This document shows positions 1 to 64,000 of a stretch of 64,000 bases of DNA, piece by piece. The notes below the pieces were generated by a model. The model was not told the DNA's origin. It saw only the letters and a program-made list of their open reading frames with translations, and did no database searches. Both the position numbers and the translations under genes were made by a program. Within the stretch, counting starts at the first letter, position 1. Each line of letters opens with the position of its first letter. The stretch is taken from positions 1 through 64,000 of the forward strand of contig NZ_SCML01000001.1 of assembly GCF_005503365.1 (NCBI RefSeq). Direction: 5' to 3'. The stretch comes from Hydrogenophaga sp. 2FB. GTDB lineage: Bacteria > Pseudomonadota > Gammaproteobacteria > Burkholderiales > Burkholderiaceae_C.

Positions 1-594
1 AAGCGTCCTCGGCGCAACAAGGCCGCCAAGCTCAGGCAACCGAAGCAGCTTGCCCACGCGATCAACGAGATCTGGAGCATGGATTTCGTGGCCGATGCAC
101 TCTTCGACGGTCGAAAGCTGCGCATGCTCACGGTGGTCGATTTGTTCACGCGAGAGAGTCTGGCCATCGACGTTGGTCAAAGCCTCAAGGGCGAGGACGT
201 CGTTCGTGTGCTCACGGCGATCACACAAGAGCGAGGGCTGCCGCGCACGATCAAGTCGGACAATGGCAGCGAGTTCATCTCCAAGGTGATGGACAAGTGG
301 GCGTACGAGCGCGGGGTGGAGCTTGACTTCAGCCGCCCGGGCAAACCGACCGACAACGCCAATGTGGAGAGCTTCAACGGACGGCTGCGTCAGGAGTGCC
401 TCAATGCCACCTGGTTCATGTCAATCGACGACGCTCGGGGCAAGATCGAGGCATGGCGGCAGTACTACAACGAGAGTCGTCCCCACTCCGCGCTAGACTG
501 GGCCACACCCGCCGAATTCGCCCGTCATTGCAGGCAATTGCCTGCAATGACGATCTCAGAGGAGCCGGAAATCCCTACTTCCGCGCGGTACTGA
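1..594 (+). CDS. IS3-family transposase (OrfB integrase domain), 5' truncated by window edge
   Basis: This is the C-terminal 197 codons of a DDE recombinase that moves an IS3-type element. The frame is open from base 1. The catalytic acidic residues are visible: D in MDFVAD, D in SDNGSEF, and E in the VESFNGRLRQECLN block that is typical of IS3-family OrfB. The conserved C-terminal YNESRPHSAL segment is present. The stop codon lies inside the first copy of a 50-bp tandem repeat that forms the right end of the element. The subgroup (IS407-like) is a guess from the wording of the core. The left end and any orfA lie outside the window. Confidence 0.93.
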   Translation, partial: KRPRRNKAAKLRQPKQLAHAINEIWSMDFVADALFDGRKLRMLTVVDLFTRESLAIDVGQSLKGEDVVRVLTAITQERGLPRTIKSDNGSEFISKVMDKWAYERGVELDFSRPGKPTDNANVESFNGRLRQECLNATWFMSIDDARGKIEAWRQYYNESRPHSALDWATPAEFARHCRQLPAMTISEEPEIPTSARY

Positions 595-660
595 ATCGGG
601 TACAGGGTCAGGAGCCGGAAATCCCTACTTCCGCGCGGTACTGAATCGGGTACAGGGTCA
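561..660. repeat. Perfect 50-bp tandem duplication at the right end of the IS
   Basis: Bases 561-610 and 611-660 are identical 50-mers that start ggagccggaa and end tacagggtca. The reverse complement of the distal end starts TGACCCTG, which fits the TGA-starting terminal repeats of the IS3 family. The transposase stop (592-594) lies in the first copy, so the second copy is a duplicated IS end, either from nested insertion of a related element or from slippage. Confidence 0.9.
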
Positions 661-1133
661 ATAGGGCCGCCACCTGCCGACTACAACTCAATGGTTGAAA
701 GCCAGCGAAAGAACTGTAGCACGGGGAAATACCTCCAAGTATTACTTTTTCATAATAGATACACCGACTTCCTCTCTTTCCGAGAATCGCAAGTCCTTGT
801 TTAAAACACCATTTGTAGTGGATCGAAAAAAGTACGACCACTACCAGTAGTGTTTGTCGCCCCTCAAGACAAGAGTCCAAAGTAGATCCACTTCAATATG
901 TAAAAATTTGCAATCGCAACAGTTGAAAAATCTGACAGCTCAAAGCAATTCCCCGTCAGCGGAAAGTTCACAAACACTAGATGTAGTGCGTCGTAATAGC
1001 GGACACACTACAAATGGTGTCTAAGCCAAGGGGCGAGTGACGCCCAGTGGCATCGCCATGCCGAGCTCCGGCCCGCGTGGTGCCCGGGTTTGCTCCAGGC
1101 GGCCCCGCCAGTTCCCCGGCGAGGCCACCCCCT
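661..1133. other. A/T-rich non-coding stretch between the IS and the small-gene cluster
   Basis: No convincing gene is seen in about 470 bp. Frames on either strand are short and lack start signals or protein-like composition. Base composition is clearly more A/T-rich than the downstream core, especially at 720-960. The main content is the inverted-repeat element at 806-1020. No tRNA or obvious attachment core was recognised. Confidence 0.6.
806..1020. repeat. Symmetric nested inverted-repeat element (MITE-like or recombination/regulatory site)
   Basis: The outer arms are a perfect 15-bp inverted repeat: ACACCATTTGTAGTG at 806-820 and its complement at 1006-1020. Inside each arm, 17-18 bp further in, sits a small palindrome CACTA-N4-TAGTG (839-852 and 975-988). 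In both arms it is preceded by TACGAC and followed by TTTG when read inward. The two halves are therefore imperfect inverted copies of about 50 bp around a centre of about 110 A/T-rich bases. No clear target-site duplication flanks it. It could be a non-autonomous transposon, a recombinase-binding site or a control region. Confidence 0.6.
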
Positions 1134-1283
1134 TTAATCCTCCGCCGGCGCGCCCCTGTGGTCACTATCCAGTTGCGCCAGCCGCGCAGCCTCGTTGGTC
1201 AACGTGAGGGGAAGCAGCTCGCTCGGCACATCCCAGTCCGAGATGTGGTGGGCGGCGACGGCGATGCAGTCTTCGAATGACAT
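1134..1283 (-). CDS. Hypothetical 49-aa protein, last gene of the small-gene cluster
   Basis: This small frame starts at ATG 1283, ten bases after the stop of the upstream 56-aa membrane protein. It encodes an acidic, soluble, probably helical peptide that begins MSFEDCIAVAAHHISDW and ends GAPAED. No family is recognised. The case for it is position: it closes a run of closely spaced same-strand small genes with overlapping starts and stops. Codon use is compatible with coding, but so short a frame could be chance. No signal peptide or membrane segment is visible. Confidence 0.45.
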   Translation of the reverse strand: MSFEDCIAVAAHHISDWDVPSELLPLTLTNEAARLAQLDSDHRGAPAED

Positions 1284-1292
1284 GTTGATTCC

Positions 1293-1463
1293 TTACTTGA
1301 GAATGAAGAGAACGAGGGTGATGGCCACCACGACCAGGCAGGCCGCGAGGATCGGATTGAGGAAGCACAGGACCGCGATGCATGCGATGCCGAACGTGCG
1401 CGTGCCCGCAAAGAGCATCGAGACGACGGCCGCTGCCAGGAGAGCACCGATGAGGTTCGTCAT
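1293..1463 (-). CDS. Hypothetical 56-aa hydrophobic membrane peptide
   Basis: The protein is almost entirely hydrophobic, with two predicted membrane helices: about residues 4-19, and 24-55 broken around the FLNP turn. Its start codon overlaps the stop of the preceding 146-aa gene as ATGA (1460-1463), which suggests translational coupling. Similar tiny two-helix proteins occur as phage holin-like or toxin-like peptides, but nothing here proves such a role. The 4-bp overlap and the clean membrane pattern make it more likely real than chance. Confidence 0.6.
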   Translation of the reverse strand: MTNLIGALLAAAVVSMLFAGTRTFGIACIAVLCFLNPILAACLVVVAITLVLFILK

Positions 1464-1900
1464 TCGGTCCCCTTGCGTGACTTGCGCTTCTCCGTGGAGG
1501 GTGTGAACAGCGAGGCGATCGGTACTTCGGGATTCCGCGCATATCCCCGGGCACCCTCCGGCATCGGGATCAGCGCCCCGAGACCCAGCAGGACCGCCAT
1601 GAGGAAGCCGCAGGTGTTGACGGAGCGACCCGCGTACAGCTCACGAAAGCTGGAGGACGTGATGGGGCCCTCGCCCGCGATCACACCCTCAATCTCCTTG
1701 GCGAAGATCCAGTCCCGCGCGAACATTCCCCGACCGCTGTTCTCGTAGATGCGGATGAAGAACTCCCGCTCCCCGATGTGGCCCAGGTGGTAGGTCAGCG
1801 TGGATCGACCGGAGACGGATGGGCACTGACCCTCGCGCAGGATCTGAACGAGTTCGTCGAGGGTTGGGGCTTCATTGATGATGTTTCCTTCGATGGACAT
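1460..1900 (-). CDS. Hypothetical 146-aa protein with one C-terminal membrane segment
   Basis: The N-terminal about 100 residues look soluble and mixed alpha/beta, with a YHLGHIGEREFFIRIYENSGRGMF stretch split by charged residues. They are followed by one hydrophobic helix (about 105-122, GFLMAVLLGLGALIP) and a basic tail ending EKRKSRKGTE. A good ribosome site (AGGAG) lies upstream of ATG 1900 and overlaps the stop of the previous gene at 1910. The 3' end overlaps the next small gene by 4 bp. The family is unknown. The membrane-anchored layout and tiny membrane neighbours suggest these products act together at the envelope. Confidence 0.7.
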   Translation of the reverse strand: MSIEGNIINEAPTLDELVQILREGQCPSVSGRSTLTYHLGHIGEREFFIRIYENSGRGMFARDWIFAKEIEGVIAGEGPITSSSFRELYAGRSVNTCGFLMAVLLGLGALIPMPEGARGYARNPEVPIASLFTPSTEKRKSRKGTE

Positions 1901-1909
1901 AGATGACTC

Positions 1910-2110
1910 CTATTGGTTGGTGTTGATGAGCCGCGCAAGTGCGGCGGTGGGGAACTGACGGATGACGAGAAGGAGTGCGAGGGCCTCGGCGAGATCACGG
2001 GGAATGCCCGCGTCGAACTGCATGACGGCCGCCCTCTCCTCCCAGGCCTCTCTCAGGTTCTCGTCGAGGAGGTGGGCGAAGTCGGCGACGATGGGATGGC
2101 TATCGCTCAA
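1910..2110 (-). CDS. Hypothetical 66-aa helical protein with TTG start
   Basis: The protein reads MSDSHPIVADFAHLLDENL at the N-terminus and is mostly amphipathic helix. The start codon is TTG at 2110, supported by a strong CAGGAG ribosome site seven bases upstream and by the absence of a better ATG. Twenty-three bases upstream of the start lies the T-run of a strong intrinsic terminator (2133-2156), which leaves no room for a separate promoter. Its stop overlaps the ribosome site of the 146-aa gene. The family is not recognised. Confidence 0.65.
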   Translation of the reverse strand: MSDSHPIVADFAHLLDENLREAWEERAAVMQFDAGIPRDLAEALALLLVIRQFPTAALARLINTNQ

Positions 2111-2132
2111 TGGGTTCTCCTGAGTGCGAACG

Positions 2133-2156
2133 AAAAAAAACCACCGCGCGGGTGGT
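2133..2156 (-). terminator. Strong intrinsic terminator between two small genes
   Basis: Read leftward, a perfect 6-bp stem ACCACC/GGTGGT with loop CGCGC is followed by eight T. It lies 24 bases after the stop of the 114-aa gene and 23 bases before the TTG start of the next gene. Confidence 0.8.
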
Positions 2157-2179
2157 CATGGGTGGGGATGGGTGTGGGG

Positions 2180-2524
2180 TCACTGGATGGACTCCCGACA
2201 GTGCTCGATGAGTCGGGCATCGACTCCGGGGCGCACGGGGACGTACACCACCACGCCGAAGCCGTCATCGCTCAGCACATATGTCAGCTCGAACCAACCC
2301 GGATGCGCCTCGATGACGTCCAGCGGGCGGTCCAGCAACTGAAACCCCAGCTCGGCGTCGATGGTCATCAGCGCGTCGCCGGGATCGATCACAACTATGT
2401 GGACCATCTGGGATAGGTCGCAGTCGTAGTCGGACAGGTCATCGATGAGTCGGGCGATCAGAGGAGCGAGAGTGGGGTCGGTGACGGAGCCCCGAATCGA
2501 GGCGGAATCACGCATTACCTGCAT
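2180..2524 (-). CDS. Hypothetical 114-aa soluble acidic protein
   Basis: The protein starts MQVMRDSASIRG. It is acidic, with strong alternating beta/alpha character (SQMVHIVVIDPGDALMT, FGVVVYVPVRPG). ATG 2524 is chosen because AGGAAA lies eight bases upstream; a longer frame to 2584 would run back through the terminator at 2545-2578. No signal peptide or membrane segment is present and no family is recognised. It is bracketed by intrinsic terminators on both sides, an odd arrangement shared with its neighbours. Confidence 0.7.
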   Translation of the reverse strand: MQVMRDSASIRGSVTDPTLAPLIARLIDDLSDYDCDLSQMVHIVVIDPGDALMTIDAELGFQLLDRPLDVIEAHPGWFELTYVLSDDGFGVVVYVPVRPGVDARLIEHCRESIQ

Positions 2525-2544
2525 GGGATGTTTCCTTTCAGACG

Positions 2545-2578
2545 AAAAAAAGCCCCGGAGGTCGAAACCTGCCGAGGC
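2545..2578 (-). terminator. Intrinsic terminator just upstream of the 114-aa gene
   Basis: Read leftward, arms GCCTCGG and CCGGGGC (one mismatch) are extended by AGG/CCT around loop TTTCGA and followed by seven T. The T-run ends 21 bases before ATG 2524, so the next gene depends on read-through or regulated termination. Confidence 0.65.
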
Positions 2579-2605
2579 GAACACAACGAGTGAATTTGAG
2601 AGGCT

Positions 2606-2785
2606 CTATGTCACGAGGCCTCGGAGCTTCCCACGCAGGGTCCACCCCAGGACGCACAGCGAGGCCACGAGGAGCGCGAGCGCCACCAGAAGTGCCACCT
2701 TGAACACCGAGGCCATGGCCGCCGCCGCACCAAGCTTCACGAGCGAGAGCGCAAGGGGGATTGCGAGGATGGGTATCCAGATCAT
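2606..2785 (-). CDS. Hypothetical 59-aa two-helix membrane protein
   Basis: ATG 2785 is preceded by a GAAAGGAAA ribosome site and begins MIWIPILAIPLALSLVKLG. Two hydrophobic helices (about 1-25 and 27-48) end in a short basic tail, WTLRGKLRGLVT. A longer frame to 2833 would read through the terminator hairpin and is rejected. The size and hydrophobicity resemble phage-type small membrane proteins, but no family is recognised. The stretch upstream of the start is nearly the same as at the 114-aa gene (T-run, CGTC, GAAAGGAAA), so the two leaders look duplicated. Confidence 0.65.
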   Translation of the reverse strand: MIWIPILAIPLALSLVKLGAAAAMASVFKVALLVALALLVASLCVLGWTLRGKLRGLVT

Positions 2786-2806
2786 TGATTTCCTTTCATA
2801 CGGACG

Positions 2807-2839
2807 AAAAAAAGCACCCGAGGATTTCTCCATGGGCGC
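2807..2839 (-). terminator. Intrinsic terminator downstream of the lipoprotein gene
   Basis: Read leftward, GCGCCC pairs with GGGTGC and GGA with TCC around loop GAAA, followed by seven T. The T-run ends 22 bases before the start of the 59-aa membrane gene, the same spacing as at the two other terminators in this cluster. Confidence 0.65.
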
Positions 2840-2861
2840 CGGGGATGGGATGTCGCTAGAT

Positions 2862-3854
2862 TTAGGGCTTGATGAAGCCCTTCGGGAAGAAGATCATGGA
2901 AGCCGACCGTGATCGCGCAAAGTAGCCAAACTGCACTCCGCTTCCTTCAGACTCGTAATACCGGTAGACGAAGGGCATCAAGCGCGTGTACTCCGGCGGG
3001 GACTTGTATTCAAGTGGATAGAACTCTCTGATGTCCAACACGAGTCGATTGATCGCCGAGAGATTTGTCGGAGGGTCTCGGAGATCAACGACGATCTGCG
3101 TCATCGCTCCATTCCGATCGAAGTCAACCTTGTAGCGCTCTAAATCCTTGCTGAAGGCTCGCCCAGTCATCTCCATGTGAACGCAGCGCATGTTGCCGCT
3201 GGACTCAGCCTCAGTGGATTCCCGGCAGACAAACCCCATCCTCTCGACCTCCGCCCTCGACATGTCGAATCGGATTCCGTTGTGACCGCCACTTGATCCA
3301 CTTCGACCGGGATTCGCTGAGGGGGCCTGGGCAACTCCACGCGCCCTCGCAGCCTCCCGATCCTTTGCGTCCACAACTACACGGGTCTCGGCAGCTACTC
3401 GGTCAGCCTCCCGCTTCTTCGCTTCATCTCGTTGTCGCTCACGCTCAAGCGCAGCGCCCTCCTCCGCAGCTCGTAGCTTCTCGCGTTCGACGGCGTGGTC
3501 CACGACTTTTTGCGCCGAGGGGACGCCGTCAACTAGATGAGCGGCAGCATTAGCGGGCGGGGTCTCCTGCGGAATGACTCTAGTACGGCTCCGGGCCTCA
3601 CATCTTGAAATCCCCTTGGACCGCAACACATCCTGCAGTTGCCGCTCCGTCTTGGGGCCGATCAACTGATTGTTGTAGGCCCGGCAAAGCTGATCGTCGT
3701 TCATTCCCTGCAGCATTTCAAGGCGGTTCAGCTCCGTCATGTTCTCCGCGATGTTGTGTGAGATGGCGCCGCACGCAGTCAAAAGCGGTAGAAGGCACAA
3801 GCCAGCAATGCGTCTTCCCCCGCGCCCGGCCATTGATAGAACAAACAAACTCAT
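2862..3854 (-). CDS. Unknown lipoprotein with a charged coiled-coil linker
   Basis: ATG 3854 has AGGAG seven bases upstream. The first 28 residues form a lipoprotein signal (GGRRIAGLCLLPLLTAC), with the acylated Cys at about 28. The N-terminal part is helical, the middle (about 130-200) is a highly charged Ala/Glu/Arg coiled-coil-like stretch, and a Gly/Ser linker leads to a C-terminal folded domain (about 215-330) starting IRFDMSRAEVERMGFVCRE. That start resembles the 'GxxPGM' opening of small exported proteins such as the one at 6115-6603, hinting at a shared fold. It is first in the leftward cluster, divergent from the XRE repressor, and probably under the twin operators at 3935-3984. Confidence 0.75.
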   Translation of the reverse strand: MSLFVLSMAGRGGRRIAGLCLLPLLTACGAISHNIAENMTELNRLEMLQGMNDDQLCRAYNNQLIGPKTERQLQDVLRSKGISRCEARSRTRVIPQETPPANAAAHLVDGVPSAQKVVDHAVEREKLRAAEEGAALERERQRDEAKKREADRVAAETRVVVDAKDREAARARGVAQAPSANPGRSGSSGGHNGIRFDMSRAEVERMGFVCRESTEAESSGNMRCVHMEMTGRAFSKDLERYKVDFDRNGAMTQIVVDLRDPPTNLSAINRLVLDIREFYPLEYKSPPEYTRLMPFVYRYYESEGSGVQFGYFARSRSASMIFFPKGFIKP

Positions 3855-3934
3855 GGTTCTCCTAGTTATTGATGGTTGATGTGATGAAGGAAACGGACGG
3901 CCACTAATGGCCATCCGCAAGGAGACAATCCGAT

Positions 3935-3984
3935 GTCACGTTTTTCGTGACGACAGATTATCGCCACGTCACGAGACTCGTGAC
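3935..3984. promoter_or_regulatory. Twin operators GTCACG-N5-CGTGAC between the XRE gene and the leftward cluster
   Basis: Two perfect 17-bp palindromes, GTCACGtttttCGTGAC (3935-3951) and GTCACGagactCGTGAC (3968-3984), have centres 33 bp apart, about three helical turns. A shared -10-like GATTATC lies between them (3956-3962). A -35-like element can be placed in operator 1 for rightward and operator 2 for leftward transcription. The second operator touches the ATG chosen for the repressor. This is the layout expected of a phage-type autorepressor. Confidence 0.75.
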
Positions 3985-4311
3985 ATGGTTTTGGAGCCTG
4001 GACACACACCCAACCTCGTCGGAAAGCGAATTCGCTCACGACGGGAAGAGTTGGGCTGGTCTCAGGAAAAATTGGGTGTGGCCATCGGACTGGACGAGTC
4101 GTCGAGCCGGGCAAGGATCAGCCGCTATGAGCTGGGGAACCATGAGCCCCAGTTGGGGACCGCGCGCAACATTTCGAAGGCGTTGGGTGTGCCATTGGCC
4201 TACCTCTACTGTGAGGAGAACGATGTGGCCGAGTTGCTACTTGCGCTGCAGGGAATAAAGGGCAAACGACGCGCAGGCCTGATTTCCTCTTGGCTGGAAC
4301 AAGTCGCATAG
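3985..4311 (+). CDS. XRE/Cro-CI family transcriptional repressor
   Basis: This 108-aa DNA-binding protein has an HTH_3 domain at about residues 10-68: LVGKRIRSRREELGWSQEKLG, then a recognition helix in SSRARISRYELGNHEPQ, then ISKALGVPLAYLY. A basic C-terminal tail follows. I chose ATG 3985, directly after the second operator. A longer frame from 3907 would place both operators inside the gene and add a low-complexity N-terminus. The chosen start lacks a ribosome site, so the message may be leaderless, as for several phage repressors. It probably represses itself and the divergent cluster through GTCACG-N5-CGTGAC. Confidence 0.8.
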   Translation: MVLEPGHTPNLVGKRIRSRREELGWSQEKLGVAIGLDESSSRARISRYELGNHEPQLGTARNISKALGVPLAYLYCEENDVAELLLALQGIKGKRRAGLISSWLEQVA

Positions 4312-4480
4312 CCCTCGCACACGCGCCGACGTGGACCGACGCCACATCTCGGAAATCGAGCTTGGGCGAAATACCCCAGGCCTGCGCCTCATATTCAAGC
4401 TCTGTGATGCACTCGACGTCGCGCCCTCGGATCTCATCAAGGACATCGAGAGACGGATGCGGGTGCAGGGCCCGCGCTAG
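4283..4480 (+). pseudogene. Remnant of a second XRE-type HTH protein
   Basis: A frame open from 4283 with no usable start encodes, from about 4322, RADVDRRHISEIELGRNTP, then LRLIFKLCDALDVAPSDLIK and a basic end. This is the second half of an HTH_3 domain, in which ISEIE is the recognition helix. The first half of the domain is missing. Its position directly after the intact XRE gene, in another frame, suggests a broken second regulator or a product of recombination. It could only be expressed by frameshift or an unusual start. Confidence 0.6.
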
Positions 4481-4664
4481 CGGCGGTGGCGGCCCAGGGG
4501 GTGCACGCGGGTGCCCCAGAATGGTCCCAGGGGGAGCCGTCGGTGCCGGGGGATGACCACCCCCATGGCTGGTGGTTGCGCGGCACCTGCGGCCAGTTTT
4601 GTGGTGTGCTCTACGGCAGCACCTGGTCTACCATCGGGCCCGCACCAAAACGATCAATGGCTAG

Positions 4665-4937
4665 ATGAAGCGCACTGACCAGCTACTCTCGGATCTCGAC
4701 TACCTTGAGATGACGGGACTGACATTGGCTCAGCTCAGGTCACTACATCATTGGTCCGATCGACCCGAAGCAAGTGAGCGAGTGACGTTCAGCAGCGTGC
4801 GCGATTACTTTTCCTGCGGACGCGGAATGAGACAGAACAACGCGGCCTTTGCGGAGCGGCTTCGGATGGTTGCGGACCTGCATCGGCGCGGAATTGCGGG
4901 TCTGGTAGAAACCGCTCTACTCAAGCACCCGCTCTGA
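4665..4937 (+). CDS. Hypothetical 90-aa helical protein
   Basis: ATG 4665 begins MKRTDQLLSDLDYLEMTGLT. The protein is mostly helical and mildly basic, without signal peptide or membrane segment. No domain is recognised. It is the first gene of the rightward series of accessory genes. Its ribosome site is weak, and about 180 bp of featureless sequence lies between it and the HTH remnant. It might be a small regulator or orphan partner protein; nothing in the sequence decides. Confidence 0.5.
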   Translation: MKRTDQLLSDLDYLEMTGLTLAQLRSLHHWSDRPEASERVTFSSVRDYFSCGRGMRQNNAAFAERLRMVADLHRRGIAGLVETALLKHPL

Positions 4938-5029
4938 CGTTCCACGACCTCATTCGGCTATTCTCGCGATGCTGATGTGGCACTCCTCCACGAGAATCCG
5001 CAGTTCCCCAACCAACAACGAGACCGGCA

Positions 5030-5482
5030 ATGTCATCAAGAAGAATTTTTCTCGCCATCGGGCTAGCCGCCGCGCTGTCCGGTTGCACGACACTCCAAAC
5101 GCAAACACTTCAACCTGAAGGATTGCGGGCGTACAAGAGGGTGTACGTCGAACAGCCGCAGGAGGATGAGTTTCTTGTCGTACCCGCCCTCACGCACGAA
5201 CTAAACGACATGGGCTTCGAGGTGGTCGGAAAGCCATTCAATGACCCCCTTGATTCGGATCTGGTGGCGAAGGTGAACGGAGTGGGCGGGTGGGACATGA
5301 CTCGATACCTGCAGAGTCTTCAGCTTCAGTTCCTTGCCGCGAAGTCTGGCCGCGTCGTCACAACGTCCTCGTTCTACTCAAAGGGACTCTGGCAAGGAGT
5401 CCGGGATGCTCGCCTCAAGGCAGTCTTCAATGACCTCAGGGCAAAGAACGGATACCCACCATCGAAGCAGTTTGGACAATAG
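5030..5482 (+). CDS. Unknown 150-aa lipoprotein
   Basis: The protein starts with a classical lipoprotein signal, MSSRRIFLAIGLAAALSGC, with the lipid-attachment Cys at 19. The mature part (about 130 residues) has a beta-alpha-beta flavour: RVYVEQPQEDEFLVVPALTHEL, then GFEVVGKPF. This recalls small outer-membrane lipoproteins of the DUF799/DUF4136 sort, but that resemblance is only in style. It is expected to sit in the periplasm-facing envelope. It lies in tandem with other unknown exported or membrane proteins of the island. Confidence 0.7.
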   Translation: MSSRRIFLAIGLAAALSGCTTLQTQTLQPEGLRAYKRVYVEQPQEDEFLVVPALTHELNDMGFEVVGKPFNDPLDSDLVAKVNGVGGWDMTRYLQSLQLQFLAAKSGRVVTTSSFYSKGLWQGVRDARLKAVFNDLRAKNGYPPSKQFGQ

Positions 5483-5520
5483 CCCATGATGAATCGGGTG
5501 CACCACTGGGTTTGCAAAAA

Positions 5521-6057
5521 ATGACCAAGCCACCGCCAGAGTCCAGTCTGGAGGAAGCCATCTTCGTGGGCAAGGTACTGACGATGATGGCCAACCGGAT
5601 GGTCACTGAACTTGTGGCGTTTTCGAGCTGGATGATCCTCGGATTTTCCGCCGTACTCGGACTCCTACTCGCCAACCTTGACACCGTATCAAAGTTTTTG
5701 GAACCGACAACCACCGGAATGGTAGTAAAGCTTTTTGCAATGTCCGTCCTCTTGCATGTCGTTCAGCGGTACCTAGCCGCAATCGTCATGGCGGGCGCGG
5801 CGCTTGGGAAAGAGTTGGAGTCCGTTCCTCCCAAAAACATTGATGTCGAGCGGTTTACGCAGAAATTGGAAGAGGCTACCCTGTGGCCAACTCGTTACAT
5901 GGTTCGGTGGTCCAACAAAAAGATTCTTGCGGGAGACCTTGCGGTGGGTGGCAGGATGCACGCGGTGTTAGCTCAAGTACTAGCATGGCTAGCCTTTGCT
6001 CAGGCTATCGCTGCAATCACCGCTGCTTTATTTATCGCCAACTCACTTCAAAGCTGA
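5521..6057 (+). CDS. Unknown 178-aa membrane protein
   Basis: ATG 5521 is preferred to the TTG at 5512. The N-terminus is soluble. Two hydrophobic segments at about 30-50 and 62-85 form a hairpin, a soluble charged loop (about 90-140) contains WPTRYMVRWSNKK, and a final helix (about 150-172) is rich in Ala. It is an inner-membrane protein of unknown family. There is no catalytic motif. It lies 38 bases after the lipoprotein and 57 bases before the next exported protein, so a common transcript is likely. Confidence 0.65.
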   Translation: MTKPPPESSLEEAIFVGKVLTMMANRMVTELVAFSSWMILGFSAVLGLLLANLDTVSKFLEPTTTGMVVKLFAMSVLLHVVQRYLAAIVMAGAALGKELESVPPKNIDVERFTQKLEEATLWPTRYMVRWSNKKILAGDLAVGGRMHAVLAQVLAWLAFAQAIAAITAALFIANSLQS

Positions 6058-6114
6058 GCTGCACTTCAACAGTGCCTCTGCCCTCCTGTGCTCTTGCTAT
6101 TCCTCGGAGACAAA

Positions 6115-6603
6115 GTGAACGTACGTTTTCCTCTCGTCATACCCTTTGCTGCGGCTCTCTCAGTTTGTTTGGCTCAAGCTTTCGAGATCAAAGGAATTAC
6201 TCCTGGGATGGACAAGGCCGAATTCGTACAAAAATTTGGGGAGCCACCTTTGCAGGGCTTCACCATTGCCGAAGTGCCCAGCAAGTACAAGCGCTTTGAC
6301 GTTTTCTTTGGGGAGGATGGCAAGCTGTCTTCACTCAACTTCTTTTTTGACTCGGACGACTTCGAGCACATGATGGACGCGGTACGTGAGAAGTATCCCA
6401 AGCTCAGATGTCAAAACTCAAGCGTGACGAACCTGTATGGCGCTCGGCTTACGCAGACCGAATGCTCTCTGGATGATCAAACGGGCAAGCTCACGCTCTC
6501 ACGTTTCGTGAATGACGTAAACACATCAAGCCTCTCGCTGTACTCCTCAAAAATGCTGAAAGAAATGGGGAGTAGACAGGTAAAGCGGAACAAGGACTTG
6601 TAA
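6115..6603 (+). CDS. Unknown 162-aa periplasmic protein
   Basis: GTG 6115, preceded by CGGAGA, gives an N-terminal signal peptide (MNVRFPLVIPFAAALSVCLAQA) that is cleaved before FEIKG. The mature domain begins 'EIKGITPGMDKAEFVQKFG', the common opening of small exported SmpA/BamE-like or DUF-type repeats. It has a predicted cystine pair (Cys in LRCQN and TECSLDD). The function is unknown. Its likely relatedness to the C-terminal domain of the lipoprotein at 2862-3854 is suggested by the same opening pattern. Confidence 0.65.
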   Translation: MNVRFPLVIPFAAALSVCLAQAFEIKGITPGMDKAEFVQKFGEPPLQGFTIAEVPSKYKRFDVFFGEDGKLSSLNFFFDSDDFEHMMDAVREKYPKLRCQNSSVTNLYGARLTQTECSLDDQTGKLTLSRFVNDVNTSSLSLYSSKMLKEMGSRQVKRNKDL

Positions 6604-6861
6604 GAGGGTCTTACTACGCTGTTGGCCCAAAATCGGCGGCTGCGCGCATGAGCCTGTGGGCTTTTACACCTGCTCTGTACGAGAGAGCATTGGGGCCCTC
6701 GGTGTTCGGGCGCACCAAATTGGGTTGAGGACTGGAGCGTTGTGTTGAATTTCGCACAGTGTGACCACACCCTCGCAGTTAATCGAGCAGCATGTTTGAG
6801 TCCCCTGCAGAAACATGGGGTGGGCTTGGTATCCTGAGTGAAAGTCAACCAGGGTCTTCAG

Positions 6862-7641
6862 ATGCGAAGCTTGAAAGCGGGAGTTTTCGCCGCGATGTTT
6901 TCCGGATTGGCGCTGCCAACGGTAGTCGCAGCCCTGGACTTGAATCCCCCGAAAGTAACAGACTCGACCGCGCGTAGCATTACCCTGCGCCAGATGCCCG
7001 GCTTCGAAGCGCGATGCTTCAAGAACTCGACACTTCGCCTAGACAGTGACTGGGCCAACCCAACGAAGGCCAGCAGTGACCATGTCACCAAAGTTGAGGT
7101 GCGGAATGGCGTCGAGTACCTCACCGTGTCAGCTAAGGTGGGCACAAACGCTCTCAAATTCCTGATGGAGCTGAATGCTGATGGAAGCATACGAAGGGTG
7201 CCTGCCCTGGTTGAAACCAGTATTCCTGGCTTCGAAAAGGAGTATGGGCCTGCGGTGTCTCAAATGATGACTCGCTTGATGGCGGGCATGGGCGATGGCT
7301 TCCTCGGTCAAACCCTTGAGGTCGGGAAGGACTACGGGGCCACGATGAACATCTGCACTGTGATGGGGGCGCAGTCCTCCTCTTCGCCGAAAGGGAAGAC
7401 GTTACTTGAGGGCACCCTCACCTACGCAGGACGGCCCGGCTTCCTCGTGTCCCAGACCTACGAACAAGAGTGCACAACCAACGGCGTACGCCTCTCTGTT
7501 GAGGGCAGTGCATGGTCGGTGTATGACCTCGCGTCAAACCTCGTTATGAGCAACGCTGGCAGCTTCGAACTGTACGCACAAGGGACCCGATTCCGCCGCA
7601 CGGAGGAGTTTCTTGAGTGCGGAGTTACCGAGAAGAAGTGA
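6862..7641 (+). CDS. Unknown 259-aa exported protein
   Basis: ATG 6862 gives a signal peptide MRSLKAGVFAAMFSGLALP, ending in VVA-A before LDLNPP. A longer GTG start at 6838 would hide the signal. The mature region contains four Cys (about 50, 166, 205 and 255 from this start) that could form two disulfides, and a beta-rich pattern (VEVRNGVEYLTVSAKVG, GTLTYAGRPGFLVSQTY). The family is not recognised. It is preceded by about 230 bp of featureless intergenic DNA and ends the rightward series of the island. Confidence 0.65.
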   Translation: MRSLKAGVFAAMFSGLALPTVVAALDLNPPKVTDSTARSITLRQMPGFEARCFKNSTLRLDSDWANPTKASSDHVTKVEVRNGVEYLTVSAKVGTNALKFLMELNADGSIRRVPALVETSIPGFEKEYGPAVSQMMTRLMAGMGDGFLGQTLEVGKDYGATMNICTVMGAQSSSSPKGKTLLEGTLTYAGRPGFLVSQTYEQECTTNGVRLSVEGSAWSVYDLASNLVMSNAGSFELYAQGTRFRRTEEFLECGVTEKK

Positions 7642-8006
7642 TAGCCAGGTCTTCGGCCAATGCATGCGCGCTTCTCTCCAAGCCACTTCAACGCGGCCGG
7701 GGTCTGCTTCATTGTGGGAAATCCATTCGGAGAAAATACCTCCGTACAGCCACCAAATCAGCGCAAAAAGGTCGCCTCGAGCTACTTCTTGCGACTGTGA
7801 CAGACCTTGCGTATTCCAGAGTTGCTGAGCAGCAGGTCCGGTCTCATGATCATGAAGTCCGGTGTTCAAGATCAACAGCGGCTACCTCGAAGTCTGCACT
7901 CGTTGCGTTGCGGTGAGCGCGGCGGCTAGACTTCGGCTATCGGCTCGATGTCGCCATTCATGCGTTGCGACTTCAACCGGTGAAGGACCGGCACGGGGTC
8001 CCTTTT
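7642..8006. other. Intergenic stretch, no gene supported
   Basis: About 365 bp lie between convergent genes. Open frames here (for example the minus-strand frame running to 7875) overlap the 3' end of the exported-protein gene and lack a ribosome site. Apart from a possible terminator at 7985-8007 I see nothing. Confidence 0.5.
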
Positions 8007-8007
8007 T
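7985..8007 (+). terminator. Possible intrinsic terminator for the rightward island genes
   Basis: GGACC pairs with GGTCC across a 7-base loop, followed by C and TTTTT. It abuts the 3' end of the convergent lipoprotein gene. Confidence 0.4.
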
Positions 8008-8441
8008 CATGCTCCGGGTTTGGTCACCGGCCAGGTACTGGTGGATGTCAGGTGTCTTGTCGTGCACGCGTCAAACGCCTCGATCTGGCTACGCGTGTTG
8101 ATCAATTTGGAGCCCTTCGATTCCCACAGCTCTACAGCGCCGTCATCCATTACGTCGGCACTCACTGAAACGAGGGTCGTGCCGACAAGCGTTTCAATCC
8201 TGTACCCCGCCGCCCGCCGATTCATACGGTGCGTAGAGTTCGTGAAAATGCCAAACGAACCGGCGAAGCCATCGCTTACGCAATCGGCAACTGCCTGCAC
8301 CTTTGACGCCTCGATTTTGCCGGCGCGCAGGAGAAAGAAACCGTCAGGGTCAGTAGTGCGGCTATGCACAGGGGTGTTGACCATGACCGAGCAGCCTGAC
8401 AGGACAGCCACGGTCAGCAAGATAAGAGGCGCTTTGAGCAT
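8007..8441 (-). CDS. Unknown 144-aa lipoprotein
   Basis: From ATG 8441 the protein begins MLKAPLILLTVAVLSGC, a textbook lipoprotein signal with Cys at 17. A longer frame to 8489 would put 16 residues before the signal and is rejected. The mature part is about 127 residues, beta-rich, with a conserved-looking RMNRRAAGYRIETLVGTTLVS stretch and two Cys that may pair. The family is unknown. It is the last accessory gene before the core-like aceA region. Confidence 0.65.
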   Translation of the reverse strand: MLKAPLILLTVAVLSGCSVMVNTPVHSRTTDPDGFFLLRAGKIEASKVQAVADCVSDGFAGSFGIFTNSTHRMNRRAAGYRIETLVGTTLVSVSADVMDDGAVELWESKGSKLINTRSQIEAFDACTTRHLTSTSTWPVTKPGA

Positions 8442-8739
8442 GAGGATGTTGCAATTTGTTATCGTTGTCGCATTTTGCTGGTAAAGCATTCCCGACGCTA
8501 CTGCCGCGTCGTCAACAGCTCTTGCCCGCTACCCTCACCATGCCTTAGCCTCCGCGCACGCTACGGCCAACATTCTGGAAAACAAAGCCGACAGTGACGG
8601 GCAGGGCTTGAACAAATCGAGCGGCCTGCCTGTTCAGCTCGAACCAGACTGCTGGTCAAGTTGTGCTGGACTGGCCGATCACGAACGACTGGAATACGCA
8701 GACCTTGGGCCAACAGCGTAGCAATTACCCGTCGTACAG
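8442..8739. other. Junction between accessory island and core region, no gene seen
   Basis: About 300 bp lie between the lipoprotein start and the aceA terminator. I found no frame with coding character, no tRNA and no repeat. Composition changes across this stretch from the lower-G+C island to the high-G+C core. Confidence 0.5.
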
Positions 8740-8764
8740 AAAAAAGCCGCCCCGAAAGGGCGGC
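8740..8764 (-). terminator. Intrinsic terminator of aceA
   Basis: Read leftward, a perfect 7-bp stem GCCGCCC/GGGCGGC with a 5-base loop is followed by six T, beginning 30 bases after the aceA stop. Confidence 0.85.
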
Positions 8765-8793
8765 CTTGTCTCCTCTGTTCAGTGAGGCGCAGC

Positions 8794-10125
8794 TCAGTGG
8801 AACTGCTCTTCCTCGGTCGAACCCGTCAGCGCCTTCACGCTCGAAGAACCGCCCTGGATCACCGTGGTCACGTCGTCGAAGTAACCCGCGCCCACTTCCT
8901 GCTGGTGCGACACGAAGGTGTAGCCCTTGTCGCGTGCGGCGAATTCGGGTTCCTGCACCATTTCCGTGTAGTGCTTCATGCCTTCGCCGCGGGCATACGC
9001 GTGGGCGAACTGGAAGGTGTTGAACCAGTTGATGTGGATGCCGGCCAGCGTGATGAACTGGTACTTGTAGCCCAGCGCGGCCAAGTCTTCCTGGAACGAC
9101 GCGATCTGCTTGTCGTTGAGGTTCTTCTTCCAGTTGAACGACGGCGAGCAGTTGTACGACAGCAGCTTGCCAGGGCAAGCGCCTTGCACGGCTTGGGCGA
9201 ATTCGCGGGCGAAGCCGATGTCGGGCACGCCGGTTTCACACCACACCAGGTCGGCGTAGGGTGCGTAGGCGATGCCGCGGCTGATGGCTTGTTCCAGACC
9301 GTTCTTGACGCGGTAGAAACCTTCCTGCGTGCGCTCGCCGGTCAGGAAAGGCTTGTCGTTGGCGTCGTGATCGCTGGTGATCAGGTTGGCGGCTTCAGCG
9401 TCGGTGCGGGCCAGCACGATGGTGGACACGCCCATGACGTCGGCGGCGAAACGCGCGGCAATCAGCTTTTCGCATGCTTCCTGCGTGGGCACGAGCACCT
9501 TGCCACCCATGTGGCCGCACTTCTTCACGGCGGCCAGTTGGTCTTCGAAGTGCACGCCCGCAGCACCGGCGGCGATCATGTTCTTCATCAGCTCGAACGC
9601 ATTCAACACACCACCGAAACCGGCTTCGGCGTCGGCCACGATCGGCAGGAAGTAGTCGATGAACTCCGGGCTGCCCGGCTCGATGCCACGTCCCCACTGG
9701 ATTTCGTCGGCGCGCTTGAAGGTGTTGTTGATGCGGCGAACCATGGTCGGCACCGAGTCGTAGGCGTAGAGCGACTGGTCGGGGTACATGGTTTCGGAGG
9801 TGTTGCCGTCGGCGGCGACCTGCCAGCCCGAGAGGTACACAGCTTCCAGGCCAGCCTTGGCCTGTTGCATGGCCTGTCCAGCGGAGATGGCGCCGAAGGC
9901 GTTCACGTAGCCTTTCTTCGCGCCGCCGTTGACCTTGTCCCACAGCTTTTCGGCACCGCGCTTGGCGAGCGTGTGCTCGATCTGCATGCTGCCACGCAGG
10001 CGCACGACGTCCGCAGCGGTATAGCCACGCTTCACACCCTTCCAGCGGGGGTTGGTCGCCCAGTCTTTTTCCAGGGCGTCGATTTGCTGCTGACGGCTCA
10101 GTTGTTCGGTCAGGGATTGGGGCAT
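8794..10125 (-). CDS. aceA: Isocitrate lyase
   Basis: The enzyme cleaves isocitrate to glyoxylate and succinate, the first step of the glyoxylate shunt, and is cytosolic. The protein has 443 aa, the usual bacterial length. The catalytic KKCGHMGGK loop lies at about 201-209 with the active Cys at about 203, and the metal-binding YPDQS and ADAEAGFGG motifs are intact. ATG 10125 is chosen because AGGAG stands upstream; a 15-codon longer frame lacks a ribosome site. It is monocistronic, closed by a strong terminator, and preceded by a region with two palindromic operators. With acs at the window's right end it supports growth on acetate or fatty acids. Confidence 0.97.
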
Positions 10126-10442
10126 GTGAATACTCCTTGAGGTGAATGGGAGGGGCCGGCAAGGCTGCATGCAATCGCGATGCCGTTGGGATGACTTTAA
10201 GTCTTATAGAAGACTTTGAGAAGCTCTTATGTCTTATATAAGATAAAAAATTTCCTGTTTATTTTCAACGATCTTTTTATCGAATATCTCTATATGGAAA
10301 TCGATTTCTCACATTGAGAAAATTTCCTGCGGCGCAACAATTTTAGTTTTCATATTGCAAAACAAAAATCTCTCATACCGAAATGCTGCTCGGTGCGTCG
10401 GGCATGATGCGCTCCACTTTCGTGCACCGCTTTGAAAACACC
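10126..10442. promoter_or_regulatory. A/T-rich divergent control region of aceA and the EamA transporter
   Basis: About 315 bp without a gene, markedly A/T-rich at 10195-10380. It contains the palindromes described at 10199-10245 and several A/T tracts suited to promoters for both directions. Confidence 0.6.
10199..10245. promoter_or_regulatory. Two tandem palindromic operators upstream of aceA
   Basis: AAGTCTT-ATAG-AAGACTT (10199-10216) is a perfect 7-bp inverted repeat. TCTTATATAAGA (10232-10243) is a perfect 12-bp palindrome. Both contain GTCTTATA-N-AAGA in the same orientation, 30 bp apart. This looks like a dimer-binding site used twice. The style suits GntR/FadR-type regulators, but the regulator itself is not in this window. 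Confidence 0.65.
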
Positions 10443-11372
10443 ATGACTTCCCCGAACCGTTGGTGGGCCTACTCGAGCCTGGCATTGAGCATGTCACTGG
10501 TGGGCAGCTACGTGGCGCTCTCCAAGCCACTGGTGCTGGTGTTCCCCGTGTTTTTGCTGGCGTGGCTGCGCTTCGGCATCGGCGGCGTGGCGATGCTGAA
10601 CTGGCTGCGCAAGCCGGCGAACGAGCCGGTCTTGTCGCCGCGCACGCGCGCGCTGTTGTTCCTGGAGTCTTTCCTGGGCAACTTCCTGTTTTCCGTCTGC
10701 ATGTTGTTCGGCGTGAGCCTGACGACCGCCGTGGCCGCGGGCGTGGTGATGTCCTCGATTCCCGCTGTGGTCGCCGTGCTGAGCTGGGTGTTCCTGCGCG
10801 AACGTATTGGCTGGCGCAGCGCGGCCGGCATTGCATGCGCGGCCATCGGCATTGGTCTGTTTTCGCTGCAGAAGGTGGACGTCGGCGTGGGCGCCGTGGT
10901 CGACAACAGTGGCCCTTTCGGCATCAGCAAGGCCTTGCTCGGCAATCTGCTGGTGTTCGCTGCCGTGGTGTGTGAGGCGTCCTACGTGGTGATCGGCAAA
11001 TTGCTGACGGAAGGACTCGGCCCCAAGCGCATCTCGGCCATCATCAACCTCTGGGGTTTTGCGTTGGTGACGCCATTCGGTCTGTGGGCCGCGTGGCAGT
11101 TTGATTTTTCTGCGGTCGCCCTGCCCGTCTGGGGTTTGCTGGTGTTCTACGCGTTGGCCGCGAGCGTCTGGACGGTGTGGCTGTGGATGTCTGGCCTCAA
11201 GCGCGTGCCGGCCTCGCAGGCAGGTGTGTTCACGGTGATGCTGCCGATCAGCGCGGCGGCCATCGGCGTGCTGTTCATGGGCGAGCGGCTCACGGTGTTG
11301 CAGGGCATCGCGTTCGGCATCGCGCTGTTGGGTCTTGTGCTGGCGACCCTGCCCGAGCGCAAATCAGCCTAA
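10443..11372 (+). CDS. EamA-family (DMT) transporter
   Basis: This 309-aa inner-membrane protein has ten predicted helices arranged as two EamA repeats (about 12-145 and 165-300). The repeat ends carry the usual motifs SWVFLRERIGW and VLFMGERLTVLQ. DMT exporters move amino acids, metabolites or drugs out of the cell; the substrate cannot be told from sequence. ATG 10443 is preferred to the upstream in-frame ATG at 10383, because it begins MTSPNRWW just before the first helix. The gene is divergent from aceA and overlaps by 4 bp the 3' end of the opposite-strand gene. Confidence 0.85.
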   Translation: MTSPNRWWAYSSLALSMSLVGSYVALSKPLVLVFPVFLLAWLRFGIGGVAMLNWLRKPANEPVLSPRTRALLFLESFLGNFLFSVCMLFGVSLTTAVAAGVVMSSIPAVVAVLSWVFLRERIGWRSAAGIACAAIGIGLFSLQKVDVGVGAVVDNSGPFGISKALLGNLLVFAAVVCEASYVVIGKLLTEGLGPKRISAIINLWGFALVTPFGLWAAWQFDFSAVALPVWGLLVFYALAASVWTVWLWMSGLKRVPASQAGVFTVMLPISAAAIGVLFMGERLTVLQGIAFGIALLGLVLATLPERKSA

Positions 11373-12040
11373 GTGCACCACAAACCAGAGGGCCGGGTGA
11401 TGCCCATCCACAGTGCCCAACCCGACGTGGCCACCAGTGCCAGCCCGGCGAGGCGAATGCCCCAGCCTCCCGAGCGCGCGCCGCGCAGGCGCAGCAGCAA
11501 CCAGGGCCCCGCCGTCAAGGACGCCGAGGTGCCCAGCGCGAACAGCGCCATGGTGGCCGCGCCTTCCAGCGCGTTGGCCGTGAGCGACGCCACCAGCAAG
11601 GCCGAATACAACAAGCCGCAGGGCATCAGCGCCCAGCCCATGCCCAGCACCAGCGGCGCGTGTGGACCCAGCGCCGCCATGGCCGGCCTGGCCTTGCGCC
11701 ACACGCCCTGCCCCAGGCTCTCGATCCAGGCGGGCTGGCGCGCGCGCCACAGCAGCGCCATGCCCAGGAGCAACGCGGCCACATGGAACATGCTCCAGAC
11801 CGGCCGCAGCACCGCGGTGTTCGTGCCCAGCCACGCCAGACCTTGCACCGAGCCGGCCGCGAAAGCGCCGAACAGCGCGTAGCCCGTCATGCGGGCCAGT
11901 TGAAAGCGCAGCACGGCCTGCGTGCTGCGCGGGCCCGCCGCCCGACCGATGCCGGCGCACGCGGCACCACACATGGCCACGCAGTGGGGGCCGCCCACCA
12001 ACCCCATGAAGAACGCGGTGATGGCCATCGAGGTTTGCAT
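11369..12040 (-). CDS. TauE/SafE-like (DsbD_2-type) membrane protein, cbb3-associated
   Basis: A 223-aa protein with six predicted helices. The N-terminus carries GGPHCVAMCGAACAG, a Cys-rich motif in the first helix typical of the family found beside hemN, fnr and cco genes. Such proteins are annotated as sulfite exporter TauE/SafE family or cytochrome biogenesis (heavy-metal) proteins, and the Cys pair suggests copper or thiol chemistry for oxidase assembly. The start at 12040 is chosen because it places the first helix at the N-terminus; GTG 12046 is an alternative. It lies 14 bases downstream of hemN and is probably cotranscribed. Confidence 0.8.
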   Translation of the reverse strand: MQTSMAITAFFMGLVGGPHCVAMCGAACAGIGRAAGPRSTQAVLRFQLARMTGYALFGAFAAGSVQGLAWLGTNTAVLRPVWSMFHVAALLLGMALLWRARQPAWIESLGQGVWRKARPAMAALGPHAPLVLGMGWALMPCGLLYSALLVASLTANALEGAATMALFALGTSASLTAGPWLLLRLRGARSGGWGIRLAGLALVATSGWALWMGITRPSGLWCT

Positions 12041-12054
12041 GGGGGCCACCGCGA

Positions 12055-13434
12055 TCAGATGATCCGCGAGAAGCGTGCCCGGTCGCGATCGACCTGCAGG
12101 TTGCGGTCGAACACCATGGCAATCGCGCGCACGAGAAACCAACCCGTCTCGGTCACCTGCACGCCCGTGTCGTTCAGGCGGATCAAACCTTCCGAGGCCA
12201 GGTCCTCCAGTGCCTCCATCTCGCGTGCGAAGGTGCTCTTGAAGTCGATCAGATGCCCGAGTTCGATCGATTCGAACTGCACCTCGCCCTGGCACATCAA
12301 GGCCATGATGACCGTGCGCCGCAGCAGATCGTCGCGCGTGAGTGCGAGGCCGCGCACGATGGGCAAGCGGCCCTGGTCGAGCAGGTCGCGGTATTCGTCG
12401 AGCGTTTTGGCGTTCTGGCTGTAGGTGGCACCGATGCGGCCGATGGCGGACACGCCCAGCGCGATCAGGTCGCAGTCGGGCTGCGTGCTGTAACCCTGAA
12501 AGTTGCGGTGCAGGCGGCCCTGGCGCTTGGCCACGGCGAGGGCGTCGTTCGGCAAGGCGAAGTGGTCCATGCCCACGTACACGTAGCCTGCGCCCATCAG
12601 CGCGTCGAGCGAGCTCGCCAGCATGCTCAGCTTTTCGTTGGCGCTGGGCAGTTCAACCGCCGAGATGCGCCGCTGTGGCTTGAAGCGCGAAGGCAGGTGC
12701 GCATACGCGTAGAGCGCGATGCGATCGGGCCGCAGTTCGTTCACCTGCGCCAGCGTTCGCGCGAAGGACTCGGGGGTTTGCAACGGCAGGCCGTAGATCA
12801 GGTCGACGTTGACCGACTCGAAACCGATGCGCCGCGCCGCGTCAACGAGTGCAAACACCTGCTCCGCGGGTTGCACGCGGTGCACGGCTTTCTGCACGGC
12901 CGGGTCGAAATCCTGCACGCCGAAGCTCAGGCGGTTGAAGCCCAGGCGCGCCAGGGTTTTCAGGCGCTCCTCGGTCACGGTGCGCGGATCGACCTCCACC
13001 GAGTACTCGCCACCGGGCACGGGCGTGAAGTGCCGCCACAACATCGCCATGAGGTCCTGGAGTTCGGCATCGGAGAGGAAGGTCGGCGTGCCGCCACCCA
13101 GGTGCAGTTGCGACACGTTGTGGCCATTGCCGATGTGCGCGACCTGCAACTCCACCTCGCGCGCCAGGTAACGCAGGTACTCGGCGGCGCGAGAATGGTG
13201 TCTGGTGATGACCTTGTTGCAGGCGCAGTAGTAGCAGACCGACTCGCAGAACGGGATGTGCACGTACAGCGACAGCGGCAGCGCCATCGAACCAACCCTG
13301 CGCTGCTCCAGCGCCTGGATGTAGTCGCTCTCGGTGAATGCCTCCACAAACCGGTCGGCGGTGGGGTACGAGGTGTACCGCGGGCCGGGAACGTCGAAGC
13401 GGCGCAGCAGTTCCTCGGATATGGCGTGGCTCAA
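12055..13434 (-). CDS. hemN: Oxygen-independent coproporphyrinogen III oxidase (radical SAM)
   Basis: The enzyme converts coproporphyrinogen III to protoporphyrinogen IX without oxygen in haem synthesis, using a 4Fe-4S cluster and S-adenosylmethionine. The radical-SAM motif CESVCYYCAC is near residue 60, followed by GGGTP (SAM binding) and the family's C-terminal HemN domain. TTG 13434 is taken as start: GGAG lies upstream and the product begins MSHAISEELLRRFDVPGPRY like other HemN proteins, whereas the frame extended to 13530 would cross the FNR box. The resulting 459 aa is normal. It is divergent from fnr and likely FNR-activated, feeding haem to the cbb3 oxidase. Confidence 0.95.
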   Translation of the reverse strand: MSHAISEELLRRFDVPGPRYTSYPTADRFVEAFTESDYIQALEQRRVGSMALPLSLYVHIPFCESVCYYCACNKVITRHHSRAAEYLRYLAREVELQVAHIGNGHNVSQLHLGGGTPTFLSDAELQDLMAMLWRHFTPVPGGEYSVEVDPRTVTEERLKTLARLGFNRLSFGVQDFDPAVQKAVHRVQPAEQVFALVDAARRIGFESVNVDLIYGLPLQTPESFARTLAQVNELRPDRIALYAYAHLPSRFKPQRRISAVELPSANEKLSMLASSLDALMGAGYVYVGMDHFALPNDALAVAKRQGRLHRNFQGYSTQPDCDLIALGVSAIGRIGATYSQNAKTLDEYRDLLDQGRLPIVRGLALTRDDLLRRTVIMALMCQGEVQFESIELGHLIDFKSTFAREMEALEDLASEGLIRLNDTGVQVTETGWFLVRAIAMVFDRNLQVDRDRARFSRII

Positions 13435-13486
13435 AGTCGAATCTCCATCAAGGCCTTCACTGTGCGGCAGGCCTGCGCAAGAACCC

Positions 13487-13500
13487 TTGATCTGGATCAA
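13487..13500. promoter_or_regulatory. FNR box between hemN and fnr
   Basis: TTGATctggATCAA is a perfect match to the FNR/Anr consensus. It is centred about 60 bp upstream of the hemN start and 60 bp upstream of the fnr start, so one site could serve hemN activation and fnr autoregulation. Confidence 0.9.
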
Positions 13501-13553
13501 ACAGTGGTCGCATGGCGACCCTGACTCCACACCCAGAGGGGTATGCTCGCCCC

Positions 13554-14273
13554 ATGGACGCCCAAAGCATCAAAGTCGCCTGCTCGAGCTGCAACCTGCG
13601 CGAGCTGTGCCTGCCCATGGGGCTGAACCCCGACGAGATGGACAAGCTCGACAAGGTCATCTCCAAGCGCCGCCGCATCAAGCGCGGCACGCCACTGTTC
13701 AGCGTGGGCGACAAGTTCACGTCGCTGTTTGCCGTGCGCTCGGGTTTCTTCAAGACCTGTGTGACCACGGCCGATGGCCGCGACCAGGTCACCGGATTCC
13801 AGATGACGGGCGAGATCATCGGCCTCGATGGCATCGTGAACGACCACCATTCGTGCAACGCCATCGCGCTGGAAGATGCGGAGGTCTGCATCATGCCGTT
13901 CGACCAGGTGGAAGAACTCTCGCGCGAGTTCACCACGTTGCAGCACCACGTGCACAAGATCATGAGCCGCGAGATCGTGCGCGACCATGGCGTGATGCTG
14001 CTGCTGGGCAGCATGCGCGCCGAAGAGCGCCTGGCGGCGTTTCTGCTGAACCTCGTGCAGCGCTTGCATGCGCGCGGCTTCTCGCAGTCCGAGCTGGTGC
14101 TGCGCATGACGCGCGAAGAGATCGGCAGCTACCTGGGCATGAAGCTGGAAACCGTGAGCCGCACCTTCTCCAAGTTCGTGGACGACGGCATCATCGAAGT
14201 GAAACAGCGTTACGTGCACATCAAGAGCACGGACGGCCTGCGACGCATCGTCAATCCGCAGAACTGCAACTGA
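13554..14273 (+). CDS. fnr: FNR-type oxygen-responsive transcription regulator
   Basis: This 239-aa CRP/FNR protein senses oxygen through a 4Fe-4S cluster. Ligand cysteines are visible: C10, C13 and C19 in the CSSCNLRELC block and C101 in HHSC. The cyclic-nucleotide-like beta-barrel spans about 25-140, and the HTH_Crp domain about 165-230, with the recognition helix in LETVSRTFSKF carrying the E-SR residues that read TTGAT. ATG 13554 gives the standard N-terminus. It is divergent from hemN and faces the cco genes, whose promoters carry its boxes. Confidence 0.95.
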   Translation: MDAQSIKVACSSCNLRELCLPMGLNPDEMDKLDKVISKRRRIKRGTPLFSVGDKFTSLFAVRSGFFKTCVTTADGRDQVTGFQMTGEIIGLDGIVNDHHSCNAIALEDAEVCIMPFDQVEELSREFTTLQHHVHKIMSREIVRDHGVMLLLGSMRAEERLAAFLLNLVQRLHARGFSQSELVLRMTREEIGSYLGMKLETVSRTFSKFVDDGIIEVKQRYVHIKSTDGLRRIVNPQNCN

Positions 14274-14502
14274 TCACGCCGGGCTTGCTGATCAGCCAGA
14301 GCGTCAACGCACTCGAAGCCGCCGTCACGGCCCAGAACACGAAGAACGCCATGGTGTAGACCGCCTGGCGCGACGCCTCCACGGGCCGGCCTCCGCGCCA
14401 GTGCAGGTCGCTCGGGTCCACCATCGCAAACACCAGCATCTCCAGCACAGCCGCCAGCAGAAACGCCGGCCAGGCAATGCCCATCCATTGGCGCGCGCGC
14501 AC
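14251..14502 (-). CDS. Small membrane protein at the end of the ccoG-ccoH unit
   Basis: An 83-aa protein with two helices: IAWPAFLLAAVLEMLVFAMV (about 8-27) and, around 50-75, a second ending in LTLWLISKPG. GTG 14502 lies one base after the ccoH stop with AAGGAG just upstream, so translation is coupled. Its last 23 bp overlap the 3' end of the convergent fnr gene. No domain is recognised. Position suggests a role in cbb3 oxidase assembly or in cation transport with CcoG/CcoH. Confidence 0.65.
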   Translation of the reverse strand: MRARQWMGIAWPAFLLAAVLEMLVFAMVDPSDLHWRGGRPVEASRQAVYTMAFFVFWAVTAASSALTLWLISKPGVISCSSAD

Positions 14503-14503
14503 C

Positions 14504-14794
14504 TCAGCGCTCCTTCGGCACCATGGGCGAGGCCGCATGGTTGCGCGCCTGGTGGGCCGGCTGCATCCGGATGAGGGCATCGGCTTGCGCCTGCCCTTTC
14601 AATGCCAGCGCGGCCGCGCGGTCGCGTTCGAACACGGTCTTGTCGAGCACCGGGTCGGCGTGGTTCACCGCGATGAAGACGGTGATGAGGCCGGCCACCA
14701 CCACGGTCAGTGGGCCACCCACCACCAGCCACATGTGCGGCACACGCCACCAGGCCACTGTGGGCGTGGCAGGGGGAAACGTCGACGGGGTCAT
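14504..14794 (-). CDS. ccoH: CcoH/FixH-like cbb3 oxidase accessory protein (short form)
   Basis: A 96-aa protein with one membrane helix (about 20-43, MWLVVGGPLTVVVAGLITVF) followed by a periplasmic helix. It lies directly after ccoG, where fixH is found in fixGHIS operons. Typical FixH proteins are about 150 residues with a longer periplasmic domain; this one is much shorter, so the assignment rests on topology and position. CcoH stabilises the assembling cbb3 complex. Confidence 0.7.
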   Translation of the reverse strand: MTPSTFPPATPTVAWWRVPHMWLVVGGPLTVVVAGLITVFIAVNHADPVLDKTVFERDRAAALALKGQAQADALIRMQPAHQARNHAASPMVPKER

Positions 14795-14827
14795 GAAAGC
14801 TCCTTGAAATATTGGGGGGGCCTGGCG

Positions 14828-16258
14828 TCAGCGTGGCACGAGGAACACGGCCTTTTCCGAGACGTGGATGGTCTCGTCGCCGGTGGCGCGGATATCGAAC
14901 CGGATCGGGTGCGAGCCGCTGCTGGCAGCATCGGGCGGAATCTGCACGCGCACCGCGACGGCGCGCACCTCGGTCGACAGCACCTCGACCTCGGCAGGCG
15001 TGTCCAGCGCGATGCCGGGCAAGCCCGACACGCTGATCGCATAGCGCTGCGGCGCTTCGGTGGCGTTCATGATCTGCAGCCGGAACACGTTTTCGATGCG
15101 GCCCTGCTCCACCATGCGCGCGAGTGCGCCACGGTCGCGGATCACGTCGACCTTGAGGGGCGTGCGCAGGAACAGGCTCAAACCGACGGCCAGCGTGATC
15201 GCGCCCAAGATCGCGGCATACACCAGCACCCGCGGGCGCAGCGCGCGCCGCAGCATCTGCCGCGTGCCCCAGCCCTGATCCATGCCGTTCTGCGTGGAGA
15301 AGCGGATCAGGCCGCGTGGGTAGCCCACCTTGTCCATCACGTCGTCGCACACGTCGATGCACGCGGCGCAACCGATGCATTCGTACTGCAGACCCTGGCG
15401 GATGTCGATGCCGGTCGGGCAGACCTGCACGCACAGAGTGCAGTCCACGCACGAGCCCAGGCCCAAGGCCTTCGCATCGGCCTTCTTCGAGCGTGCGCCG
15501 CGCGGTTCGCCACGTGATTCGTCGTAGGTGACGATCATGGTGTCCCGGTCGAACATCGCGCTCTGGAAGCGTGCGTAGGGGCACATGTACTTGCAGACCT
15601 GCTCGCGCAGGAAGCCCGCGTTGCCGTACGTGGCCAGGCCGTAGAAGAAGATCCAGAACAGTTGCCAGGGGCCGAGCGCGGCGGCCATCGACAGCGCGCC
15701 GAGTTCGCGGATGGGCGTGAAGTAGCCGACGAAGGTGAAGCCGGTCCACAACGAGAAGGCCAGCCACAACGCGTGTTTGAGCGAGCGCTTGCCGATCTTT
15801 TCAACGGACAGGGCCGAACCGTCCAGCCGCAGCCGCGCGCTGCGGTCGCCTTCCACCCGCTTCTCGATCCACAGAAAGATTTCGGTGTAGACCGTCTGTG
15901 GGCAGGCAAAGCCGCACCACAGGCGCCCGGCCACGGCCGTGAACAGGAACAGCGCCAGTGCCGAGATGACGAGCAGCCCGGTGAGGTAGATGAAATCCTG
16001 CGGGTACAGCACCAGGTTGAAGATGTAGAAGCGCCGCGCTTCCAGATCGAACAACACCGCCTGCCGTGCGTGCCACTGCAGCCATGGCAAGCCGTAGAAC
16101 ACGATCTGCGTAAGCCAGACCATGGTCCAGCGCCAGCGCGAAAACACCCCCGAGACGGAGCGCGGCTGGATCTTCTCGCGCGCCGCGTACAGCGACACCA
16201 TCACCTCGTCGTCCGCCGCGGCGGGAACGATGGGAATGACGGTCCTGGATTTGCTCAT
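14828..16258 (-). CDS. ccoG: Cytochrome c oxidase accessory protein CcoG (FixG), 4Fe-4S membrane protein
   Basis: A 476-aa inner-membrane protein needed for copper handling in cbb3 oxidase assembly. The N-terminal half has five helices with the GRLWCGFACPQTVYTE motif. The ferredoxin-like region at about 255-300 has CVDCTLCVQVCPTGID and CIGCAACIDVCD, two cluster-binding sets. A C-terminal helix is followed by a periplasmic Ig-like FixG_C domain (about 360-476). The start lies 22 bases after the ccoP stop, so it is probably part of the ccoNOQP transcript. Confidence 0.96.
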   Translation of the reverse strand: MSKSRTVIPIVPAAADDEVMVSLYAAREKIQPRSVSGVFSRWRWTMVWLTQIVFYGLPWLQWHARQAVLFDLEARRFYIFNLVLYPQDFIYLTGLLVISALALFLFTAVAGRLWCGFACPQTVYTEIFLWIEKRVEGDRSARLRLDGSALSVEKIGKRSLKHALWLAFSLWTGFTFVGYFTPIRELGALSMAAALGPWQLFWIFFYGLATYGNAGFLREQVCKYMCPYARFQSAMFDRDTMIVTYDESRGEPRGARSKKADAKALGLGSCVDCTLCVQVCPTGIDIRQGLQYECIGCAACIDVCDDVMDKVGYPRGLIRFSTQNGMDQGWGTRQMLRRALRPRVLVYAAILGAITLAVGLSLFLRTPLKVDVIRDRGALARMVEQGRIENVFRLQIMNATEAPQRYAISVSGLPGIALDTPAEVEVLSTEVRAVAVRVQIPPDAASSGSHPIRFDIRATGDETIHVSEKAVFLVPR

Positions 16259-16280
16259 GACAACCGCTCGCCGAAACGCT

Positions 16281-17198
16281 TCAGTTGCTCGCGGTGACGG
16301 CCTTGTTCGACAGGCCCCACACGTACGCGCTCAGCACATGGATCTGGTCGGCGTTGAGCTTGTCGGTCTGCGCGGGCATCTGGTTGTTGAAGCCTTTGGT
16401 GATCGCGCGCACCACGGCCTCTTCGCCCCAGCCGTGCAACCAGGTGTTGTCGCTCAGGTTGGGCGCGCCCATGGCGGTGTTGCCCTTGCCGTCGGCGCCA
16501 TGGCAGGCCGCGCAGGCGCCAAAGCTGGCCCGGCCCAAGGTGGCGCGCAGGCCATCGTGCGGGCTGCCGGAGAGGCTGAGCACGTAGTGGGCGACGTTGC
16601 GCACGTCGTCCGGCGTGCCCACGGCCGCGGCCATGGGCGGCATGACGCCAGTGCGGCCCGAGGTGATCGTGGCCTTGATCGCGGCCGGGTCGCCGCCCCA
16701 GAGCCAGTCGCGGTCGCTCAGGTTGGGAAAGCCGCGCGCGCCGCGCGCGTCCGAACCGTGGCAAGTGGCGCAGTTGTTCATGAACAGGCGCTCGCCGATC
16801 GCCATGGCCTTGGCATCGCCCGCGAGTTGCGGCGCGTCCATGCCGTTGAACTGCGCATACAGCGGCGCAATCTCCTCGGCCATCCGGGCCACCTCGGCTT
16901 TGTAGCGGCCATCGGACGTCCAGTTCAACACGCCTTCGTACTTGCCGTACATGGGGTACAGCACACCGTAGATCAACGAGAACACGACGGTGATGATGAA
17001 CAGGTAGACCCACCAGCGCGGCAACGGGTTGTTCATCTCGCGCAGGTCTTCGTCCCACACGTGGCCGGTGGTGTTGTCCGCCGTGGCCTTGACCTTGGTG
17101 GTGCCGCTGATCCACAACAGCACCAGGCAGGCCAGGATGCTGACCAGCGTCAGCCCGGCCACGTACCAGGACCAGAAATCGCTCGTGAAGTCGCTCAT
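16281..17198 (-). CDS. ccoP: cbb3-type cytochrome c oxidase subunit III (dihaem)
   Basis: A 305-aa membrane-anchored dihaem cytochrome c that feeds electrons to CcoN. It has an N-terminal helix, a second helix near 65-85 (WWVYLFIITVVFSLIYGVLYP), then two cytochrome c domains with CATCH (about 143-147) and CAACH (about 230-234) haem-binding motifs and downstream Met ligands. The start overlaps the ccoQ stop by 4 bp (ATGA). Length and order are standard. Confidence 0.97.
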   Translation of the reverse strand: MSDFTSDFWSWYVAGLTLVSILACLVLLWISGTTKVKATADNTTGHVWDEDLREMNNPLPRWWVYLFIITVVFSLIYGVLYPMYGKYEGVLNWTSDGRYKAEVARMAEEIAPLYAQFNGMDAPQLAGDAKAMAIGERLFMNNCATCHGSDARGARGFPNLSDRDWLWGGDPAAIKATITSGRTGVMPPMAAAVGTPDDVRNVAHYVLSLSGSPHDGLRATLGRASFGACAACHGADGKGNTAMGAPNLSDNTWLHGWGEEAVVRAITKGFNNQMPAQTDKLNADQIHVLSAYVWGLSNKAVTASN

Positions 17199-17362
17199 GA
17201 AGGTTCTCTCGTGCTGTCTTGCGCGGCTTCGTCGCGAAACGGCAGCATCGCCGCGTCGTCGAAGCGCGACTGGTTGCGCCGCGACCAGGCCCAGGCCACG
17301 ATGCCCAGGAAGGTCAACAGGCTGATCACGGTCACGGTGCTGCGCAGGTCGTTGATGTCCAT
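17195..17362 (-). CDS. ccoQ: cbb3-type oxidase subunit CcoQ (FixQ)
   Basis: A 55-aa single-helix protein, MDINDLRSTVTVISLLTFLG with helix about 8-27, then a charged cytoplasmic tail. GGAGAA precedes ATG 17362. It overlaps ccoP by 4 bp and lies 20 bases after ccoO. CcoQ stabilises the complex and is not catalytic. Confidence 0.93.
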   Translation of the reverse strand: MDINDLRSTVTVISLLTFLGIVAWAWSRRNQSRFDDAAMLPFRDEAAQDSTREPS

Positions 17363-17382
17363 GGTGTTCTCCTGGCTGGTGC

Positions 17383-18012
17383 TTACTTGATGGCGGTGCC
17401 CAGCACCTGCAGGTAGGCGATGAGCGCGTCCATGTCGGTCTTGCCTTTCACGTCCTGCGTGGACGCGGCGATCTCTTCGTCGGTGTACGGCGCGCCCAGC
17501 GTGCGCAGCACTTCCATGCGCCTGGGCAGGCCTGCCGCGTCCACGGTTCGTTTCTCCAGCCACGGGTAGGTCGGCATGTTGGACTCGGGCACCAGGTCGC
17601 GCGGGTTGATCAGGTGGATGCGGTGCCACTCGTCGTTGTAGCGGCCGCCCACACGGGCCAGGTCGGGGCCGGTGCGCTTGCTGCCCCACTGGAACGGGCG
17701 GTCGTAGACGAACTCACCGGCCATCGAATAGTGGCCGTAGCGCAGCGTCTCGGCCTGGAAGGGGCGGATCATTTGCGAGTGGCAGTTGTAGCAACCCTCG
17801 CGCACGTACACGTCGCGTCCGGCGATCTGCAGCGCGCTGTAGGGCTTGAGACCGGGCACCGGTTGCGTGGTGGACTTCTGGAAGAACAGCGGAACAATCT
17901 CCACCAGGCCGCCGATCGCGATCACCAGCACGATGAGCACGACCATGAGGAAGTTGTTGGTTTCGATCCGCTCATGGGTGAAACCCCGGGGCTTGTCGTT
18001 GTGGTGGCTCAT
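17383..18012 (-). CDS. ccoO: cbb3-type cytochrome c oxidase subunit II (monohaem)
   Basis: A 209-aa protein with one N-terminal helix (about 22-45) anchoring a periplasmic cytochrome c domain. The haem site is CYNCH near residue 74, in the family context [17 protein letters not shown], and a distal Met lies in [10 protein letters not shown]. It passes electrons from CcoP to the catalytic subunit. It lies ten bases after ccoN. Confidence 0.97.
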
Positions 18013-18022
18013 GGTGCGGTCC

Positions 18023-19474
18023 TCAGGCGTGAGCGGGGTTGAGGGCGGCGGGGATGCGGGCGTCCTCGGCCTTGCCGTTGCGCGCGGTCATCACCGTGTT
18101 CCACAGCATCACCAACATGCCGGCGAGGTAGAGCACGCCACCGAACAGACGGATGAGGTAGAACGGGAACGTGGCTTTCACCGACTCCACGAAGGTGTAG
18201 GTCAGGCTGCCGTCGGGGTTGACGGCGCGCCACATCAGACCTTGCATCACACCGGCGATCCACATCGCGGCGATGTAGAGCACGATGCCGATGGTCGAGA
18301 TCCAGAAGTGCAGTTCGATCGCGGGCACCGAGTGCATCTTCTTCTGACCGTACAGGCGCGGAATCAGGTAGTACATCGAACCCATGGTGATCAGGCCCAC
18401 CCAACCCAGCGCGCCGGCGTGCACGTGGCCCACCGTCCAGTCGGTGTAGTGCGAGAGCGCGTTCACGGTCTTGATCGACATCAGCGGGCCCTCGAAGGTG
18501 GCCATGCCGTAGAACGACAGCGAGACGATCAGGAAGCGCAGGATCGGGTCGTCGCGCAGCTTGTGCCAGGCACCCGAGAGGGTCATGATCCCGTTGATCA
18601 TGCCGCCCCAGCTCGGCGCGAGCAGGATGAGCGAGAACACCATGCCGACCGATTGCGTCCAGTCCGGCAGCGCGGTGTAGTGCAGGTGGTGCGGCCCCGC
18701 CCACATGTAGGTGAAGATCAGCGCCCAGAAGTGCACGATGGACAGGCGGTAGCTGTACACCGGGCGCTCGGCCTGCTTGGGGATGAAGTAATACACCATG
18801 CCCAGAAAGCCCGCGGTGAGGAAGAAGCCCACCGCGTTGTGGCCGTACCACCACTGCACCATCGCGTCCTGCACGCCGGCGTAGGCCGAGTAGCTCTTGA
18901 AGAGATCCACTGGCACGGCCGCGCTGTTGACGATGTGCAGCACCGCGATGGCCAGGATGAACGCGCCGAAGAACCAGTTGGCCACGTAGATGTGGCGCAC
19001 CTTGCGCAGGCCGATGGTGCCGAAGAACACGATGGCGTAGGCGACCCACACGAAGGTGATCAGCACGTCGATCGGCCACTCCAGCTCGGCGTATTCCTTG
19101 CCCGAGGTGTAGCCCAGCGGCAGCGAGATGGCCGCCAGCACGATCACGGCTTGCCAACCCCAGAAGCTGAAGGCCGCGAGCTTGTCGGAGATGAGCCGGA
19201 CCTGGCAGGTGCGCTGCACCACGTAGTAGCTCGCCGCCATCAGGCCGCAGCCGCCGAAGGCGAAGATCACCGCGTTGGTGTGCAGCGGGCGCAGGCGGCC
19301 GTACGACAGCCATTCAATGCCCATGTTGAGCGCGGGCCAGGTGAGCTGCGCGGCGATGATCACGCCCACCAGCATGCCCACCACGCCCCACACCACCGTC
19401 ATGATGGCGAACTGCCGAACGACTTTGTCGTTGTAGACCGCCGCCGATGGGCGGGTCCCGCTGGTCACTGACAT
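18023..19474 (-). CDS. ccoN: cbb3-type cytochrome c oxidase catalytic subunit I
   Basis: A 483-aa haem-copper oxidase with 12 predicted helices that reduces oxygen to water at high affinity. His ligands are visible, including HTNAV (first low-spin haem ligand), [12 protein letters not shown] (Cu/B region, with the Y of the CcoN subgroup elsewhere), and [21 protein letters not shown], which carries paired His. ATG 19474 is chosen over the TTG two codons earlier because GAGGAG is spaced six bases from it. An FNR box lies about 64 bp upstream. It is first gene of ccoNOQP-ccoGH. Confidence 0.97.
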
Positions 19475-19531
19475 ACACAACTCCTCGCAAGTGTCATGCA
19501 GCCAGTGTCGGCAAGGCGGGCGGTTCGCGCC

Positions 19532-19545
19532 TTGACCTACATCAA
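19532..19545. promoter_or_regulatory. FNR box upstream of ccoN
   Basis: Read leftward, TTGATgtagGTCAA matches the FNR consensus with one change. The centre is about 64 bp before the ccoN start. It overlaps the last codons of ccoS. Confidence 0.85.
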
Positions 19546-19679
19546 TCGTTCTTGAGAATGCGCTCGCCTTCGCGCTCGATGTTGTCGAACTGGCCGCCTT
19601 GCAGCGCCCACCAGAACACGCCGATGATGCCGAACACCAGCAGCACGGACAGTGGAATCAGGAGGTAGAGGATGTCCAC
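19542..19679 (-). CDS. ccoS: cbb3 oxidase maturation protein CcoS
   Basis: A 45-aa one-helix protein too short for many gene callers: [19 protein letters not shown], then [12 protein letters not shown] and a charged tail ending ILKND. The FWWAxxxGQFDD-like segment is the CcoS signature. The start is GTG 19679, ten bases after the ccoI stop, with GAGG upstream. CcoS is needed to load haem and copper into the oxidase. Confidence 0.93.
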
Positions 19680-19688
19680 GGTGAAGCC

Positions 19689-21995
19689 TCAGCGGCGCGC
19701 CAGCCGCAGCGCATTGCCGATCACCAGCAGCGAACTGGCCGCCATGCCCAGGCCGGCGAGCCACGGCGGCATGAAGCCGGCCAAGGCCAGCGGCACGCAC
19801 ACCACGTTGTAGACCGCCGCCCAGGCCAGGTTCTGTCGCACCGTGCGCAGCGTGGCGCGGGCCTGCACGAGCGTGCGCACCACGTCCATCACCTCGCCGC
19901 TCTGCACGATGAAGTCCGACCGCGCTTGCGCCAATGGCGCGGCGTGGCCGAGCGCGAACGAGGTGTTGGCGCGCGCGAGCACCGGCCCGTCATTGAGGCC
20001 GTCGCCCACCATCGCGACCCGCATGCCGCGCGCCTGCAGCGCGGTGATCTCGGCCAGTTTTTGTTCTGGCGAGGCGCCGGCGATCACCTGGTCCACGCCC
20101 ACGGCGTCGGCCACTTGCCGGGCTGCGGACTCGCGGTCGCCCGAGAGCAGCCAGGTGCGAAGGCCCATCTCGCGCAGCACCGCCACCGCTTGCGCGGCAT
20201 CGGCGCGCAAGCCTTCCTGAAGACGGAAGCTGGCGAGCCAGCCGCTGGCGTCGGCCAGGTGCACGGCGGGTGCGTCGTGGTGGATCTCCCACGAAGGGCC
20301 ACCACAGAACGCCGCGGAACCCAGGCGCACCCAGGTGCCATCGGGCCGCAGGGCCTGCATGCCCTGCCCTGCCTGCTCGCGGTGGCCGGCCAAGGGCGCG
20401 AGCGCCACGTGCTCGGCCGCTGCAACGCCGGCAATGGCGCGCGATGCCGGGTGCAGCGAACCCTCGGCCAGCGCGCCGGCGAGCGACAGTGCCTGTTCGC
20501 GGCTCAGGCCGTCGCGCGTGCGAATCTCGGTCAACTCAAGCCGGTCGTGCGTGAGCGTGCCGGTCTTGTCGAACACCACCGCGTCGATGTGTGCCAAAGC
20601 CTCGAACGCTTGCAGCCGGCGCACCAGCACACCGCGCCGCGCCAGCGCACCGGCGGAGGTCAGCATGGCCGCGGGCGTGGCGAGCGAGAGCGCACAAGGA
20701 CAGGTGACGATGAGCACGGCCACCGCCACCGCCAAAGCCTGCGTGTGGTCGACCTGCCACCAATAGAAGCCGGCGAGCGCGGCGGCCAACAGCACCAGCA
20801 AGAGGAACGGCGCGGCCACGCGGTCGGCCAGCACCGCCAGGCGCGGCTTCTCGGTGGAGGCGCGCTCCATCAGTTGCACGATCTGCGCGAAGCGCGTGTC
20901 CTGCCCGATGCGCGCCACGCGCAAGTGCACCGGGCCGCCCAGGTTGAAGCTGCCCGCCACCAGGGCCTGCCCCTGTTGCCGCGCGACGGGATGCGATTCG
21001 CCGGTGAGCAGCGCCTCGTCGACGAGCGCATTCGCATCGAGCAATTCGCCATCGGCCGGAAAGGCCTGCGCGGCGCGCACACGCACCACGTCGCCCACCC
21101 GCAGCCGGCGCAGCGAGACCGGTTCGTAGCCGCCATCGGCTTTCTGCCGGTCGCACACCGGCGGCAGGCGGTTCATGAGGCTGTCGAGCGCGCCGGCCGT
21201 GCGGTCGCGCGCCTTGTGCTCCAGGTAGCGGCCGCCGAGCAGGAAGAACACGAACATCGTGAGCGAGTCGAACCACACCTCGGCACCCCAGGGGCCGGTC
21301 GGATCGAAGGTGGCGGCCGAGCTGGCGAGGAAGGTGACGAGGATGCCGATCGACACTGGCGTGTCCATGCCCACGCGGCCGTGCTTCAGGTCGCGCCAGG
21401 CGCTGGCAAAGAACGGGCCGCTGGCGAAGAACACCACCGGCAGGCTGACCACCCAGCTGGCCCAGCGCAGGAGTTGATCGATGTCGGGCGGCATCTCGCC
21501 CGGCGCGGCCACGTACGCGGGCCAGGCGAACATCATCACCTGCATCATGCAAAAGCCCGCGACGAACAGGCGCCAGAGCGCCTGCCGGGTCTGGCGCAGG
21601 CGCTCGCTGACGGACGCAGCCTGCTGCAGCGGCAACAGGCGGTAGCCGCGTTGGCCGAGCGCGCGCGCCAGCCCGGACAGGCGCGTGAGCGCCGGGTCCC
21701 ATTGCAGCGTGAGGCGCCGGGTGGCCGCGTGCACCTGCGCCCCCTGCACGCCGGGCAGGCCTTGCAGCGCGGACTCCACCGCGTCGGCGCAGGCCGCGCA
21801 GTACATGCCCTGCACCACCAGCACCGATTCGGCGGCACCGTGCTCCAGGCGGCGCGTGAAGATCTCCTGCTCCTGCGCATCGTCCAGCACGCTGAAATCG
21901 TCGCTCACCGTCAACGATCCGCGGTGCTCGCCGAGCCAGGCAATGGCAGGCGCGGGCACGCCGCTTGCCGGGAACGGTGGGGAGGCCGGGTTCAT
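19689..21995 (-). CDS. ccoI: Copper-exporting P1B-type ATPase CcoI (FixI)
   Basis: A 768-aa metal ATPase that supplies copper for cbb3 oxidase assembly. Visible features: an N-terminal metal-binding GMYCAACAD motif near 62-70, eight helices, the CPC transport motif in VTCPCALSLATP, phosphorylation DKTGT, and hinge GDGLNDGP. An actuator TGES motif (LLTGESHPV) is also present. ATG 21995 is chosen; a 14-codon longer frame would begin inside the FNR box at 22031-22044. CcoS follows directly. Confidence 0.96.
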   Translation of the reverse strand: MNPASPPFPASGVPAPAIAWLGEHRGSLTVSDDFSVLDDAQEQEIFTRRLEHGAAESVLVVQGMYCAACADAVESALQGLPGVQGAQVHAATRRLTLQWDPALTRLSGLARALGQRGYRLLPLQQAASVSERLRQTRQALWRLFVAGFCMMQVMMFAWPAYVAAPGEMPPDIDQLLRWASWVVSLPVVFFASGPFFASAWRDLKHGRVGMDTPVSIGILVTFLASSAATFDPTGPWGAEVWFDSLTMFVFFLLGGRYLEHKARDRTAGALDSLMNRLPPVCDRQKADGGYEPVSLRRLRVGDVVRVRAAQAFPADGELLDANALVDEALLTGESHPVARQQGQALVAGSFNLGGPVHLRVARIGQDTRFAQIVQLMERASTEKPRLAVLADRVAAPFLLLVLLAAALAGFYWWQVDHTQALAVAVAVLIVTCPCALSLATPAAMLTSAGALARRGVLVRRLQAFEALAHIDAVVFDKTGTLTHDRLELTEIRTRDGLSREQALSLAGALAEGSLHPASRAIAGVAAAEHVALAPLAGHREQAGQGMQALRPDGTWVRLGSAAFCGGPSWEIHHDAPAVHLADASGWLASFRLQEGLRADAAQAVAVLREMGLRTWLLSGDRESAARQVADAVGVDQVIAGASPEQKLAEITALQARGMRVAMVGDGLNDGPVLARANTSFALGHAAPLAQARSDFIVQSGEVMDVVRTLVQARATLRTVRQNLAWAAVYNVVCVPLALAGFMPPWLAGLGMAASSLLVIGNALRLARR

Positions 21996-22030
21996 GCCCA
22001 AGAGCGTAGTCCACGTCCTGAGACGCGCCA

Positions 22031-22044
22031 TTGACATAGGTCAA
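22031..22044. promoter_or_regulatory. FNR box between ccoI and the UspA gene
   Basis: TTGACatagGTCAA is a perfect palindrome matching the FNR/Anr site. A -10-like TGATAC lies at 22063-22068, placing the box centre near -40 of a rightward start, as in class II FNR promoters. It could also control ccoI leftward. Confidence 0.85.
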
Positions 22045-22107
22045 GCACAAACGCCGAGGCTTTGATACCCTGAGGTTCCCGAGGTCAACCACAGAAGGAG
22101 AATGAAC

Positions 22108-22551
22108 ATGTACAAACGAATTCTGATCGCCACCGACGGGTCCAAGCTGTCTGAACAGGCCGTGGAGCACGGCATCAACCTGGCCGACCTGACCGGCGCG
22201 GAAGTGGTGGCACTCAAGGTCATTCCGCGCTATCCGCAGTCCTACTTCGAGGGCGGCGTGGCCCTGGCCGCGGCCGAGGTCGCCCGCATCGAGAAGCAGT
22301 GGCAGGAAGAGGCCCTGGTCTCGGTGAACGCCGTGAAGTCCGCGGGGCAGGCGCGCGAGGTGAAGGTCAAGCCGGTGACGGTGAAGTCCGATCTGATCTC
22401 GGAGGCCATCATCGCCACGGCCAAGCGCAACAAGTGCGACCTGATCGTGATGGCCTCACACGGTCGCCGCGGCATCAAGCGCCTGCTGCTGGGCAGCGAG
22501 ACGCAGCAGGTGCTGACGCACTCGCACATTCCGGTGCTGGTGTTGCGGTAG
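22108..22551 (+). CDS. Universal stress protein (UspA family)
   Basis: A 147-aa cytosolic nucleotide-binding protein. It opens MYKRILIATDGSKLSEQAV and contains the ATP-type motif ASHGRRGIKRLLLGSETQQVL, i.e. G-2x-G-9x-G-S/T. ATG 22108 is chosen because AAGGAG lies six bases upstream; the ATG at 22102 abuts the ribosome site. The FNR box at 22031 predicts induction at low oxygen, as for several Usp genes near cbb3 loci. Confidence 0.92.
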   Translation: MYKRILIATDGSKLSEQAVEHGINLADLTGAEVVALKVIPRYPQSYFEGGVALAAAEVARIEKQWQEEALVSVNAVKSAGQAREVKVKPVTVKSDLISEAIIATAKRNKCDLIVMASHGRRGIKRLLLGSETQQVLTHSHIPVLVLR

Positions 22552-22590
22552 GTTCCGACGCGGGCTTGTCAGGGCGGCGCGCGGTTCGGC

Positions 22591-23010
22591 TCACGCACGG
22601 CGCGCGCCCGTGTCGACGACGCGTTCACCGTCCTCCTTGGTAAACGGCGGCAGCGGACCGACCGGTAGCAGCGTCAGCACCGACTCCGATGGCCGACACA
22701 AGCCGGTACCGAGCGGTGTTTCCACGATGGGGCGGTTCAGCAGAATCGGATGCTGCGCGACGAAGTCCAGCAATTGGTCGTCAGACCAGTGCGGGTCGCC
22801 CAGACCCAGCTCTGCATAGGGCGTGCCCTTTTCGCGCAACAGCGCCCGAACGGGGCTGCCGATGGCGGCGACCAGTTGCTGGAGCCGCTCCCTGGACGGC
22901 GGCGTCTTCAGGTACTCGACAATCACCGGTTCGATGCCGGCATGCCGAATCAGGGCGAGGACATTGCGCGACGTTCCGCAGTCGGGGTTGTGAAAGATCG
23001 TGACGGTCAT
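22591..23010 (-). CDS. arsC: Arsenate reductase, glutaredoxin-dependent (ArsC family)
   Basis: A 139-aa enzyme reducing arsenate to arsenite in the cytosol. The catalytic Cys is at 11 in NPDCGTSRN, and the arsenate-binding Arg residues appear in the family positions, including LNRPIVETPLG. It starts within the acr3 stop (ATGA overlap at 23007-23010), so it is the last gene of arsR-acr3-arsC. Confidence 0.95.
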   Translation of the reverse strand: MTVTIFHNPDCGTSRNVLALIRHAGIEPVIVEYLKTPPSRERLQQLVAAIGSPVRALLREKGTPYAELGLGDPHWSDDQLLDFVAQHPILLNRPIVETPLGTGLCRPSESVLTLLPVGPLPPFTKEDGERVVDTGARRA

Positions 23011-24044
23011 GGGGTTCCCGGAAGCATGTTGCGCTCGTACCAGTGCTGCGAGCGGTTGACGACGGACACCACCACCAGCATCAACGGGACCTCGATGAGG
23101 ACGCCCACGACGGTGGTGAGCGCAGCGCCCGACTGGAAGCCGAACAAGGCGATGGCGGTCGCCACGGCCAGTTCAAAGAAATTGCTGGCACCGATCAGGG
23201 CCGACGGCCCGGCGACGCAGTGCTGCACGCCCAACTGGCGGTTCAGCACATAGGCCAGACCGGCGTTGAACACCACCTGGATCAGGATCGGCACGGCCAG
23301 CATGGCGATGACCAGCGGCTGCTGGAGGATGGCCTCGCCCTGGAAAGCGAACAGCAGCACCAGCGTCAGGAGCAACGCCACGATCGACAACGGCCCCAGC
23401 TTCCCGGCCACGGCCTGGAAGTGCGCAATGCCACCGCGCAACAGCGAGCGCCGCCAGCACTGTGCGATCACCACGGGCACCACGATGTAGAGACCTACCG
23501 AGGTCAGCAGCGTGTCCCAAGGCACGGTGATGGACGACAGCCCCAACAACAAGGCCACGATCGGCGCGAACGCGACCACCATGATGGCGTCGTTCAACGC
23601 CACCTGGGAGAGCGTGAACAGCGGGTCGCCTTTGCAGAGCTGGGACCAGACGAACACCATCGCCGTGCAAGGCGCCGCGGCCAGCAGGATGAGACCCGCG
23701 ATATAGCTGTCGAGCTGATCCACGGGAAGCCATGGCGCGAAGACCTGGCGGACGAAGATCCAGCCCAACAGCGCCATGGAGAAAGGCTTGACCGCCCAGT
23801 TGATGAACAAGGTGACGCCGATGCCCTTTGCATGGGACTTCATCTGGCCCAGAGCGCCGAAGTCCACCTTCAGGAGCATCGGGATGATCATCACCCAGAT
23901 GAGGATACCCACCGGGATGTTGACCTGCGCCACCTCCAGCGCGGCCACCGCGTGGAAGAACTGCGGTAGCAGTTGACCGAGCGCGATGCCGGCAACGATG
24001 CAGAGCGCGACCCAGAGGGTCAGATAGCGTTCAAAGAAACCCAT
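23007..24044 (-). CDS. acr3: Arsenite efflux transporter Acr3
   Basis: A 345-aa inner-membrane protein with ten predicted helices of the bile-acid:sodium symporter-like ACR3 family, exporting arsenite. The functional Cys lies in LAAAPCTAMVFVWS (about 112), and the family motifs GILIWVMIIPMLLKVDF and LGASNFFELAVA-type helices are present. ATG 24044 is chosen by homology of the MGFFERY opening; upstream in-frame GTG codons cannot be excluded. It overlaps arsC by 4 bp. Confidence 0.95.
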   Translation of the reverse strand: MGFFERYLTLWVALCIVAGIALGQLLPQFFHAVAALEVAQVNIPVGILIWVMIIPMLLKVDFGALGQMKSHAKGIGVTLFINWAVKPFSMALLGWIFVRQVFAPWLPVDQLDSYIAGLILLAAAPCTAMVFVWSQLCKGDPLFTLSQVALNDAIMVVAFAPIVALLLGLSSITVPWDTLLTSVGLYIVVPVVIAQCWRRSLLRGGIAHFQAVAGKLGPLSIVALLLTLVLLFAFQGEAILQQPLVIAMLAVPILIQVVFNAGLAYVLNRQLGVQHCVAGPSALIGASNFFELAVATAIALFGFQSGAALTTVVGVLIEVPLMLVVVSVVNRSQHWYERNMLPGTP

Positions 24045-24072
24045 GGCGGCGGCTGTCGGTTGCACGCGGGGA

Positions 24073-24399
24073 TCAGCCACCACAGACGGCCGAGTTCGGC
24101 TCGATGGCACACGCGGCGCCCGCACAGCAGTTCTCCGTGAGGTAGCCGAGCAGCCCGTTCATCTGGTCGTAAGCGGCCCGGTAGATCAGGTTCTTGCTGG
24201 CGCGCTCGACCGTGACCAGACCGGCGGTGGCCAATTCCTTCAAATGAAACGACAGGGTGGTGGCGGGAATCCCCAAACCTTCGTGCATGACGCCGGGCGT
24301 CATGCCGGCCGGACCGGACACCACCAGCGCCCTGAACACCTGGAGTCGGATGGGGTGGGCCAGCGCAGCCAGTGCGCGAATCACGTGTTCTTCGTTCAT
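24073..24399 (-). CDS. arsR: ArsR-family metalloid-responsive repressor
   Basis: A 108-aa winged-helix repressor. The HTH lies at about 15-75 (LAHPIRLQVFRALV, then IPATTLSFHLKELATAGLV). The sensing cysteines are not in the alpha-3 helix but at the C-terminus in ENCCAGAAC plus a late Cys, the type II arrangement known for environmental ArsR proteins. ATG 24399 is chosen over an upstream frame that would cover the operator. Arsenite release would induce arsR-acr3-arsC. Confidence 0.92.
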   Translation of the reverse strand: MNEEHVIRALAALAHPIRLQVFRALVVSGPAGMTPGVMHEGLGIPATTLSFHLKELATAGLVTVERASKNLIYRAAYDQMNGLLGYLTENCCAGAACAIEPNSAVCGG

Positions 24400-24414
24400 G
24401 GCACAACAATACCA

Positions 24415-24432
24415 CAATTGTCGAATTGTCGA
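24415..24432. promoter_or_regulatory. Probable ArsR operator
   Basis: CAATT-GTCG-AATTG is an inverted repeat at 24415-24428, and ATTGTCGA occurs twice in tandem (24417-24424, 24425-24432). It lies 16-33 bp before the arsR start, overlapping where its promoter should be. Confidence 0.6.
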
Positions 24433-24489
24433 TGTATTGACACGCCTTTGTGGGCTGACCATGGGGCTTTGCCTTGCTCGCGCGGTGGG

Positions 24490-25362
24490 TCAGCCAGCGG
24501 CCGTTTCGGGCCGCTGCGCCTCCAGCCAATCCTGGAACGCTTTCATGGCCGCACCCTTGCGCCGCGTCTTCAAGCGCGTGAGCCAGTAGCCGCCCACATC
24601 CACCTCCACGTCGAACAAGCGCACCAGGCGACCGCTCTGCAGATCGCGGTCAAACAGCGCCACCGGCAACAGGGCCACGCCAGCGCCTTGCGCGGCCGCA
24701 TCGGCCAGCACCTGCGAGGCGTCGAACACCGGCCCGGTGAGCAAGGGGCAGCGCGCGCCCGCCGCTTCGAACCATTGCGCCCATTCGTCCGAGCGGTAGG
24801 AGCGCAGCAGCGTCTCGTGCCCCAGGTCGGATGGCGCGCGGATGCGGTGGGCCAACATGGGTGAGCACATGGGCGCCAGCGGCGCGTCCAGCAGATGGCG
24901 CGTCTGCACGCCGGGCCACTGCCCGTCGCCGAAGCGGATCGCACAGTCCAGCCCCTCGGCCGCAAGGTCGATGCGGTTGTTGTGCGTGAACAGGCGCAAC
25001 TCCACGAAGGGGTGGCGCGCCTGGAAGTCGCGCAGGCGCGGCAGCAGCCAGCCCACGGCGAAGGTGCCGACCGCGCCCACGGACAGCACCTCGCGCTTGT
25101 GCGCGCCCTTGAACGACTCCAGCGTGGCCGAGACGCGCGCGAACGCGTCCACCAGCGTCGGCAGCAGGGCCATGCCCTCGTCGGTCAGCGCCAGACCGCG
25201 GGGCACACGCCGGAACAGCGGCTTGCCCAGGCGCTGCTCCAGGTTCTTCACATGCTGGCTCACGGCAGTCTGCGTGAGGTGGAGCTCCTGCGCGGCGCGC
25301 GTGAAGCTCAGGTGCCGCGCCGAGACCTCGAAGGCGCGCAGGGCGTTGAGTGGCAGGTCCAT
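24490..25362 (-). CDS. ampR: LysR-type regulator of the AmpR/GcvA kind
   Basis: A 290-aa LysR regulator. The N-terminal HTH is MDLPLNALRAFEVSARHLSF with the AmpR/GcvA-like wording (FTRAAQELHLTQTAVSQHV), and the effector domain opens LSVGAVGTFAVGWLLPRL as in AmpR. It is divergent from a class A beta-lactamase gene with a palindrome between, the classic ampR-bla arrangement. AmpR proteins sense muropeptides and UDP-MurNAc-pentapeptide. ATG 25362 has GGGGA six bases upstream. Confidence 0.88.
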   Translation of the reverse strand: MDLPLNALRAFEVSARHLSFTRAAQELHLTQTAVSQHVKNLEQRLGKPLFRRVPRGLALTDEGMALLPTLVDAFARVSATLESFKGAHKREVLSVGAVGTFAVGWLLPRLRDFQARHPFVELRLFTHNNRIDLAAEGLDCAIRFGDGQWPGVQTRHLLDAPLAPMCSPMLAHRIRAPSDLGHETLLRSYRSDEWAQWFEAAGARCPLLTGPVFDASQVLADAAAQGAGVALLPVALFDRDLQSGRLVRLFDVEVDVGGYWLTRLKTRRKGAAMKAFQDWLEAQRPETAAG

Positions 25363-25401
25363 CGGAATCCCCAAGTTTTTCTGTGGTGTGGCCTCGATTA
25401 T

Positions 25402-25417
25402 TTCCGTTTGAACGGAA
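25402..25417. promoter_or_regulatory. Palindrome between ampR-like gene and beta-lactamase
   Basis: TTCCGTT-TG-AACGGAA is a perfect 7-bp inverted repeat in the 108-bp divergent region, 54 bp before the beta-lactamase start and 40 bp before the regulator start. A LysR binding site is likely. Confidence 0.6.
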
Positions 25418-25470
25418 GGCGTGCTCTTCCTACGATACGCGCCTGTTCAACGACATCTCACCATCAAACC

Positions 25471-26349
25471 ATGATCGATCGACGCACTTTCTGCATCACC
25501 CCGGGCGCCGCGCTGCTGGCCGGCCTGTCCGCCGCACACCTCAAGAATGCTTGGGCCGATACCCACCCTCTGCAGGACAGCCTGCGCGACATCGAGAAAC
25601 AGGCCAAGGGCCGGCTGGGCGTGCACATCATCGACACCGCCAGCGGCCGCGAACTGGGCTGGCGCGGCGACGAGCGCTTCCTGATGCTCAGCTCGTTCAA
25701 GCTGCTGGCCAGCGCCCTGGTGCTGGACCGCGCGGACCGGGGCGAAGCGTCGCTGGAGCAGCGCATCCGCTATCGCAAGCAGGACCTGGTGTCCTGGTCG
25801 CCCGTGACCGAGCGCCACGTGGGTGGCGAAGGCTTGAGCCTGGCGCAGCTGTGCGAAGCCACCATCACCACCAGCGACAACACCGCCGCCAACCTCATCC
25901 TCGCCAGCTATGGCGGACCGGCCGCGCTCACCGCCTACGCGCGCCGTCTGGGCGACCGCGCGACGCGGCTGGACCGCACCGAGCCCGAACTCAACCGCCG
26001 CGCCGCCAGCGGCGAGCCGCTGGACACCACCACGCCGCGCGCGATGGCTCACACATTGAACAAACTTCTGTTGGGCGATGCCCTGAAGCCCGCCTCGCGC
26101 GAACGCCTGACGCAATGGCTGCGGGCCAATACCACCGGCGGAAAACGCCTGCGGGCTGGCGTGCCGAGCGGCTGGCAGATCGGCGAGAAAACCGGCACCG
26201 CGGGCGACGATGCCAACGACATCGGCATCGCGTTCCCGCCGCAGCGCAAGCCGATCATCGTGACCGCGTACCTGGCGGAGAGCGTCACCGATTCAGGCAC
26301 AAGGGAGGCCGCGCTGGCAAGTGTGGGGCGGCTGCTGGCGCAGGTTTGA
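25471..26349 (+). CDS. Class A beta-lactamase
   Basis: A 292-aa periplasmic serine hydrolase that opens beta-lactam rings. All catalytic motifs are intact: SSFK at 74-77 (Ser70-x-x-Lys), SDN at 135-137, EPELN at 171-175 (Glu166), and KTG at 240-242. The N-terminus MIDRRTFCITPGAALLAGLS resembles a Tat-type signal (RR), cleaved after NAWA. Divergent AmpR-type control suggests inducible expression. The subtype and spectrum cannot be read from motifs alone. Confidence 0.95.
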   Translation: MIDRRTFCITPGAALLAGLSAAHLKNAWADTHPLQDSLRDIEKQAKGRLGVHIIDTASGRELGWRGDERFLMLSSFKLLASALVLDRADRGEASLEQRIRYRKQDLVSWSPVTERHVGGEGLSLAQLCEATITTSDNTAANLILASYGGPAALTAYARRLGDRATRLDRTEPELNRRAASGEPLDTTTPRAMAHTLNKLLLGDALKPASRERLTQWLRANTTGGKRLRAGVPSGWQIGEKTGTAGDDANDIGIAFPPQRKPIIVTAYLAESVTDSGTREAALASVGRLLAQV

Positions 26350-26589
26350 AAGCGGACCAGGTGATCGAGGCGAGCTTGCGATGAAGTGAGGGGTTGGCGC
26401 GCGGCCCCCACCCCAACCCTCCCCCAGCGGGGGAGGGAGATGGCGAGCCGCACACACGTAGGCCATCGGTGATCGGGGTGAGCGCCGTAGCGAAGTAAAG
26501 AAGGAGAGGCGGCGAAGCCGACTCGGGTGACATTCGCGGAGGCGCTCGCCCCGGTCGCCGGTGGCCGACCCTTCCGAAGCGAAAAAAAC
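26350..26589. other. Intergenic region between convergent beta-lactamase and matB
   Basis: About 240 bp without a gene. It contains a G+C-rich perfect hairpin (26417-26437) and otherwise nothing recognised. Confidence 0.5.
26417..26437. repeat. G+C-rich palindrome, dispersed-repeat style
   Basis: CCCTCCCCC-AGC-GGGGGAGGG is a perfect 9-bp hairpin with a 3-base loop and no T-run. Such C-run/G-run hairpins are scattered between genes in Comamonadaceae genomes. It may also slow transcription between the convergent genes. Confidence 0.6.
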
Positions 26590-28149
26590 TCAGGAAACGA
26601 AGAGCCCCTTGTGCAACTCCCGCAAGAGATTCTTCTGCACCTTCCCCATGGCATTGCGCGGCAACTCCGTCACCACGAAGCAGCGCTTGGGAATCTTGAA
26701 GTTCGCCAGCTTCGCCTTCAAAGCCGCAATGATCTGCTCGGTGTCCAGCGCGGCGCCGGGCTTCGCGATCACCACCGCCACCCCCACCTCGCCAAAGTCC
26801 GGGTGCGGCACCCCCACCACCGCGCTCTCGGCCACGCCAGACATCTCGTTGATGGTGGCCTCGATCTCGGCCGGGTACACGTTGTAGCCACCCGAAATGA
26901 TCAGGTCCTTGCTGCGCCCCACGATGCTCACGTAGCCGCGGTCATCGACGCGGCCCACATCCCCGGTCTTGAAGAAACCGTCGGCGGTGAACTCCTCGGC
27001 TGTCTTCTCGGGCATGCGCCAATACCCTTTGAACACGTTGGGCCCACGCACCTGGATCGCACCGATCTCGCCGGTGGCGATCGGCTGGTTCGCATCGTCC
27101 ACCACGCGCAGCTCATTGCCCGGCAAGGGAAACCCCACCGTGTTGCCGCGCCGCTCGCTCTGGTCGCCAAAACGCGCGTCCGCCGCGTACGGATTGGACG
27201 TGATCATCACCGTCTCGCTCATGCCGTAGCGCTCCAGAATGGTCTGGCCGGTGCGCGCCTTCCATTCGTCAAACGTCTCGATCAGCAAGGGCGCCGAGCC
27301 CGAGATGAACAGGCGCATGTGCGCGGCCTGTTGCTTCGAAAGGCCGGGCTCGGCGAGCAGGCGCACGTACAGCGTGGGCACGCCCATGAACACCGTGGCG
27401 CGCGGCAGCAGCTCCACCACCGCGCGCGGCTCGAACTTGTTGAGCCACAGCATCGGGCTGCCGTTGATCAGCGCGCCATGGATCGCCACGAACAGGCCGT
27501 GCACGTGGAAGATCGGCAAGGCATGGATCAGCACGTCGTCCGGCTGCCAGCCCCAGTAGTCCTTGAGCACCAGGGCATTGCTGAGCATGTTGCCGTGCGA
27601 GAGCATCGCGCCCTTGCTGCGCCCCGTCGTGCCGCTGGTGTAGATGATCACCGCCAGGTCTTCGGCGCGGCTGTGCGCCGGGGTGTGCACGTCGCTGTGG
27701 TGCGCGGCGCGGTCCAGCAGTGTGCCGGTGCGGTCGTCGCCCAGCGTGAACACGTGGCGCGTGCCGGCCTTGAAAGCGATCTTGGACACCCAGCCGAAGT
27801 TGGCCGGACTGCACACCACCACAGCCGGTTCGGCGTTGCCCACGAAGTACTCGATCTCGCCCGCCTGGTAGGCGGTGTTGAGCGGCAGAAACACATGGCC
27901 CGAGCGCAGCGTGGCGAGGTACAGCACCAGCGCCTCGACCGACTTCTCCACCTGCACCGCGATGCGCGAGCCTTCGGGCAGCTGCATCGACGCGAACAGG
28001 TTGGCCACCATGGCGCTGGCGCGGTCCAGGTCGCGCCAGGAATAACGCAGGCCGGCTTGCGCGCCGCCCACGGTTTCGACGGCGGTGCTGTCCAGATCGG
28101 CGGGAAAGGCCGCGCGCAGGGCGGCGTAGAGGTTGTGGTTGTTGTTCAT
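26590..28149 (-). CDS. matB: Malonyl-CoA synthetase (MatB)
   Basis: A 519-aa AMP-forming acyl-CoA ligase making malonyl-CoA from malonate, ATP and CoA. Signature A3 is VIIYTSGTTGRSKGAMLSH, and later motifs are RYGMSET, GYWRMPEKTAEEF, FKTGDVGRVDDRGYVSI and the C-terminal catalytic Lys in LPRNAMGKVQKN. Closest naming is by the malonate operon context: a malonyl-CoA decarboxylase, Bug receptor and GntR regulator are upstream on the same strand. It is the last gene of the operon. Confidence 0.9.
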   Translation of the reverse strand: MNNNHNLYAALRAAFPADLDSTAVETVGGAQAGLRYSWRDLDRASAMVANLFASMQLPEGSRIAVQVEKSVEALVLYLATLRSGHVFLPLNTAYQAGEIEYFVGNAEPAVVVCSPANFGWVSKIAFKAGTRHVFTLGDDRTGTLLDRAAHHSDVHTPAHSRAEDLAVIIYTSGTTGRSKGAMLSHGNMLSNALVLKDYWGWQPDDVLIHALPIFHVHGLFVAIHGALINGSPMLWLNKFEPRAVVELLPRATVFMGVPTLYVRLLAEPGLSKQQAAHMRLFISGSAPLLIETFDEWKARTGQTILERYGMSETVMITSNPYAADARFGDQSERRGNTVGFPLPGNELRVVDDANQPIATGEIGAIQVRGPNVFKGYWRMPEKTAEEFTADGFFKTGDVGRVDDRGYVSIVGRSKDLIISGGYNVYPAEIEATINEMSGVAESAVVGVPHPDFGEVGVAVVIAKPGAALDTEQIIAALKAKLANFKIPKRCFVVTELPRNAMGKVQKNLLRELHKGLFVS

Positions 28150-28174
28150 GGTCAAAAACAAAAACGGAAAAAAT

Positions 28175-28942
28175 TCAGAAAGTCGGCTGGCGCTTGGTGA
28201 GAAAGGCGTCGATGCCCTCGCGGTGCTCGGCCTGGTCGGCGTAATCGTAGGCGCTCGCCACGACGGTCTCCACCGGTTGGCCCGCACCCAGTGCGCGCAA
28301 GGTCTGTTTGTTCAGGCGCGCGGCCTGCGGCGCCAGGCGCGCGATGCGCTGCGCGCGGGCCAGCACGTCGGCAGCCACCTCGGCGTCGGGCAACACCGCG
28401 TGCAGGAAACCGCGCGTCTTCATTTCGCCGGCCTCGAGCACCGCGGCTTCCAGCAGCATCTCGCGCGCGGTGGCCAGGCCCGCCTCTCGCGCCACCAATT
28501 GGGCTTCGCGCGGGGCCATCGGAAAACCAAGACGGGCAATCGGCGCGCCAAAGCGCGAACCCGCGGCGGCCACGCGGATGTCGCAGCAGCTCGCGATCTC
28601 CACGCCCGCGCCCATGCAGTTGCCCTCGATCTGCGCGAGCACCGGCAGGTCGCAGGCCAGCATGGCGCTCAGGCCGCCCCACACGTCGTTTTCGTGGAAG
28701 TCGCGCAGGTGCTCGGCGTCGAAGCGAAAGCCGGGGTACTCGGCAATGTCACCCCCGGCGCAGAAGTGACCGCCCTTCCCTGCCACGGTCACGCAGCGCA
28801 GGTCGGTGCGGCCTTGCAACTCGGTGAACACCGCCTTCAATTCGCGCCACATCGCGCGCGACATGGCGTTGAATTTGGCCGGGTTGGACAGCGTCACGCG
28901 CGCGAGCGCGTGATCGATGGCGAGGTGGACGTGGCCGCTCAT
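28175..28942 (-). CDS. Enoyl-CoA hydratase/isomerase family protein
   Basis: A 255-aa crotonase-fold protein. The oxyanion hole segments are visible: GKGGHFCAGGDIAEY and IEGNCMGAGVEIASCCDI. The typical Glu pair of true hydratases is only partly present, so the reaction could be another CoA-ester step. Its start overlaps the Bug receptor stop by 4 bp, and matB follows after 25 bases. Its role in malonate use is not obvious; it might act on a malonyl-type or contaminating acyl-CoA. Confidence 0.85.
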   Translation of the reverse strand: MSGHVHLAIDHALARVTLSNPAKFNAMSRAMWRELKAVFTELQGRTDLRCVTVAGKGGHFCAGGDIAEYPGFRFDAEHLRDFHENDVWGGLSAMLACDLPVLAQIEGNCMGAGVEIASCCDIRVAAAGSRFGAPIARLGFPMAPREAQLVAREAGLATAREMLLEAAVLEAGEMKTRGFLHAVLPDAEVAADVLARAQRIARLAPQAARLNKQTLRALGAGQPVETVVASAYDYADQAEHREGIDAFLTKRQPTF

Positions 28943-29925
28943 TCGAGCTTCGCGCCCGAGGCCTTCACCACCTGCGTCCACTTCTGGATTTCGCCCTTGA
29001 CGAAGGCGTCGAACTGCGGGCCGCTCACGTTGGCGAACTCCGCGCCCTGGCTGGCCCAGACCGCCTTGGCCTCGTCGGTGCTCACCGCTTTGCGGATTTC
29101 CTCGATGGCGGCCTTCTGCGCATCGGCGGGCGTGCCTTTGGGCGCCCACACACCGTACCAGGTCGTCACGTTGTAGTCGGGCAGGCCCACCTCGGCGGCG
29201 CAAGGCACGTCGGGCAAGGCCGGGCTGCGCTGCTTGCCCGAGACCATCAGTGGCTTGATGCGGCCGCCCTTGATGTGCGCGGCCGAGGAGCCCAGGCCGT
29301 CGAACATCACGTCCACCTGGCCTGCGATGAGGTCGTTGAGCGCGGGGCCCGCGCCGCGGTAGGGAATGTGGGTGATGAAGGTCTGGGTCTGCTGCTTGAA
29401 CAGTTCGCCCGCGAGATGGTGCGAGGTGCCGCTGCCGGCGGAGGCGTAATTGAGCTTGCCGGGGTTGGCCTTGGCCCAGGCGAGAAACTCCTTGAAGTTG
29501 CTGGCCGACACGCGCTTGGGGTTGACCACCACCACCTGCGGCACGCTCGCCACGAGGATGAGGGGCACCAGGTCTTTTTCCAGGTCGTAGTCGAGCTTGG
29601 GGTACATGCTGGGCGCGATCGTGTGGTGCACCGCGCCCATGAACAGGGTGTAGCCGTCGGCCGGGGCCTTGGCCGCGATGCCCGCGCCCAGCGTGCCGCC
29701 CGCGCCGCCGCGGTTGTCGATTACGAGGCTCTTGCCGGTGAGTCGCGCGAATTGCGCGGCCATGGGACGCGCGAAGGCATCGGTGCCGCCGCCCGCGGGG
29801 AACGGCACGATCATCGTCACCGGCTTGCTCGGCCAGCTGGACTGGGCGTGGCCCGCCGTGCTGTAGAGGGCGGTGCCGGCCAGGGCCGCGCGCAGGATGT
29901 CTCGTCGGTTCAGGCTCTCGGTCAT
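28939..29925 (-). CDS. Tripartite tricarboxylate transporter (Bug) substrate-binding protein
   Basis: A 328-aa periplasmic receptor. Signal peptide NRRDILRAALAGTALYSTAG carries a twin Arg. The Bug family motifs are present: VTMIVPFPAGGGTDAFAR, IDNRGGAGGTLG, ADGYTLFMG and THIPYRGAGPALNDLIAGQVD. Bug receptors bind carboxylates for TctA/TctB permeases, which are absent here. Between malonyl-CoA decarboxylase and the ECH/matB genes it is likely the malonate binder. Confidence 0.93.
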   Translation of the reverse strand: MTESLNRRDILRAALAGTALYSTAGHAQSSWPSKPVTMIVPFPAGGGTDAFARPMAAQFARLTGKSLVIDNRGGAGGTLGAGIAAKAPADGYTLFMGAVHHTIAPSMYPKLDYDLEKDLVPLILVASVPQVVVVNPKRVSASNFKEFLAWAKANPGKLNYASAGSGTSHHLAGELFKQQTQTFITHIPYRGAGPALNDLIAGQVDVMFDGLGSSAAHIKGGRIKPLMVSGKQRSPALPDVPCAAEVGLPDYNVTTWYGVWAPKGTPADAQKAAIEEIRKAVSTDEAKAVWASQGAEFANVSGPQFDAFVKGEIQKWTQVVKASGAKLE

Positions 29926-29959
29926 GCTGTTGTCTCCTGTGGTTGAAATCGTGGCGGCT

Positions 29960-31297
29960 TCAAAGGTAGAGGTCTTTGATGGCCGCTGCTATCGGGATTT
30001 TTCCTTGCGCGAGCAAGGCGCGGTGCTTGTCCAGGCGCTTGAGATCGTAGAGGTAGTTCACCATCAGGCCGTAGGACTGCTTCAGGCCTTTGGGCGACGG
30101 GTCGGCGGCCCAGTTCAGTTTCTCCACGCGCGCGCCGTTGCCCAGGTGGAAACGCGCCACCGGGTCGAGCGGCTTGCCCTCGTCGATCTGATCGCCGAGG
30201 TAGCGCGCGGCCCAACCCAGGAGCGCGCGGCGCTCGGGTGAGGGTTCGGGCAAGTCCTCGGCGTGCTCCCAGGCCTTCACCATCTCGGCCGGTGCGTGCT
30301 TCGACAGCCAGGCGCGCAAGCCGGGGATCGGCGAGAGCGTGACGAAGGTCCTGAGGCGGGGAAATTCATCCTTGAGCGTTTCCACCACGCGCTTGATGAG
30401 CGAGTCGCCAAAGCTCACGCCCCTCAGGCCGCGCTGGGTGCTGCTGATGGAATAGAAGATCGCGGTGGTGGCCTTGCCGAGATCGGCCGGCGCGGCGGCT
30501 TCGTCAAGCAGCGGCGTGATGCTGGTGGCGATCTCGTTCATGAGCGCCACTTCCACGAAGATCAGCGGCTCGCCGGCCAGGCGTGGGTGGAAGAAGCCAT
30601 AGCAGCGCCGGTCGCTGTCGAGCCGGTTCTTCACGTCGGCCCAGCTGCGGATGTCGTGCACCGCTTCGTACTGGATGAGTTTCTCCACCAGGGAGGCCGG
30701 CGAATCCCAGCTGATGCGGCGCAGGTCGAGAAAGCCCACGTCGAACCAGGTGGAGAACATGTACTCCATCTCCACGTCGAGCGCGGCCAGGCGCTTGTCG
30801 GTCTTGAGTTGCGCTTGCAGTTCGGCGCGCATGTTCACCAGGAAATGCACGCCCTGCGGGTTGGCGCTGAAGCGCTGCAGCAGGCGCCGCCGGGGCGAGA
30901 CGGTGGCGCGCCGGTAGAGCACCTCGGCCGCGGCTTCGTCGGGTGTGCCCACCGCGGCGGCGAACTGGGTCTGCGCCTTCTTCACGCGCTCCGGATCCGC
31001 GACGAAGCGCTCGCTCATGAGCAGCCACAGGTCGCGCCGGTGGGGCAGTGTCGCCTGGGCGTACCAGTCCATCATGGCCTGCGCGCGGCGCCCGCCCTCC
31101 ACTTCGCTCACCATCGGGTCGACGATGGCTTGCAAATCCTTGAGCGTCTGGCGCAGCGTGCGCGGCGACATGGCCTCTTCCTCGTGCCGCAAGGTGGCCT
31201 TGAGCCGCTCCATGGTGGAACGGGGCATGGGGTCGGTTTTCTTCGTGCTCGTGCGCAGCATCGAAACGCCTTGCGAAAACCAGTCGGGTGGCGTCAT
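29960..31297 (-). CDS. Malonyl-CoA decarboxylase
   Basis: A 445-aa enzyme converting malonyl-CoA to acetyl-CoA and CO2. It contains an N-terminal helical domain and the C-terminal GNAT-like catalytic domain (about 215-445) with CYGFFHPRLAGEPLIFVEVALM, where the catalytic His sits, and FYSISSTQRGLRGVSFG. ATG 31297 overlaps the GntR stop (ATGA). With MatB it makes the two-step malonate to acetyl-CoA route (MatA/MatB type). Confidence 0.93.
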   Translation of the reverse strand: MTPPDWFSQGVSMLRTSTKKTDPMPRSTMERLKATLRHEEEAMSPRTLRQTLKDLQAIVDPMVSEVEGGRRAQAMMDWYAQATLPHRRDLWLLMSERFVADPERVKKAQTQFAAAVGTPDEAAAEVLYRRATVSPRRRLLQRFSANPQGVHFLVNMRAELQAQLKTDKRLAALDVEMEYMFSTWFDVGFLDLRRISWDSPASLVEKLIQYEAVHDIRSWADVKNRLDSDRRCYGFFHPRLAGEPLIFVEVALMNEIATSITPLLDEAAAPADLGKATTAIFYSISSTQRGLRGVSFGDSLIKRVVETLKDEFPRLRTFVTLSPIPGLRAWLSKHAPAEMVKAWEHAEDLPEPSPERRALLGWAARYLGDQIDEGKPLDPVARFHLGNGARVEKLNWAADPSPKGLKQSYGLMVNYLYDLKRLDKHRALLAQGKIPIAAAIKDLYL

Positions 31298-31962
31298 GGC
31301 TTCATCTCCAACAATCGGGATGTCTGGTTGCGCGCGAGTTCGCGCAGGGCCACGCGCTGGCGCGTGAGGTGGGTGCGCATGGCGGCTTCGGCGCCTTCGG
31401 CGTCGCGCGCCTTGAGCGCCGCGAACACGGCCATGTGTTCGGACAGGCTCTGGTCCAGCCGACCTGGCGCGTGCAGTTGCTGCAGGCGCGCGAGCTTGAC
31501 GATCTTGCGCAGGTCGCCGATCACCTGGGCCAGCCAGCGGTTGTTGGCCAGCGTGATGATGGCTTCGTGGATCGCGAAGTTGGCGTCGTAGTAGTCGTTG
31601 ATGCGCCGGGCTTGCGCACTCTCGTTGAGCCGGTCGTGCAACTGCTGCAGCGCCGCCAGGTCGGCGTCGGTCGCGTTGTTGGCGGCTTCGAAAGCGCAGC
31701 GCCCTTCCAGCAAGGCGATCACGGGAAAGATCTCGTCCAGGTCGCGCTCGGTGACCTCGCTCACGAAACAACCGCGACGCGGCTCGTGGCGCACCAGGCC
31801 TTCGGCGCTCAACACCTTGAGCGCTTCGCGCAAGGGCGTGCGCGAAATCGACAGTTCGGCACACAGGGCGTGTTCGTCCATGAAGCTGCCCGGCGCGAGC
31901 TCGCCCGCGAAGATGCGTTCGCGCAGCTTCGTGGCCACTTCGTCGTGCAGGGAATTCAACAT
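31294..31962 (-). CDS. GntR-family regulator (FCD/FadR type) of the malonate operon
   Basis: A 222-aa protein with winged HTH at about 8-70 (LAPGSFMDEHALCAELSISR, then LREALKVLSAEGLV) and an all-helical FCD effector domain with the metal-type His residues (FAIHEAII, SEHMAVF, MRTHL). It is first in the operon and preceded by a double palindrome (31975-31998). By analogy with MatR-type regulators it likely represses itself and the downstream malonate genes until malonate or malonyl-CoA binds. Confidence 0.9.
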   Translation of the reverse strand: MLNSLHDEVATKLRERIFAGELAPGSFMDEHALCAELSISRTPLREALKVLSAEGLVRHEPRRGCFVSEVTERDLDEIFPVIALLEGRCAFEAANNATDADLAALQQLHDRLNESAQARRINDYYDANFAIHEAIITLANNRWLAQVIGDLRKIVKLARLQQLHAPGRLDQSLSEHMAVFAALKARDAEGAEAAMRTHLTRQRVALRELARNQTSRLLEMKP

Positions 31963-31974
31963 GCTGGCCTTCGA

Positions 31975-31998
31975 AATTACGTGTAATTACGCGTAATT
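31975..31998. promoter_or_regulatory. Overlapping twin GntR operators upstream of the malonate operon
   Basis: AATTACGTGTAATT (31975-31988, near palindrome) and AATTACGCGTAATT (31985-31998, perfect palindrome) share four bases and lie 13-36 bp before the GntR start. The 10-bp period places two dimers on the same helix face. Confidence 0.75.
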
Positions 31999-32150
31999 CT
32001 AGAAGTCGATACCCCCACAGGCCACCGGGTTTACCCGTGGAAGGCAGCTGCACGCGCCGCGCGGCATCCATCAGGGTGACGTTCCCTCCCGTCATCCGGG
32101 CCCGGCGGACGCGCGCCTGGCCGTCCGTCGGATTCGGCTCAGCACTTCTT

Positions 32151-32172
32151 GTATGTTGGTATACCATCATAC
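32151..32172. promoter_or_regulatory. Palindromic operator before the unknown catabolic operon
   Basis: A 22-bp inverted repeat: core TGGTATACCA (32157-32166), spacer T, arms GTATG and CATAC. It ends 24 bp before the Bug receptor start. TGGTATACCA-type sites are typical of GntR/FCD repressors, so the GntR gene at 34733 is the likely reader. Confidence 0.75.
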
Positions 32173-32196
32173 TGAATTCAAATGGAGACCCAACCC

Positions 32197-33189
32197 ATGC
32201 CTGCCCTGTCCTCCCTGTCGCGCCGCGCCCTGTTGCTCGCACCTGTCGCTGCGGCCCTTCTCACTGCCAGCCCGGCAGTCTTCGCCGCCTACCCCGACAA
32301 GCCGATCACGCTGGTCGTGCCGTTTGCGCCCGGTGGCAGCTCGGACATCATTGCGCGCAGCATCGCGCCCCTCCTGTCCGAGAAGCTCGGCCAGCCCGTG
32401 GTGATCGAAAACGTTGCCGGCGCCGGCGGCATGCTCGGCACGCAGCGCACTGTGCGGGCCACCCCCGATGGCCACACCGTCCTGCTGGGCTCCGGCTCGG
32501 AAATCCTGATCAACAAGCTGATCGACCCCTCCATTTCCTACGACGCCACACGCGATCTCTCGCCCGTGGCCTTCGTCGGCACCGGTCCGATGGTGCTGCT
32601 GGGCAAGCCCGGCCTGGACGCCAGGACCGTGCCCGAGTTGCTGAGCCTGGCGCGCGCCAAGCCGGGCTCGCTCAGCTACGGCTCGGCCGGCAACGGCACG
32701 CCCATGCACGTCTCGGGCGAGTTGCTCAAGATGCGCGCCAACGTGCAAATGACGCACGTCCCCTACCGCGGCGCCGCGCCCGCGCTGACCGACCTGCTGG
32801 GCGGCCAGATCGACCTCGTGGTGTCCACGCTCAGCGCCGCGCAGACCTACATCAAGGCCGGCCGTGTGAAGGCGCTGGCCATCACCGGCGCCGAGCCCTC
32901 CGACCTGGCCCCCGGCATCCCCGCCATGGGCAAGCAGCCGGGCCTGGAAGGCTTTGACCTGAACGTGTGGTTCGGCTTGTTCGTGCCCGCCAAAACCCCG
33001 GCCGACGTCACGCAGAAGCTGCAGGCCGTGGCCCAGCAGGTGCTGGCCGATCCGGCGCTGCGCAAGAAACTGGCCGAGCAAGGCATCAGCGCTTCGGGCG
33101 AGTCGGCCGAGAGCCTGCGCAAGTTCATGGCCACCGAGGTCGAGAAGTACCGCGCCGTGGTCAAGGCCGCCAACATCAAGGCCGAGTGA
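32197..33189 (+). CDS. Tripartite tricarboxylate transporter (Bug) substrate-binding protein
   Basis: A 330-aa periplasmic receptor with signal peptide (SLSRRALLLAPVAAALLTAS, cleaved near VFA-A). Family motifs: ITLVVPFAPGGSSDIIAR, IENVAGAGGMLG, PDGHTVLLG, THVPYRGAAPALTDLLGGQ. ATG 32197 is favoured because GGAG lies ten bases upstream; ATG 32182 would be leader-poor. First gene of an operon with a PF06684 protein, hydrolase and GntR regulator; its ligand is probably the substrate of that pathway. Confidence 0.92.
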   Translation: MPALSSLSRRALLLAPVAAALLTASPAVFAAYPDKPITLVVPFAPGGSSDIIARSIAPLLSEKLGQPVVIENVAGAGGMLGTQRTVRATPDGHTVLLGSGSEILINKLIDPSISYDATRDLSPVAFVGTGPMVLLGKPGLDARTVPELLSLARAKPGSLSYGSAGNGTPMHVSGELLKMRANVQMTHVPYRGAAPALTDLLGGQIDLVVSTLSAAQTYIKAGRVKALAITGAEPSDLAPGIPAMGKQPGLEGFDLNVWFGLFVPAKTPADVTQKLQAVAQQVLADPALRKKLAEQGISASGESAESLRKFMATEVEKYRAVVKAANIKAE

Positions 33190-33250
33190 CGCGCCCCTGT
33201 CCATCGCATCGACCCCATTCCACCATCCCATCGAGATTGACATCCCCACC

Positions 33251-33838
33251 ATGAACGCACGCGTCCGCAAGATCGTCACCTACACCGAAGAAACCCGCAT
33301 CGAAGGCGGCAAGGAGGCCGGCCGGCCACTGCAGTTGTTCGGCGCCGCCGCCGTGCTGGCCAACCCCTGGGCCGGTCGTGGCTTCGTCGAAGACCTGCAG
33401 CCCGAAATCCGCGCCATCGCGCCGGTGCTGGGCCAGTTGCTCACCGACGCCATGCTGCGCATGGCCGGCTCGGGCGACGCCATCGAGGCCTACGGCAAGG
33501 CCGCCGTGGTCGGCACTTCGGGCGAGGTGGAACACGCTTCGGCACTGATCCACACGCTGCACTTCGGCAACTTCTACCGCAAGGCCGTCGGGGCCAAGAG
33601 CTACCTGAGCTTCACCAACGTGCGTGGCGGCCCCAACTGCTCGATCGCGATCCCGATGATGCACAAAGACGACGAGGGCATGCGCTCGCACTACCTGACG
33701 CTGCAGTTCGCCATCAACGACGCGCCGGCACCGGACGAAATCGTGGTGGCCTTGGGCGCGTCCATCGGTGGGCGTCCGCACCACCGCATCGGCGACCGTT
33801 ACCAGGACTTGAAGGAACTCGGCAGCAATGACGCTTGA
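33251..33838 (+). CDS. PF06684 (amino acid synthesis family, DUF1185) protein
   Basis: A 195-aa cytosolic protein of the family annotated 'amino acid synthesis', in truth of unknown function. Recognised by the opening RKIVTYTEETRIEGGKEAG, by NPWAGRG and by SIAIPMMHKDD and GGRPHHRIGDRYQDLKELG. In Burkholderiales such proteins commonly sit beside Bug receptors and hydrolases, hinting at a catabolic enzyme role. Its last 11 bp overlap the hydrolase start, a coupled pair. Confidence 0.85.
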   Translation: MNARVRKIVTYTEETRIEGGKEAGRPLQLFGAAAVLANPWAGRGFVEDLQPEIRAIAPVLGQLLTDAMLRMAGSGDAIEAYGKAAVVGTSGEVEHASALIHTLHFGNFYRKAVGAKSYLSFTNVRGGPNCSIAIPMMHKDDEGMRSHYLTLQFAINDAPAPDEIVVALGASIGGRPHHRIGDRYQDLKELGSNDA

Positions 33839-34655
33839 AGTCGCCCCAGCCATCGCCACCGTGCGCGGCTTGACGCCCGACGGCACCGCCTATGCCGACA
33901 CCGGCGCGGGCGATGCCGTGGTGCTGATCCACGGCGTGGGCATGCAGCAAGGCGTGTGGGCGCCGCAGGTGGCGCACCTCGCTCGCACGCACCGCGTGGT
34001 GGTGTATGACATGCTCGGCCACGGCGCGAGCCTCGCGGCCGAGCACGCGCTGGTGCTGAGCGACTACGCGGACCAGTTGCAACGCCTGCTCGATCACCTG
34101 GGCATCGCGCAGGCCAGCATCGCGGGGCATTCGATGGGCGCGCTGGTGGCGCTCGAGTTCGCACTCACGCGGCCGGCTCGCACGCGCCGCGTGGCGGCGC
34201 TCAACGCCGTCTACCGCCGCACGCCCGAGCAGCGCGCCGCCGTCATGGCCCGCGCGCGGATGCTGCGGCAAGCCGGCGCTCCGGCCTCCGTGGGGCCCAC
34301 CCTCGAGCGCTGGTTCGGCAACCCGGTGCCACCGACGCTGCAGGCCGCCGCGCGGGAGGTGGGCAGCTACCTGGCCCAGGTGCAGCTGCAGGGCTATGCA
34401 CAAGCCTATGCGGTGTTCGCCAGCGCCGATGAGGTTCACGCCGCACGCCTGGGCCAACTGCGCATGCCGGCGCTGTTCGCAACGGGTGAGTTCGACGCCA
34501 ACTCCAGCCCGCAGATGACGCGTGCCATGGCGGCCGAAGTGCCTGGCGCCGTGGCCGACGTGCTGCCCGGCGCGCGCCACATGATGACCGTGACCGACGC
34601 CGACGCGGTCAACGCCCACCTCGACCACTGGCTGCAGATGCCGGTGGCGCGCTGA
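33828..34655 (+). CDS. Alpha/beta hydrolase
   Basis: A 275-aa cytosolic hydrolase. Visible features: oxyanion segment VLIHGVGMQQGVW, nucleophile elbow GHSMG with Ser near 102, acid Asp in FATGEFDANSSP, and His in GARHMMTV. This is the MhpC-like/enol-lactonase-like type that opens lactones or cleaves C-C bonds in ring-fission pathways. Overlaps the PF06684 gene, so they probably act on the same substrate. Confidence 0.88.
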   Translation: MTLEVAPAIATVRGLTPDGTAYADTGAGDAVVLIHGVGMQQGVWAPQVAHLARTHRVVVYDMLGHGASLAAEHALVLSDYADQLQRLLDHLGIAQASIAGHSMGALVALEFALTRPARTRRVAALNAVYRRTPEQRAAVMARARMLRQAGAPASVGPTLERWFGNPVPPTLQAAAREVGSYLAQVQLQGYAQAYAVFASADEVHAARLGQLRMPALFATGEFDANSSPQMTRAMAAEVPGAVADVLPGARHMMTVTDADAVNAHLDHWLQMPVAR

Positions 34656-34703
34656 GCACCGACCACCCCTGGCGGGCCCGCGGGCAGGACGTGAAATACT
34701 TGT

Positions 34704-34731
34704 GCCTCGGCAATCTCACCTGAGGCATTTT
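34704..34731 (+). promoter_or_regulatory. Hairpin hiding the ribosome site of the GntR gene
   Basis: GCCTC (34704-34708) pairs with GAGGC (34722-34726), extended by GG/CC, followed by ATTTT and then ATG 34733. The only ribosome-site candidate (GAGG) lies in the 3' arm. It may be a terminator-like attenuator or a translation brake. Confidence 0.45.
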
Positions 34732-34732
34732 C

Positions 34733-35416
34733 ATGATCACGTCCCCCGCCGGCTCTCTGAGAGTCGACCGCAGCGCCAAGACCCTGCGCGAGCTGGCGCT
34801 CGAAAACATGCGGGATGCCATCTGGAGCGGCCACTTCAAGCCGGGCGAACGGCTGGTGGAACGCCAACTGTGCGAGCAGCTCGGCGTCAGCCGTTCCATC
34901 GTGCGCGAAGTGCTGCGGCATCTGGAAACCGAAGGTCTGGTCGAGACCGAATCGCACCAGGGCCCCGTGGTCGCCAGCCTCACGGCCGACCAGGCCGCGC
35001 AAATCTATGAGATCCGCGCGCTGCTCGAAGGCCAGGCCGCGCGCCGTTGCGCCAGCCGGGCCACGCCGACGGCCATCGACGAACTGGTCGCGCTCAACGA
35101 GAACACGCAACGGGCGTTTCGCCAGAGCGACTTCCACGCGGTGCGCGAACGCACCGGCGCGTTCTACGAAGCGCTGTTCCGCCAGGCCGGCATGGACATG
35201 GCCTGGCAGGTGGTGCAGTCGCTCAACGCACGCATCAACCGGCTGCGCGCCATGACCATCAGTTCGAGCGGCCGGCAAGACGAAGCCGCCGCCGAGATGG
35301 CCCGCATCATCGACGCGCTCAAGCAGCACGACCCCGACGCCGCGCAAAACGCCTCGGAAGAACACGTGCGCCGCGTCGCGCAAATTGCCGCCGAGCGGCT
35401 GCGCGAAGCGGGCTGA
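34733..35416 (+). CDS. GntR-family regulator (FCD type) of the unknown operon
   Basis: A 227-aa regulator: winged HTH about 20-85 (FKPGERLVERQLCEQLGVSR, then VREVLRHLETEGLVE), FCD domain with QAGMDMAWQVVQSLNARINR. It ends the 32197-35416 unit. The GC-rich palindrome with TGGTATACCA upstream of the first gene is its probable operator. Effector unknown. Confidence 0.9.
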   Translation: MITSPAGSLRVDRSAKTLRELALENMRDAIWSGHFKPGERLVERQLCEQLGVSRSIVREVLRHLETEGLVETESHQGPVVASLTADQAAQIYEIRALLEGQAARRCASRATPTAIDELVALNENTQRAFRQSDFHAVRERTGAFYEALFRQAGMDMAWQVVQSLNARINRLRAMTISSSGRQDEAAAEMARIIDALKQHDPDAAQNASEEHVRRVAQIAAERLREAG

Positions 35417-36097
35417 GCGCAGCCAGCGGGTTGCAGCAGCGCCCCGCGCCCCCTTCCTTGCCGCCTCTTTGGGCCGCGTGGGCAAAACACATCAATTGCC
35501 TGCCCCCTGCACCAGCGCGCTCAGATCCCGTATTGCCTATTTCCCAGCGGAAATCGCCATGCAAGGTCTTAACGGTGGCCACCACAAATTAATGAAGCGT
35601 GGGCCTTTGGACCTATATTTCGCCAAAAAGGCAAATCAAATCAATCGGTCAGAATTCAATGACGGCTCCGGCCATTGATCCGCGACAAACCGCACGCCCA
35701 GCGGTTTAAAGCAAGTTAATAGATGAAAAAGAGACGTGTATTTCCTTTATTCTGAAAATAACGAGTCGATAGTATTTGCAGGCGAGGACTCTGATCTTTT
35801 GATACGTCACACACGAGAAATTCCAGTCAAAACAGGGCAGGCGTTCGATGTAGGGAAACCATGATTCGCTGCGCAGGGATGGCATAACAGCGAACGATCC
35901 AGTTAATAGACAGGATAGAAATGGGCGTTGGATTGCAGAAACGACGCAATGACCAGGGTGGTTGCGTTGGACCCGCAAATACAACGAGATCTAATCAACA
36001 GGGAGAATGAATACGTTATGGCCCCAACAACCATTTTAAATTCATTCCAAAGTTCTCAGTTTGTTTTCCGTCTGTTCAATTCACCAAGGAGTTCATC
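35417..36097. other. Long leader region before the Tad locus, no gene supported
   Basis: About 680 bp, A/T-richer than its neighbours from 35560 to 36090. Frames on both strands lack coding character (for example the minus-strand frame 35706-35984, rich in Ser and Cys without start signal). A sigma-54-like element at 35922-35936 is the only site suggested. It probably carries the tad promoter and its control. Confidence 0.5.
35922..35936 (+). promoter_or_regulatory. Candidate sigma-54 promoter for the Tad locus
   Basis: TGGGCGttggaTTGC has the GG and GC doublets at the required 10-bp gap, i.e. -24/-12 positions, matching TGG and TTGC but not the CAC part. It lies about 160 bp before flp. Confidence 0.3.
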
Positions 36098-36292
36098 ATG
36101 AAAGCACGCATCACCCAATTCCTGCGCGACGAAGAAGGCGCCACGGCGATCGAATACGGGATCATCGCCGGCCTGATGGCGGTCATCCTGGTGGCCGTTT
36201 TCAACGGAGAAACCGGCAGCGTCAAGAGCACGCTGACGGAGATCTTTGCCCACGTGAAGACCGTGGCCACCACCGGCGCAGTCGCTGAGTAA
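36098..36292 (+). CDS. flp: Flp-type class IVb pilin
   Basis: A 64-aa prepilin: short leader then the Flp motif, EEGATAIEYGIIAGLMAVIL, with the Glu-Tyr pair. Cleavage by TadV-type peptidase after the Gly of EEG, giving a mature pilin of about 50 residues. AAGGAG upstream. First gene of the tad operon; it polymerises into the Flp pilus used for surface attachment. Confidence 0.93.
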   Translation: MKARITQFLRDEEGATAIEYGIIAGLMAVILVAVFNGETGSVKSTLTEIFAHVKTVATTGAVAE

Positions 36293-36324
36293 GCGCCGCC
36301 CATGTCCGGCCCGAATTGCCCGCC

Positions 36325-36807
36325 ATGAAGCTTGTGTTGCTGCTCTGGTTGCTGATCGCCATCGCTCAGGATGGCCTTCAGCGCCGGGTGCGCAATTCGC
36401 TCGTGCTCGCGGGCATCGTGCTGGCCATGGCCGCCGTGGCCCTCGACCTGCAACCCTTCGGATTGGGTTGGCCGCAGGCGTTGCTCGGTGGTGCGGCAGC
36501 CTTTGCGGCATTGCTTTGTTTTCATGCCCTCGGCCTCATGGGCGCGGGCGACGTGAAATTCGCGGGTGCTCTGGGCCTGTGGCTGGGTCTGGGGCCGTTG
36601 CTGCCGATCTGGGTGGCCGCCAGCCTGCTGGCCGGCCTGCACGGCCTGCTCTGGCTCGCCCTGCACCGCTGGCCGCTGGCCCCGCGCCTGGCGCTGGCGC
36701 TCGCGGGACGGCCACGCAGCGACGGAACGGTGTCCCGCCCCATTCCCCTGGCCGCTTACCTCGCGGTGTCCACCATCGGCTTCATGGCCTTGGGCCGCGG
36801 AGGCTGA
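36325..36807 (+). CDS. cpaA: Prepilin peptidase (TadV/CpaA)
   Basis: A 160-aa aspartic membrane protease of the A24 type that trims Flp and pseudopilins. The two catalytic Asp are in AIAQDGLQRRVRN (about 15) and MGAGDVKFAGALGLW (about 75), with hydrophobic helices around. ATG 36325 is preferred to TTG 36316. It follows flp by 32 bases. Confidence 0.9.
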   Translation: MKLVLLLWLLIAIAQDGLQRRVRNSLVLAGIVLAMAAVALDLQPFGLGWPQALLGGAAAFAALLCFHALGLMGAGDVKFAGALGLWLGLGPLLPIWVAASLLAGLHGLLWLALHRWPLAPRLALALAGRPRSDGTVSRPIPLAAYLAVSTIGFMALGRGG

Positions 36808-36852
36808 GCACCCGCCACCGCGACACCGATTCACCCCCCACACCACAACACC

Positions 36853-37833
36853 ATGATCCGATTCTCCAAAATCATCGCCGTCGTCCTGGTGTTGCTGGCC
36901 TTCCTGTTGAGCGGCTATGCCTGGATGCTCAGCCGCAAGCCCGCTGCGCCCGTGGCCCCACCGCCACCGGTGGCCAAGGTCGCCGCGCCCGAAGCCACCT
37001 TCCCCGTGGTGGTCACCACCAAGGCACTGCCCGCGGGCCAGGCGATTGACGCCTCCGCACTGCGGGTGGCGCAGCTCACCATCAACCCCGGCGGCGCGTT
37101 CATGAGCGTGTCCGAGGTGGTGGGCCGCGTGCCGGTGTTCGACCTCGGGACCGGTTCGCCGCTGCTGGAAAATCAGCTCGTCTCGGGCCTGTCCATGCGT
37201 CTGGAAGCGGGCCAGCGCGCCGTGGCCGTGAAGGTCGACGAGGTCATGGGCGTGGGCAACAGCGTGCGCCCGGGCGATTTCGTCGACGTGTTCTTCGCGC
37301 TCAAGGCCGATGGCAAGGACGTGGACCACAGCCAGTCCCGCCTGCTGCTGGCGCGCCAGCGCGTGCTGGCCTTTGGCGCCGCCTCGGTCGACGGCATGCC
37401 GGCCAACGGCGAAGGCCGCGCCCAACAGAAACCACAAGGCGCGGCCCACCAGGCCGCACGCACCGCCGTGCTGGCCATTGCGGTGGAAGACGTGAACCGG
37501 CTGGCGCTGGGCGACGCCCATGGCCGTCTGCTGCTGGCGCTGCGCCACCCGAACGACACCGCCGCGCCGGACCCGACGCTCTTCGCCGAACTGCAGACCG
37601 CCCTGCAGCCGAAGACGGGCAAGCACGGCGCCGCCCTGCTCAGCGGCGTGGACCGTGCGGTGGCCGGCCTCACCACCGAAACCCTCGCCGCTGGCGGCAG
37701 CGCGACCCGCGCACGCGGGTCGTCGGTTGCCCCAACGGTGGGCGCCGCTCGCCCGGTGCGCACCGCCGTGGCGGCCGCGGGCCATGAGGTCGAGATCATC
37801 CGCGGCGAGCGCCGCGACACCGTGCGCTATTGA
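36853..37833 (+). CDS. cpaB: Flp pilus assembly protein CpaB (RcpC)
   Basis: A 326-aa protein with an N-terminal anchor (KIIAVVLVLLAFLLSGYAWM) and an SAF-like domain (about 55-120, PVVVTTKALPAGQAIDASAL), then the RcpC/CpaB domain with AVAVKVDEVMGVGNSVRPGDFVDVFF. It sits in the periplasm, linked to the secretin channel. The C-terminal about 50 residues are Ala/Arg-rich and disordered. Confidence 0.9.
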   Translation: MIRFSKIIAVVLVLLAFLLSGYAWMLSRKPAAPVAPPPPVAKVAAPEATFPVVVTTKALPAGQAIDASALRVAQLTINPGGAFMSVSEVVGRVPVFDLGTGSPLLENQLVSGLSMRLEAGQRAVAVKVDEVMGVGNSVRPGDFVDVFFALKADGKDVDHSQSRLLLARQRVLAFGAASVDGMPANGEGRAQQKPQGAAHQAARTAVLAIAVEDVNRLALGDAHGRLLLALRHPNDTAAPDPTLFAELQTALQPKTGKHGAALLSGVDRAVAGLTTETLAAGGSATRARGSSVAPTVGAARPVRTAVAAAGHEVEIIRGERRDTVRY

Positions 37834-37865
37834 GCCCACGCGCCCCAACCCACCAGGTGCACCGC

Positions 37866-39215
37866 ATGTTCAATCCGCCCACCCCGCGTCGTTTCTCCAG
37901 CCCCTCGCTGCTGGTCGGCTGGCTGATCGCCAGCACCTGCGCCGGCGCGTCCGCACAGACCAGTGCCCCCGCACCCGCGGCGGCCAGGCAGCTCGTGCTG
38001 GCGGTCGGCACGCAACAGGAACTGGTGATCGACAAGGGCGTGGACCGCATCGCCATCGCCAACGAACAGGTCGCCTCGGTCATGGTCACGCGCAAGACCC
38101 CTGGCGCCGGGAGCACACCGGCCGCCCGGCTGCTGATCACCGCCAAGGCACCCGGCAGCACCTCCGTTCTGGTGTGGGAGCGCGGCAGCGACGTGGCCAC
38201 CACCTACACCGTCGACGTGCAGCGCAACACGGCGGTGCTGCAAGGCAATTTCCCGTCCGCCAGCGAGCACCAGGCCGCACGCGACGCCGCGCTGGCCACC
38301 CAGCCGGACAAGGTGCCGCTGACCGATCGCTCCGCGCTGAGCGTGAAGAGCCACAGCGTGCAGGTGGAAGTGAAGATCGTGGAATTCAACAAGCGCGTGC
38401 TCAAGCAGGCCGGGCTGAACCTCTTCAGCACCGGGCCCAACCGCAACGGTTTCAGCTTCGGCGTGTTCTCACCCAGCTCGCTGCGCACGGCCAGCTTCGG
38501 CCGCGACGGCTTGATCACCACCGAAACCACCTCGCCCCTGGCGCAGGCTTTCGGTCTGCTGGCGAGTTTCGGCAGGGCCAACATCGCCCTGCACCTGGGC
38601 CTGCTCGAAGGCAACGGCCTGGCCCGCGTGCTGGCCGAGCCCACGCTGGTCGCGCTCTCGGGGCAGAGCGCCAACTTCCTCTCCGGCGGCGAGATCCCGG
38701 TGCCGATCGCGCAGGGCCTGGGCACCACCAGCATCGAATACAAGCCCTTCGGCATCGGCCTCACCGTCTCGCCCACCGTGCTGTCCAACCAGCGCATCGT
38801 GCTCAAGGTCGCGCCCGAAGCGAGCGAGCTGGACTACGCCAACGCGGTCACGCTCAGCGGCGTCGCGGTGCCGGCGATTTCCACGCGCCGGGCCGACACC
38901 ACGGTCGAACTTGGCGATGGCGAGAGCTTCGTCATCGGTGGCCTGGTGAGCCGCACCACCACCTCCAGCGTGGACAAGGTGCCCGGCCTGGGCGACATAC
39001 CGGTGCTGGGCACGGTGTTCAAGCGGCAGGACTTCCAGCAGAACGAGCGCGAACTCGTGATCGTGGTCACGCCGCACCTCGTCAAGCCCTTCGCCCAGGG
39101 CACGTCCATGGACAAGGCGCTGCCGGGCCACACCGAACAACGCGACCCGGCCGTCTGGCGCAGCTTCATGGTCGGCAGCGGGGCCGACGAAGCCCTGCCC
39201 GGCTTCTCCCGTTGA
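37866..39215 (+). CDS. cpaC: Tad secretin CpaC (RcpA)
   Basis: A 449-aa outer-membrane channel protein. Signal peptide near 1-35 (SLLVGWLIASTCAGASAQ), an N-terminal pilus-assembly domain (LAVGTQQELVIDKGVDRIAI), a BON-like middle, and the secretin domain (about 190-420) with the family end VPGLGDIPVLGTVF and ELVIVVTPHLVKPF. ATG 37866 is chosen for AGGTG upstream and signal peptide. The Flp pilus exits through it. Confidence 0.93.
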   Translation: MFNPPTPRRFSSPSLLVGWLIASTCAGASAQTSAPAPAAARQLVLAVGTQQELVIDKGVDRIAIANEQVASVMVTRKTPGAGSTPAARLLITAKAPGSTSVLVWERGSDVATTYTVDVQRNTAVLQGNFPSASEHQAARDAALATQPDKVPLTDRSALSVKSHSVQVEVKIVEFNKRVLKQAGLNLFSTGPNRNGFSFGVFSPSSLRTASFGRDGLITTETTSPLAQAFGLLASFGRANIALHLGLLEGNGLARVLAEPTLVALSGQSANFLSGGEIPVPIAQGLGTTSIEYKPFGIGLTVSPTVLSNQRIVLKVAPEASELDYANAVTLSGVAVPAISTRRADTTVELGDGESFVIGGLVSRTTTSSVDKVPGLGDIPVLGTVFKRQDFQQNERELVIVVTPHLVKPFAQGTSMDKALPGHTEQRDPAVWRSFMVGSGADEALPGFSR

Positions 39216-39232
39216 ACCCGGGACCCACCGCC

Positions 39233-40525
39233 ATGACCAGCATGCCCACCCCCCTTCAAGCGACCGTCCAGGGTCACGGCGTCTACCTGTTCGCCTCGGA
39301 CAGCGGCGAACACGCGGGGTGGCTGAACGCGGCACTGGGTCAGCTCGGCCAGGTGACGACGGTCGCGCTCGACGAGCGCGCCCTGAACGAACACATCCAG
39401 GCCACGGCTCCACGCTCGGTGTTTCTCGACTTCTCGGGCACGCAGGCGCTGCACAGCACCCGCCTGGCCACCAGCCTGCGGCGCGACTGGCCCGAGCTGC
39501 TGCTGATCGGCACGGGCCACGCCAACGAGGCCAACACCACCCTCTCCGCTCTGCGCGCGGGTGTGGACGATTTCCTCGACCTCGACGGCCCGACCAGCGA
39601 AGCCCTGCCGGTGTTGCAGGACCTGATGGCGCGCCGCCAGGGTCAGCGCGCGTCGCCGCAGACCAAGGGCTGCACGGTCGCCTTGCTCGGCGCGCGCGCC
39701 GGCCTGGGCGTGAGCACGCTGGCCTGCAACCTCACCGCGCTGCTGCAGGCGCAACGCACGGCCGCGCAGGTCCGCACGCCCGGGCGCGCAGCGCACCGCC
39801 AGGGCGTGGCCCTGCTGGACCTGGGCCTGCCCGCGCGCGACAACCTGCTCTACCTCGGCCTCAAGAGCGAATTCAGCTTCGTCGACGGCGTGCAGAACCT
39901 CCACCGGCTGGACACCACGCTGCTGCAGACCGCGCTGGCCCAGCACGACTGCGGCGCGGCGGTGCTGCCCCTGCCCGCCAACCTGGCGCAGATCCGCGAG
40001 ATCTCGCACGTCGAGTCGGTGTCGCTGATCCAGCGCCTGACCGAATTCTTCGACGTGCAGGTCGCCGACCTCGGCGGTTTCAGCTCGGTCGATTTCGTGG
40101 CCCATGTCGCGCGCGGCGCCGACAAGATCTGGGTGGTGTGCGACCAGAGCATCGGCGGCATCGTCTCCACCGCGGCGCTGCTGCACGAGTTGCGCGACCA
40201 CGACGTGAACTTGCAGCAGGTCTCTCTGGTGGTCAACAAGTTCGAACCGTTCGTGAACCTGACCGCGCTGGACATCGCCAACCAGCTCGGCCTGCCGCTG
40301 GCGCATGTGCTGCCCGCGCGCGCCAGCGCGCTGCTGGCGGCTTCGTGCCAGGGCCAGTTGCTCGCGCGCACGGCCGCCAAAGACCCGTACGTGACCGCGG
40401 TGGGCCAGATGGCGCGCAGCCTGATGCCGCTGATCGACGGCAGTGTGCCGCCCGATGGCGCGGACTTCCCCAACAGAACACCGCGCATGGCGCAAATGCT
40501 CAACAAGTGGATTCATCGGAGATAA
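39233..40525 (+). CDS. cpaE: Pilus assembly ATPase-like protein CpaE (TadZ)
   Basis: A 430-aa cytosolic MinD/ParA-like protein that localises the Tad machine. N-terminal receiver-like domain (about 10-125) lacks a clear phospho-Asp set. The P-loop is degenerate (LLGARAGLGVSTLACNL, no Lys), as known for TadZ. Later motifs VVCDQSIGGIVS and VSLVVNKFE match the ParA-like fold. ATG 39233 by position after CpaC. Confidence 0.9.
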   Translation: MTSMPTPLQATVQGHGVYLFASDSGEHAGWLNAALGQLGQVTTVALDERALNEHIQATAPRSVFLDFSGTQALHSTRLATSLRRDWPELLLIGTGHANEANTTLSALRAGVDDFLDLDGPTSEALPVLQDLMARRQGQRASPQTKGCTVALLGARAGLGVSTLACNLTALLQAQRTAAQVRTPGRAAHRQGVALLDLGLPARDNLLYLGLKSEFSFVDGVQNLHRLDTTLLQTALAQHDCGAAVLPLPANLAQIREISHVESVSLIQRLTEFFDVQVADLGGFSSVDFVAHVARGADKIWVVCDQSIGGIVSTAALLHELRDHDVNLQQVSLVVNKFEPFVNLTALDIANQLGLPLAHVLPARASALLAASCQGQLLARTAAKDPYVTAVGQMARSLMPLIDGSVPPDGADFPNRTPRMAQMLNKWIHRR

Positions 40526-40531
40526 CGCACC

Positions 40532-41843
<1,312 letters not shown>

Positions 41844-41851
<8 letters not shown>

Positions 41852-42806
41852 AGCCGCCTTCATCGCCCTGGCCGTGGCGCTGGTGCTCGGCGCGGGCGGC
41901 ATCCTGCTGTGGGACGGCACGGTGCGCCGCCAGCGGCGCCAGACGGCGCAGCGCCACCTGGCCGGCAAGATCGACGAAAAGATCGACCCCGCGGCCGCCA
42001 GCCCCATGCCGCACAACACCTTGCGCTTTCGTGCCCCCGCGCCGTTCGTGCCCCCTGCTCCGTCGACCGCCGCGCGCAAGCCGGCCGTGCGCCTGCCCGG
42101 CTGGCTGCTGGGCGCCTTGACGCCCGGCGCCCTGTTCGCTGGCGCGGCCGCCATCGTCTTGTCGGTGGGCCTGACCGCCCTGTTCTCGGGCCTTGTGAGC
42201 GCGCTGGGCCTGCTGGTGGTGATGCTGATCGGCGGCGTATTTTTCATCTGGCTGCGGATGCAGCGCATGCGGCGCCAGATCATCCGCCAGTTGCCCGGCT
42301 TTCTCGACGTGATCGTGCGCCTGATCGTGATGGGCCACTCCACCCACGCCGCGTTCCAGACCGCCGTGGCCGGCACCAAGCAGCCTTTGCGCAGCCACAT
42401 GGACAACACCATGGGCCTGGTCAAGGCCGGCGTGGACATCGACCAGGCCTTGCTGCAAGTCGCGCGCAAGGCACACATCGAAGAGTTCTACCTGCTCGCC
42501 TCCATCCTGGGCCTGGGCGTGCGCTACGGCGGGCGCTCCGACCTGCTGCTCGAGCGCGTGGCGCACTTCATGCGCGACCACGAGGAAGCCGAACAGGAGC
42601 TGGTGGCGATGTCGGCCGAGACGCGGCTCTCGGCCTGGATCCTGGGCCTGCTGCCCCTCGTGATCGGCGGCACCATCGTCACCACCAACGGCGACTATTT
42701 CGCCCACATGTGGACCGATGCCGCCGGCCGCATGCTGGTGTTTGGCGCGCTCGGCCTGCAGGCCTTCGGTGGCCTGCTGCTGTACCGGCTGGCCCGGTTG
42801 TCCTGA
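41844..42806 (+). CDS. tadB: Tad inner-membrane platform protein TadB
   Basis: A 320-aa protein with an N-terminal helix, a Pro/Ala-rich cytosolic linker, two central helices (about 95-135), a T2SSF domain (about 150-280) with IRQLPGFLDVIVRLIVMGHS, and C-terminal helices. Forms the platform with TadC on which TadA acts. ATG 41844 overlaps tadA. Confidence 0.92.
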
Positions 42807-42819
42807 TCGGGAGACCACC

Positions 42820-43749
42820 ATGAACAGCACGCAACTCGCCATCCTCGCCCTCGTGCTGCTCGCCCTCGCCATGGCCACGCTCGCGGGCATTCTGCTGCAC
42901 CGGCACGCGCAGCGCGAGACCACGGCCAAGGTCATCCAGCGCGCCCTGGGCGAACACGCCACGCCCATCGGCGCCCTGCCCGACGAGTTGGCCTTCCTGC
43001 GCACCGGCCAATGGTCGGTGCGTTGGCTGGAAAGCCGCTTGGGCCGCGCCCTCGTTGCCGATGAAGACCGCCGGCTCATTCAGCAATGCGGCTTCTCGCC
43101 GGCGCGCGCGCAACTGGGCTTGCTGGTCTCGCGCACCGTGCTCGCGGTGGGCCTGCCGGTGCTGGTTCAGGTGTTGTGGGGCGACAAGCCCAACGCGCTG
43201 CTGTGGACCGCCGCCGGATTCGCCGTTGGCTTCATGCTGCCCAAGTGGCTGCTCAAGCGCCGCGCGCGTCAGCAATGCGAGCGCGTGGCCCACGAGTTGC
43301 CCTTGTTCGTGGACATGCTGGGCTTGCTGCAAAGCGTGGGCCTGAGCCTGGACCAGAGCCTGCAGGTGATCGCCAGCGACTTCCAGCACGTCATGCCGGT
43401 GCTCGGCGCCGAAGTGGCGGGCGGCAATCGGCAGTACAGCCAGGGCCGCACGCGCGAGCAGGCCTACCAGCGCATGGCGCGGCTGCACGACAACCAGCAC
43501 CTGATGGACTTCGTCGCCCTCGTCAACCAGGTCGACAAACATGGCGGCGCGATCCAGGAGCCGATCCGCCAGTTCAGCGAACGCCTGCGCGTGCACCGCA
43601 AGGCCGAGATGAAGGCCCTCATCGGCAAGATCACCGTGAAGATGACCGTCGTGATGGTCACCACCCTCCTGCCTGCGCTGGTGATCGTCACCGCGGGCCC
43701 CGGCTTCATCGCCATCATCCGCTCCGTCGGGAGCATGACCGGATCATGA
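42820..43749 (+). CDS. tadC: Tad inner-membrane platform protein TadC
   Basis: A 309-aa T2SSF-domain protein with an N-terminal helix, paired helices about 100-145, the motif ELPLFVDMLGLLQSVGLSLDQ, and C-terminal helices including VMVTTLLPALVIVTAGPGF. GGGAG precedes ATG 42820. Its stop overlaps the tadD start (ATGA). Confidence 0.93.
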   Translation: MNSTQLAILALVLLALAMATLAGILLHRHAQRETTAKVIQRALGEHATPIGALPDELAFLRTGQWSVRWLESRLGRALVADEDRRLIQQCGFSPARAQLGLLVSRTVLAVGLPVLVQVLWGDKPNALLWTAAGFAVGFMLPKWLLKRRARQQCERVAHELPLFVDMLGLLQSVGLSLDQSLQVIASDFQHVMPVLGAEVAGGNRQYSQGRTREQAYQRMARLHDNQHLMDFVALVNQVDKHGGAIQEPIRQFSERLRVHRKAEMKALIGKITVKMTVVMVTTLLPALVIVTAGPGFIAIIRSVGSMTGS

Positions 43750-44513
43750 ACACCACCGCCCGCCTTCACTGCCTTTTCATCGCCGCCAGCGCCCTCGCGC
43801 TGGGCGCCTGCACCACCTTGCCCGATGCGGCACAGGCCGAGGCCGCGCAAGCCGCCGCGCGCGAACCCAGCCTGGAGAACCAGCCCACCTACCTGTCGCT
43901 GGTGCGCCAGATGCAGGGCAACGGCATGTGGTTCGCCTCGCTTGCGCACATCGACGCGCTGGAGCAGCGCTGGGGCGTCTCGAACGAGACGCGCCTGCTG
44001 CGCGCCGACGCCCTGCGCCACACCGACCAGCCCGCGTCCAGCACCGCGCTGTACCAGAAACTGCTCGACACGCCCGAGCGCGCCGCCGCCTACCGAGGAC
44101 TGGGCCTGCTCGCCGGCGCGGGCCAGGACTACCCGCGCGCCGCCGACATGTTCGAGCGCGCGCGCCAGGTGCTGCCCACCGACGGCGTGCTGCTCAGCGA
44201 CCTGGGCTATGCCCTGCTGCGCGCGCAGCGCTTCGACGCCGCGCGCCTGCCCGTGCTGCAGGCCGCGCAACTGCTGCCCACCAACCCCAAGGTGCGCAGC
44301 AACCTCGCGCTGTACCTCCTCACCCAGGGCCGGGCCGACCAGGCCCGCCAGGTGATGGACGAAGCCCGCTTCAGCGCCACCACGCGCGAGGCCATCGAAC
44401 AACTGGCGCAAGAGCTTGCGCCGCCACGCCAGACCGTGAGCGGCCTGGCCCTGTCCACCGGCCTGCGGCTGAGCCCGACGCTCACGCCGCCACTGCCGCT
44501 GGCCACACCCTGA
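43746..44513 (+). CDS. tadD: TadD-type tetratricopeptide lipoprotein
   Basis: A 255-aa lipoprotein: signal LHCLFIAASALALGAC with Cys at 22, then TPR-like helices (about 80-230), for example AAAYRGLGLLAGAGQDYPRA and NPKVRSNLALYLLTQGRADQ. TadD acts as pilotin or scaffold for the secretin. Overlap with tadC indicates one transcript. Confidence 0.9.
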   Translation: MNTTARLHCLFIAASALALGACTTLPDAAQAEAAQAAAREPSLENQPTYLSLVRQMQGNGMWFASLAHIDALEQRWGVSNETRLLRADALRHTDQPASSTALYQKLLDTPERAAAYRGLGLLAGAGQDYPRAADMFERARQVLPTDGVLLSDLGYALLRAQRFDAARLPVLQAAQLLPTNPKVRSNLALYLLTQGRADQARQVMDEARFSATTREAIEQLAQELAPPRQTVSGLALSTGLRLSPTLTPPLPLATP

Positions 44514-44541
44514 TCACCTGTCACACCACCAAGGACGCACG

Positions 44542-44856
44542 ATGAAAAAAAAGAGCTTCAAGCCCACGCTTCGATGCCTGCTGCCCTGTGCCTCGCTCTG
44601 TGCCGCGCTCGCCGCGGGCACACCGCTGTGGGCGCAATCCACCAGCACCCCGCAGGACGCTGCCACCACACCCACCGCAACGCGCGTGGGTGACAGCACC
44701 CACAGCCTGTTGCAGCGCCAGCGCGAAGGGCGCGAGGCCTCGGCCACGCCACGCCCCATCGATGGCCGCGTCGCCGAGCTCAACCACCAGCGCTACCTGA
44801 AGAGCTTCGAGACGCCGCTGCCCGAGTGGTTCGATTCGAAGCTCAAAAGCAAATAG
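44542..44856 (+). CDS. DUF3613-family exported protein of the Tad locus
   Basis: A 104-aa protein with signal peptide (CLLPCASLCAALAAG, cleaved near LWA-Q). The C-terminal DUF3613 pattern is visible: GDSTHSLLQRQREGREAS, then LNHQRYLKSFETPLPEWF. This family occurs in betaproteobacterial Tad loci; role unknown, perhaps a small secretin or pilus cofactor. Twenty-eight bases separate it from tadD, and 12 from tadE. Confidence 0.85.
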   Translation: MKKKSFKPTLRCLLPCASLCAALAAGTPLWAQSTSTPQDAATTPTATRVGDSTHSLLQRQREGREASATPRPIDGRVAELNHQRYLKSFETPLPEWFDSKLKSK

Positions 44857-44868
44857 GGAGCCCCGGCC

Positions 44869-45363
44869 ATGGCACCACGCCGTACCCCTCGCAGCGGCTC
44901 GCACCGCCAGCGTGGCGTGTACGCCATTGAGTACGCCATGGCCTTTCTGCTGTTCTTCGGCCTCATCTACGCGATCGTCTGCTACAGCATCGTCTTCACC
45001 TTCCGCTTCGGTCTGCAGAACGCGGCCGAAGACGGCGCGCGCGCGGCGCTGCGGCACCAGCCCAACCTGGCCGCGCGGCAACTCAAGGCACAGCAGGTGG
45101 CGCAAGCCCGCACCCTGCCATGGAAACCCACGGCCGCCGTGCTCACCATTCCGCTGCCCGCCGTCTGCCACTCCGGCAGCGGCACCTGCCTGCAACCGGC
45201 CGGCACCCTGCCCTGCGACACCACCTGGGCCGAGCGTTGCCAGGTCAGCGTCACCGTGCGCCTGAGCGACCTGCACAAGGTGCTGCCACCCTTCTCCGCG
45301 TTCGTGCTGCCCGACGAACTGGTGGGCCAGGCCACCGTGTTGCTGGACGGGAGCGCATTGTGA
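44869..45363 (+). CDS. tadE: TadE-type pseudopilin
   Basis: A 164-aa minor pseudopilin. N-terminal type IV-like leader then GVYAIEYAMAFLLFFGLIYA with the conserved Glu, after Gly cleavage, and a periplasmic domain with four Cys in two CHSGSGTC/CDTTWAERC pairs. The stop overlaps the next GTG start. Confidence 0.88.
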   Translation: MAPRRTPRSGSHRQRGVYAIEYAMAFLLFFGLIYAIVCYSIVFTFRFGLQNAAEDGARAALRHQPNLAARQLKAQQVAQARTLPWKPTAAVLTIPLPAVCHSGSGTCLQPAGTLPCDTTWAERCQVSVTVRLSDLHKVLPPFSAFVLPDELVGQATVLLDGSAL

Positions 45364-45824
45364 AAGGCCATCAGCGCGGCGTGGCCGCCATCGAATTCGC
45401 CTTCGTGCTGCTGGGCCTGCTGCTCGCGCTCTACGGCATCGCCACCTTCGGCATCGTGCTCTACACCCAACAGGCCATGGCACGCGCGGCGGCCGACGGC
45501 GCGCGCGCGGTGCAGATGTTTCCCCAACTGCGCACCGCCACCGGCGCCGACCTCGCCACCGCCCGGAGCAACATCGAAACCGTGGTCCGGGATTCCTTGA
45601 CGGGCTCCATCATCGTGCCCCTGGCGCACAGCGACACGCCGGCCAAGCGCCGCGCCTGGCTCGCGGAGAACATGAACGTCGACGTCGCCGTGCCCAGTAC
45701 CACGCTCACCGTGACCGTCAGTTTCCCGTACAGCGCGGGCCGCCTGTTGCCCTGGGTGCCCCTGCTCGACACCAGCCGGTGGATGCCCGCCACGCTGACC
45801 ACCCGCGCCACCGCCGCGCTCTGA
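45360..45824 (+). CDS. Second TadE/TadF-type pseudopilin
   Basis: A 154-aa protein beginning at GTG 45360 within the tadE stop (GTGA). Opens MKGHQRGVAAIEFAFVLLGL, so it carries the Gly-cleavage/Glu motif of TadE domains, then ARAAADGARAVQ and a beta-rich periplasmic part. Comparable to TadF. No Cys pairs, unlike tadE. Confidence 0.87.
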   Translation: MKGHQRGVAAIEFAFVLLGLLLALYGIATFGIVLYTQQAMARAAADGARAVQMFPQLRTATGADLATARSNIETVVRDSLTGSIIVPLAHSDTPAKRRAWLAENMNVDVAVPSTTLTVTVSFPYSAGRLLPWVPLLDTSRWMPATLTTRATAAL

Positions 45825-45828
45825 CCAC

Positions 45829-47925
45829 ATGATCGCCTCGCCCGACGCCCTGTTTCGCCGCCCGGCCGCGCGGGGGCGTCAGTCGGGCTCCATCGTCATC
45901 AACACCGCCATCGCGCTGAGCCTGATCGTCATCGCGCTGGTCGGCACCGAGCTGGGTTATCTGTTCGTGATGAAGCGTGAGCTGCAGAAAACCGCCGACC
46001 TCGCGGCCATCGCGGGCGCCTCCGCGGTGCAGCCGACCGATTGCACCGCCGCCAGCGGCGCCGCGCTCGCCAACGCGGCGCAGAACCTCAGCGGTTTCAC
46101 GCCGGTGGTGAACTGCGGCCGCTGGGACCCGGCCCAGGGCACGGAGCGCAACTTCACCGCCGGACTGACCGCCTACAACGCGGTGCACGTGCTGATCGAA
46201 GGCGCACCGCCGCCGATGCTGGCGTTCTTCCCCGGTGAACGCACCCTGCACGCCGAAGCCGTGGCCGCCGTCTCCGACCCGCTGGCCGCGTTCTCGGTCG
46301 GCTCGCGCCTGCTGCGGCTGGAAGCCGGTTCGCTCCTGCCCAACATCCTCAAGACCGTCGGCATCGGCGTGAGCGACACCGACGTGCTGAGCTACCAGGG
46401 GTTGGCCAACGCCAGCGTCACGCCGTCCGGGCTGCTCGCCGCGCTCGGCGTGCCGGTGACCACCGACATGGACATCGGCACCCTCAACGAACTCGCGGCG
46501 GTGCAGAACCTCACGCTGGGCCAGTTGCTCGGTGCCTCGGTCACGGCCTTGCAGGCGCAAGGGGCCGACACGCAGGCCCAGGTGCAACTGCTGCAACAGC
46601 TCACGGGCCAGCTCAAGGTGGACGCGCTGCAGGCGCACATTCCCTTGCTCGGCGACGAGTCCACCAGCGGCGTGCTGGTCGCGACGGGCGATGGGCCATC
46701 GGGTCTCGGCGCGAAGGTGAACCTGCTCGACCTCGTGGGCAGCTCGCTCGCCGTGGCCAACGGCAATCACTTCATCGAGATACCCGACCTGGACGTGCTG
46801 GGCCTCGTCAGCGCCAAGGTCGCGGTGATCGAGCCGCCTTCGATCGGCATCGGCGGCGTGGGCGCCACCGCGTACACCGGTCAGGTGCGCGTCTACGCCA
46901 AGGCGAGCACGCCCACCATCAACCTGGGCCTGGCCTCGCTGGCCGTCGAGATCCCCATCATGATCGACGTGGCCAACGCCAAAGGCACCCTCACCGAGAT
47001 GTGCGACCCGGCGCAGCGCACCGCCGAAGGTTACGAGCAGGCTACCATCGAGGTGGAGCCGTCCCTGGTGAAGCTGTGCGTGGGCAAACACACCAACGAG
47101 GCGAACGTGTTTTCCACCAAGGACAGCTGCGAAAACAACCTGGAGCGGGCCAATCTGCTCAAGCTCAGCCTGCTGGGCGTGGACTTGAACCTCACCACGA
47201 AACTGCACGCAGACCTCGGGGCATCGTCAGCCGCGTCCACCACCCTGCCTTCGTGCGAGGACGACCCGCTGCAGTGCATGGACACGGTGCCAAACACGAC
47301 AGGCCTGGACCTCGGCACCACCTTGCAGGGCCTCACCAGCAGCCTGCTCGACGACGCGCTGGGCAACAAACTGACCACGCCGTCGACCGCACCCGATGCC
47401 GCGGCGCTGGCGGCCAAACTGTGGCAATCCACCGCAACGGAACTCTTCGGCACCACCAGTTGCGGCAGCGCCAACTGCCGCAAGCAGGTGCTGGCGGCGG
47501 TGGACGCGGACATCAAGCAAGGAGCTGCGGCGCTCAACAACGCGGTCACGGGCATCGGGGGCCTGGTCACCGGGCTGCTCAACACCATCGGCAACCTGCT
47601 GGGCGGCATCCTCAGCGGCCTGCTCGGCAACGCGTGCACCGGCGGCTTGCTGTTCGGCTCGGGCACCGACGCGGCGTGCCGCAACGAGATCCAGGGCGTT
47701 CTCAGCGGAAACTCCTCGAGCGGCGGCACCACCGTGTCGAACTCGCTGCTGGCCACGCTCGGCCTGTTGCTCGACCCCCTGGTCAATGCGCTGGCGCCCG
47801 CCTTGGACAGCATCGGCTCCAGCATCCTCACGCCGCTGCTGGACCTGCTCGGTATCAAGCTCGGCCAGGCCGACGTGAAGCTGCACACCCTCAGTTGCCA
47901 GGCGCGTGCGCACCTGGTGTATTGA
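45829..47925 (+). CDS. tadG: TadG-like Flp pilus-assembly protein, large
   Basis: A 698-aa envelope protein with an N-terminal TadG-like helix (GSIVINTAIALSLIVIALVG) and the ELQKTADLAAIAGASAVQP segment seen in DUF2134/TadG-N proteins. The rest is a large extracytoplasmic domain with repeated Leu/Thr/Gly patterns and eight or more Cys that could pair. Last gene of the tad run; convergent with lgt, with only 3 bases between stops. Possibly a surface adhesin or tip protein. Confidence 0.82.
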   Translation: MIASPDALFRRPAARGRQSGSIVINTAIALSLIVIALVGTELGYLFVMKRELQKTADLAAIAGASAVQPTDCTAASGAALANAAQNLSGFTPVVNCGRWDPAQGTERNFTAGLTAYNAVHVLIEGAPPPMLAFFPGERTLHAEAVAAVSDPLAAFSVGSRLLRLEAGSLLPNILKTVGIGVSDTDVLSYQGLANASVTPSGLLAALGVPVTTDMDIGTLNELAAVQNLTLGQLLGASVTALQAQGADTQAQVQLLQQLTGQLKVDALQAHIPLLGDESTSGVLVATGDGPSGLGAKVNLLDLVGSSLAVANGNHFIEIPDLDVLGLVSAKVAVIEPPSIGIGGVGATAYTGQVRVYAKASTPTINLGLASLAVEIPIMIDVANAKGTLTEMCDPAQRTAEGYEQATIEVEPSLVKLCVGKHTNEANVFSTKDSCENNLERANLLKLSLLGVDLNLTTKLHADLGASSAASTTLPSCEDDPLQCMDTVPNTTGLDLGTTLQGLTSSLLDDALGNKLTTPSTAPDAAALAAKLWQSTATELFGTTSCGSANCRKQVLAAVDADIKQGAAALNNAVTGIGGLVTGLLNTIGNLLGGILSGLLGNACTGGLLFGSGTDAACRNEIQGVLSGNSSSGGTTVSNSLLATLGLLLDPLVNALAPALDSIGSSILTPLLDLLGIKLGQADVKLHTLSCQARAHLVY

Positions 47926-47928
47926 ACG

Positions 47929-48732
47929 TCAGGCTTTGCGCTGCCCGAACCACCACCACAGGAACGCGCCGCCCAGGATCATCGGCACGCACAGCCACTG
48001 GCCCATGCTCATGCCCAGGGAGAGCAGGCCGAGGTAATCATCGGGTTCGCGGAAGAATTCCGCGATGAAGCGGAACACGCCATAGCCCACCAGGAACGCG
48101 GCAGACACCTGGCCGCGCGCGCGCTCCTTGCGTGCGTAGAGCCACAGCAACACAAACAACAACAGGCCCTCGAGCAAAAGCTGGTAGATCTGCGACGGGT
48201 GGCGCGGAAGATCGCCCGCACCGCGAAACACCATGCCCCAGGGCAGCGAAGGATCGGCCACGCGGCCCCAGAGTTCGCCGTTGATGAAGTTGCCCAGGCG
48301 CCCCGCTGCCAGACCCGTGGGCACGCAAGGCGCCACGAAATCCATGACCTGCATGAACGGCCGCCGGCGGCTGCGCGCGTACCAGACCATGGCCAGCATC
48401 ACGCCGAGCAACCCGCCATGAAAGCTCATGCCGCCCTGCCACACCGCGAAGATCTCCAACGGGTTGGCGAGGTAGTAGGCCGGCTTGTAGAACAGGCAGT
48501 AGCCGATGCGTCCGCCCGCCACCACGCCCACCACGCCGAGGAACAGAATGTCCTCCACGTCGCGGCGCGTCCAGGGCGGCTCGGTCACGCTGGCAAATGG
48601 CGGGTGGCGCAGGCGCGCGTTGGCCAGCAGCATGAACAAGCCAAACGCCAGCAGATAGGTCAGGCCATACCAGTGAATGGCCAGCGGGCCGATCTGCAGG
48701 GCAACGGGGTCGATCTGGGGATGTTGAAGCAT
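47929..48732 (-). CDS. lgt: Prolipoprotein diacylglyceryl transferase
   Basis: A 267-aa inner-membrane enzyme that transfers diacylglycerol to the lipobox Cys. Seven helices; the Lgt signature is visible as [15 protein letters not shown] with the essential Arg and Asn, the N-terminal [11 protein letters not shown] with catalytic His, and [12 protein letters not shown]. Monocistronic, convergent with tadG. Confidence 0.96.
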
Positions 48733-48781
48733 GGTTTATTGTGCCTCGACACCCGATCGACCTGGTTCGCCTTCCGAGCGC

Positions 48782-49804
48782 CTACTCCACCTTCACGCCA
48801 CCGGCCTTGATGACGGTGCGCCAGCGGGCGATCTCGGTCTCGATCAACCTGGCGAACACGGCGGGCGGATTCGGCGTGGCCTCCGCGCCTTCGCTGGCCA
48901 GGCGGCTCGCGATCTCCGGCGTGTTCAACAGGTCGTTGATCTGCCGGTTGAGCTTGGCAATCAGCGCGGGCGGCGTCGCGGCCGGCGCCACCACGCCGTA
49001 CCACTGGTCGGCCTCGAAGCCGGGGTAGCCCATCTCGGCGACCGTCGGCCAATCCGGCACTGCCTTCACGCGCTTCGGCGACGACACCGCCAACGCCCGC
49101 AACTGCCCCGACTTCACCTGCGCGATGACCGCTGGCACGCCCGTGAACATCATCTGGATCTGCCCTGCAATCAGATCGTTCACCGCCGGCCCCGTGCCCT
49201 TGTACGGCACATGCTGCAGCTGCGTGCCGGTCTGCAGCTTGAAGTATTCGGTGGCGATGTGGGCCGCGCTGCCGTTGCCGGCGGAGCCGTAGTTGATCTT
49301 GCCCGGGTTGGCCTTGGCGTAGGCCACGAGCTCCTTCACGTTCTTCGCTGGCACCGACGGGTGCACCACAATCACGTTGGGCACACGCGCCACCCAGGCC
49401 ACGGCGGCGAAAGCCTTCACCGGATCGTAGGGCAGGCTCGGGTAGAGCGAGGGCGTGACGGCCAGCGTTCCGATGTGTCCCATCAACAAGGTGTAGCCGT
49501 CGGCCGGTGCCTTGGCCACTTTGTCGGCGCCGATGCTGCCGCCGGCGCCCGGCACGTTGTCGATCACCACGGTCTGACCCCAGGCCTGCGTCAGCTTCTG
49601 GCCGATGGTGCGCCCGAGGATGTCGGTCGAGCCGCCCGGTGAGAACGGCACGACCAGGCGGATCAGCCGGTTGGGATAGGCGGTCGTCGCGTCCTGCGCC
49701 TGCGCCCAGCCGGGCAGCGCGCCTGCCGCCGCGGCCGCCAGCAACGACGTGTTGAAACGGCGCCGGTCTGCGCGTCGGGGTTCTGTCCTGGTGGTCTCTT
49801 TCAT
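48782..49804 (-). CDS. Tripartite tricarboxylate transporter (Bug) substrate-binding protein
   Basis: A 340-aa receptor with Tat-like signal RRADRRRFNTSLLAAAAAG, cleaved near AQA-Q. Motifs: IRLVVPFSPGGSTDILGR, IDNVPGAGGSIG, ADGYTLLMG, QHVPYKGTGPAVNDLIAGQ. It overlaps the CitE-like gene by 4 bp, so it belongs to the probable itaconate/mesaconate operon and may bind that C5 dicarboxylate. Confidence 0.92.
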   Translation of the reverse strand: MKETTRTEPRRADRRRFNTSLLAAAAAGALPGWAQAQDATTAYPNRLIRLVVPFSPGGSTDILGRTIGQKLTQAWGQTVVIDNVPGAGGSIGADKVAKAPADGYTLLMGHIGTLAVTPSLYPSLPYDPVKAFAAVAWVARVPNVIVVHPSVPAKNVKELVAYAKANPGKINYGSAGNGSAAHIATEYFKLQTGTQLQHVPYKGTGPAVNDLIAGQIQMMFTGVPAVIAQVKSGQLRALAVSSPKRVKAVPDWPTVAEMGYPGFEADQWYGVVAPAATPPALIAKLNRQINDLLNTPEIASRLASEGAEATPNPPAVFARLIETEIARWRTVIKAGGVKVE

Positions 49805-50682
49805 GCTCTTGTCTCCTGCTTGTGGATGAATGCTGCTTGCGCCATGGCCATCACGGCCTCTGCCCGGCGCACAAAGGGCGCGTCGACCATCACGCCGTCC
49901 ACGAGGTATGCGCCCGCGCCGGCCGCCTGCGCGTCCTGGCTGGCTTGCACGACTTTCATGGCGTGGTGGATCTCTGCCGCGCTGGGCTGGAACGCCTCGT
50001 TGGCGAGTGCGATCTGCCTCGGATGGATGCACGACTTGCCGATGAAACCGAGACCACGCGCCATGTCGGCCTCGGCGCGGTAACCGTCCGGATCCCCGAC
50101 GTCGGCGAAGGCACCATCGACGGCATACACGCCGGCCTCGCCCGCGGCCATGGCGGTGGCGAACATCACGCTGCGCACGTGCGCGGGATCGCGCCGCCGA
50201 ATGCCCAAGGGCTCGAAGAGGTCGGCATAGCCCAGTTGCAGGCCGGCCACGCGCGGGTGGGCCGTGGCGATCTCGAGCGCGAGGCGCAGTGCGCGGGGCG
50301 TTTCAATGTTGAGCAGCAAGCCGATCGGCGCGGTCACCCCGTTGCGTTCTTCCGCGCGCTGAACGGCTGCGACGGCCCGCTGCACGTCCGAAGCCGATTC
50401 GGGCTTGGGCAGATTGATCAGCGCCAGGCCGGTCTGTGCGACCGCCGCCACGTCGGCCTCGAAGTGCGCGGTGTCCAGCGCGTTGACCCGTACGATGATG
50501 GTCTTGCGGGTGGCCGCGGCGTCTGGCGAATCGAGAAACGCGCGCACGCTTTCGCGCGCCTGCGCCTTGCGCGCTTCCACCACCGCGTCTTCGAGATCGA
50601 TGGAGATGGCATCGGCGTCGCCCGCGAGCGCTTTGGCGAAAAGCTCCGGACGCGATCCGGGCACGAAAAGTTTGCTTCGCAT
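49801..50682 (-). CDS. CitE-like CoA-ester lyase (HpcH/HpaI family), citramalyl-CoA lyase candidate
   Basis: A 293-aa TIM-barrel lyase. Family features: MRSKLFVPGSRPELFAKAL, DLEDAVVE (metal Asp/Glu), IETPRAL (catalytic-site Glu), and KSCIHPRQI. In the same operon as a CaiB-type CoA transferase and a MaoC/FAS1-like dehydratase, it fits (S)-citramalyl-CoA lyase, giving pyruvate and acetyl-CoA. Beta-methylmalyl-CoA lyase is an alternative. Confidence 0.88.
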   Translation of the reverse strand: MRSKLFVPGSRPELFAKALAGDADAISIDLEDAVVEARKAQARESVRAFLDSPDAAATRKTIIVRVNALDTAHFEADVAAVAQTGLALINLPKPESASDVQRAVAAVQRAEERNGVTAPIGLLLNIETPRALRLALEIATAHPRVAGLQLGYADLFEPLGIRRRDPAHVRSVMFATAMAAGEAGVYAVDGAFADVGDPDGYRAEADMARGLGFIGKSCIHPRQIALANEAFQPSAAEIHHAMKVVQASQDAQAAGAGAYLVDGVMVDAPFVRRAEAVMAMAQAAFIHKQETRA

Positions 50683-50685
50683 GGG

Positions 50686-51894
50686 TCAGTTCCTGTCGCT
50701 GGCGTCCAGCCGATTCAACGTGCACAGCCGTGCGATGGCATCCGCGTCGAGACCGGCTTGCGCAAGAACCTCATGGGTGTGCTCGCCCCGTCTGGGCGGC
50801 GGCAGGTAGTCGTGCCTCGCGCCGGAAGCCAGCCGATTGGGCAAGCCGATGTTCCAGATCGCCCCCTCGCTCGGGTGCGCCACGCGCTCCAGCAGACCGA
50901 CGTCGCGAAGGTGCGGGTCGTCGAGCAGCGTCTCGAGCGTGTGGTACGGCATGGCGGGCACGCTGGCGCGGTCGAAGATGTCCAACCACTCCGCCGTTGT
51001 GCGCTCGCGCAATGCGCCCAACCTGAACTCGAAGTACGCCTGCACGTTCTCGAAGCGCGCGGCCACGGAGCAGAAGCGTGGGTCGGCCTTCATTTCGGGC
51101 TTTCCGATGGCGTCGAAGAACGCAAACGTCTGCGCGTCGGTGTTGGCGGACAGGCAGATGTGGCCGTCGCGGGTCGGTAGTGGCCGGTTCCGGGGATCGA
51201 GGATGCGGGGATCACCCGTGCCGCCCAGCGGCGGATCGAAGCTGCGCAGCGCCATGTGCTCCGTGAGCATGAACGCTGCCATGTTCTCGAACATGGGCAC
51301 CTGGATCGCATCGCCCAACCCGGTCTTCTCGCGGCGGTACAAGGCCATCAGGATCATCTGCACGGCAATGAGTCCGACGGTGTGGTCGGCCATCAGCACG
51401 GGTGCGTAACAGGGCTCGCCATGCAACCGCTCCATGGCGCCCGAGACGCCGCTGGCGCCCTGGATGATCGTGTCGTACGCGGGCTTGTCCGCGTACCGGC
51501 CGCTTTGGCCGAAACCGGCGAGCCAGCAATGGATGAGCCGCGGGTGGTCCGCGCGCAGGGCCTCTGCGCTCAGGCCCGCGCGCTCAAGCGCGCCACCGCG
51601 CATGTTCACCACCACCACGTCCGCCTTCGAGCACAGGCCGCGCAGTGCCTCGCGTGCAGGCTCGGTCTTGAGGTCGAGCACCACCGAGCGCTTGTTCCGG
51701 TTGAAATGCAGGAACTTCGCCGACAGGTCCCCTGACGGAGAGCTGCCGCCGAGCTTGCGCAGCAAATCGCCCTCGGGCGGCTCGACCTTGATGACATCCG
51801 CGCCATAGTCGGCAAGGAACTGCGTGGCCACCGGGCCGACGACGACCGAACTCAGGTCGATCACCCGGATGCCCTCGAGCGGACCGCCGCTCAC
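50686..51894 (-). CDS. Class III (CaiB/BaiF) CoA transferase, itaconate or mesaconate candidate
   Basis: A 402-aa CoA transferase. It begins SGGPLEGIRVIDLSSVVVGP, with the catalytic-type Asp of FAPYDTIIQ-like position in PAYDTIIQGASGVSG, and ends in the small domain. GTG 51894 overlaps the upstream stop (GTGA). Context suggests it activates a C5 dicarboxylate as CoA ester using succinyl-CoA. Confidence 0.88.
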   Translation of the reverse strand: MSGGPLEGIRVIDLSSVVVGPVATQFLADYGADVIKVEPPEGDLLRKLGGSSPSGDLSAKFLHFNRNKRSVVLDLKTEPAREALRGLCSKADVVVVNMRGGALERAGLSAEALRADHPRLIHCWLAGFGQSGRYADKPAYDTIIQGASGVSGAMERLHGEPCYAPVLMADHTVGLIAVQMILMALYRREKTGLGDAIQVPMFENMAAFMLTEHMALRSFDPPLGGTGDPRILDPRNRPLPTRDGHICLSANTDAQTFAFFDAIGKPEMKADPRFCSVAARFENVQAYFEFRLGALRERTTAEWLDIFDRASVPAMPYHTLETLLDDPHLRDVGLLERVAHPSEGAIWNIGLPNRLASGARHDYLPPPRRGEHTHEVLAQAGLDADAIARLCTLNRLDASDRN

Positions 51895-52766
51895 GATGCC
51901 GCCCCCAGATCGATCTCGACGCGCATGGCGAGCGCGCCATCGGCATCGAGCGCCCAGGCCAGTACCCGATCGGGTCCGGTGTGCGCCATGCGCAGCGTCA
52001 CCGTGCGATCGGCGAACAACGGCTTCAGGTTGCGCGAGCGCGATGCGGCAATGGCGCGGCCGGTACGGTCTGCCACAGCGTCCCACAGCTTCATCGTCGT
52101 CAGGCCTCCGTTGACCACCAGGCCGGGGTAGCCCTCGACGTCGCGTGCGTAAGGCAGGTCGTAGTGGATGCGGTGTGCATTGAACGTGATGGCCGAATAG
52201 CGAAACAGCAAGGTGGCGTCGGGCTGGTAGCACGCCTCGAATTCCGCCATCGGCGGCTCGGGGGCGGCTGCGGCGGCAACGGCCGGGCTGTCGCCCGCAG
52301 GTCCGCGGTACACGATGTCCTGGTCTTCTTCGATCAGCACCAGGCCGGCAACGTTGCGAATCTCGTGCCGCACGGTGACGAAACACATGGCCCCGCTGCG
52401 ACCGTTCTTGGGAACGATGCGGTGGATCGCACTGGTGCGCGTGACGGCGTCACCCACGTGCAGGTCGTTGACGAAACGCACCTGGCGTCCGGCGAACATC
52501 CGACGCGGAAGCGGGATGGGTGGCAGGAAGTCGCCCTTCGCCGGATGTCCGTCGGCGGCCAGCGCCGACTGCAGCTCACAGGGGGAGAACAGGATCTGAT
52601 ACCAATACCCGGGGATGCGATCGCCGACTTTGGCGGCACTCGGCTTGTCGAGCAGCGCGGCCAGTCGCCGGGTCGCATTCAACCCGACAACGTCATCTGT
52701 CTGCTGGCGCCGGCCAACCCATTCCGAGAAGGACGGCTCGTTCTGCAAAGTCTCCGTGTGTGTCAT
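51891..52766 (-). CDS. MaoC/FAS1-like dehydratase (mesaconyl/itaconyl-CoA hydratase candidate)
   Basis: A 291-aa double hot-dog protein of the HTD2/Meh type. The second hot-dog carries the hydratase residues in FNAHRIHYDLPYARDVEGYP and LVVNGGLTT, the N-terminal half opens SFSEWVGRRQQTDDV. Meh-type enzymes hydrate mesaconyl-C4-CoA or itaconyl-CoA to citramalyl-CoA, matching the lyase next door. ATG 52766 is chosen over an upstream frame start at 52808 that would overlap the LysR site. Confidence 0.83.
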   Translation of the reverse strand: MTHTETLQNEPSFSEWVGRRQQTDDVVGLNATRRLAALLDKPSAAKVGDRIPGYWYQILFSPCELQSALAADGHPAKGDFLPPIPLPRRMFAGRQVRFVNDLHVGDAVTRTSAIHRIVPKNGRSGAMCFVTVRHEIRNVAGLVLIEEDQDIVYRGPAGDSPAVAAAAAPEPPMAEFEACYQPDATLLFRYSAITFNAHRIHYDLPYARDVEGYPGLVVNGGLTTMKLWDAVADRTGRAIAASRSRNLKPLFADRTVTLRMAHTGPDRVLAWALDADGALAMRVEIDLGAAS

Positions 52767-52807
52767 GCGCCGAATTCTGCGGTCGGACTTGTTTTGCGTG
52801 AAGCGCA

Positions 52808-52825
52808 TTTATCAACAGTAATAAA
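52808..52825. promoter_or_regulatory. LysR site between the dehydratase operon and its regulator
   Basis: TTTAT-N8-ATAAA is an inverted repeat containing T-N11-A (52809/52821 and 52812/52824), inside a wider symmetric set (GCG/CGC and near-copies of GTTTTGCG). It lies between the divergent genes. Confidence 0.65.
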
Positions 52826-52849
52826 CGCACAAAACGCGATAATGAAAAC

Positions 52850-53791
52850 ATGACAAACCGACTCGACATCCTCGGTGTACAGGCTTTTGTGTCGATCGCC
52901 GAACTCAGCAGCTTCCGCTCCGCGGCCAATCATCTGCACCTGTCCGAGTCGGCGCTCGGGCGGCGACTGAAGAAGCTGGAAGACGGCCTGGGTATCCGGC
53001 TGGTGAACCGAACCACGCGGACCGTGGCGCTCACACAGGAGGGCGCCGATTTCCTGCCCAAGGCGCGCCGCGTGGTCCAGGATCTGGCGGCTTCGCTGGA
53101 CGATCTGCGCACAGGCGACGCGCGGCCGTCGGGAACCGTCAAGGTCGGCTGCCTGCCCACGCTTGCCGCCCTTTTCATGCCGGCGCTGTTGCGCGCCTAC
53201 ACGCACGACCATCCCCAGGTGCGCATCCAGCTCTTTGACCGCTCTGCCACCGAGATACGCGAAGCCGTGTTGAACGGCGAAATCGACTTTGCCATCACCG
53301 TCCCGGGCGCGACCCACCACAGGCTCGATGCCGACAAACTGTTCACCGAGCGGATGGTCGTCGTGTGCCCCGCCGGTCACGCCATGGCACGACGCGCCAG
53401 CGTGACATGGCGCCAGCTCAGCGGCGAGTCGCTGATCAGCATCGGCACGCTGAGCGCCAACCGGGCGTTGATCGACGGCCTGGTTCAAGACCAGGCGATC
53501 AACCTCGCATGGACGTACCAGGTGGAGCACCTGTCAACGGCGGTGGCCTTGGTGGCGGGTGGCAGCGGCGTGGCGATTCTTCCCAGCGCAGCGGTCGTCG
53601 AAAGCGCGGAGGCCATGATCGCGGTGGTGCCCTTGCGGGCGCCGGTATTGCACCGCGACGTTGTGCTGTTGCGCCGCAAGTTTCCGATGTCCGCCGCATC
53701 GCAGCGCTTTGCCGAGCTGGTCAGACACGACTTGCACGGATGGCGAACACCAGCGCCTGCTCCCGGGCGGGAGCGGAACGGCTCAGCCTGA
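52850..53791 (+). CDS. LysR-type regulator of the C5-dicarboxylate operon
   Basis: A 313-aa LysR protein: HTH about 5-65 (FVSIAELSSFRSAANHLHLS, then LGRRLKKLEDGLGIRLVNR) and an effector domain from about 92 (VKVGCLPTLAALFMPALL). Divergent from the dehydratase-transferase-lyase-Bug operon, with a LysR site between. Its 3' end overlaps the next, convergent LysR gene by 9 bp. Likely activated by itaconate, mesaconate or a CoA ester. Confidence 0.9.
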   Translation: MTNRLDILGVQAFVSIAELSSFRSAANHLHLSESALGRRLKKLEDGLGIRLVNRTTRTVALTQEGADFLPKARRVVQDLAASLDDLRTGDARPSGTVKVGCLPTLAALFMPALLRAYTHDHPQVRIQLFDRSATEIREAVLNGEIDFAITVPGATHHRLDADKLFTERMVVVCPAGHAMARRASVTWRQLSGESLISIGTLSANRALIDGLVQDQAINLAWTYQVEHLSTAVALVAGGSGVAILPSAAVVESAEAMIAVVPLRAPVLHRDVVLLRRKFPMSAASQRFAELVRHDLHGWRTPAPAPGRERNGSA

Positions 53792-54718
53792 CTTCGGAGG
53801 TGCCCACTCGGCGAACTCGACAAAGTGGGCCAGTGCCGGGCTGACCGCATCCGAACGCCAGACCAGGCTGGTTTCGCACGCCGGCAACGCCTGCCCACGC
53901 GCGGGCCGAGGGCTGCGGTAGACCACGCCCGGGCGCTGAAACTGCCGCACGCTTTGCGGCACCCAGGCCACGCCCAGACCGGCCGACACCAGGTTGACGA
54001 TGGTCTGCATCTGGATCGCCTCTTGCGCCACCCGAGGCGCCCTGCCCGCGGCGTTGTACAGCGCGAAGATGGCGTCGTGCAGCGTGGGCAGGATGCGCCG
54101 CGGAAAGATCACCAGCGGCTCGTTGAGCAGCGCCACCAACCCCGGATGGCTCTTCTCGGCCAGCGGGTGCGATTCGGGCAGCGCCACCACGAAAGGCTCG
54201 CTGGCAATGCGCGCGTGCGACAGGCCCGGCGCCAGGAAACCGGGCGAGTGCAGCACCATGCCCGCGTCGACCTCGCCGCGCGCCAGCAACTCCAGTTGCA
54301 CGTCGCCCGTGGCCTCGATCAGCTCCAGCGCCACCTGCGGCCAGCGCTGGCGAAAGGCGCGCACCCAACGTGGCAGCAACTCGAAACCCACAGTGGACAC
54401 GAAGGCCAGCCGCAAGCGCCCCATTTCCCCCGCGGCGGCGGCGCGCGCCAGTTCGGGCAACCCCTGCGCGCGGTTCAGCACGTCGCGCACCTCCGGCAAC
54501 AAGGCCACGCCTGCGGGCGTGAGCTGCACGCTGCGCTTGGTGCGGTCGAACAGGCGCACACCCAGTGCCTGCTCCAGCCCGGCAATGGCCTGCGTGAGCG
54601 GTGGCTGCGTCATGTGCAGGCGCGCGGCCGCACGGCCGAAGTGCAGTTCTTCGGCCAGCGCGGCGAACTGGCGCCATTGGCGCAATTCAATGCGCAAGGT
54701 TTTCACGGCCTCATTCAT
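53783..54718 (-). CDS. LysR-type regulator divergent from ilvD
   Basis: A 311-aa LysR protein: HTH about 10-70 (FAALAEELHFGRAAARLHMT, then LTQAIAGLEQALGVRLF), effector domain from about 95 with LRLAFVSTVGFELLPRWV. The wording is of the BenM/CatM/CbbR-like branch. Divergent from ilvD with a T-N11-A palindrome overlapping its start. It may control ilvD or an aromatic/sugar-acid pathway. Confidence 0.9.
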   Translation of the reverse strand: MNEAVKTLRIELRQWRQFAALAEELHFGRAAARLHMTQPPLTQAIAGLEQALGVRLFDRTKRSVQLTPAGVALLPEVRDVLNRAQGLPELARAAAAGEMGRLRLAFVSTVGFELLPRWVRAFRQRWPQVALELIEATGDVQLELLARGEVDAGMVLHSPGFLAPGLSHARIASEPFVVALPESHPLAEKSHPGLVALLNEPLVIFPRRILPTLHDAIFALYNAAGRAPRVAQEAIQMQTIVNLVSAGLGVAWVPQSVRQFQRPGVVYRSPRPARGQALPACETSLVWRSDAVSPALAHFVEFAEWAPPKSG

Positions 54719-54730
54719 ATGCCATGCATA
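54718..54730. promoter_or_regulatory. LysR box (T-N11-A) before ilvD
   Basis: TATGC-CAT-GCATA is a perfect 5-bp inverted repeat of the T-N11-A form. It overlaps the start codon of the divergent LysR gene and lies about 115 bp before ilvD, allowing autorepression. Confidence 0.6.
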
Positions 54731-54842
54731 TTACTGGAAGCCTCCAAACCAATTGGAAACCGCTTCCCACCTGACGCATACTGGCGGCCGACAGTGACAG
54801 ACCGGCGACGTCCGGCCCTTCATCCCCCACGAAGAGACACCC

Positions 54843-56549
54843 ATGGCAGACAGCAAAACCATCTCCATCAAGCCCATCAACAGCCGCAGCGCCAACATCA
54901 CGCAAGGCAAGTCGCGCGCACCCAACCGCTCCATGTACTACGCCATGGGCTACGAGGAAAGCGACTTCAAGAAGCCCATGGTCGGCGTGGCCAACGGGCA
55001 CAGCACCATCACCCCCTGCAACAGCGGCCTGCAGAAGCTGGCCGACGCAGCCGTGGCCGGCATCGAGGAAGCGGGCGGCAACGCGCAGATCTTCGGCACG
55101 CCTACCATCTCCGACGGCATGGCCATGGGCACCGAAGGCATGAAGTACTCGCTGGTGAGCCGCGAGGTGATTTCGGACTGCATCGAGACCTGCGTGCAGG
55201 GCCAGTGGATGGACGGTGTGGTGGTCGTCGGCGGCTGCGACAAGAACATGCCCGGCGGCATGATGGGCATGCTGCGCGCCAACGTGCCCGCCATCTATGT
55301 GTATGGCGGCACCATCCTGCCGGGCCGCTACAAGGGTGAAGACCTGAACATCGTCAGCGTGTTCGAGGCCGTGGGCCAGAACGCCGCCGGCAACCTGAGC
55401 GACGAAGACCTGCGCGAGATCGAGATGCGCGCCATTCCCGGCACCGGCTCCTGCGGCGGCATGTACACGGCCAACACCATGTCCTCCTCTTTCGAGGCGT
55501 TGGGCCTGAGCCTGGCCTATTCGAGCACCATGGCCAACCCGCACGACGAGAAGCAGAACTCGGCCAAGGAATCGGCCAAGGTCTTGATCGAGGCGATCAA
55601 GAAAGACATCAAGCCGCGCGACATCGTGACCAAGAAGGCGCTGGAAAACGCCGTCGCGGTGATCATGGCCACCGGTGGCTCCACCAACGCGGTGCTGCAC
55701 TTCCTGGCGATCGCGCACGCGGCCGACGTGGAATGGTCCATCGACGATTTTGAGCGCATCCGCAAGCAAACGCCGGTGCTGTGCGATCTCAAGCCCTCGG
55801 GCAAGTACCTCGCGGTCGACCTGCACAAGGCCGGCGGCATTCCGCAGGTCATGAAGGTGTTGCTCAAGGCCGGCCTGCTGCACGGCGACTGCCTCACCAT
55901 CACCGGCCAGACGATCGCCGAGGTGTTGAAGGATTTGCCCGACGCGCCGCGCGCGGACCAGGACGTGATCCGCCCGATCGACAAGCCGATGTACGCGGAA
56001 GGCCACCTGGCCATCCTGAAGGGCAACCTCTCACCCGAAGGCGCGGTGGCCAAGATCACCGGGTTGAAGAACCCCGTGATCACCGGCCCGGCGCGCGTGT
56101 TCGACGACGAGCAGTCGGCCCTGCAAGCCATTCTGGACGGCAAGATCAAGGCCGGCGACGTGATGGTGCTGCGTTACCTCGGCCCCAAGGGTGGCCCCGG
56201 CATGCCCGAGATGCTGGCGCCCACCGGCGCGCTGATTGGCGCGGGCCTGGGCGAGAGCGTGGGCCTGATCACCGATGGCCGCTTCAGCGGCGGCACCTGG
56301 GGCATGGTGGTGGGCCACGTGGCGCCCGAAGCCGCCGCAGGCGGCACGATTGCGTTCGTCAACGAGGGTGACTCCATCACCATCGACGCCCACAAATTGC
56401 TGCTCGAACTCCACGTGCCCGAAGCGGAAATCGCCAGGCGCCGCGAGGGCTGGACCGCGCCGGCACCGCGCTACACGCGCGGCGTGCAGGCCAAGTTCGC
56501 GTTCAATGCGTCCAGCGCCAGCAAGGGCGCCGTGCTCGACAACTACTGA
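54843..56549 (+). CDS. ilvD: Dihydroxy-acid dehydratase
   Basis: A 568-aa enzyme of branched-chain amino acid synthesis, dehydrating 2,3-dihydroxy-isovalerate and its methyl analogue. Iron-sulfur Cys are visible: THSTITPCN-type at PCNSGL (about 61), [10 protein letters not shown] (about 130) and [14 protein letters not shown] (about 200). The C-terminal GPGMPEML and [10 protein letters not shown] motifs are intact. IlvD, not the related edd or sugar dehydratase, by length and motifs. Divergent LysR. Confidence 0.95.
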
Positions 56550-56558
56550 TCCGAAGTC

Positions 56559-56804
56559 TCAGCGCGAGCGCCGCTTGGTCTTGATGCCCAGGTTCTCGCG
56601 CTGTTTGTCGATGCGGTCCTGCTTCTTCTGGTCCATCTTCTCCATCGCCTTGCGCTTGGTGTAGCCGGTGGTGTCGGCCCAGGCCCACCAGGCCACGGCC
56701 AGCGCGAAGGGCGTGAGGACCACCCACCAGGACCAATCGGCCACGATGCCGAACTCCAGGTACTTCAAAAGCAACAGCACAACGCCGGCGATCAGCAAAT
56801 ACAT
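56559..56804 (-). CDS. Small Trp-rich membrane protein (TIGR04438-like)
   Basis: An 81-aa protein: helix MYLLIAGVVLLLLKYLEFGI, then ADWSWWVVLTPFALAVAWWA-type second helix and a basic tail ending IKTKRRSR. Five or more Trp in the central 25 residues fits the 'small Trp-rich protein' family known mainly from Burkholderiales. Function unknown. GGAG lies nine bases before ATG 56804. It is convergent with ilvD and divergent from the cytochrome gene. Confidence 0.85.
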   Translation of the reverse strand: MYLLIAGVVLLLLKYLEFGIVADWSWWVVLTPFALAVAWWAWADTTGYTKRKAMEKMDQKKQDRIDKQRENLGIKTKRRSR

Positions 56805-56928
56805 CACAAACTCCGGTAAAGGCCCCGTGAAGCGGGCAAGCAACTGTAAGCGTTCGTTTCGAAGGACCCTTGGCTCGATAAAATCCACCGCACGATCTCC
56901 CTTTCGAGATCCAACAGAAGGACAACCC

Positions 56929-57234
56929 ATGAAACGTGCTCTCCTGATTATGGCTGCCATGACCACGCTGGCAGCGCCCGCGATGGCCGACGAAGCCCTG
57001 GCCAAGAGCAAGAACTGCATGGCCTGCCATGCGGTGGACAAGAAACTCGTGGGCCCGTCGTACAAGGACGTGGCCAAGAAGTACGGCAGCGACGCCAAGG
57101 CCGTCGACGCGCTGGCCGTCAAGATCATGAAGGGCGGCTCCGGCGTCTGGGGCGCGATCCCGATGCCCGCGAACCCGCAGGTCAGCGAAGCCGATGCCAA
57201 GAAGCTGGCGGCCTGGGTGCTGAACCAGAAGTAA
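56929..57234 (+). CDS. Small periplasmic c-type cytochrome (c551/c552-like)
   Basis: A 101-aa class I cytochrome c. Signal peptide MKRALLIMAAMTTLAAPAMA, haem motif CMACH at about 30-34, distal Met in WGAIPMPANP, as in cytochrome c551/c552. Short mature length of about 80 is standard. AGAAGGA precedes the ATG. It likely shuttles electrons between bc1-type complexes and the cbb3 oxidase or other terminal reductases. Confidence 0.94.
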   Translation: MKRALLIMAAMTTLAAPAMADEALAKSKNCMACHAVDKKLVGPSYKDVAKKYGSDAKAVDALAVKIMKGGSGVWGAIPMPANPQVSEADAKKLAAWVLNQK

Positions 57235-57252
57235 GGCCTCTCGCGCCAGAGG

Positions 57253-57281
57253 AAGCCCGCTGGAATCCAGCGGGCTTTTTT
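57253..57281 (+). terminator. Intrinsic terminator of the cytochrome c gene
   Basis: GCCCGCTGG-AAT-CCAGCGGGC is a perfect 9-bp stem followed by six T, starting 19 bases after the stop codon. Confidence 0.9.
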
Positions 57282-57306
57282 GTGCGCGGGCTTCAGGGAG
57301 CCTCGG

Positions 57307-58827
57307 CTACGGCGACTGGCTGCGGCTGTCGAAGTAGCTCTGCAACACACCGGGCGACCCGCTCGGGTCGGCCAATGCCACATAGGTGTCGGGTCGCAGC
57401 AGGTACGCGGCGTCGCGCGCGAAGCCCACCGCCTCATGTTCAGCCCGCCAGGGGAACACGTGCAACGCCAGGCCTTGCCGCGCGCACCAGGCCTTCATCT
57501 CGGGCGAGGCATCGCCGTACACATGCACCTGCCACGCGATCGCTCTCAGCGAACCGTGGTTGTCCAGGCCGGGCGCCGACACCCAGGGAAGCCGGTCTCC
57601 GCCCTGCACGCTGCCCGCTCTGCCCTCGCTCAACATGCTGCCGTGGTAGTTCAACGTGGTCTGCGAAATCATGCGGAACAGGGTTTCGCGCACGCTCTCC
57701 ATCTTGTAGGCCACGCTGGCCAAGAGCGGCGCGATGCGGATGCGCACGAAATCCGCGAAGCTGCTGTCCGCCGTCACGAAGGTGAATATCCGGTCGGTGG
57801 TCTCCACCAGCTTGTGGGCAAACGCCTTGCGCTCCTGTTCGTAGCTGTCGAGCAAGGCGTCCGGCGCGCGCCCCTTCAACACCGCGGCCAGCTTCCAGGC
57901 CAGGTTGATCGCATCGGCGATGCCGGTGTTCATGCCCTGCCCGCCCGCGGGACTGTGCACGTGGGCCGCGTCGCCGAGCAGAAAGGCGCGGTCCTTGCGG
58001 AAATGGTCGGTGACACGGTGGTGCACGCGGTAGGTCGAAAACCAGTTCAACGCCTCCACCTTCAGGCCCAGGCCTTCGATCGCCTGCTGGTCCACGTCGT
58101 CGAAGGTCAGGGTTTCGGCACGGTCCGCGCGTTCGTCCTGCACCGTGCCGATCAGGCGGACCAGCCCATTGCCATAGGGAAAGACCACGACGAAGTCGGC
58201 ACTGTCGAGGGCGATGTGCGCTTCATCTGCCGGCTCCAGCCCGCTCAAGCGAACGTCGGCGACGTAGAACACCTGCTTGTAGGTGCCTCCTTCGAAGCCC
58301 GCGCCCATGCGATGCCGAATGGTCGAGCTCGCACCGTCGCAGCCGCCGAGGTAGCGGGCCGCGCACACCTGTTCGCTCCCGTCCGGCATGCGCAGGCGCG
58401 CCTGCACCCGGTCGCCGACGTCTTCAAAATCAATGAGTTCTGTTTGCCGCTCCACCGCGACGCCCAGCGTTTCCAGCCGGCGGATGAGCAGGCGCTCGTG
58501 CTGGTCTTGCGGATGGACCAGGACGTAGGGATACGGCGTGATATCGGCCCCCGCATCGCCCAGCACCAGGCGCGCGCGGTGTTGGCCTTTCGCCCAGAGG
58601 TTGATCGTGAGATTGGGATGGCCTGCCGCGACCGCCTCGTCGGCGATGCCCAGTTGGCGGTAGAGCTCCAGCGTTCTGGCCTGCACCGCCATGGCCCGCG
58701 AGGTTTCGCCCGGCCCGGTGCTCTTGTCGATGATGCGGACCGACACACCCTGCTGCGTCAGCCACAGCGCCAGCACAAGGCCGGTGGGGCCCGCACCGAC
58801 CACGAGAACGTCTGCTTGTTGAACCAT
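57307..58827 (-). CDS. FAD-binding aromatic hydroxylase (PheA/TfdB/MhpA type)
   Basis: A 506-aa flavoprotein monooxygenase. Rossmann dinucleotide site VLVVGAGPTGLVLALWL (about 7-23), middle DG motif GGCDGASSTIRH (about 158), second FAD motif FLLGDAAHVHSPAGGQGMN (about 288), and a C-terminal thioredoxin-like domain. It would hydroxylate a phenolic or related ring compound with NAD(P)H. ATG 58827 is chosen; a longer frame lacks start signals. It lies between the cytochrome and an IclR gene; substrate unknown. Confidence 0.87.
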   Translation of the reverse strand: MVQQADVLVVGAGPTGLVLALWLTQQGVSVRIIDKSTGPGETSRAMAVQARTLELYRQLGIADEAVAAGHPNLTINLWAKGQHRARLVLGDAGADITPYPYVLVHPQDQHERLLIRRLETLGVAVERQTELIDFEDVGDRVQARLRMPDGSEQVCAARYLGGCDGASSTIRHRMGAGFEGGTYKQVFYVADVRLSGLEPADEAHIALDSADFVVVFPYGNGLVRLIGTVQDERADRAETLTFDDVDQQAIEGLGLKVEALNWFSTYRVHHRVTDHFRKDRAFLLGDAAHVHSPAGGQGMNTGIADAINLAWKLAAVLKGRAPDALLDSYEQERKAFAHKLVETTDRIFTFVTADSSFADFVRIRIAPLLASVAYKMESVRETLFRMISQTTLNYHGSMLSEGRAGSVQGGDRLPWVSAPGLDNHGSLRAIAWQVHVYGDASPEMKAWCARQGLALHVFPWRAEHEAVGFARDAAYLLRPDTYVALADPSGSPGVLQSYFDSRSQSP

Positions 58828-58907
58828 CGGGCCTCCGGGAACAGGGCGCTGAGGCCTTTGGTTGTCGCAGAACGTCTGGTCAGGGTCAAGTCGGTGGCCG
58901 CCAACGG

Positions 58908-59663
58908 TCAGGGATGCCAGTTCGACACCACCGGCGGGGTGTTCGCGGAACGGCTCCCCGCCAACGCGTAGGACAGTTCGTTGGCCGCACGGATGACGTG
59001 CCTGGCGTACTTGGCCAGTTTGGTTTTCGGCAGCCGGGAACTCGGGCCCGAAATGCACATGGAGCCGAGCAGCCGCCAGCTCAGCCCGAACACCGGCGCC
59101 GCCACACTGGACACCTCCGCTTCCCGCTCTCCCAGCGACAGGTGGTAGCCCCGCTTGCGGATCTCTTCGTACGGTTCGCCGCGCTCGCCGCTGAACGCCA
59201 GGATCACGCGCCCCGGCGCCCCTCTGTCGAGCGGAAGCCGCTCCCCGATGCGCACGTGGTGGCGCACCGAGTGCGGACCTTCCACGCGTGAGATGCAGGC
59301 GCGGATGGGCCCTTCCCGGACATAGAAGGACGCGCTTTCGCCCGTCAGCGTGACCAGTTCGCGCAGCACGGGTTCGACCACGAAGTTCACGTCAAAGCCG
59401 CGCTGGTACCGCGCCCCCAGCCACCCGGTGGCAGGGCCCAGCCGCCATTGGCCGTTGTCTTCCTGGACCATGTAGTTCGACATCGACAAGGTGCGCGCCA
59501 ACCGCAGCACGGTGGTCTTGTGGATGCCGGTGCGGCGGCTCAGTTCGGCGAGTGACAGCGTGGACTCGCCGGCTTGAAACGCCTCCATGAGCGACAGCGC
59601 CCGCGTGACGGCGGTGACGCCGCCGCCTTGTGCCTCTTCATCGCCTTCGGACGAATTTCGCAT
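58908..59663 (-). CDS. IclR-family transcriptional regulator
   Basis: A 251-aa IclR protein: winged HTH about 18-75 (LSLMEAFQAGESTLSLAELS, RRTGIHKTTVLRLARTL) and effector domain about 90-250 (ERLPLDRGAPGRVILAF). Divergent from a Bug/RraA-like/hydroxyacid dehydrogenase operon. Also directly upstream of the FAD monooxygenase on the same strand, so it may control both units. Confidence 0.9.
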   Translation of the reverse strand: MRNSSEGDEEAQGGGVTAVTRALSLMEAFQAGESTLSLAELSRRTGIHKTTVLRLARTLSMSNYMVQEDNGQWRLGPATGWLGARYQRGFDVNFVVEPVLRELVTLTGESASFYVREGPIRACISRVEGPHSVRHHVRIGERLPLDRGAPGRVILAFSGERGEPYEEIRKRGYHLSLGEREAEVSSVAAPVFGLSWRLLGSMCISGPSSRLPKTKLAKYARHVIRAANELSYALAGSRSANTPPVVSNWHP

Positions 59664-59674
59664 CTTGCACCATG

Positions 59675-59690
59675 GTTCACCGTACGAAAC
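59675..59690. promoter_or_regulatory. Possible IclR operator
   Basis: GTTCACCGTACGAAAC holds a CGTACG core with roughly mirrored GTT/AAC ends, 12 bp before the IclR start. IclR sites are often of this GTTCGTAC-like kind, but the symmetry is imperfect. Confidence 0.35.
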
Positions 59691-59774
59691 GGCATTGTAG
59701 CCAGCGCAACGAATGAATACAGTGCGACCCACAGCGAATCTGCCCGCTGCACAAACGAACTGGAGACACGCACC

Positions 59775-60746
59775 GTGAACATTCCCCGCCGCCTTCTTCT
59801 GGGCCTCGCGCTCGCCACCACTTTCGCGAGCAGCGTCAGCGCACAGGCCTGGCCCAACCGCCCGATCCGTTTTGTCGTGCCGTTTCCCGCCGGCGGCGGC
59901 ACCGACCTGATCGGCCGCGAGGTCACCCAGAAGATGACCGACGCGACCAGGTGGAACATCGTGGTGGACAACCGGCCGGGCTCGGGCGGCAACATCGGCA
60001 TCGACAGCGTCGCGAAGTCGCCCGCCGATGGCTACAACCTGGTGCTCGGGCAAACCAGCAACCTGGCCATCAACCCGACGCTGTACAGCAAGCTGCCCTA
60101 CGACCCCGCCAAGGACCTGACGCCCATCTCGCTGGTCGCCAGCGCGCCGCTGGCCCTGGTGGTCGCCACGAACTCGAAGTACCGCACGCTGGCCGACCTG
60201 ATCGCAGGGGCCAAGGCCAACCCCGGTTCGCTCAATTTCGCGACCTCGGGCAACGGCACCGTCGCGCACCTGGCGATGGAGCTGTTCCAGCGCGAAGCCG
60301 GCATCAAGCTGCTGCACATCCCGTACAAGGGCGCGGCCCAAGGCATCAACGACGTGATGAGCGAGCGGGTGGAGGTCTATGTGTCGTCCATCCCCACGCT
60401 GATCGGCCACATCAAGAACGGCAAGATGCGCGCGCTGGCCGTGACCTCGCTCAAGCGCGTGGACGACCTGCCCCAGACGCCGACCATTGCCGAGTCGGGC
60501 TACAAGGATTTCGAGGCCGTCACCTGGTTCGGCGTGCTCGGCCCGGCGAACCTGCCCAAGGACATCACCGCGCGGCTGAACACCGAGATCAACAAGGCGC
60601 TGCAGACGCCCGCGCTGCAGAAACAACTGAGCGAACAAGGTGCCGACGTGAAGGGCAGCACGCCCGAGCAGTTCGGCCAGCTGGTGCGCGACGAAATGGC
60701 CCGCTGGGGCAAGGTCGTCAAGGACTCTGGCGCCAAGCTCGACTGA
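59775..60746 (+). CDS. Tripartite tricarboxylate transporter (Bug) substrate-binding protein
   Basis: A 323-aa receptor starting at GTG 59775 (GGAG upstream). Signal MNIPRRLLLGLALATTFASS, cleaved near VSA-Q. Motifs: IRFVVPFPAGGGTDLIGR, VDNRPGSGGNIG, ADGYNLVLG, LHIPYKGAAQGINDVMSER. First of three genes with an RraA-like aldolase and a hydroxyacid dehydrogenase. Confidence 0.92.
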   Translation: MNIPRRLLLGLALATTFASSVSAQAWPNRPIRFVVPFPAGGGTDLIGREVTQKMTDATRWNIVVDNRPGSGGNIGIDSVAKSPADGYNLVLGQTSNLAINPTLYSKLPYDPAKDLTPISLVASAPLALVVATNSKYRTLADLIAGAKANPGSLNFATSGNGTVAHLAMELFQREAGIKLLHIPYKGAAQGINDVMSERVEVYVSSIPTLIGHIKNGKMRALAVTSLKRVDDLPQTPTIAESGYKDFEAVTWFGVLGPANLPKDITARLNTEINKALQTPALQKQLSEQGADVKGSTPEQFGQLVRDEMARWGKVVKDSGAKLD

Positions 60747-60769
60747 ACCCCGCAACCCCAGGAACCTCC

Positions 60770-61453
60770 GTGAAATCCCCAGACATCCTGCGCGACTTCG
60801 AGCGCGCCTCTCCCGAACTCGTGCAACAAGCCGGCGCGTTCCAGGCCGCGATCCTGGCCGACGTCGCCGGTCGCCGCGGCGCCTTGCACGGCCGCATCGC
60901 GGCGCTGCGCCCCAACATGAAAGTGGTGGGCACCGCCCTCACCGTGGACGTGCGCCCCGGCGACAACCTCATGATCCACGCGGCCATGATGTTGGCCCAA
61001 CCCGGTGACGTGCTGGTGATCGACGGCAAGGCCGATCAGACGGCCGCTCTCATGGGCACCATCATGATGACCGCGTGCCAGAAGCTGGGCATCGCTGGCG
61101 TGGTGGTGGATGGCGCGGTGCGCGACTCGCTCGAGATCGAGGACATGGGTTTCCCGGTGTTCAGCGTCGGCACCAACCCGAACGGGCCGACCAAGCTCGT
61201 GCCGGGTCGCATTGGCCATCCCGTCTCGGTGGGCGGCGTGGTGGTTCGCTCGGGCGACCTCGTGCTCGGCGATGCCGATGGCGTGGTGGTCGTCGAACGT
61301 AAAAAGCTGGCCTCGCTATTGCCGCTGGCCGACAAGAAGGTGAAGGACGAAGCCGCGCGCATCGCCGCGATTCAGCAAGGCGACACCACCGCCAAATGGC
61401 TCGACGCGGCGCTGCGTGCCGCCGGCGTGCTCCAGGCCGGAGAACAGCTGTGA
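60770..61453 (+). CDS. RraA-like protein, HMG/CHA-type pyruvate aldolase candidate
   Basis: A 227-aa protein of the RraA/dimethylmenaquinone methyltransferase-like superfamily. Aldolase features: GDNLMIHAAM (about 64-73) and VVDGAVRDS, i.e. Arg118-Asp119, the pair that binds pyruvate and the metal in 4-hydroxy-4-methyl-2-oxoglutarate/4-carboxy-4-hydroxy-2-oxoadipate aldolases. True RraA lacks the full set. Begins at GTG 60770 and overlaps the next gene (GTGA). Confidence 0.85.
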   Translation: MKSPDILRDFERASPELVQQAGAFQAAILADVAGRRGALHGRIAALRPNMKVVGTALTVDVRPGDNLMIHAAMMLAQPGDVLVIDGKADQTAALMGTIMMTACQKLGIAGVVVDGAVRDSLEIEDMGFPVFSVGTNPNGPTKLVPGRIGHPVSVGGVVVRSGDLVLGDADGVVVVERKKLASLLPLADKKVKDEAARIAAIQQGDTTAKWLDAALRAAGVLQAGEQL

Positions 61454-62388
61454 GTGCTGCGGTCCATTCAGAGCGGCCCGCGCTGCTGGTGACGGCAGCA
61501 GACCTGGCGCCGCAGGCGCTCGCCCTGCTGCGCGACTTCGATGTCGTCTACGCCGGCAAGTCGCCCTCGGACGACGACATCGCGCGCTTGTGCAAGACGC
61601 ACAACCCCGAAGCCATCATCGTGCGCTACGGCAAGATCGGTGCGCAGGCCATGGACGCCGCGCCGGCCTTGCGCGTGATCTCCAAACACGGCAGCGGCAC
61701 CGACACGATCGACAAGGTGGCGGCCCAGGCGCGCCACATCGAGGTGCGCGCCGCCGTGGGTGCGAACGCGGCCGCGGTCGCGGAACAGGCGCTGGCGCTG
61801 CTGCTGGCCTGCGCCAAATCCGTGCCGCACCTGAACACCCGCATGCACGCGGGCCATTGGGACAAGGCCTCGCACAAGAGCGTGGAACTCGCCGGCCGCA
61901 CCATCGGTCTCGTGGGCCTGGGCGCCATCGGACAACGTTTTGCGCGCATGGCGCTGGCGATGGACATGCGCGTGTTGGGGTACGACCCTTACGCGCGCGA
62001 TGTGCCGCCCGGCATCGAGGTGGTGAACGATCTGGACACGGTCTGGCGCGAGGCCGATGCCATCTCCCTGCACTGCCCGCTGACCGAGGACAACCGCGGC
62101 CTGATCAACCGCGACACGCTGGCGCGTTGCAAGCGCGGCGTCATCGTCGTGAACACCGCGCGTGGCGGTCTGATCGATGAAGCCGCCCTGCTCGACGCCA
62201 TCCAGTCCGGCCAGGTGTCGTCGGCGGGCCTCGACAGCTTCGCCGACGAACCCATGGCGGGCGGGCACCCGTTCCAGGGGCACGAGCGCATCGTCCTCAG
62301 CCCGCACATTGGCGGGGTCACGTCCGACGCGTACGTGAAGATGGGCGTGGCCTCCACGGAGAACGTGCTGGCCGTGTTGCGCGCCTGA
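61450..62388 (+). CDS. D-isomer-specific 2-hydroxyacid dehydrogenase
   Basis: A 312-aa NAD(P)-dependent oxidoreductase. Nucleotide motif GLVGLGAIGQRFAR (about 155-168), catalytic Arg in NTARGGLIDEAAL, Glu in DSFADEPM, and His in SPHIGGVT. The closest naming is phosphoglycerate/hydroxypyruvate dehydrogenase-like, but context is catabolic. Overlap with the RraA-like gene suggests they act consecutively, e.g. reducing a 2-oxoacid or oxidising a 2-hydroxyacid from the imported compound. Confidence 0.88.
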   Translation: MSAAVHSERPALLVTAADLAPQALALLRDFDVVYAGKSPSDDDIARLCKTHNPEAIIVRYGKIGAQAMDAAPALRVISKHGSGTDTIDKVAAQARHIEVRAAVGANAAAVAEQALALLLACAKSVPHLNTRMHAGHWDKASHKSVELAGRTIGLVGLGAIGQRFARMALAMDMRVLGYDPYARDVPPGIEVVNDLDTVWREADAISLHCPLTEDNRGLINRDTLARCKRGVIVVNTARGGLIDEAALLDAIQSGQVSSAGLDSFADEPMAGGHPFQGHERIVLSPHIGGVTSDAYVKMGVASTENVLAVLRA

Positions 62389-62400
62389 GCCTGGCGCGAC

Positions 62401-63390
62401 TCAGTTCGCGCTCAGATCGATCTTCGCCGCCACCGCCTCGAAGGCCTTGAGTTCGCTGGACAGCTTGGCGGTGAACTGCGCCGGCGTCACGGGTTGCGCC
62501 GCCACGTTGCCCTGCGCCACCAGCGCGTTCTGGAACTCGGGTGTCTGGATGATCGCGTTGATGTCGGCGTTGATCTTCGCCACGATCGCGGGCGGTGTGC
62601 CGACCGGCGCGAGCACGCCGTGCCAGGTGCCGATGGTGAAGTCGGGGATGCCGGCTTCGGCGAACGTGGGCACGTCCTTCAGGTAAGGAAAGCGCTGGTT
62701 CGACGTGACCGCGAGCGGGCGCAGCTTGCCGCCCGACACGAAAGCGGTGATGGAGCCGGGCGACGGGAACGACATGTCGACCACACCGCCGACCAGATCC
62801 GTCATGCCTTGCGCCGCGCCCTTGTACGGCACGTGGACCATCTCGGTGGCGGTGCGCAGCTTGAACATCTCGCCGGCCAGGTGTGGAATGCCACCAACGC
62901 CCTGCGATGCGTAGGTGAATTCCTTCTTCTTCGCGCGCAGGGCCGCGACCAACTGGCCCACGTTCTGGTATGGCGACGCGGCATTCACCACCAGCACGTT
63001 GGGCACGTCCACCGTCAGCGCGATGGGCGCGAAGGACTTCTCCACGTCGTAACGCAGACCCTTGACCACGAACTTGTTGAGCGTGTGGCTGGTCGCGGTG
63101 ACCAGCAGCGTGTAGCCATCGGGCTTGGCGCTGGCGACCGCCGCGGCGGCGATGGTGCCGTTGGCGCCAGCGCGGTTCTCCACGACGACCGACTGGCCCC
63201 ATTTGGCGGCGAGCGCCTGGCCCACGAGCCGGGCCGACTGGTCGATCGCGCCGCCGGCGGCGTAGCCCACCACCAGGGTGACGTTGCGGTTCGGGAAGTC
63301 CTGCTGCGCGTAGGCAGTCCCGCAAGCGAGGGACGCGGCGAAGGCGCAGCAGGCGAGCAGAGCGCCGCGGCGGCCGAGAGGTTCTTTCAT
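62401..63390 (-). CDS. Tripartite tricarboxylate transporter (Bug) substrate-binding protein
   Basis: A 329-aa receptor. ATG 63390 has GGAG upstream. Signal GRRGALLACCAFAASLACG, cleaved near AYA-Q. Motifs: VTLVVGYAAGGAIDQSAR, VENRAGANGTIA, PDGYTLLVT, VHVPYKGAAQGMTDLVGG. Convergent with the hydroxyacid dehydrogenase gene. No permease nearby; ligand unknown. Confidence 0.92.
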   Translation of the reverse strand: MKEPLGRRGALLACCAFAASLACGTAYAQQDFPNRNVTLVVGYAAGGAIDQSARLVGQALAAKWGQSVVVENRAGANGTIAAAAVASAKPDGYTLLVTATSHTLNKFVVKGLRYDVEKSFAPIALTVDVPNVLVVNAASPYQNVGQLVAALRAKKKEFTYASQGVGGIPHLAGEMFKLRTATEMVHVPYKGAAQGMTDLVGGVVDMSFPSPGSITAFVSGGKLRPLAVTSNQRFPYLKDVPTFAEAGIPDFTIGTWHGVLAPVGTPPAIVAKINADINAIIQTPEFQNALVAQGNVAAQPVTPAQFTAKLSSELKAFEAVAAKIDLSAN

Positions 63391-63512
63391 CTTGTCTCCG
63401 TTGAGCCCGCTCAAATGGCAGGTTTGCCGCGCATCCTAGGAAGCGCGCCGGCGGGCGTCAACGAGAGACTTCGGACTTTTCTACAGGAGAAAAGTTGGAT
63501 ACCGTCACGGTG

Positions 63513-64000
63513 TCAGTTGTTCTCCGACAACTGATCCAGGATCGCCGGATTCTCAAGCGTCGACGTGTCCTGCGTGATCGCCTCGCCCTTGGCGATCGAG
63601 CGCAGCAGGCGGCGCATGATCTTGCCGCTGCGGGTCTTGGGCAGGTTGTCGCCGAAGCGGATGTCCTTGGGCTTGGCGATCGGGCCGATTTCCTTGCCCA
63701 CCCAGTCGCGCAGCTGCTTCGCAATCGCCTTGGCCTCGTCGCCCGTGGGGCGCGAACGCTTGAGCACCACGAAGGCCACGATGGCTTCGCCGGTCAGGTC
63801 GTCCGGACGGCCCACCACGGCCGCTTCGGCCACGAGATCGGTCTTGCCGACCAGCGCCGATTCGATCTCCATCGTGCCCATGCGGTGGCCCGAGACGTTG
63901 AGCACGTCGTCGATGCGGCCGGTGATGCGGAAGTAACCGCGGTCGGCGCTGCGCACCGCGCCGTCACCCGCCAGGTAGTAGCCCTTGAGCTCGTCGGGGA
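63513..64000 (-). CDS. acs: Acetyl-CoA synthetase, C-terminal part (5' end outside window)
   Basis: The 3' 162 codons of an AMP-forming acetyl-CoA synthetase, running off the right edge. The C-terminal domain opens [20 protein letters not shown], followed by [20 protein letters not shown] and [15 protein letters not shown], where the Lys is the acetylation-regulated catalytic residue. Makes acetyl-CoA from acetate; with aceA it supports growth on acetate. Confidence 0.94.

Follow-up and report, generated by a model that had tools for sequence, protein, structure and literature searches.

Predicted intrinsic terminators at conserved positions may lower expression stepwise along a mobile-element operon

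The window, i.e., the whole 64,000-nucleotide stretch of Hydrogenophaga sp. 2FB DNA that was analysed, carries seven genes and three hairpins with T-runs in series on the minus strand. These are listed below in the order of transcription, preceded by a divergent gene and the putative promoter region.

3985 to 4311, plus strand: HTH_3 repressor-like gene, divergent from the operon (Pfam HTH_3, E 5e-13).
3935 to 3986, minus strand: putative operon promoter region, palindromes GTCACG-N5-CGTGAC (3935-3951 and 3968-3984), candidate twin operators, flanking a -10 element, GATAAT (3962-3957).
2862 to 3854, minus strand: lp330, lipoprotein-like first (cargo) gene, 330 amino acids (aa), no protein family matched.
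2841 to 2807, minus strand: terminator T1, hairpin 2841-2814 and T-run 2813-2807 (7 T), 21 nucleotides (nt) ahead of the tm59 ATG.
2606 to 2785, minus strand: tm59, membrane protein, 59 aa, ATG at 2785.
2578 to 2545, minus strand: terminator T2, hairpin 2578-2552 with a UUCG loop and T-run 2551-2545 (7 T), 20 nt ahead of the o114 ATG.
2180 to 2524, minus strand: o114, core protein, 114 aa, ATG at 2524, homologues found.
2157 to 2133, minus strand: terminator T3, hairpin 2157-2139 overlapping T-run 2140-2133 (8 T), 22 nt ahead of the o66 TTG at 2110.
1910 to 2110, minus strand: o66, core protein, 66 aa, TTG start, phrog_22422 (E 3e-6).
1460 to 1900, minus strand: o146, core protein, 146 aa, phrog_28971 (E 2e-8).
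1293 to 1463, minus strand: tm56, membrane protein, 56 aa, homologues in relatives.
1134 to 1283, minus strand: o49, core protein, 49 aa, homologues in relatives.

T1, T2 and T3 each consist of a GC-rich hairpin with a U-run directly after it, which is the sequence pattern of an intrinsic terminator. The initial annotation had reported three leftward structures of this kind, and they were recovered at these sites; the folding energies, which it had proposed as a check, were -16.0, -16.8 and -9.3 kcal/mol for T1, T2 and T3, respectively. The spacing to the next start, given there as a fixed 21 to 23 nt, is in fact 20 to 22 nt and does not follow a rule, as it ranges from 15 to 45 nt among those terminators of relatives that lie within 60 nt of a start. 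The likeness seen between two of the leaders was real: T1 and T2 have T7-CGTC and GAAAGGAAA in common, and T3 has T8-CGTTCG instead.

The hairpins were compared with dinucleotide shuffles (n = 200), using one long and one short stretch per terminator. The z scores were -1.8 (10/200 shuffles as good) and -0.8 (37/200; this second stretch lost part of the stem) for T1, -2.4 (7/200) and -3.3 (0/200) for T2, and -0.95 (36/200) and -1.95 (7/200) for T3. T2 alone stands out against the shuffles, the deviations of T1 and T3 being modest. When window positions 1 to 10000 were scanned with a plain motif, terminator-like sites were not in excess (8 found versus 9.2 expected), and T1 was not picked up. 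Because the scan gave no excess and the shuffle support was modest, the case is built on position and conservation and not on the hairpins by themselves.

The genes of the operon are real and are part of a conserved module of an integrative element. No Pfam family fits any of the seven operon proteins above the cut-off, none of the ten window proteins compared with PADLOC matched a family there, and neither ten o114 members (Pfam) nor ten o146 members (NCBIfam) matched a family. Sequence comparison with solved structures gave chance-level matches only. The AlphaFold2 models of o114 and o146 are confident (pLDDT of 89.7 and 91.3, respectively); the o114 fold has no significant match in the PDB, and the o146 fold has none in the PDB (Foldseek, E 0.28 or worse) or among viral models. 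The weak, nonsignificant matches of o146 included winged helices and, at E 0.45 or worse, ROQ domains and the activation domain of MotA. The Gammaproteobacterial o146 relatives (L061 to L069) have a Lys/Ala/Pro-rich N-terminal tail that looks nucleic-acid binding by eye. A guess by eye that o114 is related to ArdB/KlcA was dropped, with no Pfam match in ten members and no significant fold match. The products had been described initially as small, partly membrane proteins of unknown function; tm59 does look membrane bound by eye, and o114 and o66 do not. No known function emerged, yet the proteins belong to the conserved core of an integrative element.

The o146 gene was detected in 10 of 200 genomes of the family, and o114 was detected in the same 10, including that of the window; in the class, o146 was present in 8 of 369 genomes. 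A scan of named genomes yielded 33 loci, many of them in Burkholderiales (including Hydrogenophaga palleronii, Ottowia thiooxydans, Acidovorax, Delftia, Comamonas, Ramlibacter and Roseateles), some in Rhodocyclales and Gammaproteobacteria, and others in MAGs with other labels. Single-query protein searches matched one Pseudomonas plasmid for o114 and one for o146, and the Pseudomonas plasmid pA62H2 encodes both proteins. The identity of o114 to the window copy was 23 to 49% in 22 of 24 relatives and 70 and 78% in the other two. In viral collections, where relatives of a phage satellite might occur, no o146 relatives were found (phage records and viral contigs), and o114 had one weak match of 47 residues in a viral contig. 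Single-query searches gave no DNA-level matches in phages or plasmids and no match to the 330-aa protein in named genomes; the position of lp330 is taken by other genes in most relatives inspected.

The gene order in the relatives is a divergent HTH gene, variable cargo, o114, o66, o146, tm56, o49, a gap, a replication gene and a tyrosine integrase, as determined by Pfam for the genes of L030, L035 and L091 and by eye for the rest. By Pfam, L030 has a VapE-like protein and an integrase, and L035 has DUF3631, PriCT_2 and Prim-Pol as well as an integrase; L091 is VapE-like by Pfam, with the integrase/replication linkage taken from the record annotation. A tyrosine integrase and a replication gene are thus linked to the module in these three relatives, as is characteristic of an integrative element. 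A filamentous-phage origin, which was the first idea, was dropped once the relatives showed integrase and primase-type genes.

In the genome of the window (G000), the start of contig C104 (L122) encodes an AAA_25 protein (779-2287) and a Phage_integrase gene (2416-3588) and probably represents the other half of the element. An insertion sequence (IS) end is located at window positions 590 to 660, with a 21-bp tip repeated 50 bp apart. Since an 18-bp stretch of this tip (window 594-610 and 644-660) recurs near the C104 start, the IS may split the element between the two contigs. Two nested pairs of inverted repeats (795-820/1006-1031 and 839-857/970-988) lie in the gap past o49, ahead of the expected position of the replication gene, and are a possible origin or promoter. 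An isocitrate lyase gene (by eye; 8794-10170) is found near the element, as it is in L030, L032 and L054, and its 3' end may be an integration site. ArdB/KlcA-type antirestriction genes (PF03230) were seen downstream of the module in L064 (7081), L068 (7065), L071 (882), L033 (10082), L037 (14893-15378) and L041 (6947-7441); in the last three, the gene comes after o49.

The position of the terminators was studied in the relatives with a rule requiring a hairpin of -9 kcal/mol or better and a T-run 8 to 60 nt before the start. Such a terminator preceded 16/26 o114 genes (one a fragment), 14/18 o66 genes (that of the window included) and 3/7 tm59 genes; tm59 follows a terminator in L030 and L039 as well as in the window. 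For the other module genes, the counts were 3/46 (o146), 0/22 (tm56), 2/22 (o49) and 0/2 (lp330). Control open reading frames (ORFs) of at least 120 aa gave 0/50 in the window and 18/384 in other loci, i.e., 18/434 in total. At least five of these 18 are themselves element genes, namely, antirestriction genes (L064, L068, L071 and L037) and, in L060, the gene that comes after o114, so the control is blurred. The Fisher P value for 30/44 versus 18/434 is approximately 1e-24 and is overstated, since related loci were treated as independent. The leader arrangement that the initial annotation had suggested seeking in related islands is thus kept there. The ArdB/KlcA-type genes of L064, L068, L071 and L037 likewise begin just past a hairpin and T-run.

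Ten of the 26 o114 starts failed this strict rule; of these, L042 is a gene fragment and L048 a filter effect. In L030 and L038, the hairpin ahead of o114 is kept and the T-run is lost. These failures and losses indicate that T2 is dispensable. In L091 (plasmid pA62H2, 11261-11312), the terminator hairpin contains the TTG that is annotated as the start of the o114 homologue, and the ATG at approximately 11312 looks like the better start. A mini-ORF, MxITxxFxPR, precedes o114 in L053, L057 and L060 (in a looser form in L060) and stands alone behind a hairpin in L085.

Gene ends were screened with less strict settings (-7 kcal/mol, in a zone reaching from 40 nt upstream to 100 nt downstream of the stop). 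A terminator was found at the end of 24/25 intact o114 genes, compared with 2/19 for o66, 3/46 for o146, 8/22 for tm56, 0/22 for o49 and 52/434 for the control ORFs (4/50 in the window and 48/384 elsewhere). The sole o114 without one, in L078, has a different gene order around it. The distance from the o114 stop to the hairpin is 22 to 25 nt in 9/24 cases, and the hairpin overlaps the gene end in L056 and L031. Behind this terminator, o66 starts after 15 to 38 nt, and any other gene in this place starts after at least 44 nt.

Fifteen chosen leaders have in common a six-pair outer stem varying on both sides, a 2x2 internal loop, GGA/UCC and a mostly GNRA-type loop. Both-sided changes occurred in 24 of 135 cells; since pairing was the basis on which the 15 rows were selected, the range of pair types is the sole informative feature of this alignment. 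The T1 hairpin of the window is of this T2 type of the relatives and is a training row of the covariance model R1. In the 200 family genomes, R1 gave seven matches of at least 45 bits, all of them its own training rows, which match by construction; six are at the module, and one (G027) is beside an ORF resembling an integrase piece by eye. No place beyond the training rows reached 45 bits. Many matches of 25 to 39 bits occurred elsewhere, and 95/200 genomes had a match at E 0.01 or better. Some of the 23 lower-scoring matches that were fetched, for instance L100 and L102, are built alike on visual inspection, with host terminators among them. The idea that the motif is private to the element was therefore rejected in part, as the design is also found in host terminators. 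The pattern CYYGGAGNRATCCYHNGG was present in 6/200 family genomes, three times at the module (G023, G111 and G174), once at L085 (G027) and twice elsewhere, and misses other module copies, including that of the window. The pattern CCGCCCATNGAGGCGGNTTTT, representing some but not all T3 variants, was present in 5/200 genomes, four times at the module. Because the exact T2-type sequence is typical of the element and the design is used elsewhere too, real terminators are favoured over a private aptamer.

A promoter scan of window positions 1 to 10000 gave three sites (3.2 expected), and the GATAAT site (9/12) was the only one on the minus strand. By eye, the twin-palindrome arrangement around it is present in L032, L035, L054 and L055, with variants in L034, L037, L041, L048 and L056, and was not seen in L030, L031, L033, L036, L039 and L042. 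A divergent HTH homologue lies upstream in 16/25 o114 loci, the window included. The likelier start of the HTH gene is the ATG at 3985, though its ORF is open from 3907. A C-terminal piece of a second HTH protein (4331-4480) lies beside the first, and the same HTH type occurs in L030 and L039 (by eye). A stem in the first-gene leader of the window (3894-3917, CGGATGGCCA-TTAG-TGGCCGTCCG) was considered as a conserved leader hairpin past the promoter and rejected, being absent from the other 15 leaders inspected.

In the region between hairpin and start, the best sigma-70 score of 34 leaders averaged 6.1/12, versus 5.9 in shuffles. None of the 34 leaders had a site of at least 9/12 there, as judged by the sigma-70 pattern only, and none fitted TANNNT between terminator and start, where the median room is 5 nt. 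The terminators of these leaders are thus not followed by a sigma-70-like promoter before the next gene, as expected of internal terminators and as the initial annotation had claimed in stating that no room is left for one. The downstream genes are probably made by read-through, which that annotation had also predicted, because such promoters are missing from the 34 spacers and because the terminator behind o114 is kept even where o66 is lost.

On balance, the favoured explanation is that position-conserved internal terminators step expression down along one mobile-element operon. The region would be a single operon of a chromosomally integrated element with an HTH repressor, a replication gene and a tyrosine integrase, and transcription would be driven from a repressor-controlled promoter at approximately 3957 to 3986. 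From the DNA sequence, we infer that the intrinsic terminators directly ahead of the ribosome-binding sites of tm59, o114 and o66 work and that each stops a share of the polymerases. The promoter-proximal cargo genes would then be made most and the core genes o66-o146-tm56-o49 least, with graded expression as the presumed purpose. A published precedent (PMC9045158) backs the inference of graded expression through partial read-through. T3 of the window, weak in energy and not extreme against shuffles, counts against this explanation. Of the two programmes proposed initially, attenuation or antitermination, attenuation within a single operon is favoured as the most probable, and antitermination by a dedicated system found no support.

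Regulated antitermination is nevertheless conceivable, if rather unlikely. The resting terminators would block tm59, o114, o66 and the genes behind them, and an induced factor from the element, the host or a helper phage would open all at once, with o146 as a candidate nucleic-acid binder. Lambdoid N/nut and HK022 put are antitermination systems giving regulated read-through and would supply the read-through that this reading requires. Consistent with it, terminators recur before several genes of one element, including the C104 integrase, which is preceded by a hairpin with T7-CGTCTG, again a T7-CGTC junction, that is kept in L030 and L039, and further T2-type copies occur in L045 and L042. 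Pyrimidine-G-pyrimidine-C follows the U-tract in 27/55 terminators of the module stretch versus 15/95 elsewhere, the latter count leaving out 14 loci and including a few element cargo terminators. The winged-helix matches of o146 point in the same direction, but none is significant. Unlike N/nut and put, no shared stem past the promoter was seen in the leaders of 16 loci by a stem scan, which was not exhaustive. Rfam matched no family other than tRNA in the window, and in L032, L033, L034, L035, L039, L041, L042, L048 and L054 it matched three tRNAs and nothing else. The occurrence of the hairpin design in some host terminators also argues against antitermination. A more specific version, in which the series of terminators and ribosome-binding sites forms gates that one trans-acting factor (of element, host or helper) opens together, cargo being made at rest and the core and integrase genes only on induction, is unlikely when taken as a whole. 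For a cis-acting attenuator with an alternative antiterminator hairpin, a conserved pairing partner upstream of T2 is unlikely, because variable cargo genes occupy that stretch.

It is quite unlikely that the hairpins are mainly the 3' ends of separate cargo transcripts. The later genes would then come mostly from internal promoters farther downstream, e.g., one within o66 for o146, and o66 and tm59 would hardly be made. The cargo upstream of T2 does vary among relatives while T2 mostly stays, and o66 can go missing while T3 remains. However, tm59, o114 and o66 are probably expressed, given that they are conserved and that, by eye, each retains a ribosome-binding site past its terminator, and no sigma-70-like promoter fits ahead of them.

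A role in RNA processing or stability, with stem-loops protecting 3' ends or shaping processed 5' ends and the U-tract masking the ribosome site, appears improbable. Folding predictions pair GAAAGGAAA with the U-tracts of T1 and T2, and in 25/34 leaders the ribosome site was predicted to be less open when the U-tract was present than when a random stretch took its place (mean of 0.32 versus 0.43). This effect is small, base composition leads one to expect U to pair with a purine-rich site, and a protecting hairpin needs no U-run of 5 to 8; masking was set aside as weak. Chance juxtaposition of hairpins and open frames, to which the lack of terminator excess in window positions 1 to 10000 and the shuffle results for T1 and T3 would lend themselves, is hardly credible, as it is contradicted by the gene and terminator positions conserved in relatives.

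These results point to a betaproteobacterial family of small integrative elements with terminators at conserved positions within the core operon; one of the core genes has Gammaproteobacterial relatives. The conservation of this arrangement in relatives suggests that the expression level of each gene is set by the stops. If the terminators act as gates, elongation rather than initiation would be the level at which a mobile element is controlled; if they are fixed leaks, the operon would be a clear-cut natural example of terminators that encode expression ratios. No published description of this arrangement was found in the open-access literature, subscription journals being mostly outside the scope of the search.

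Besides lambdoid N/nut and HK022 put, other known systems are comparable. In bacteriophage P4 immunity, early transcription termination occurs via the CI RNA and seqA, and the Rfam C4 and isrK profiles detect P4-type CI RNAs (PMC10111431). As in P4, termination would separate the genes of an integrative element that has a primase-type replication gene and an integrase. Unlike P4, with its RNA factor and target, the element described here has intrinsic terminators and an HTH repressor gene, and no C4/isrK RNA was matched by Rfam in the window or in nine relatives. In cluster K mycobacteriophages, the ESAS are imperfect 17-bp inverted repeats beside the 13-bp SAS (PMC3203893). Both arrangements place inverted repeats just upstream of start codons in a subset of genes and keep them gene by gene, but the element has a hairpin with a U-tract, whereas the account consulted mentions no T-run for the SAS/ESAS (PMC3203893). 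In clostridial ABC-importer operons, internal intrinsic terminators set transcript ratios, and two with poly(U) above 5 terminated >90% (PMC9045158); such terminators are also reported to set ratios in operons of an archaeon (PMC10450193). As in these operons, the terminators lie between codirectional genes, and the later genes are predicted to be made by read-through. The operon described here differs in having several predicted terminators in series, each directly before a ribosome-binding site, among small genes of a mobile element.
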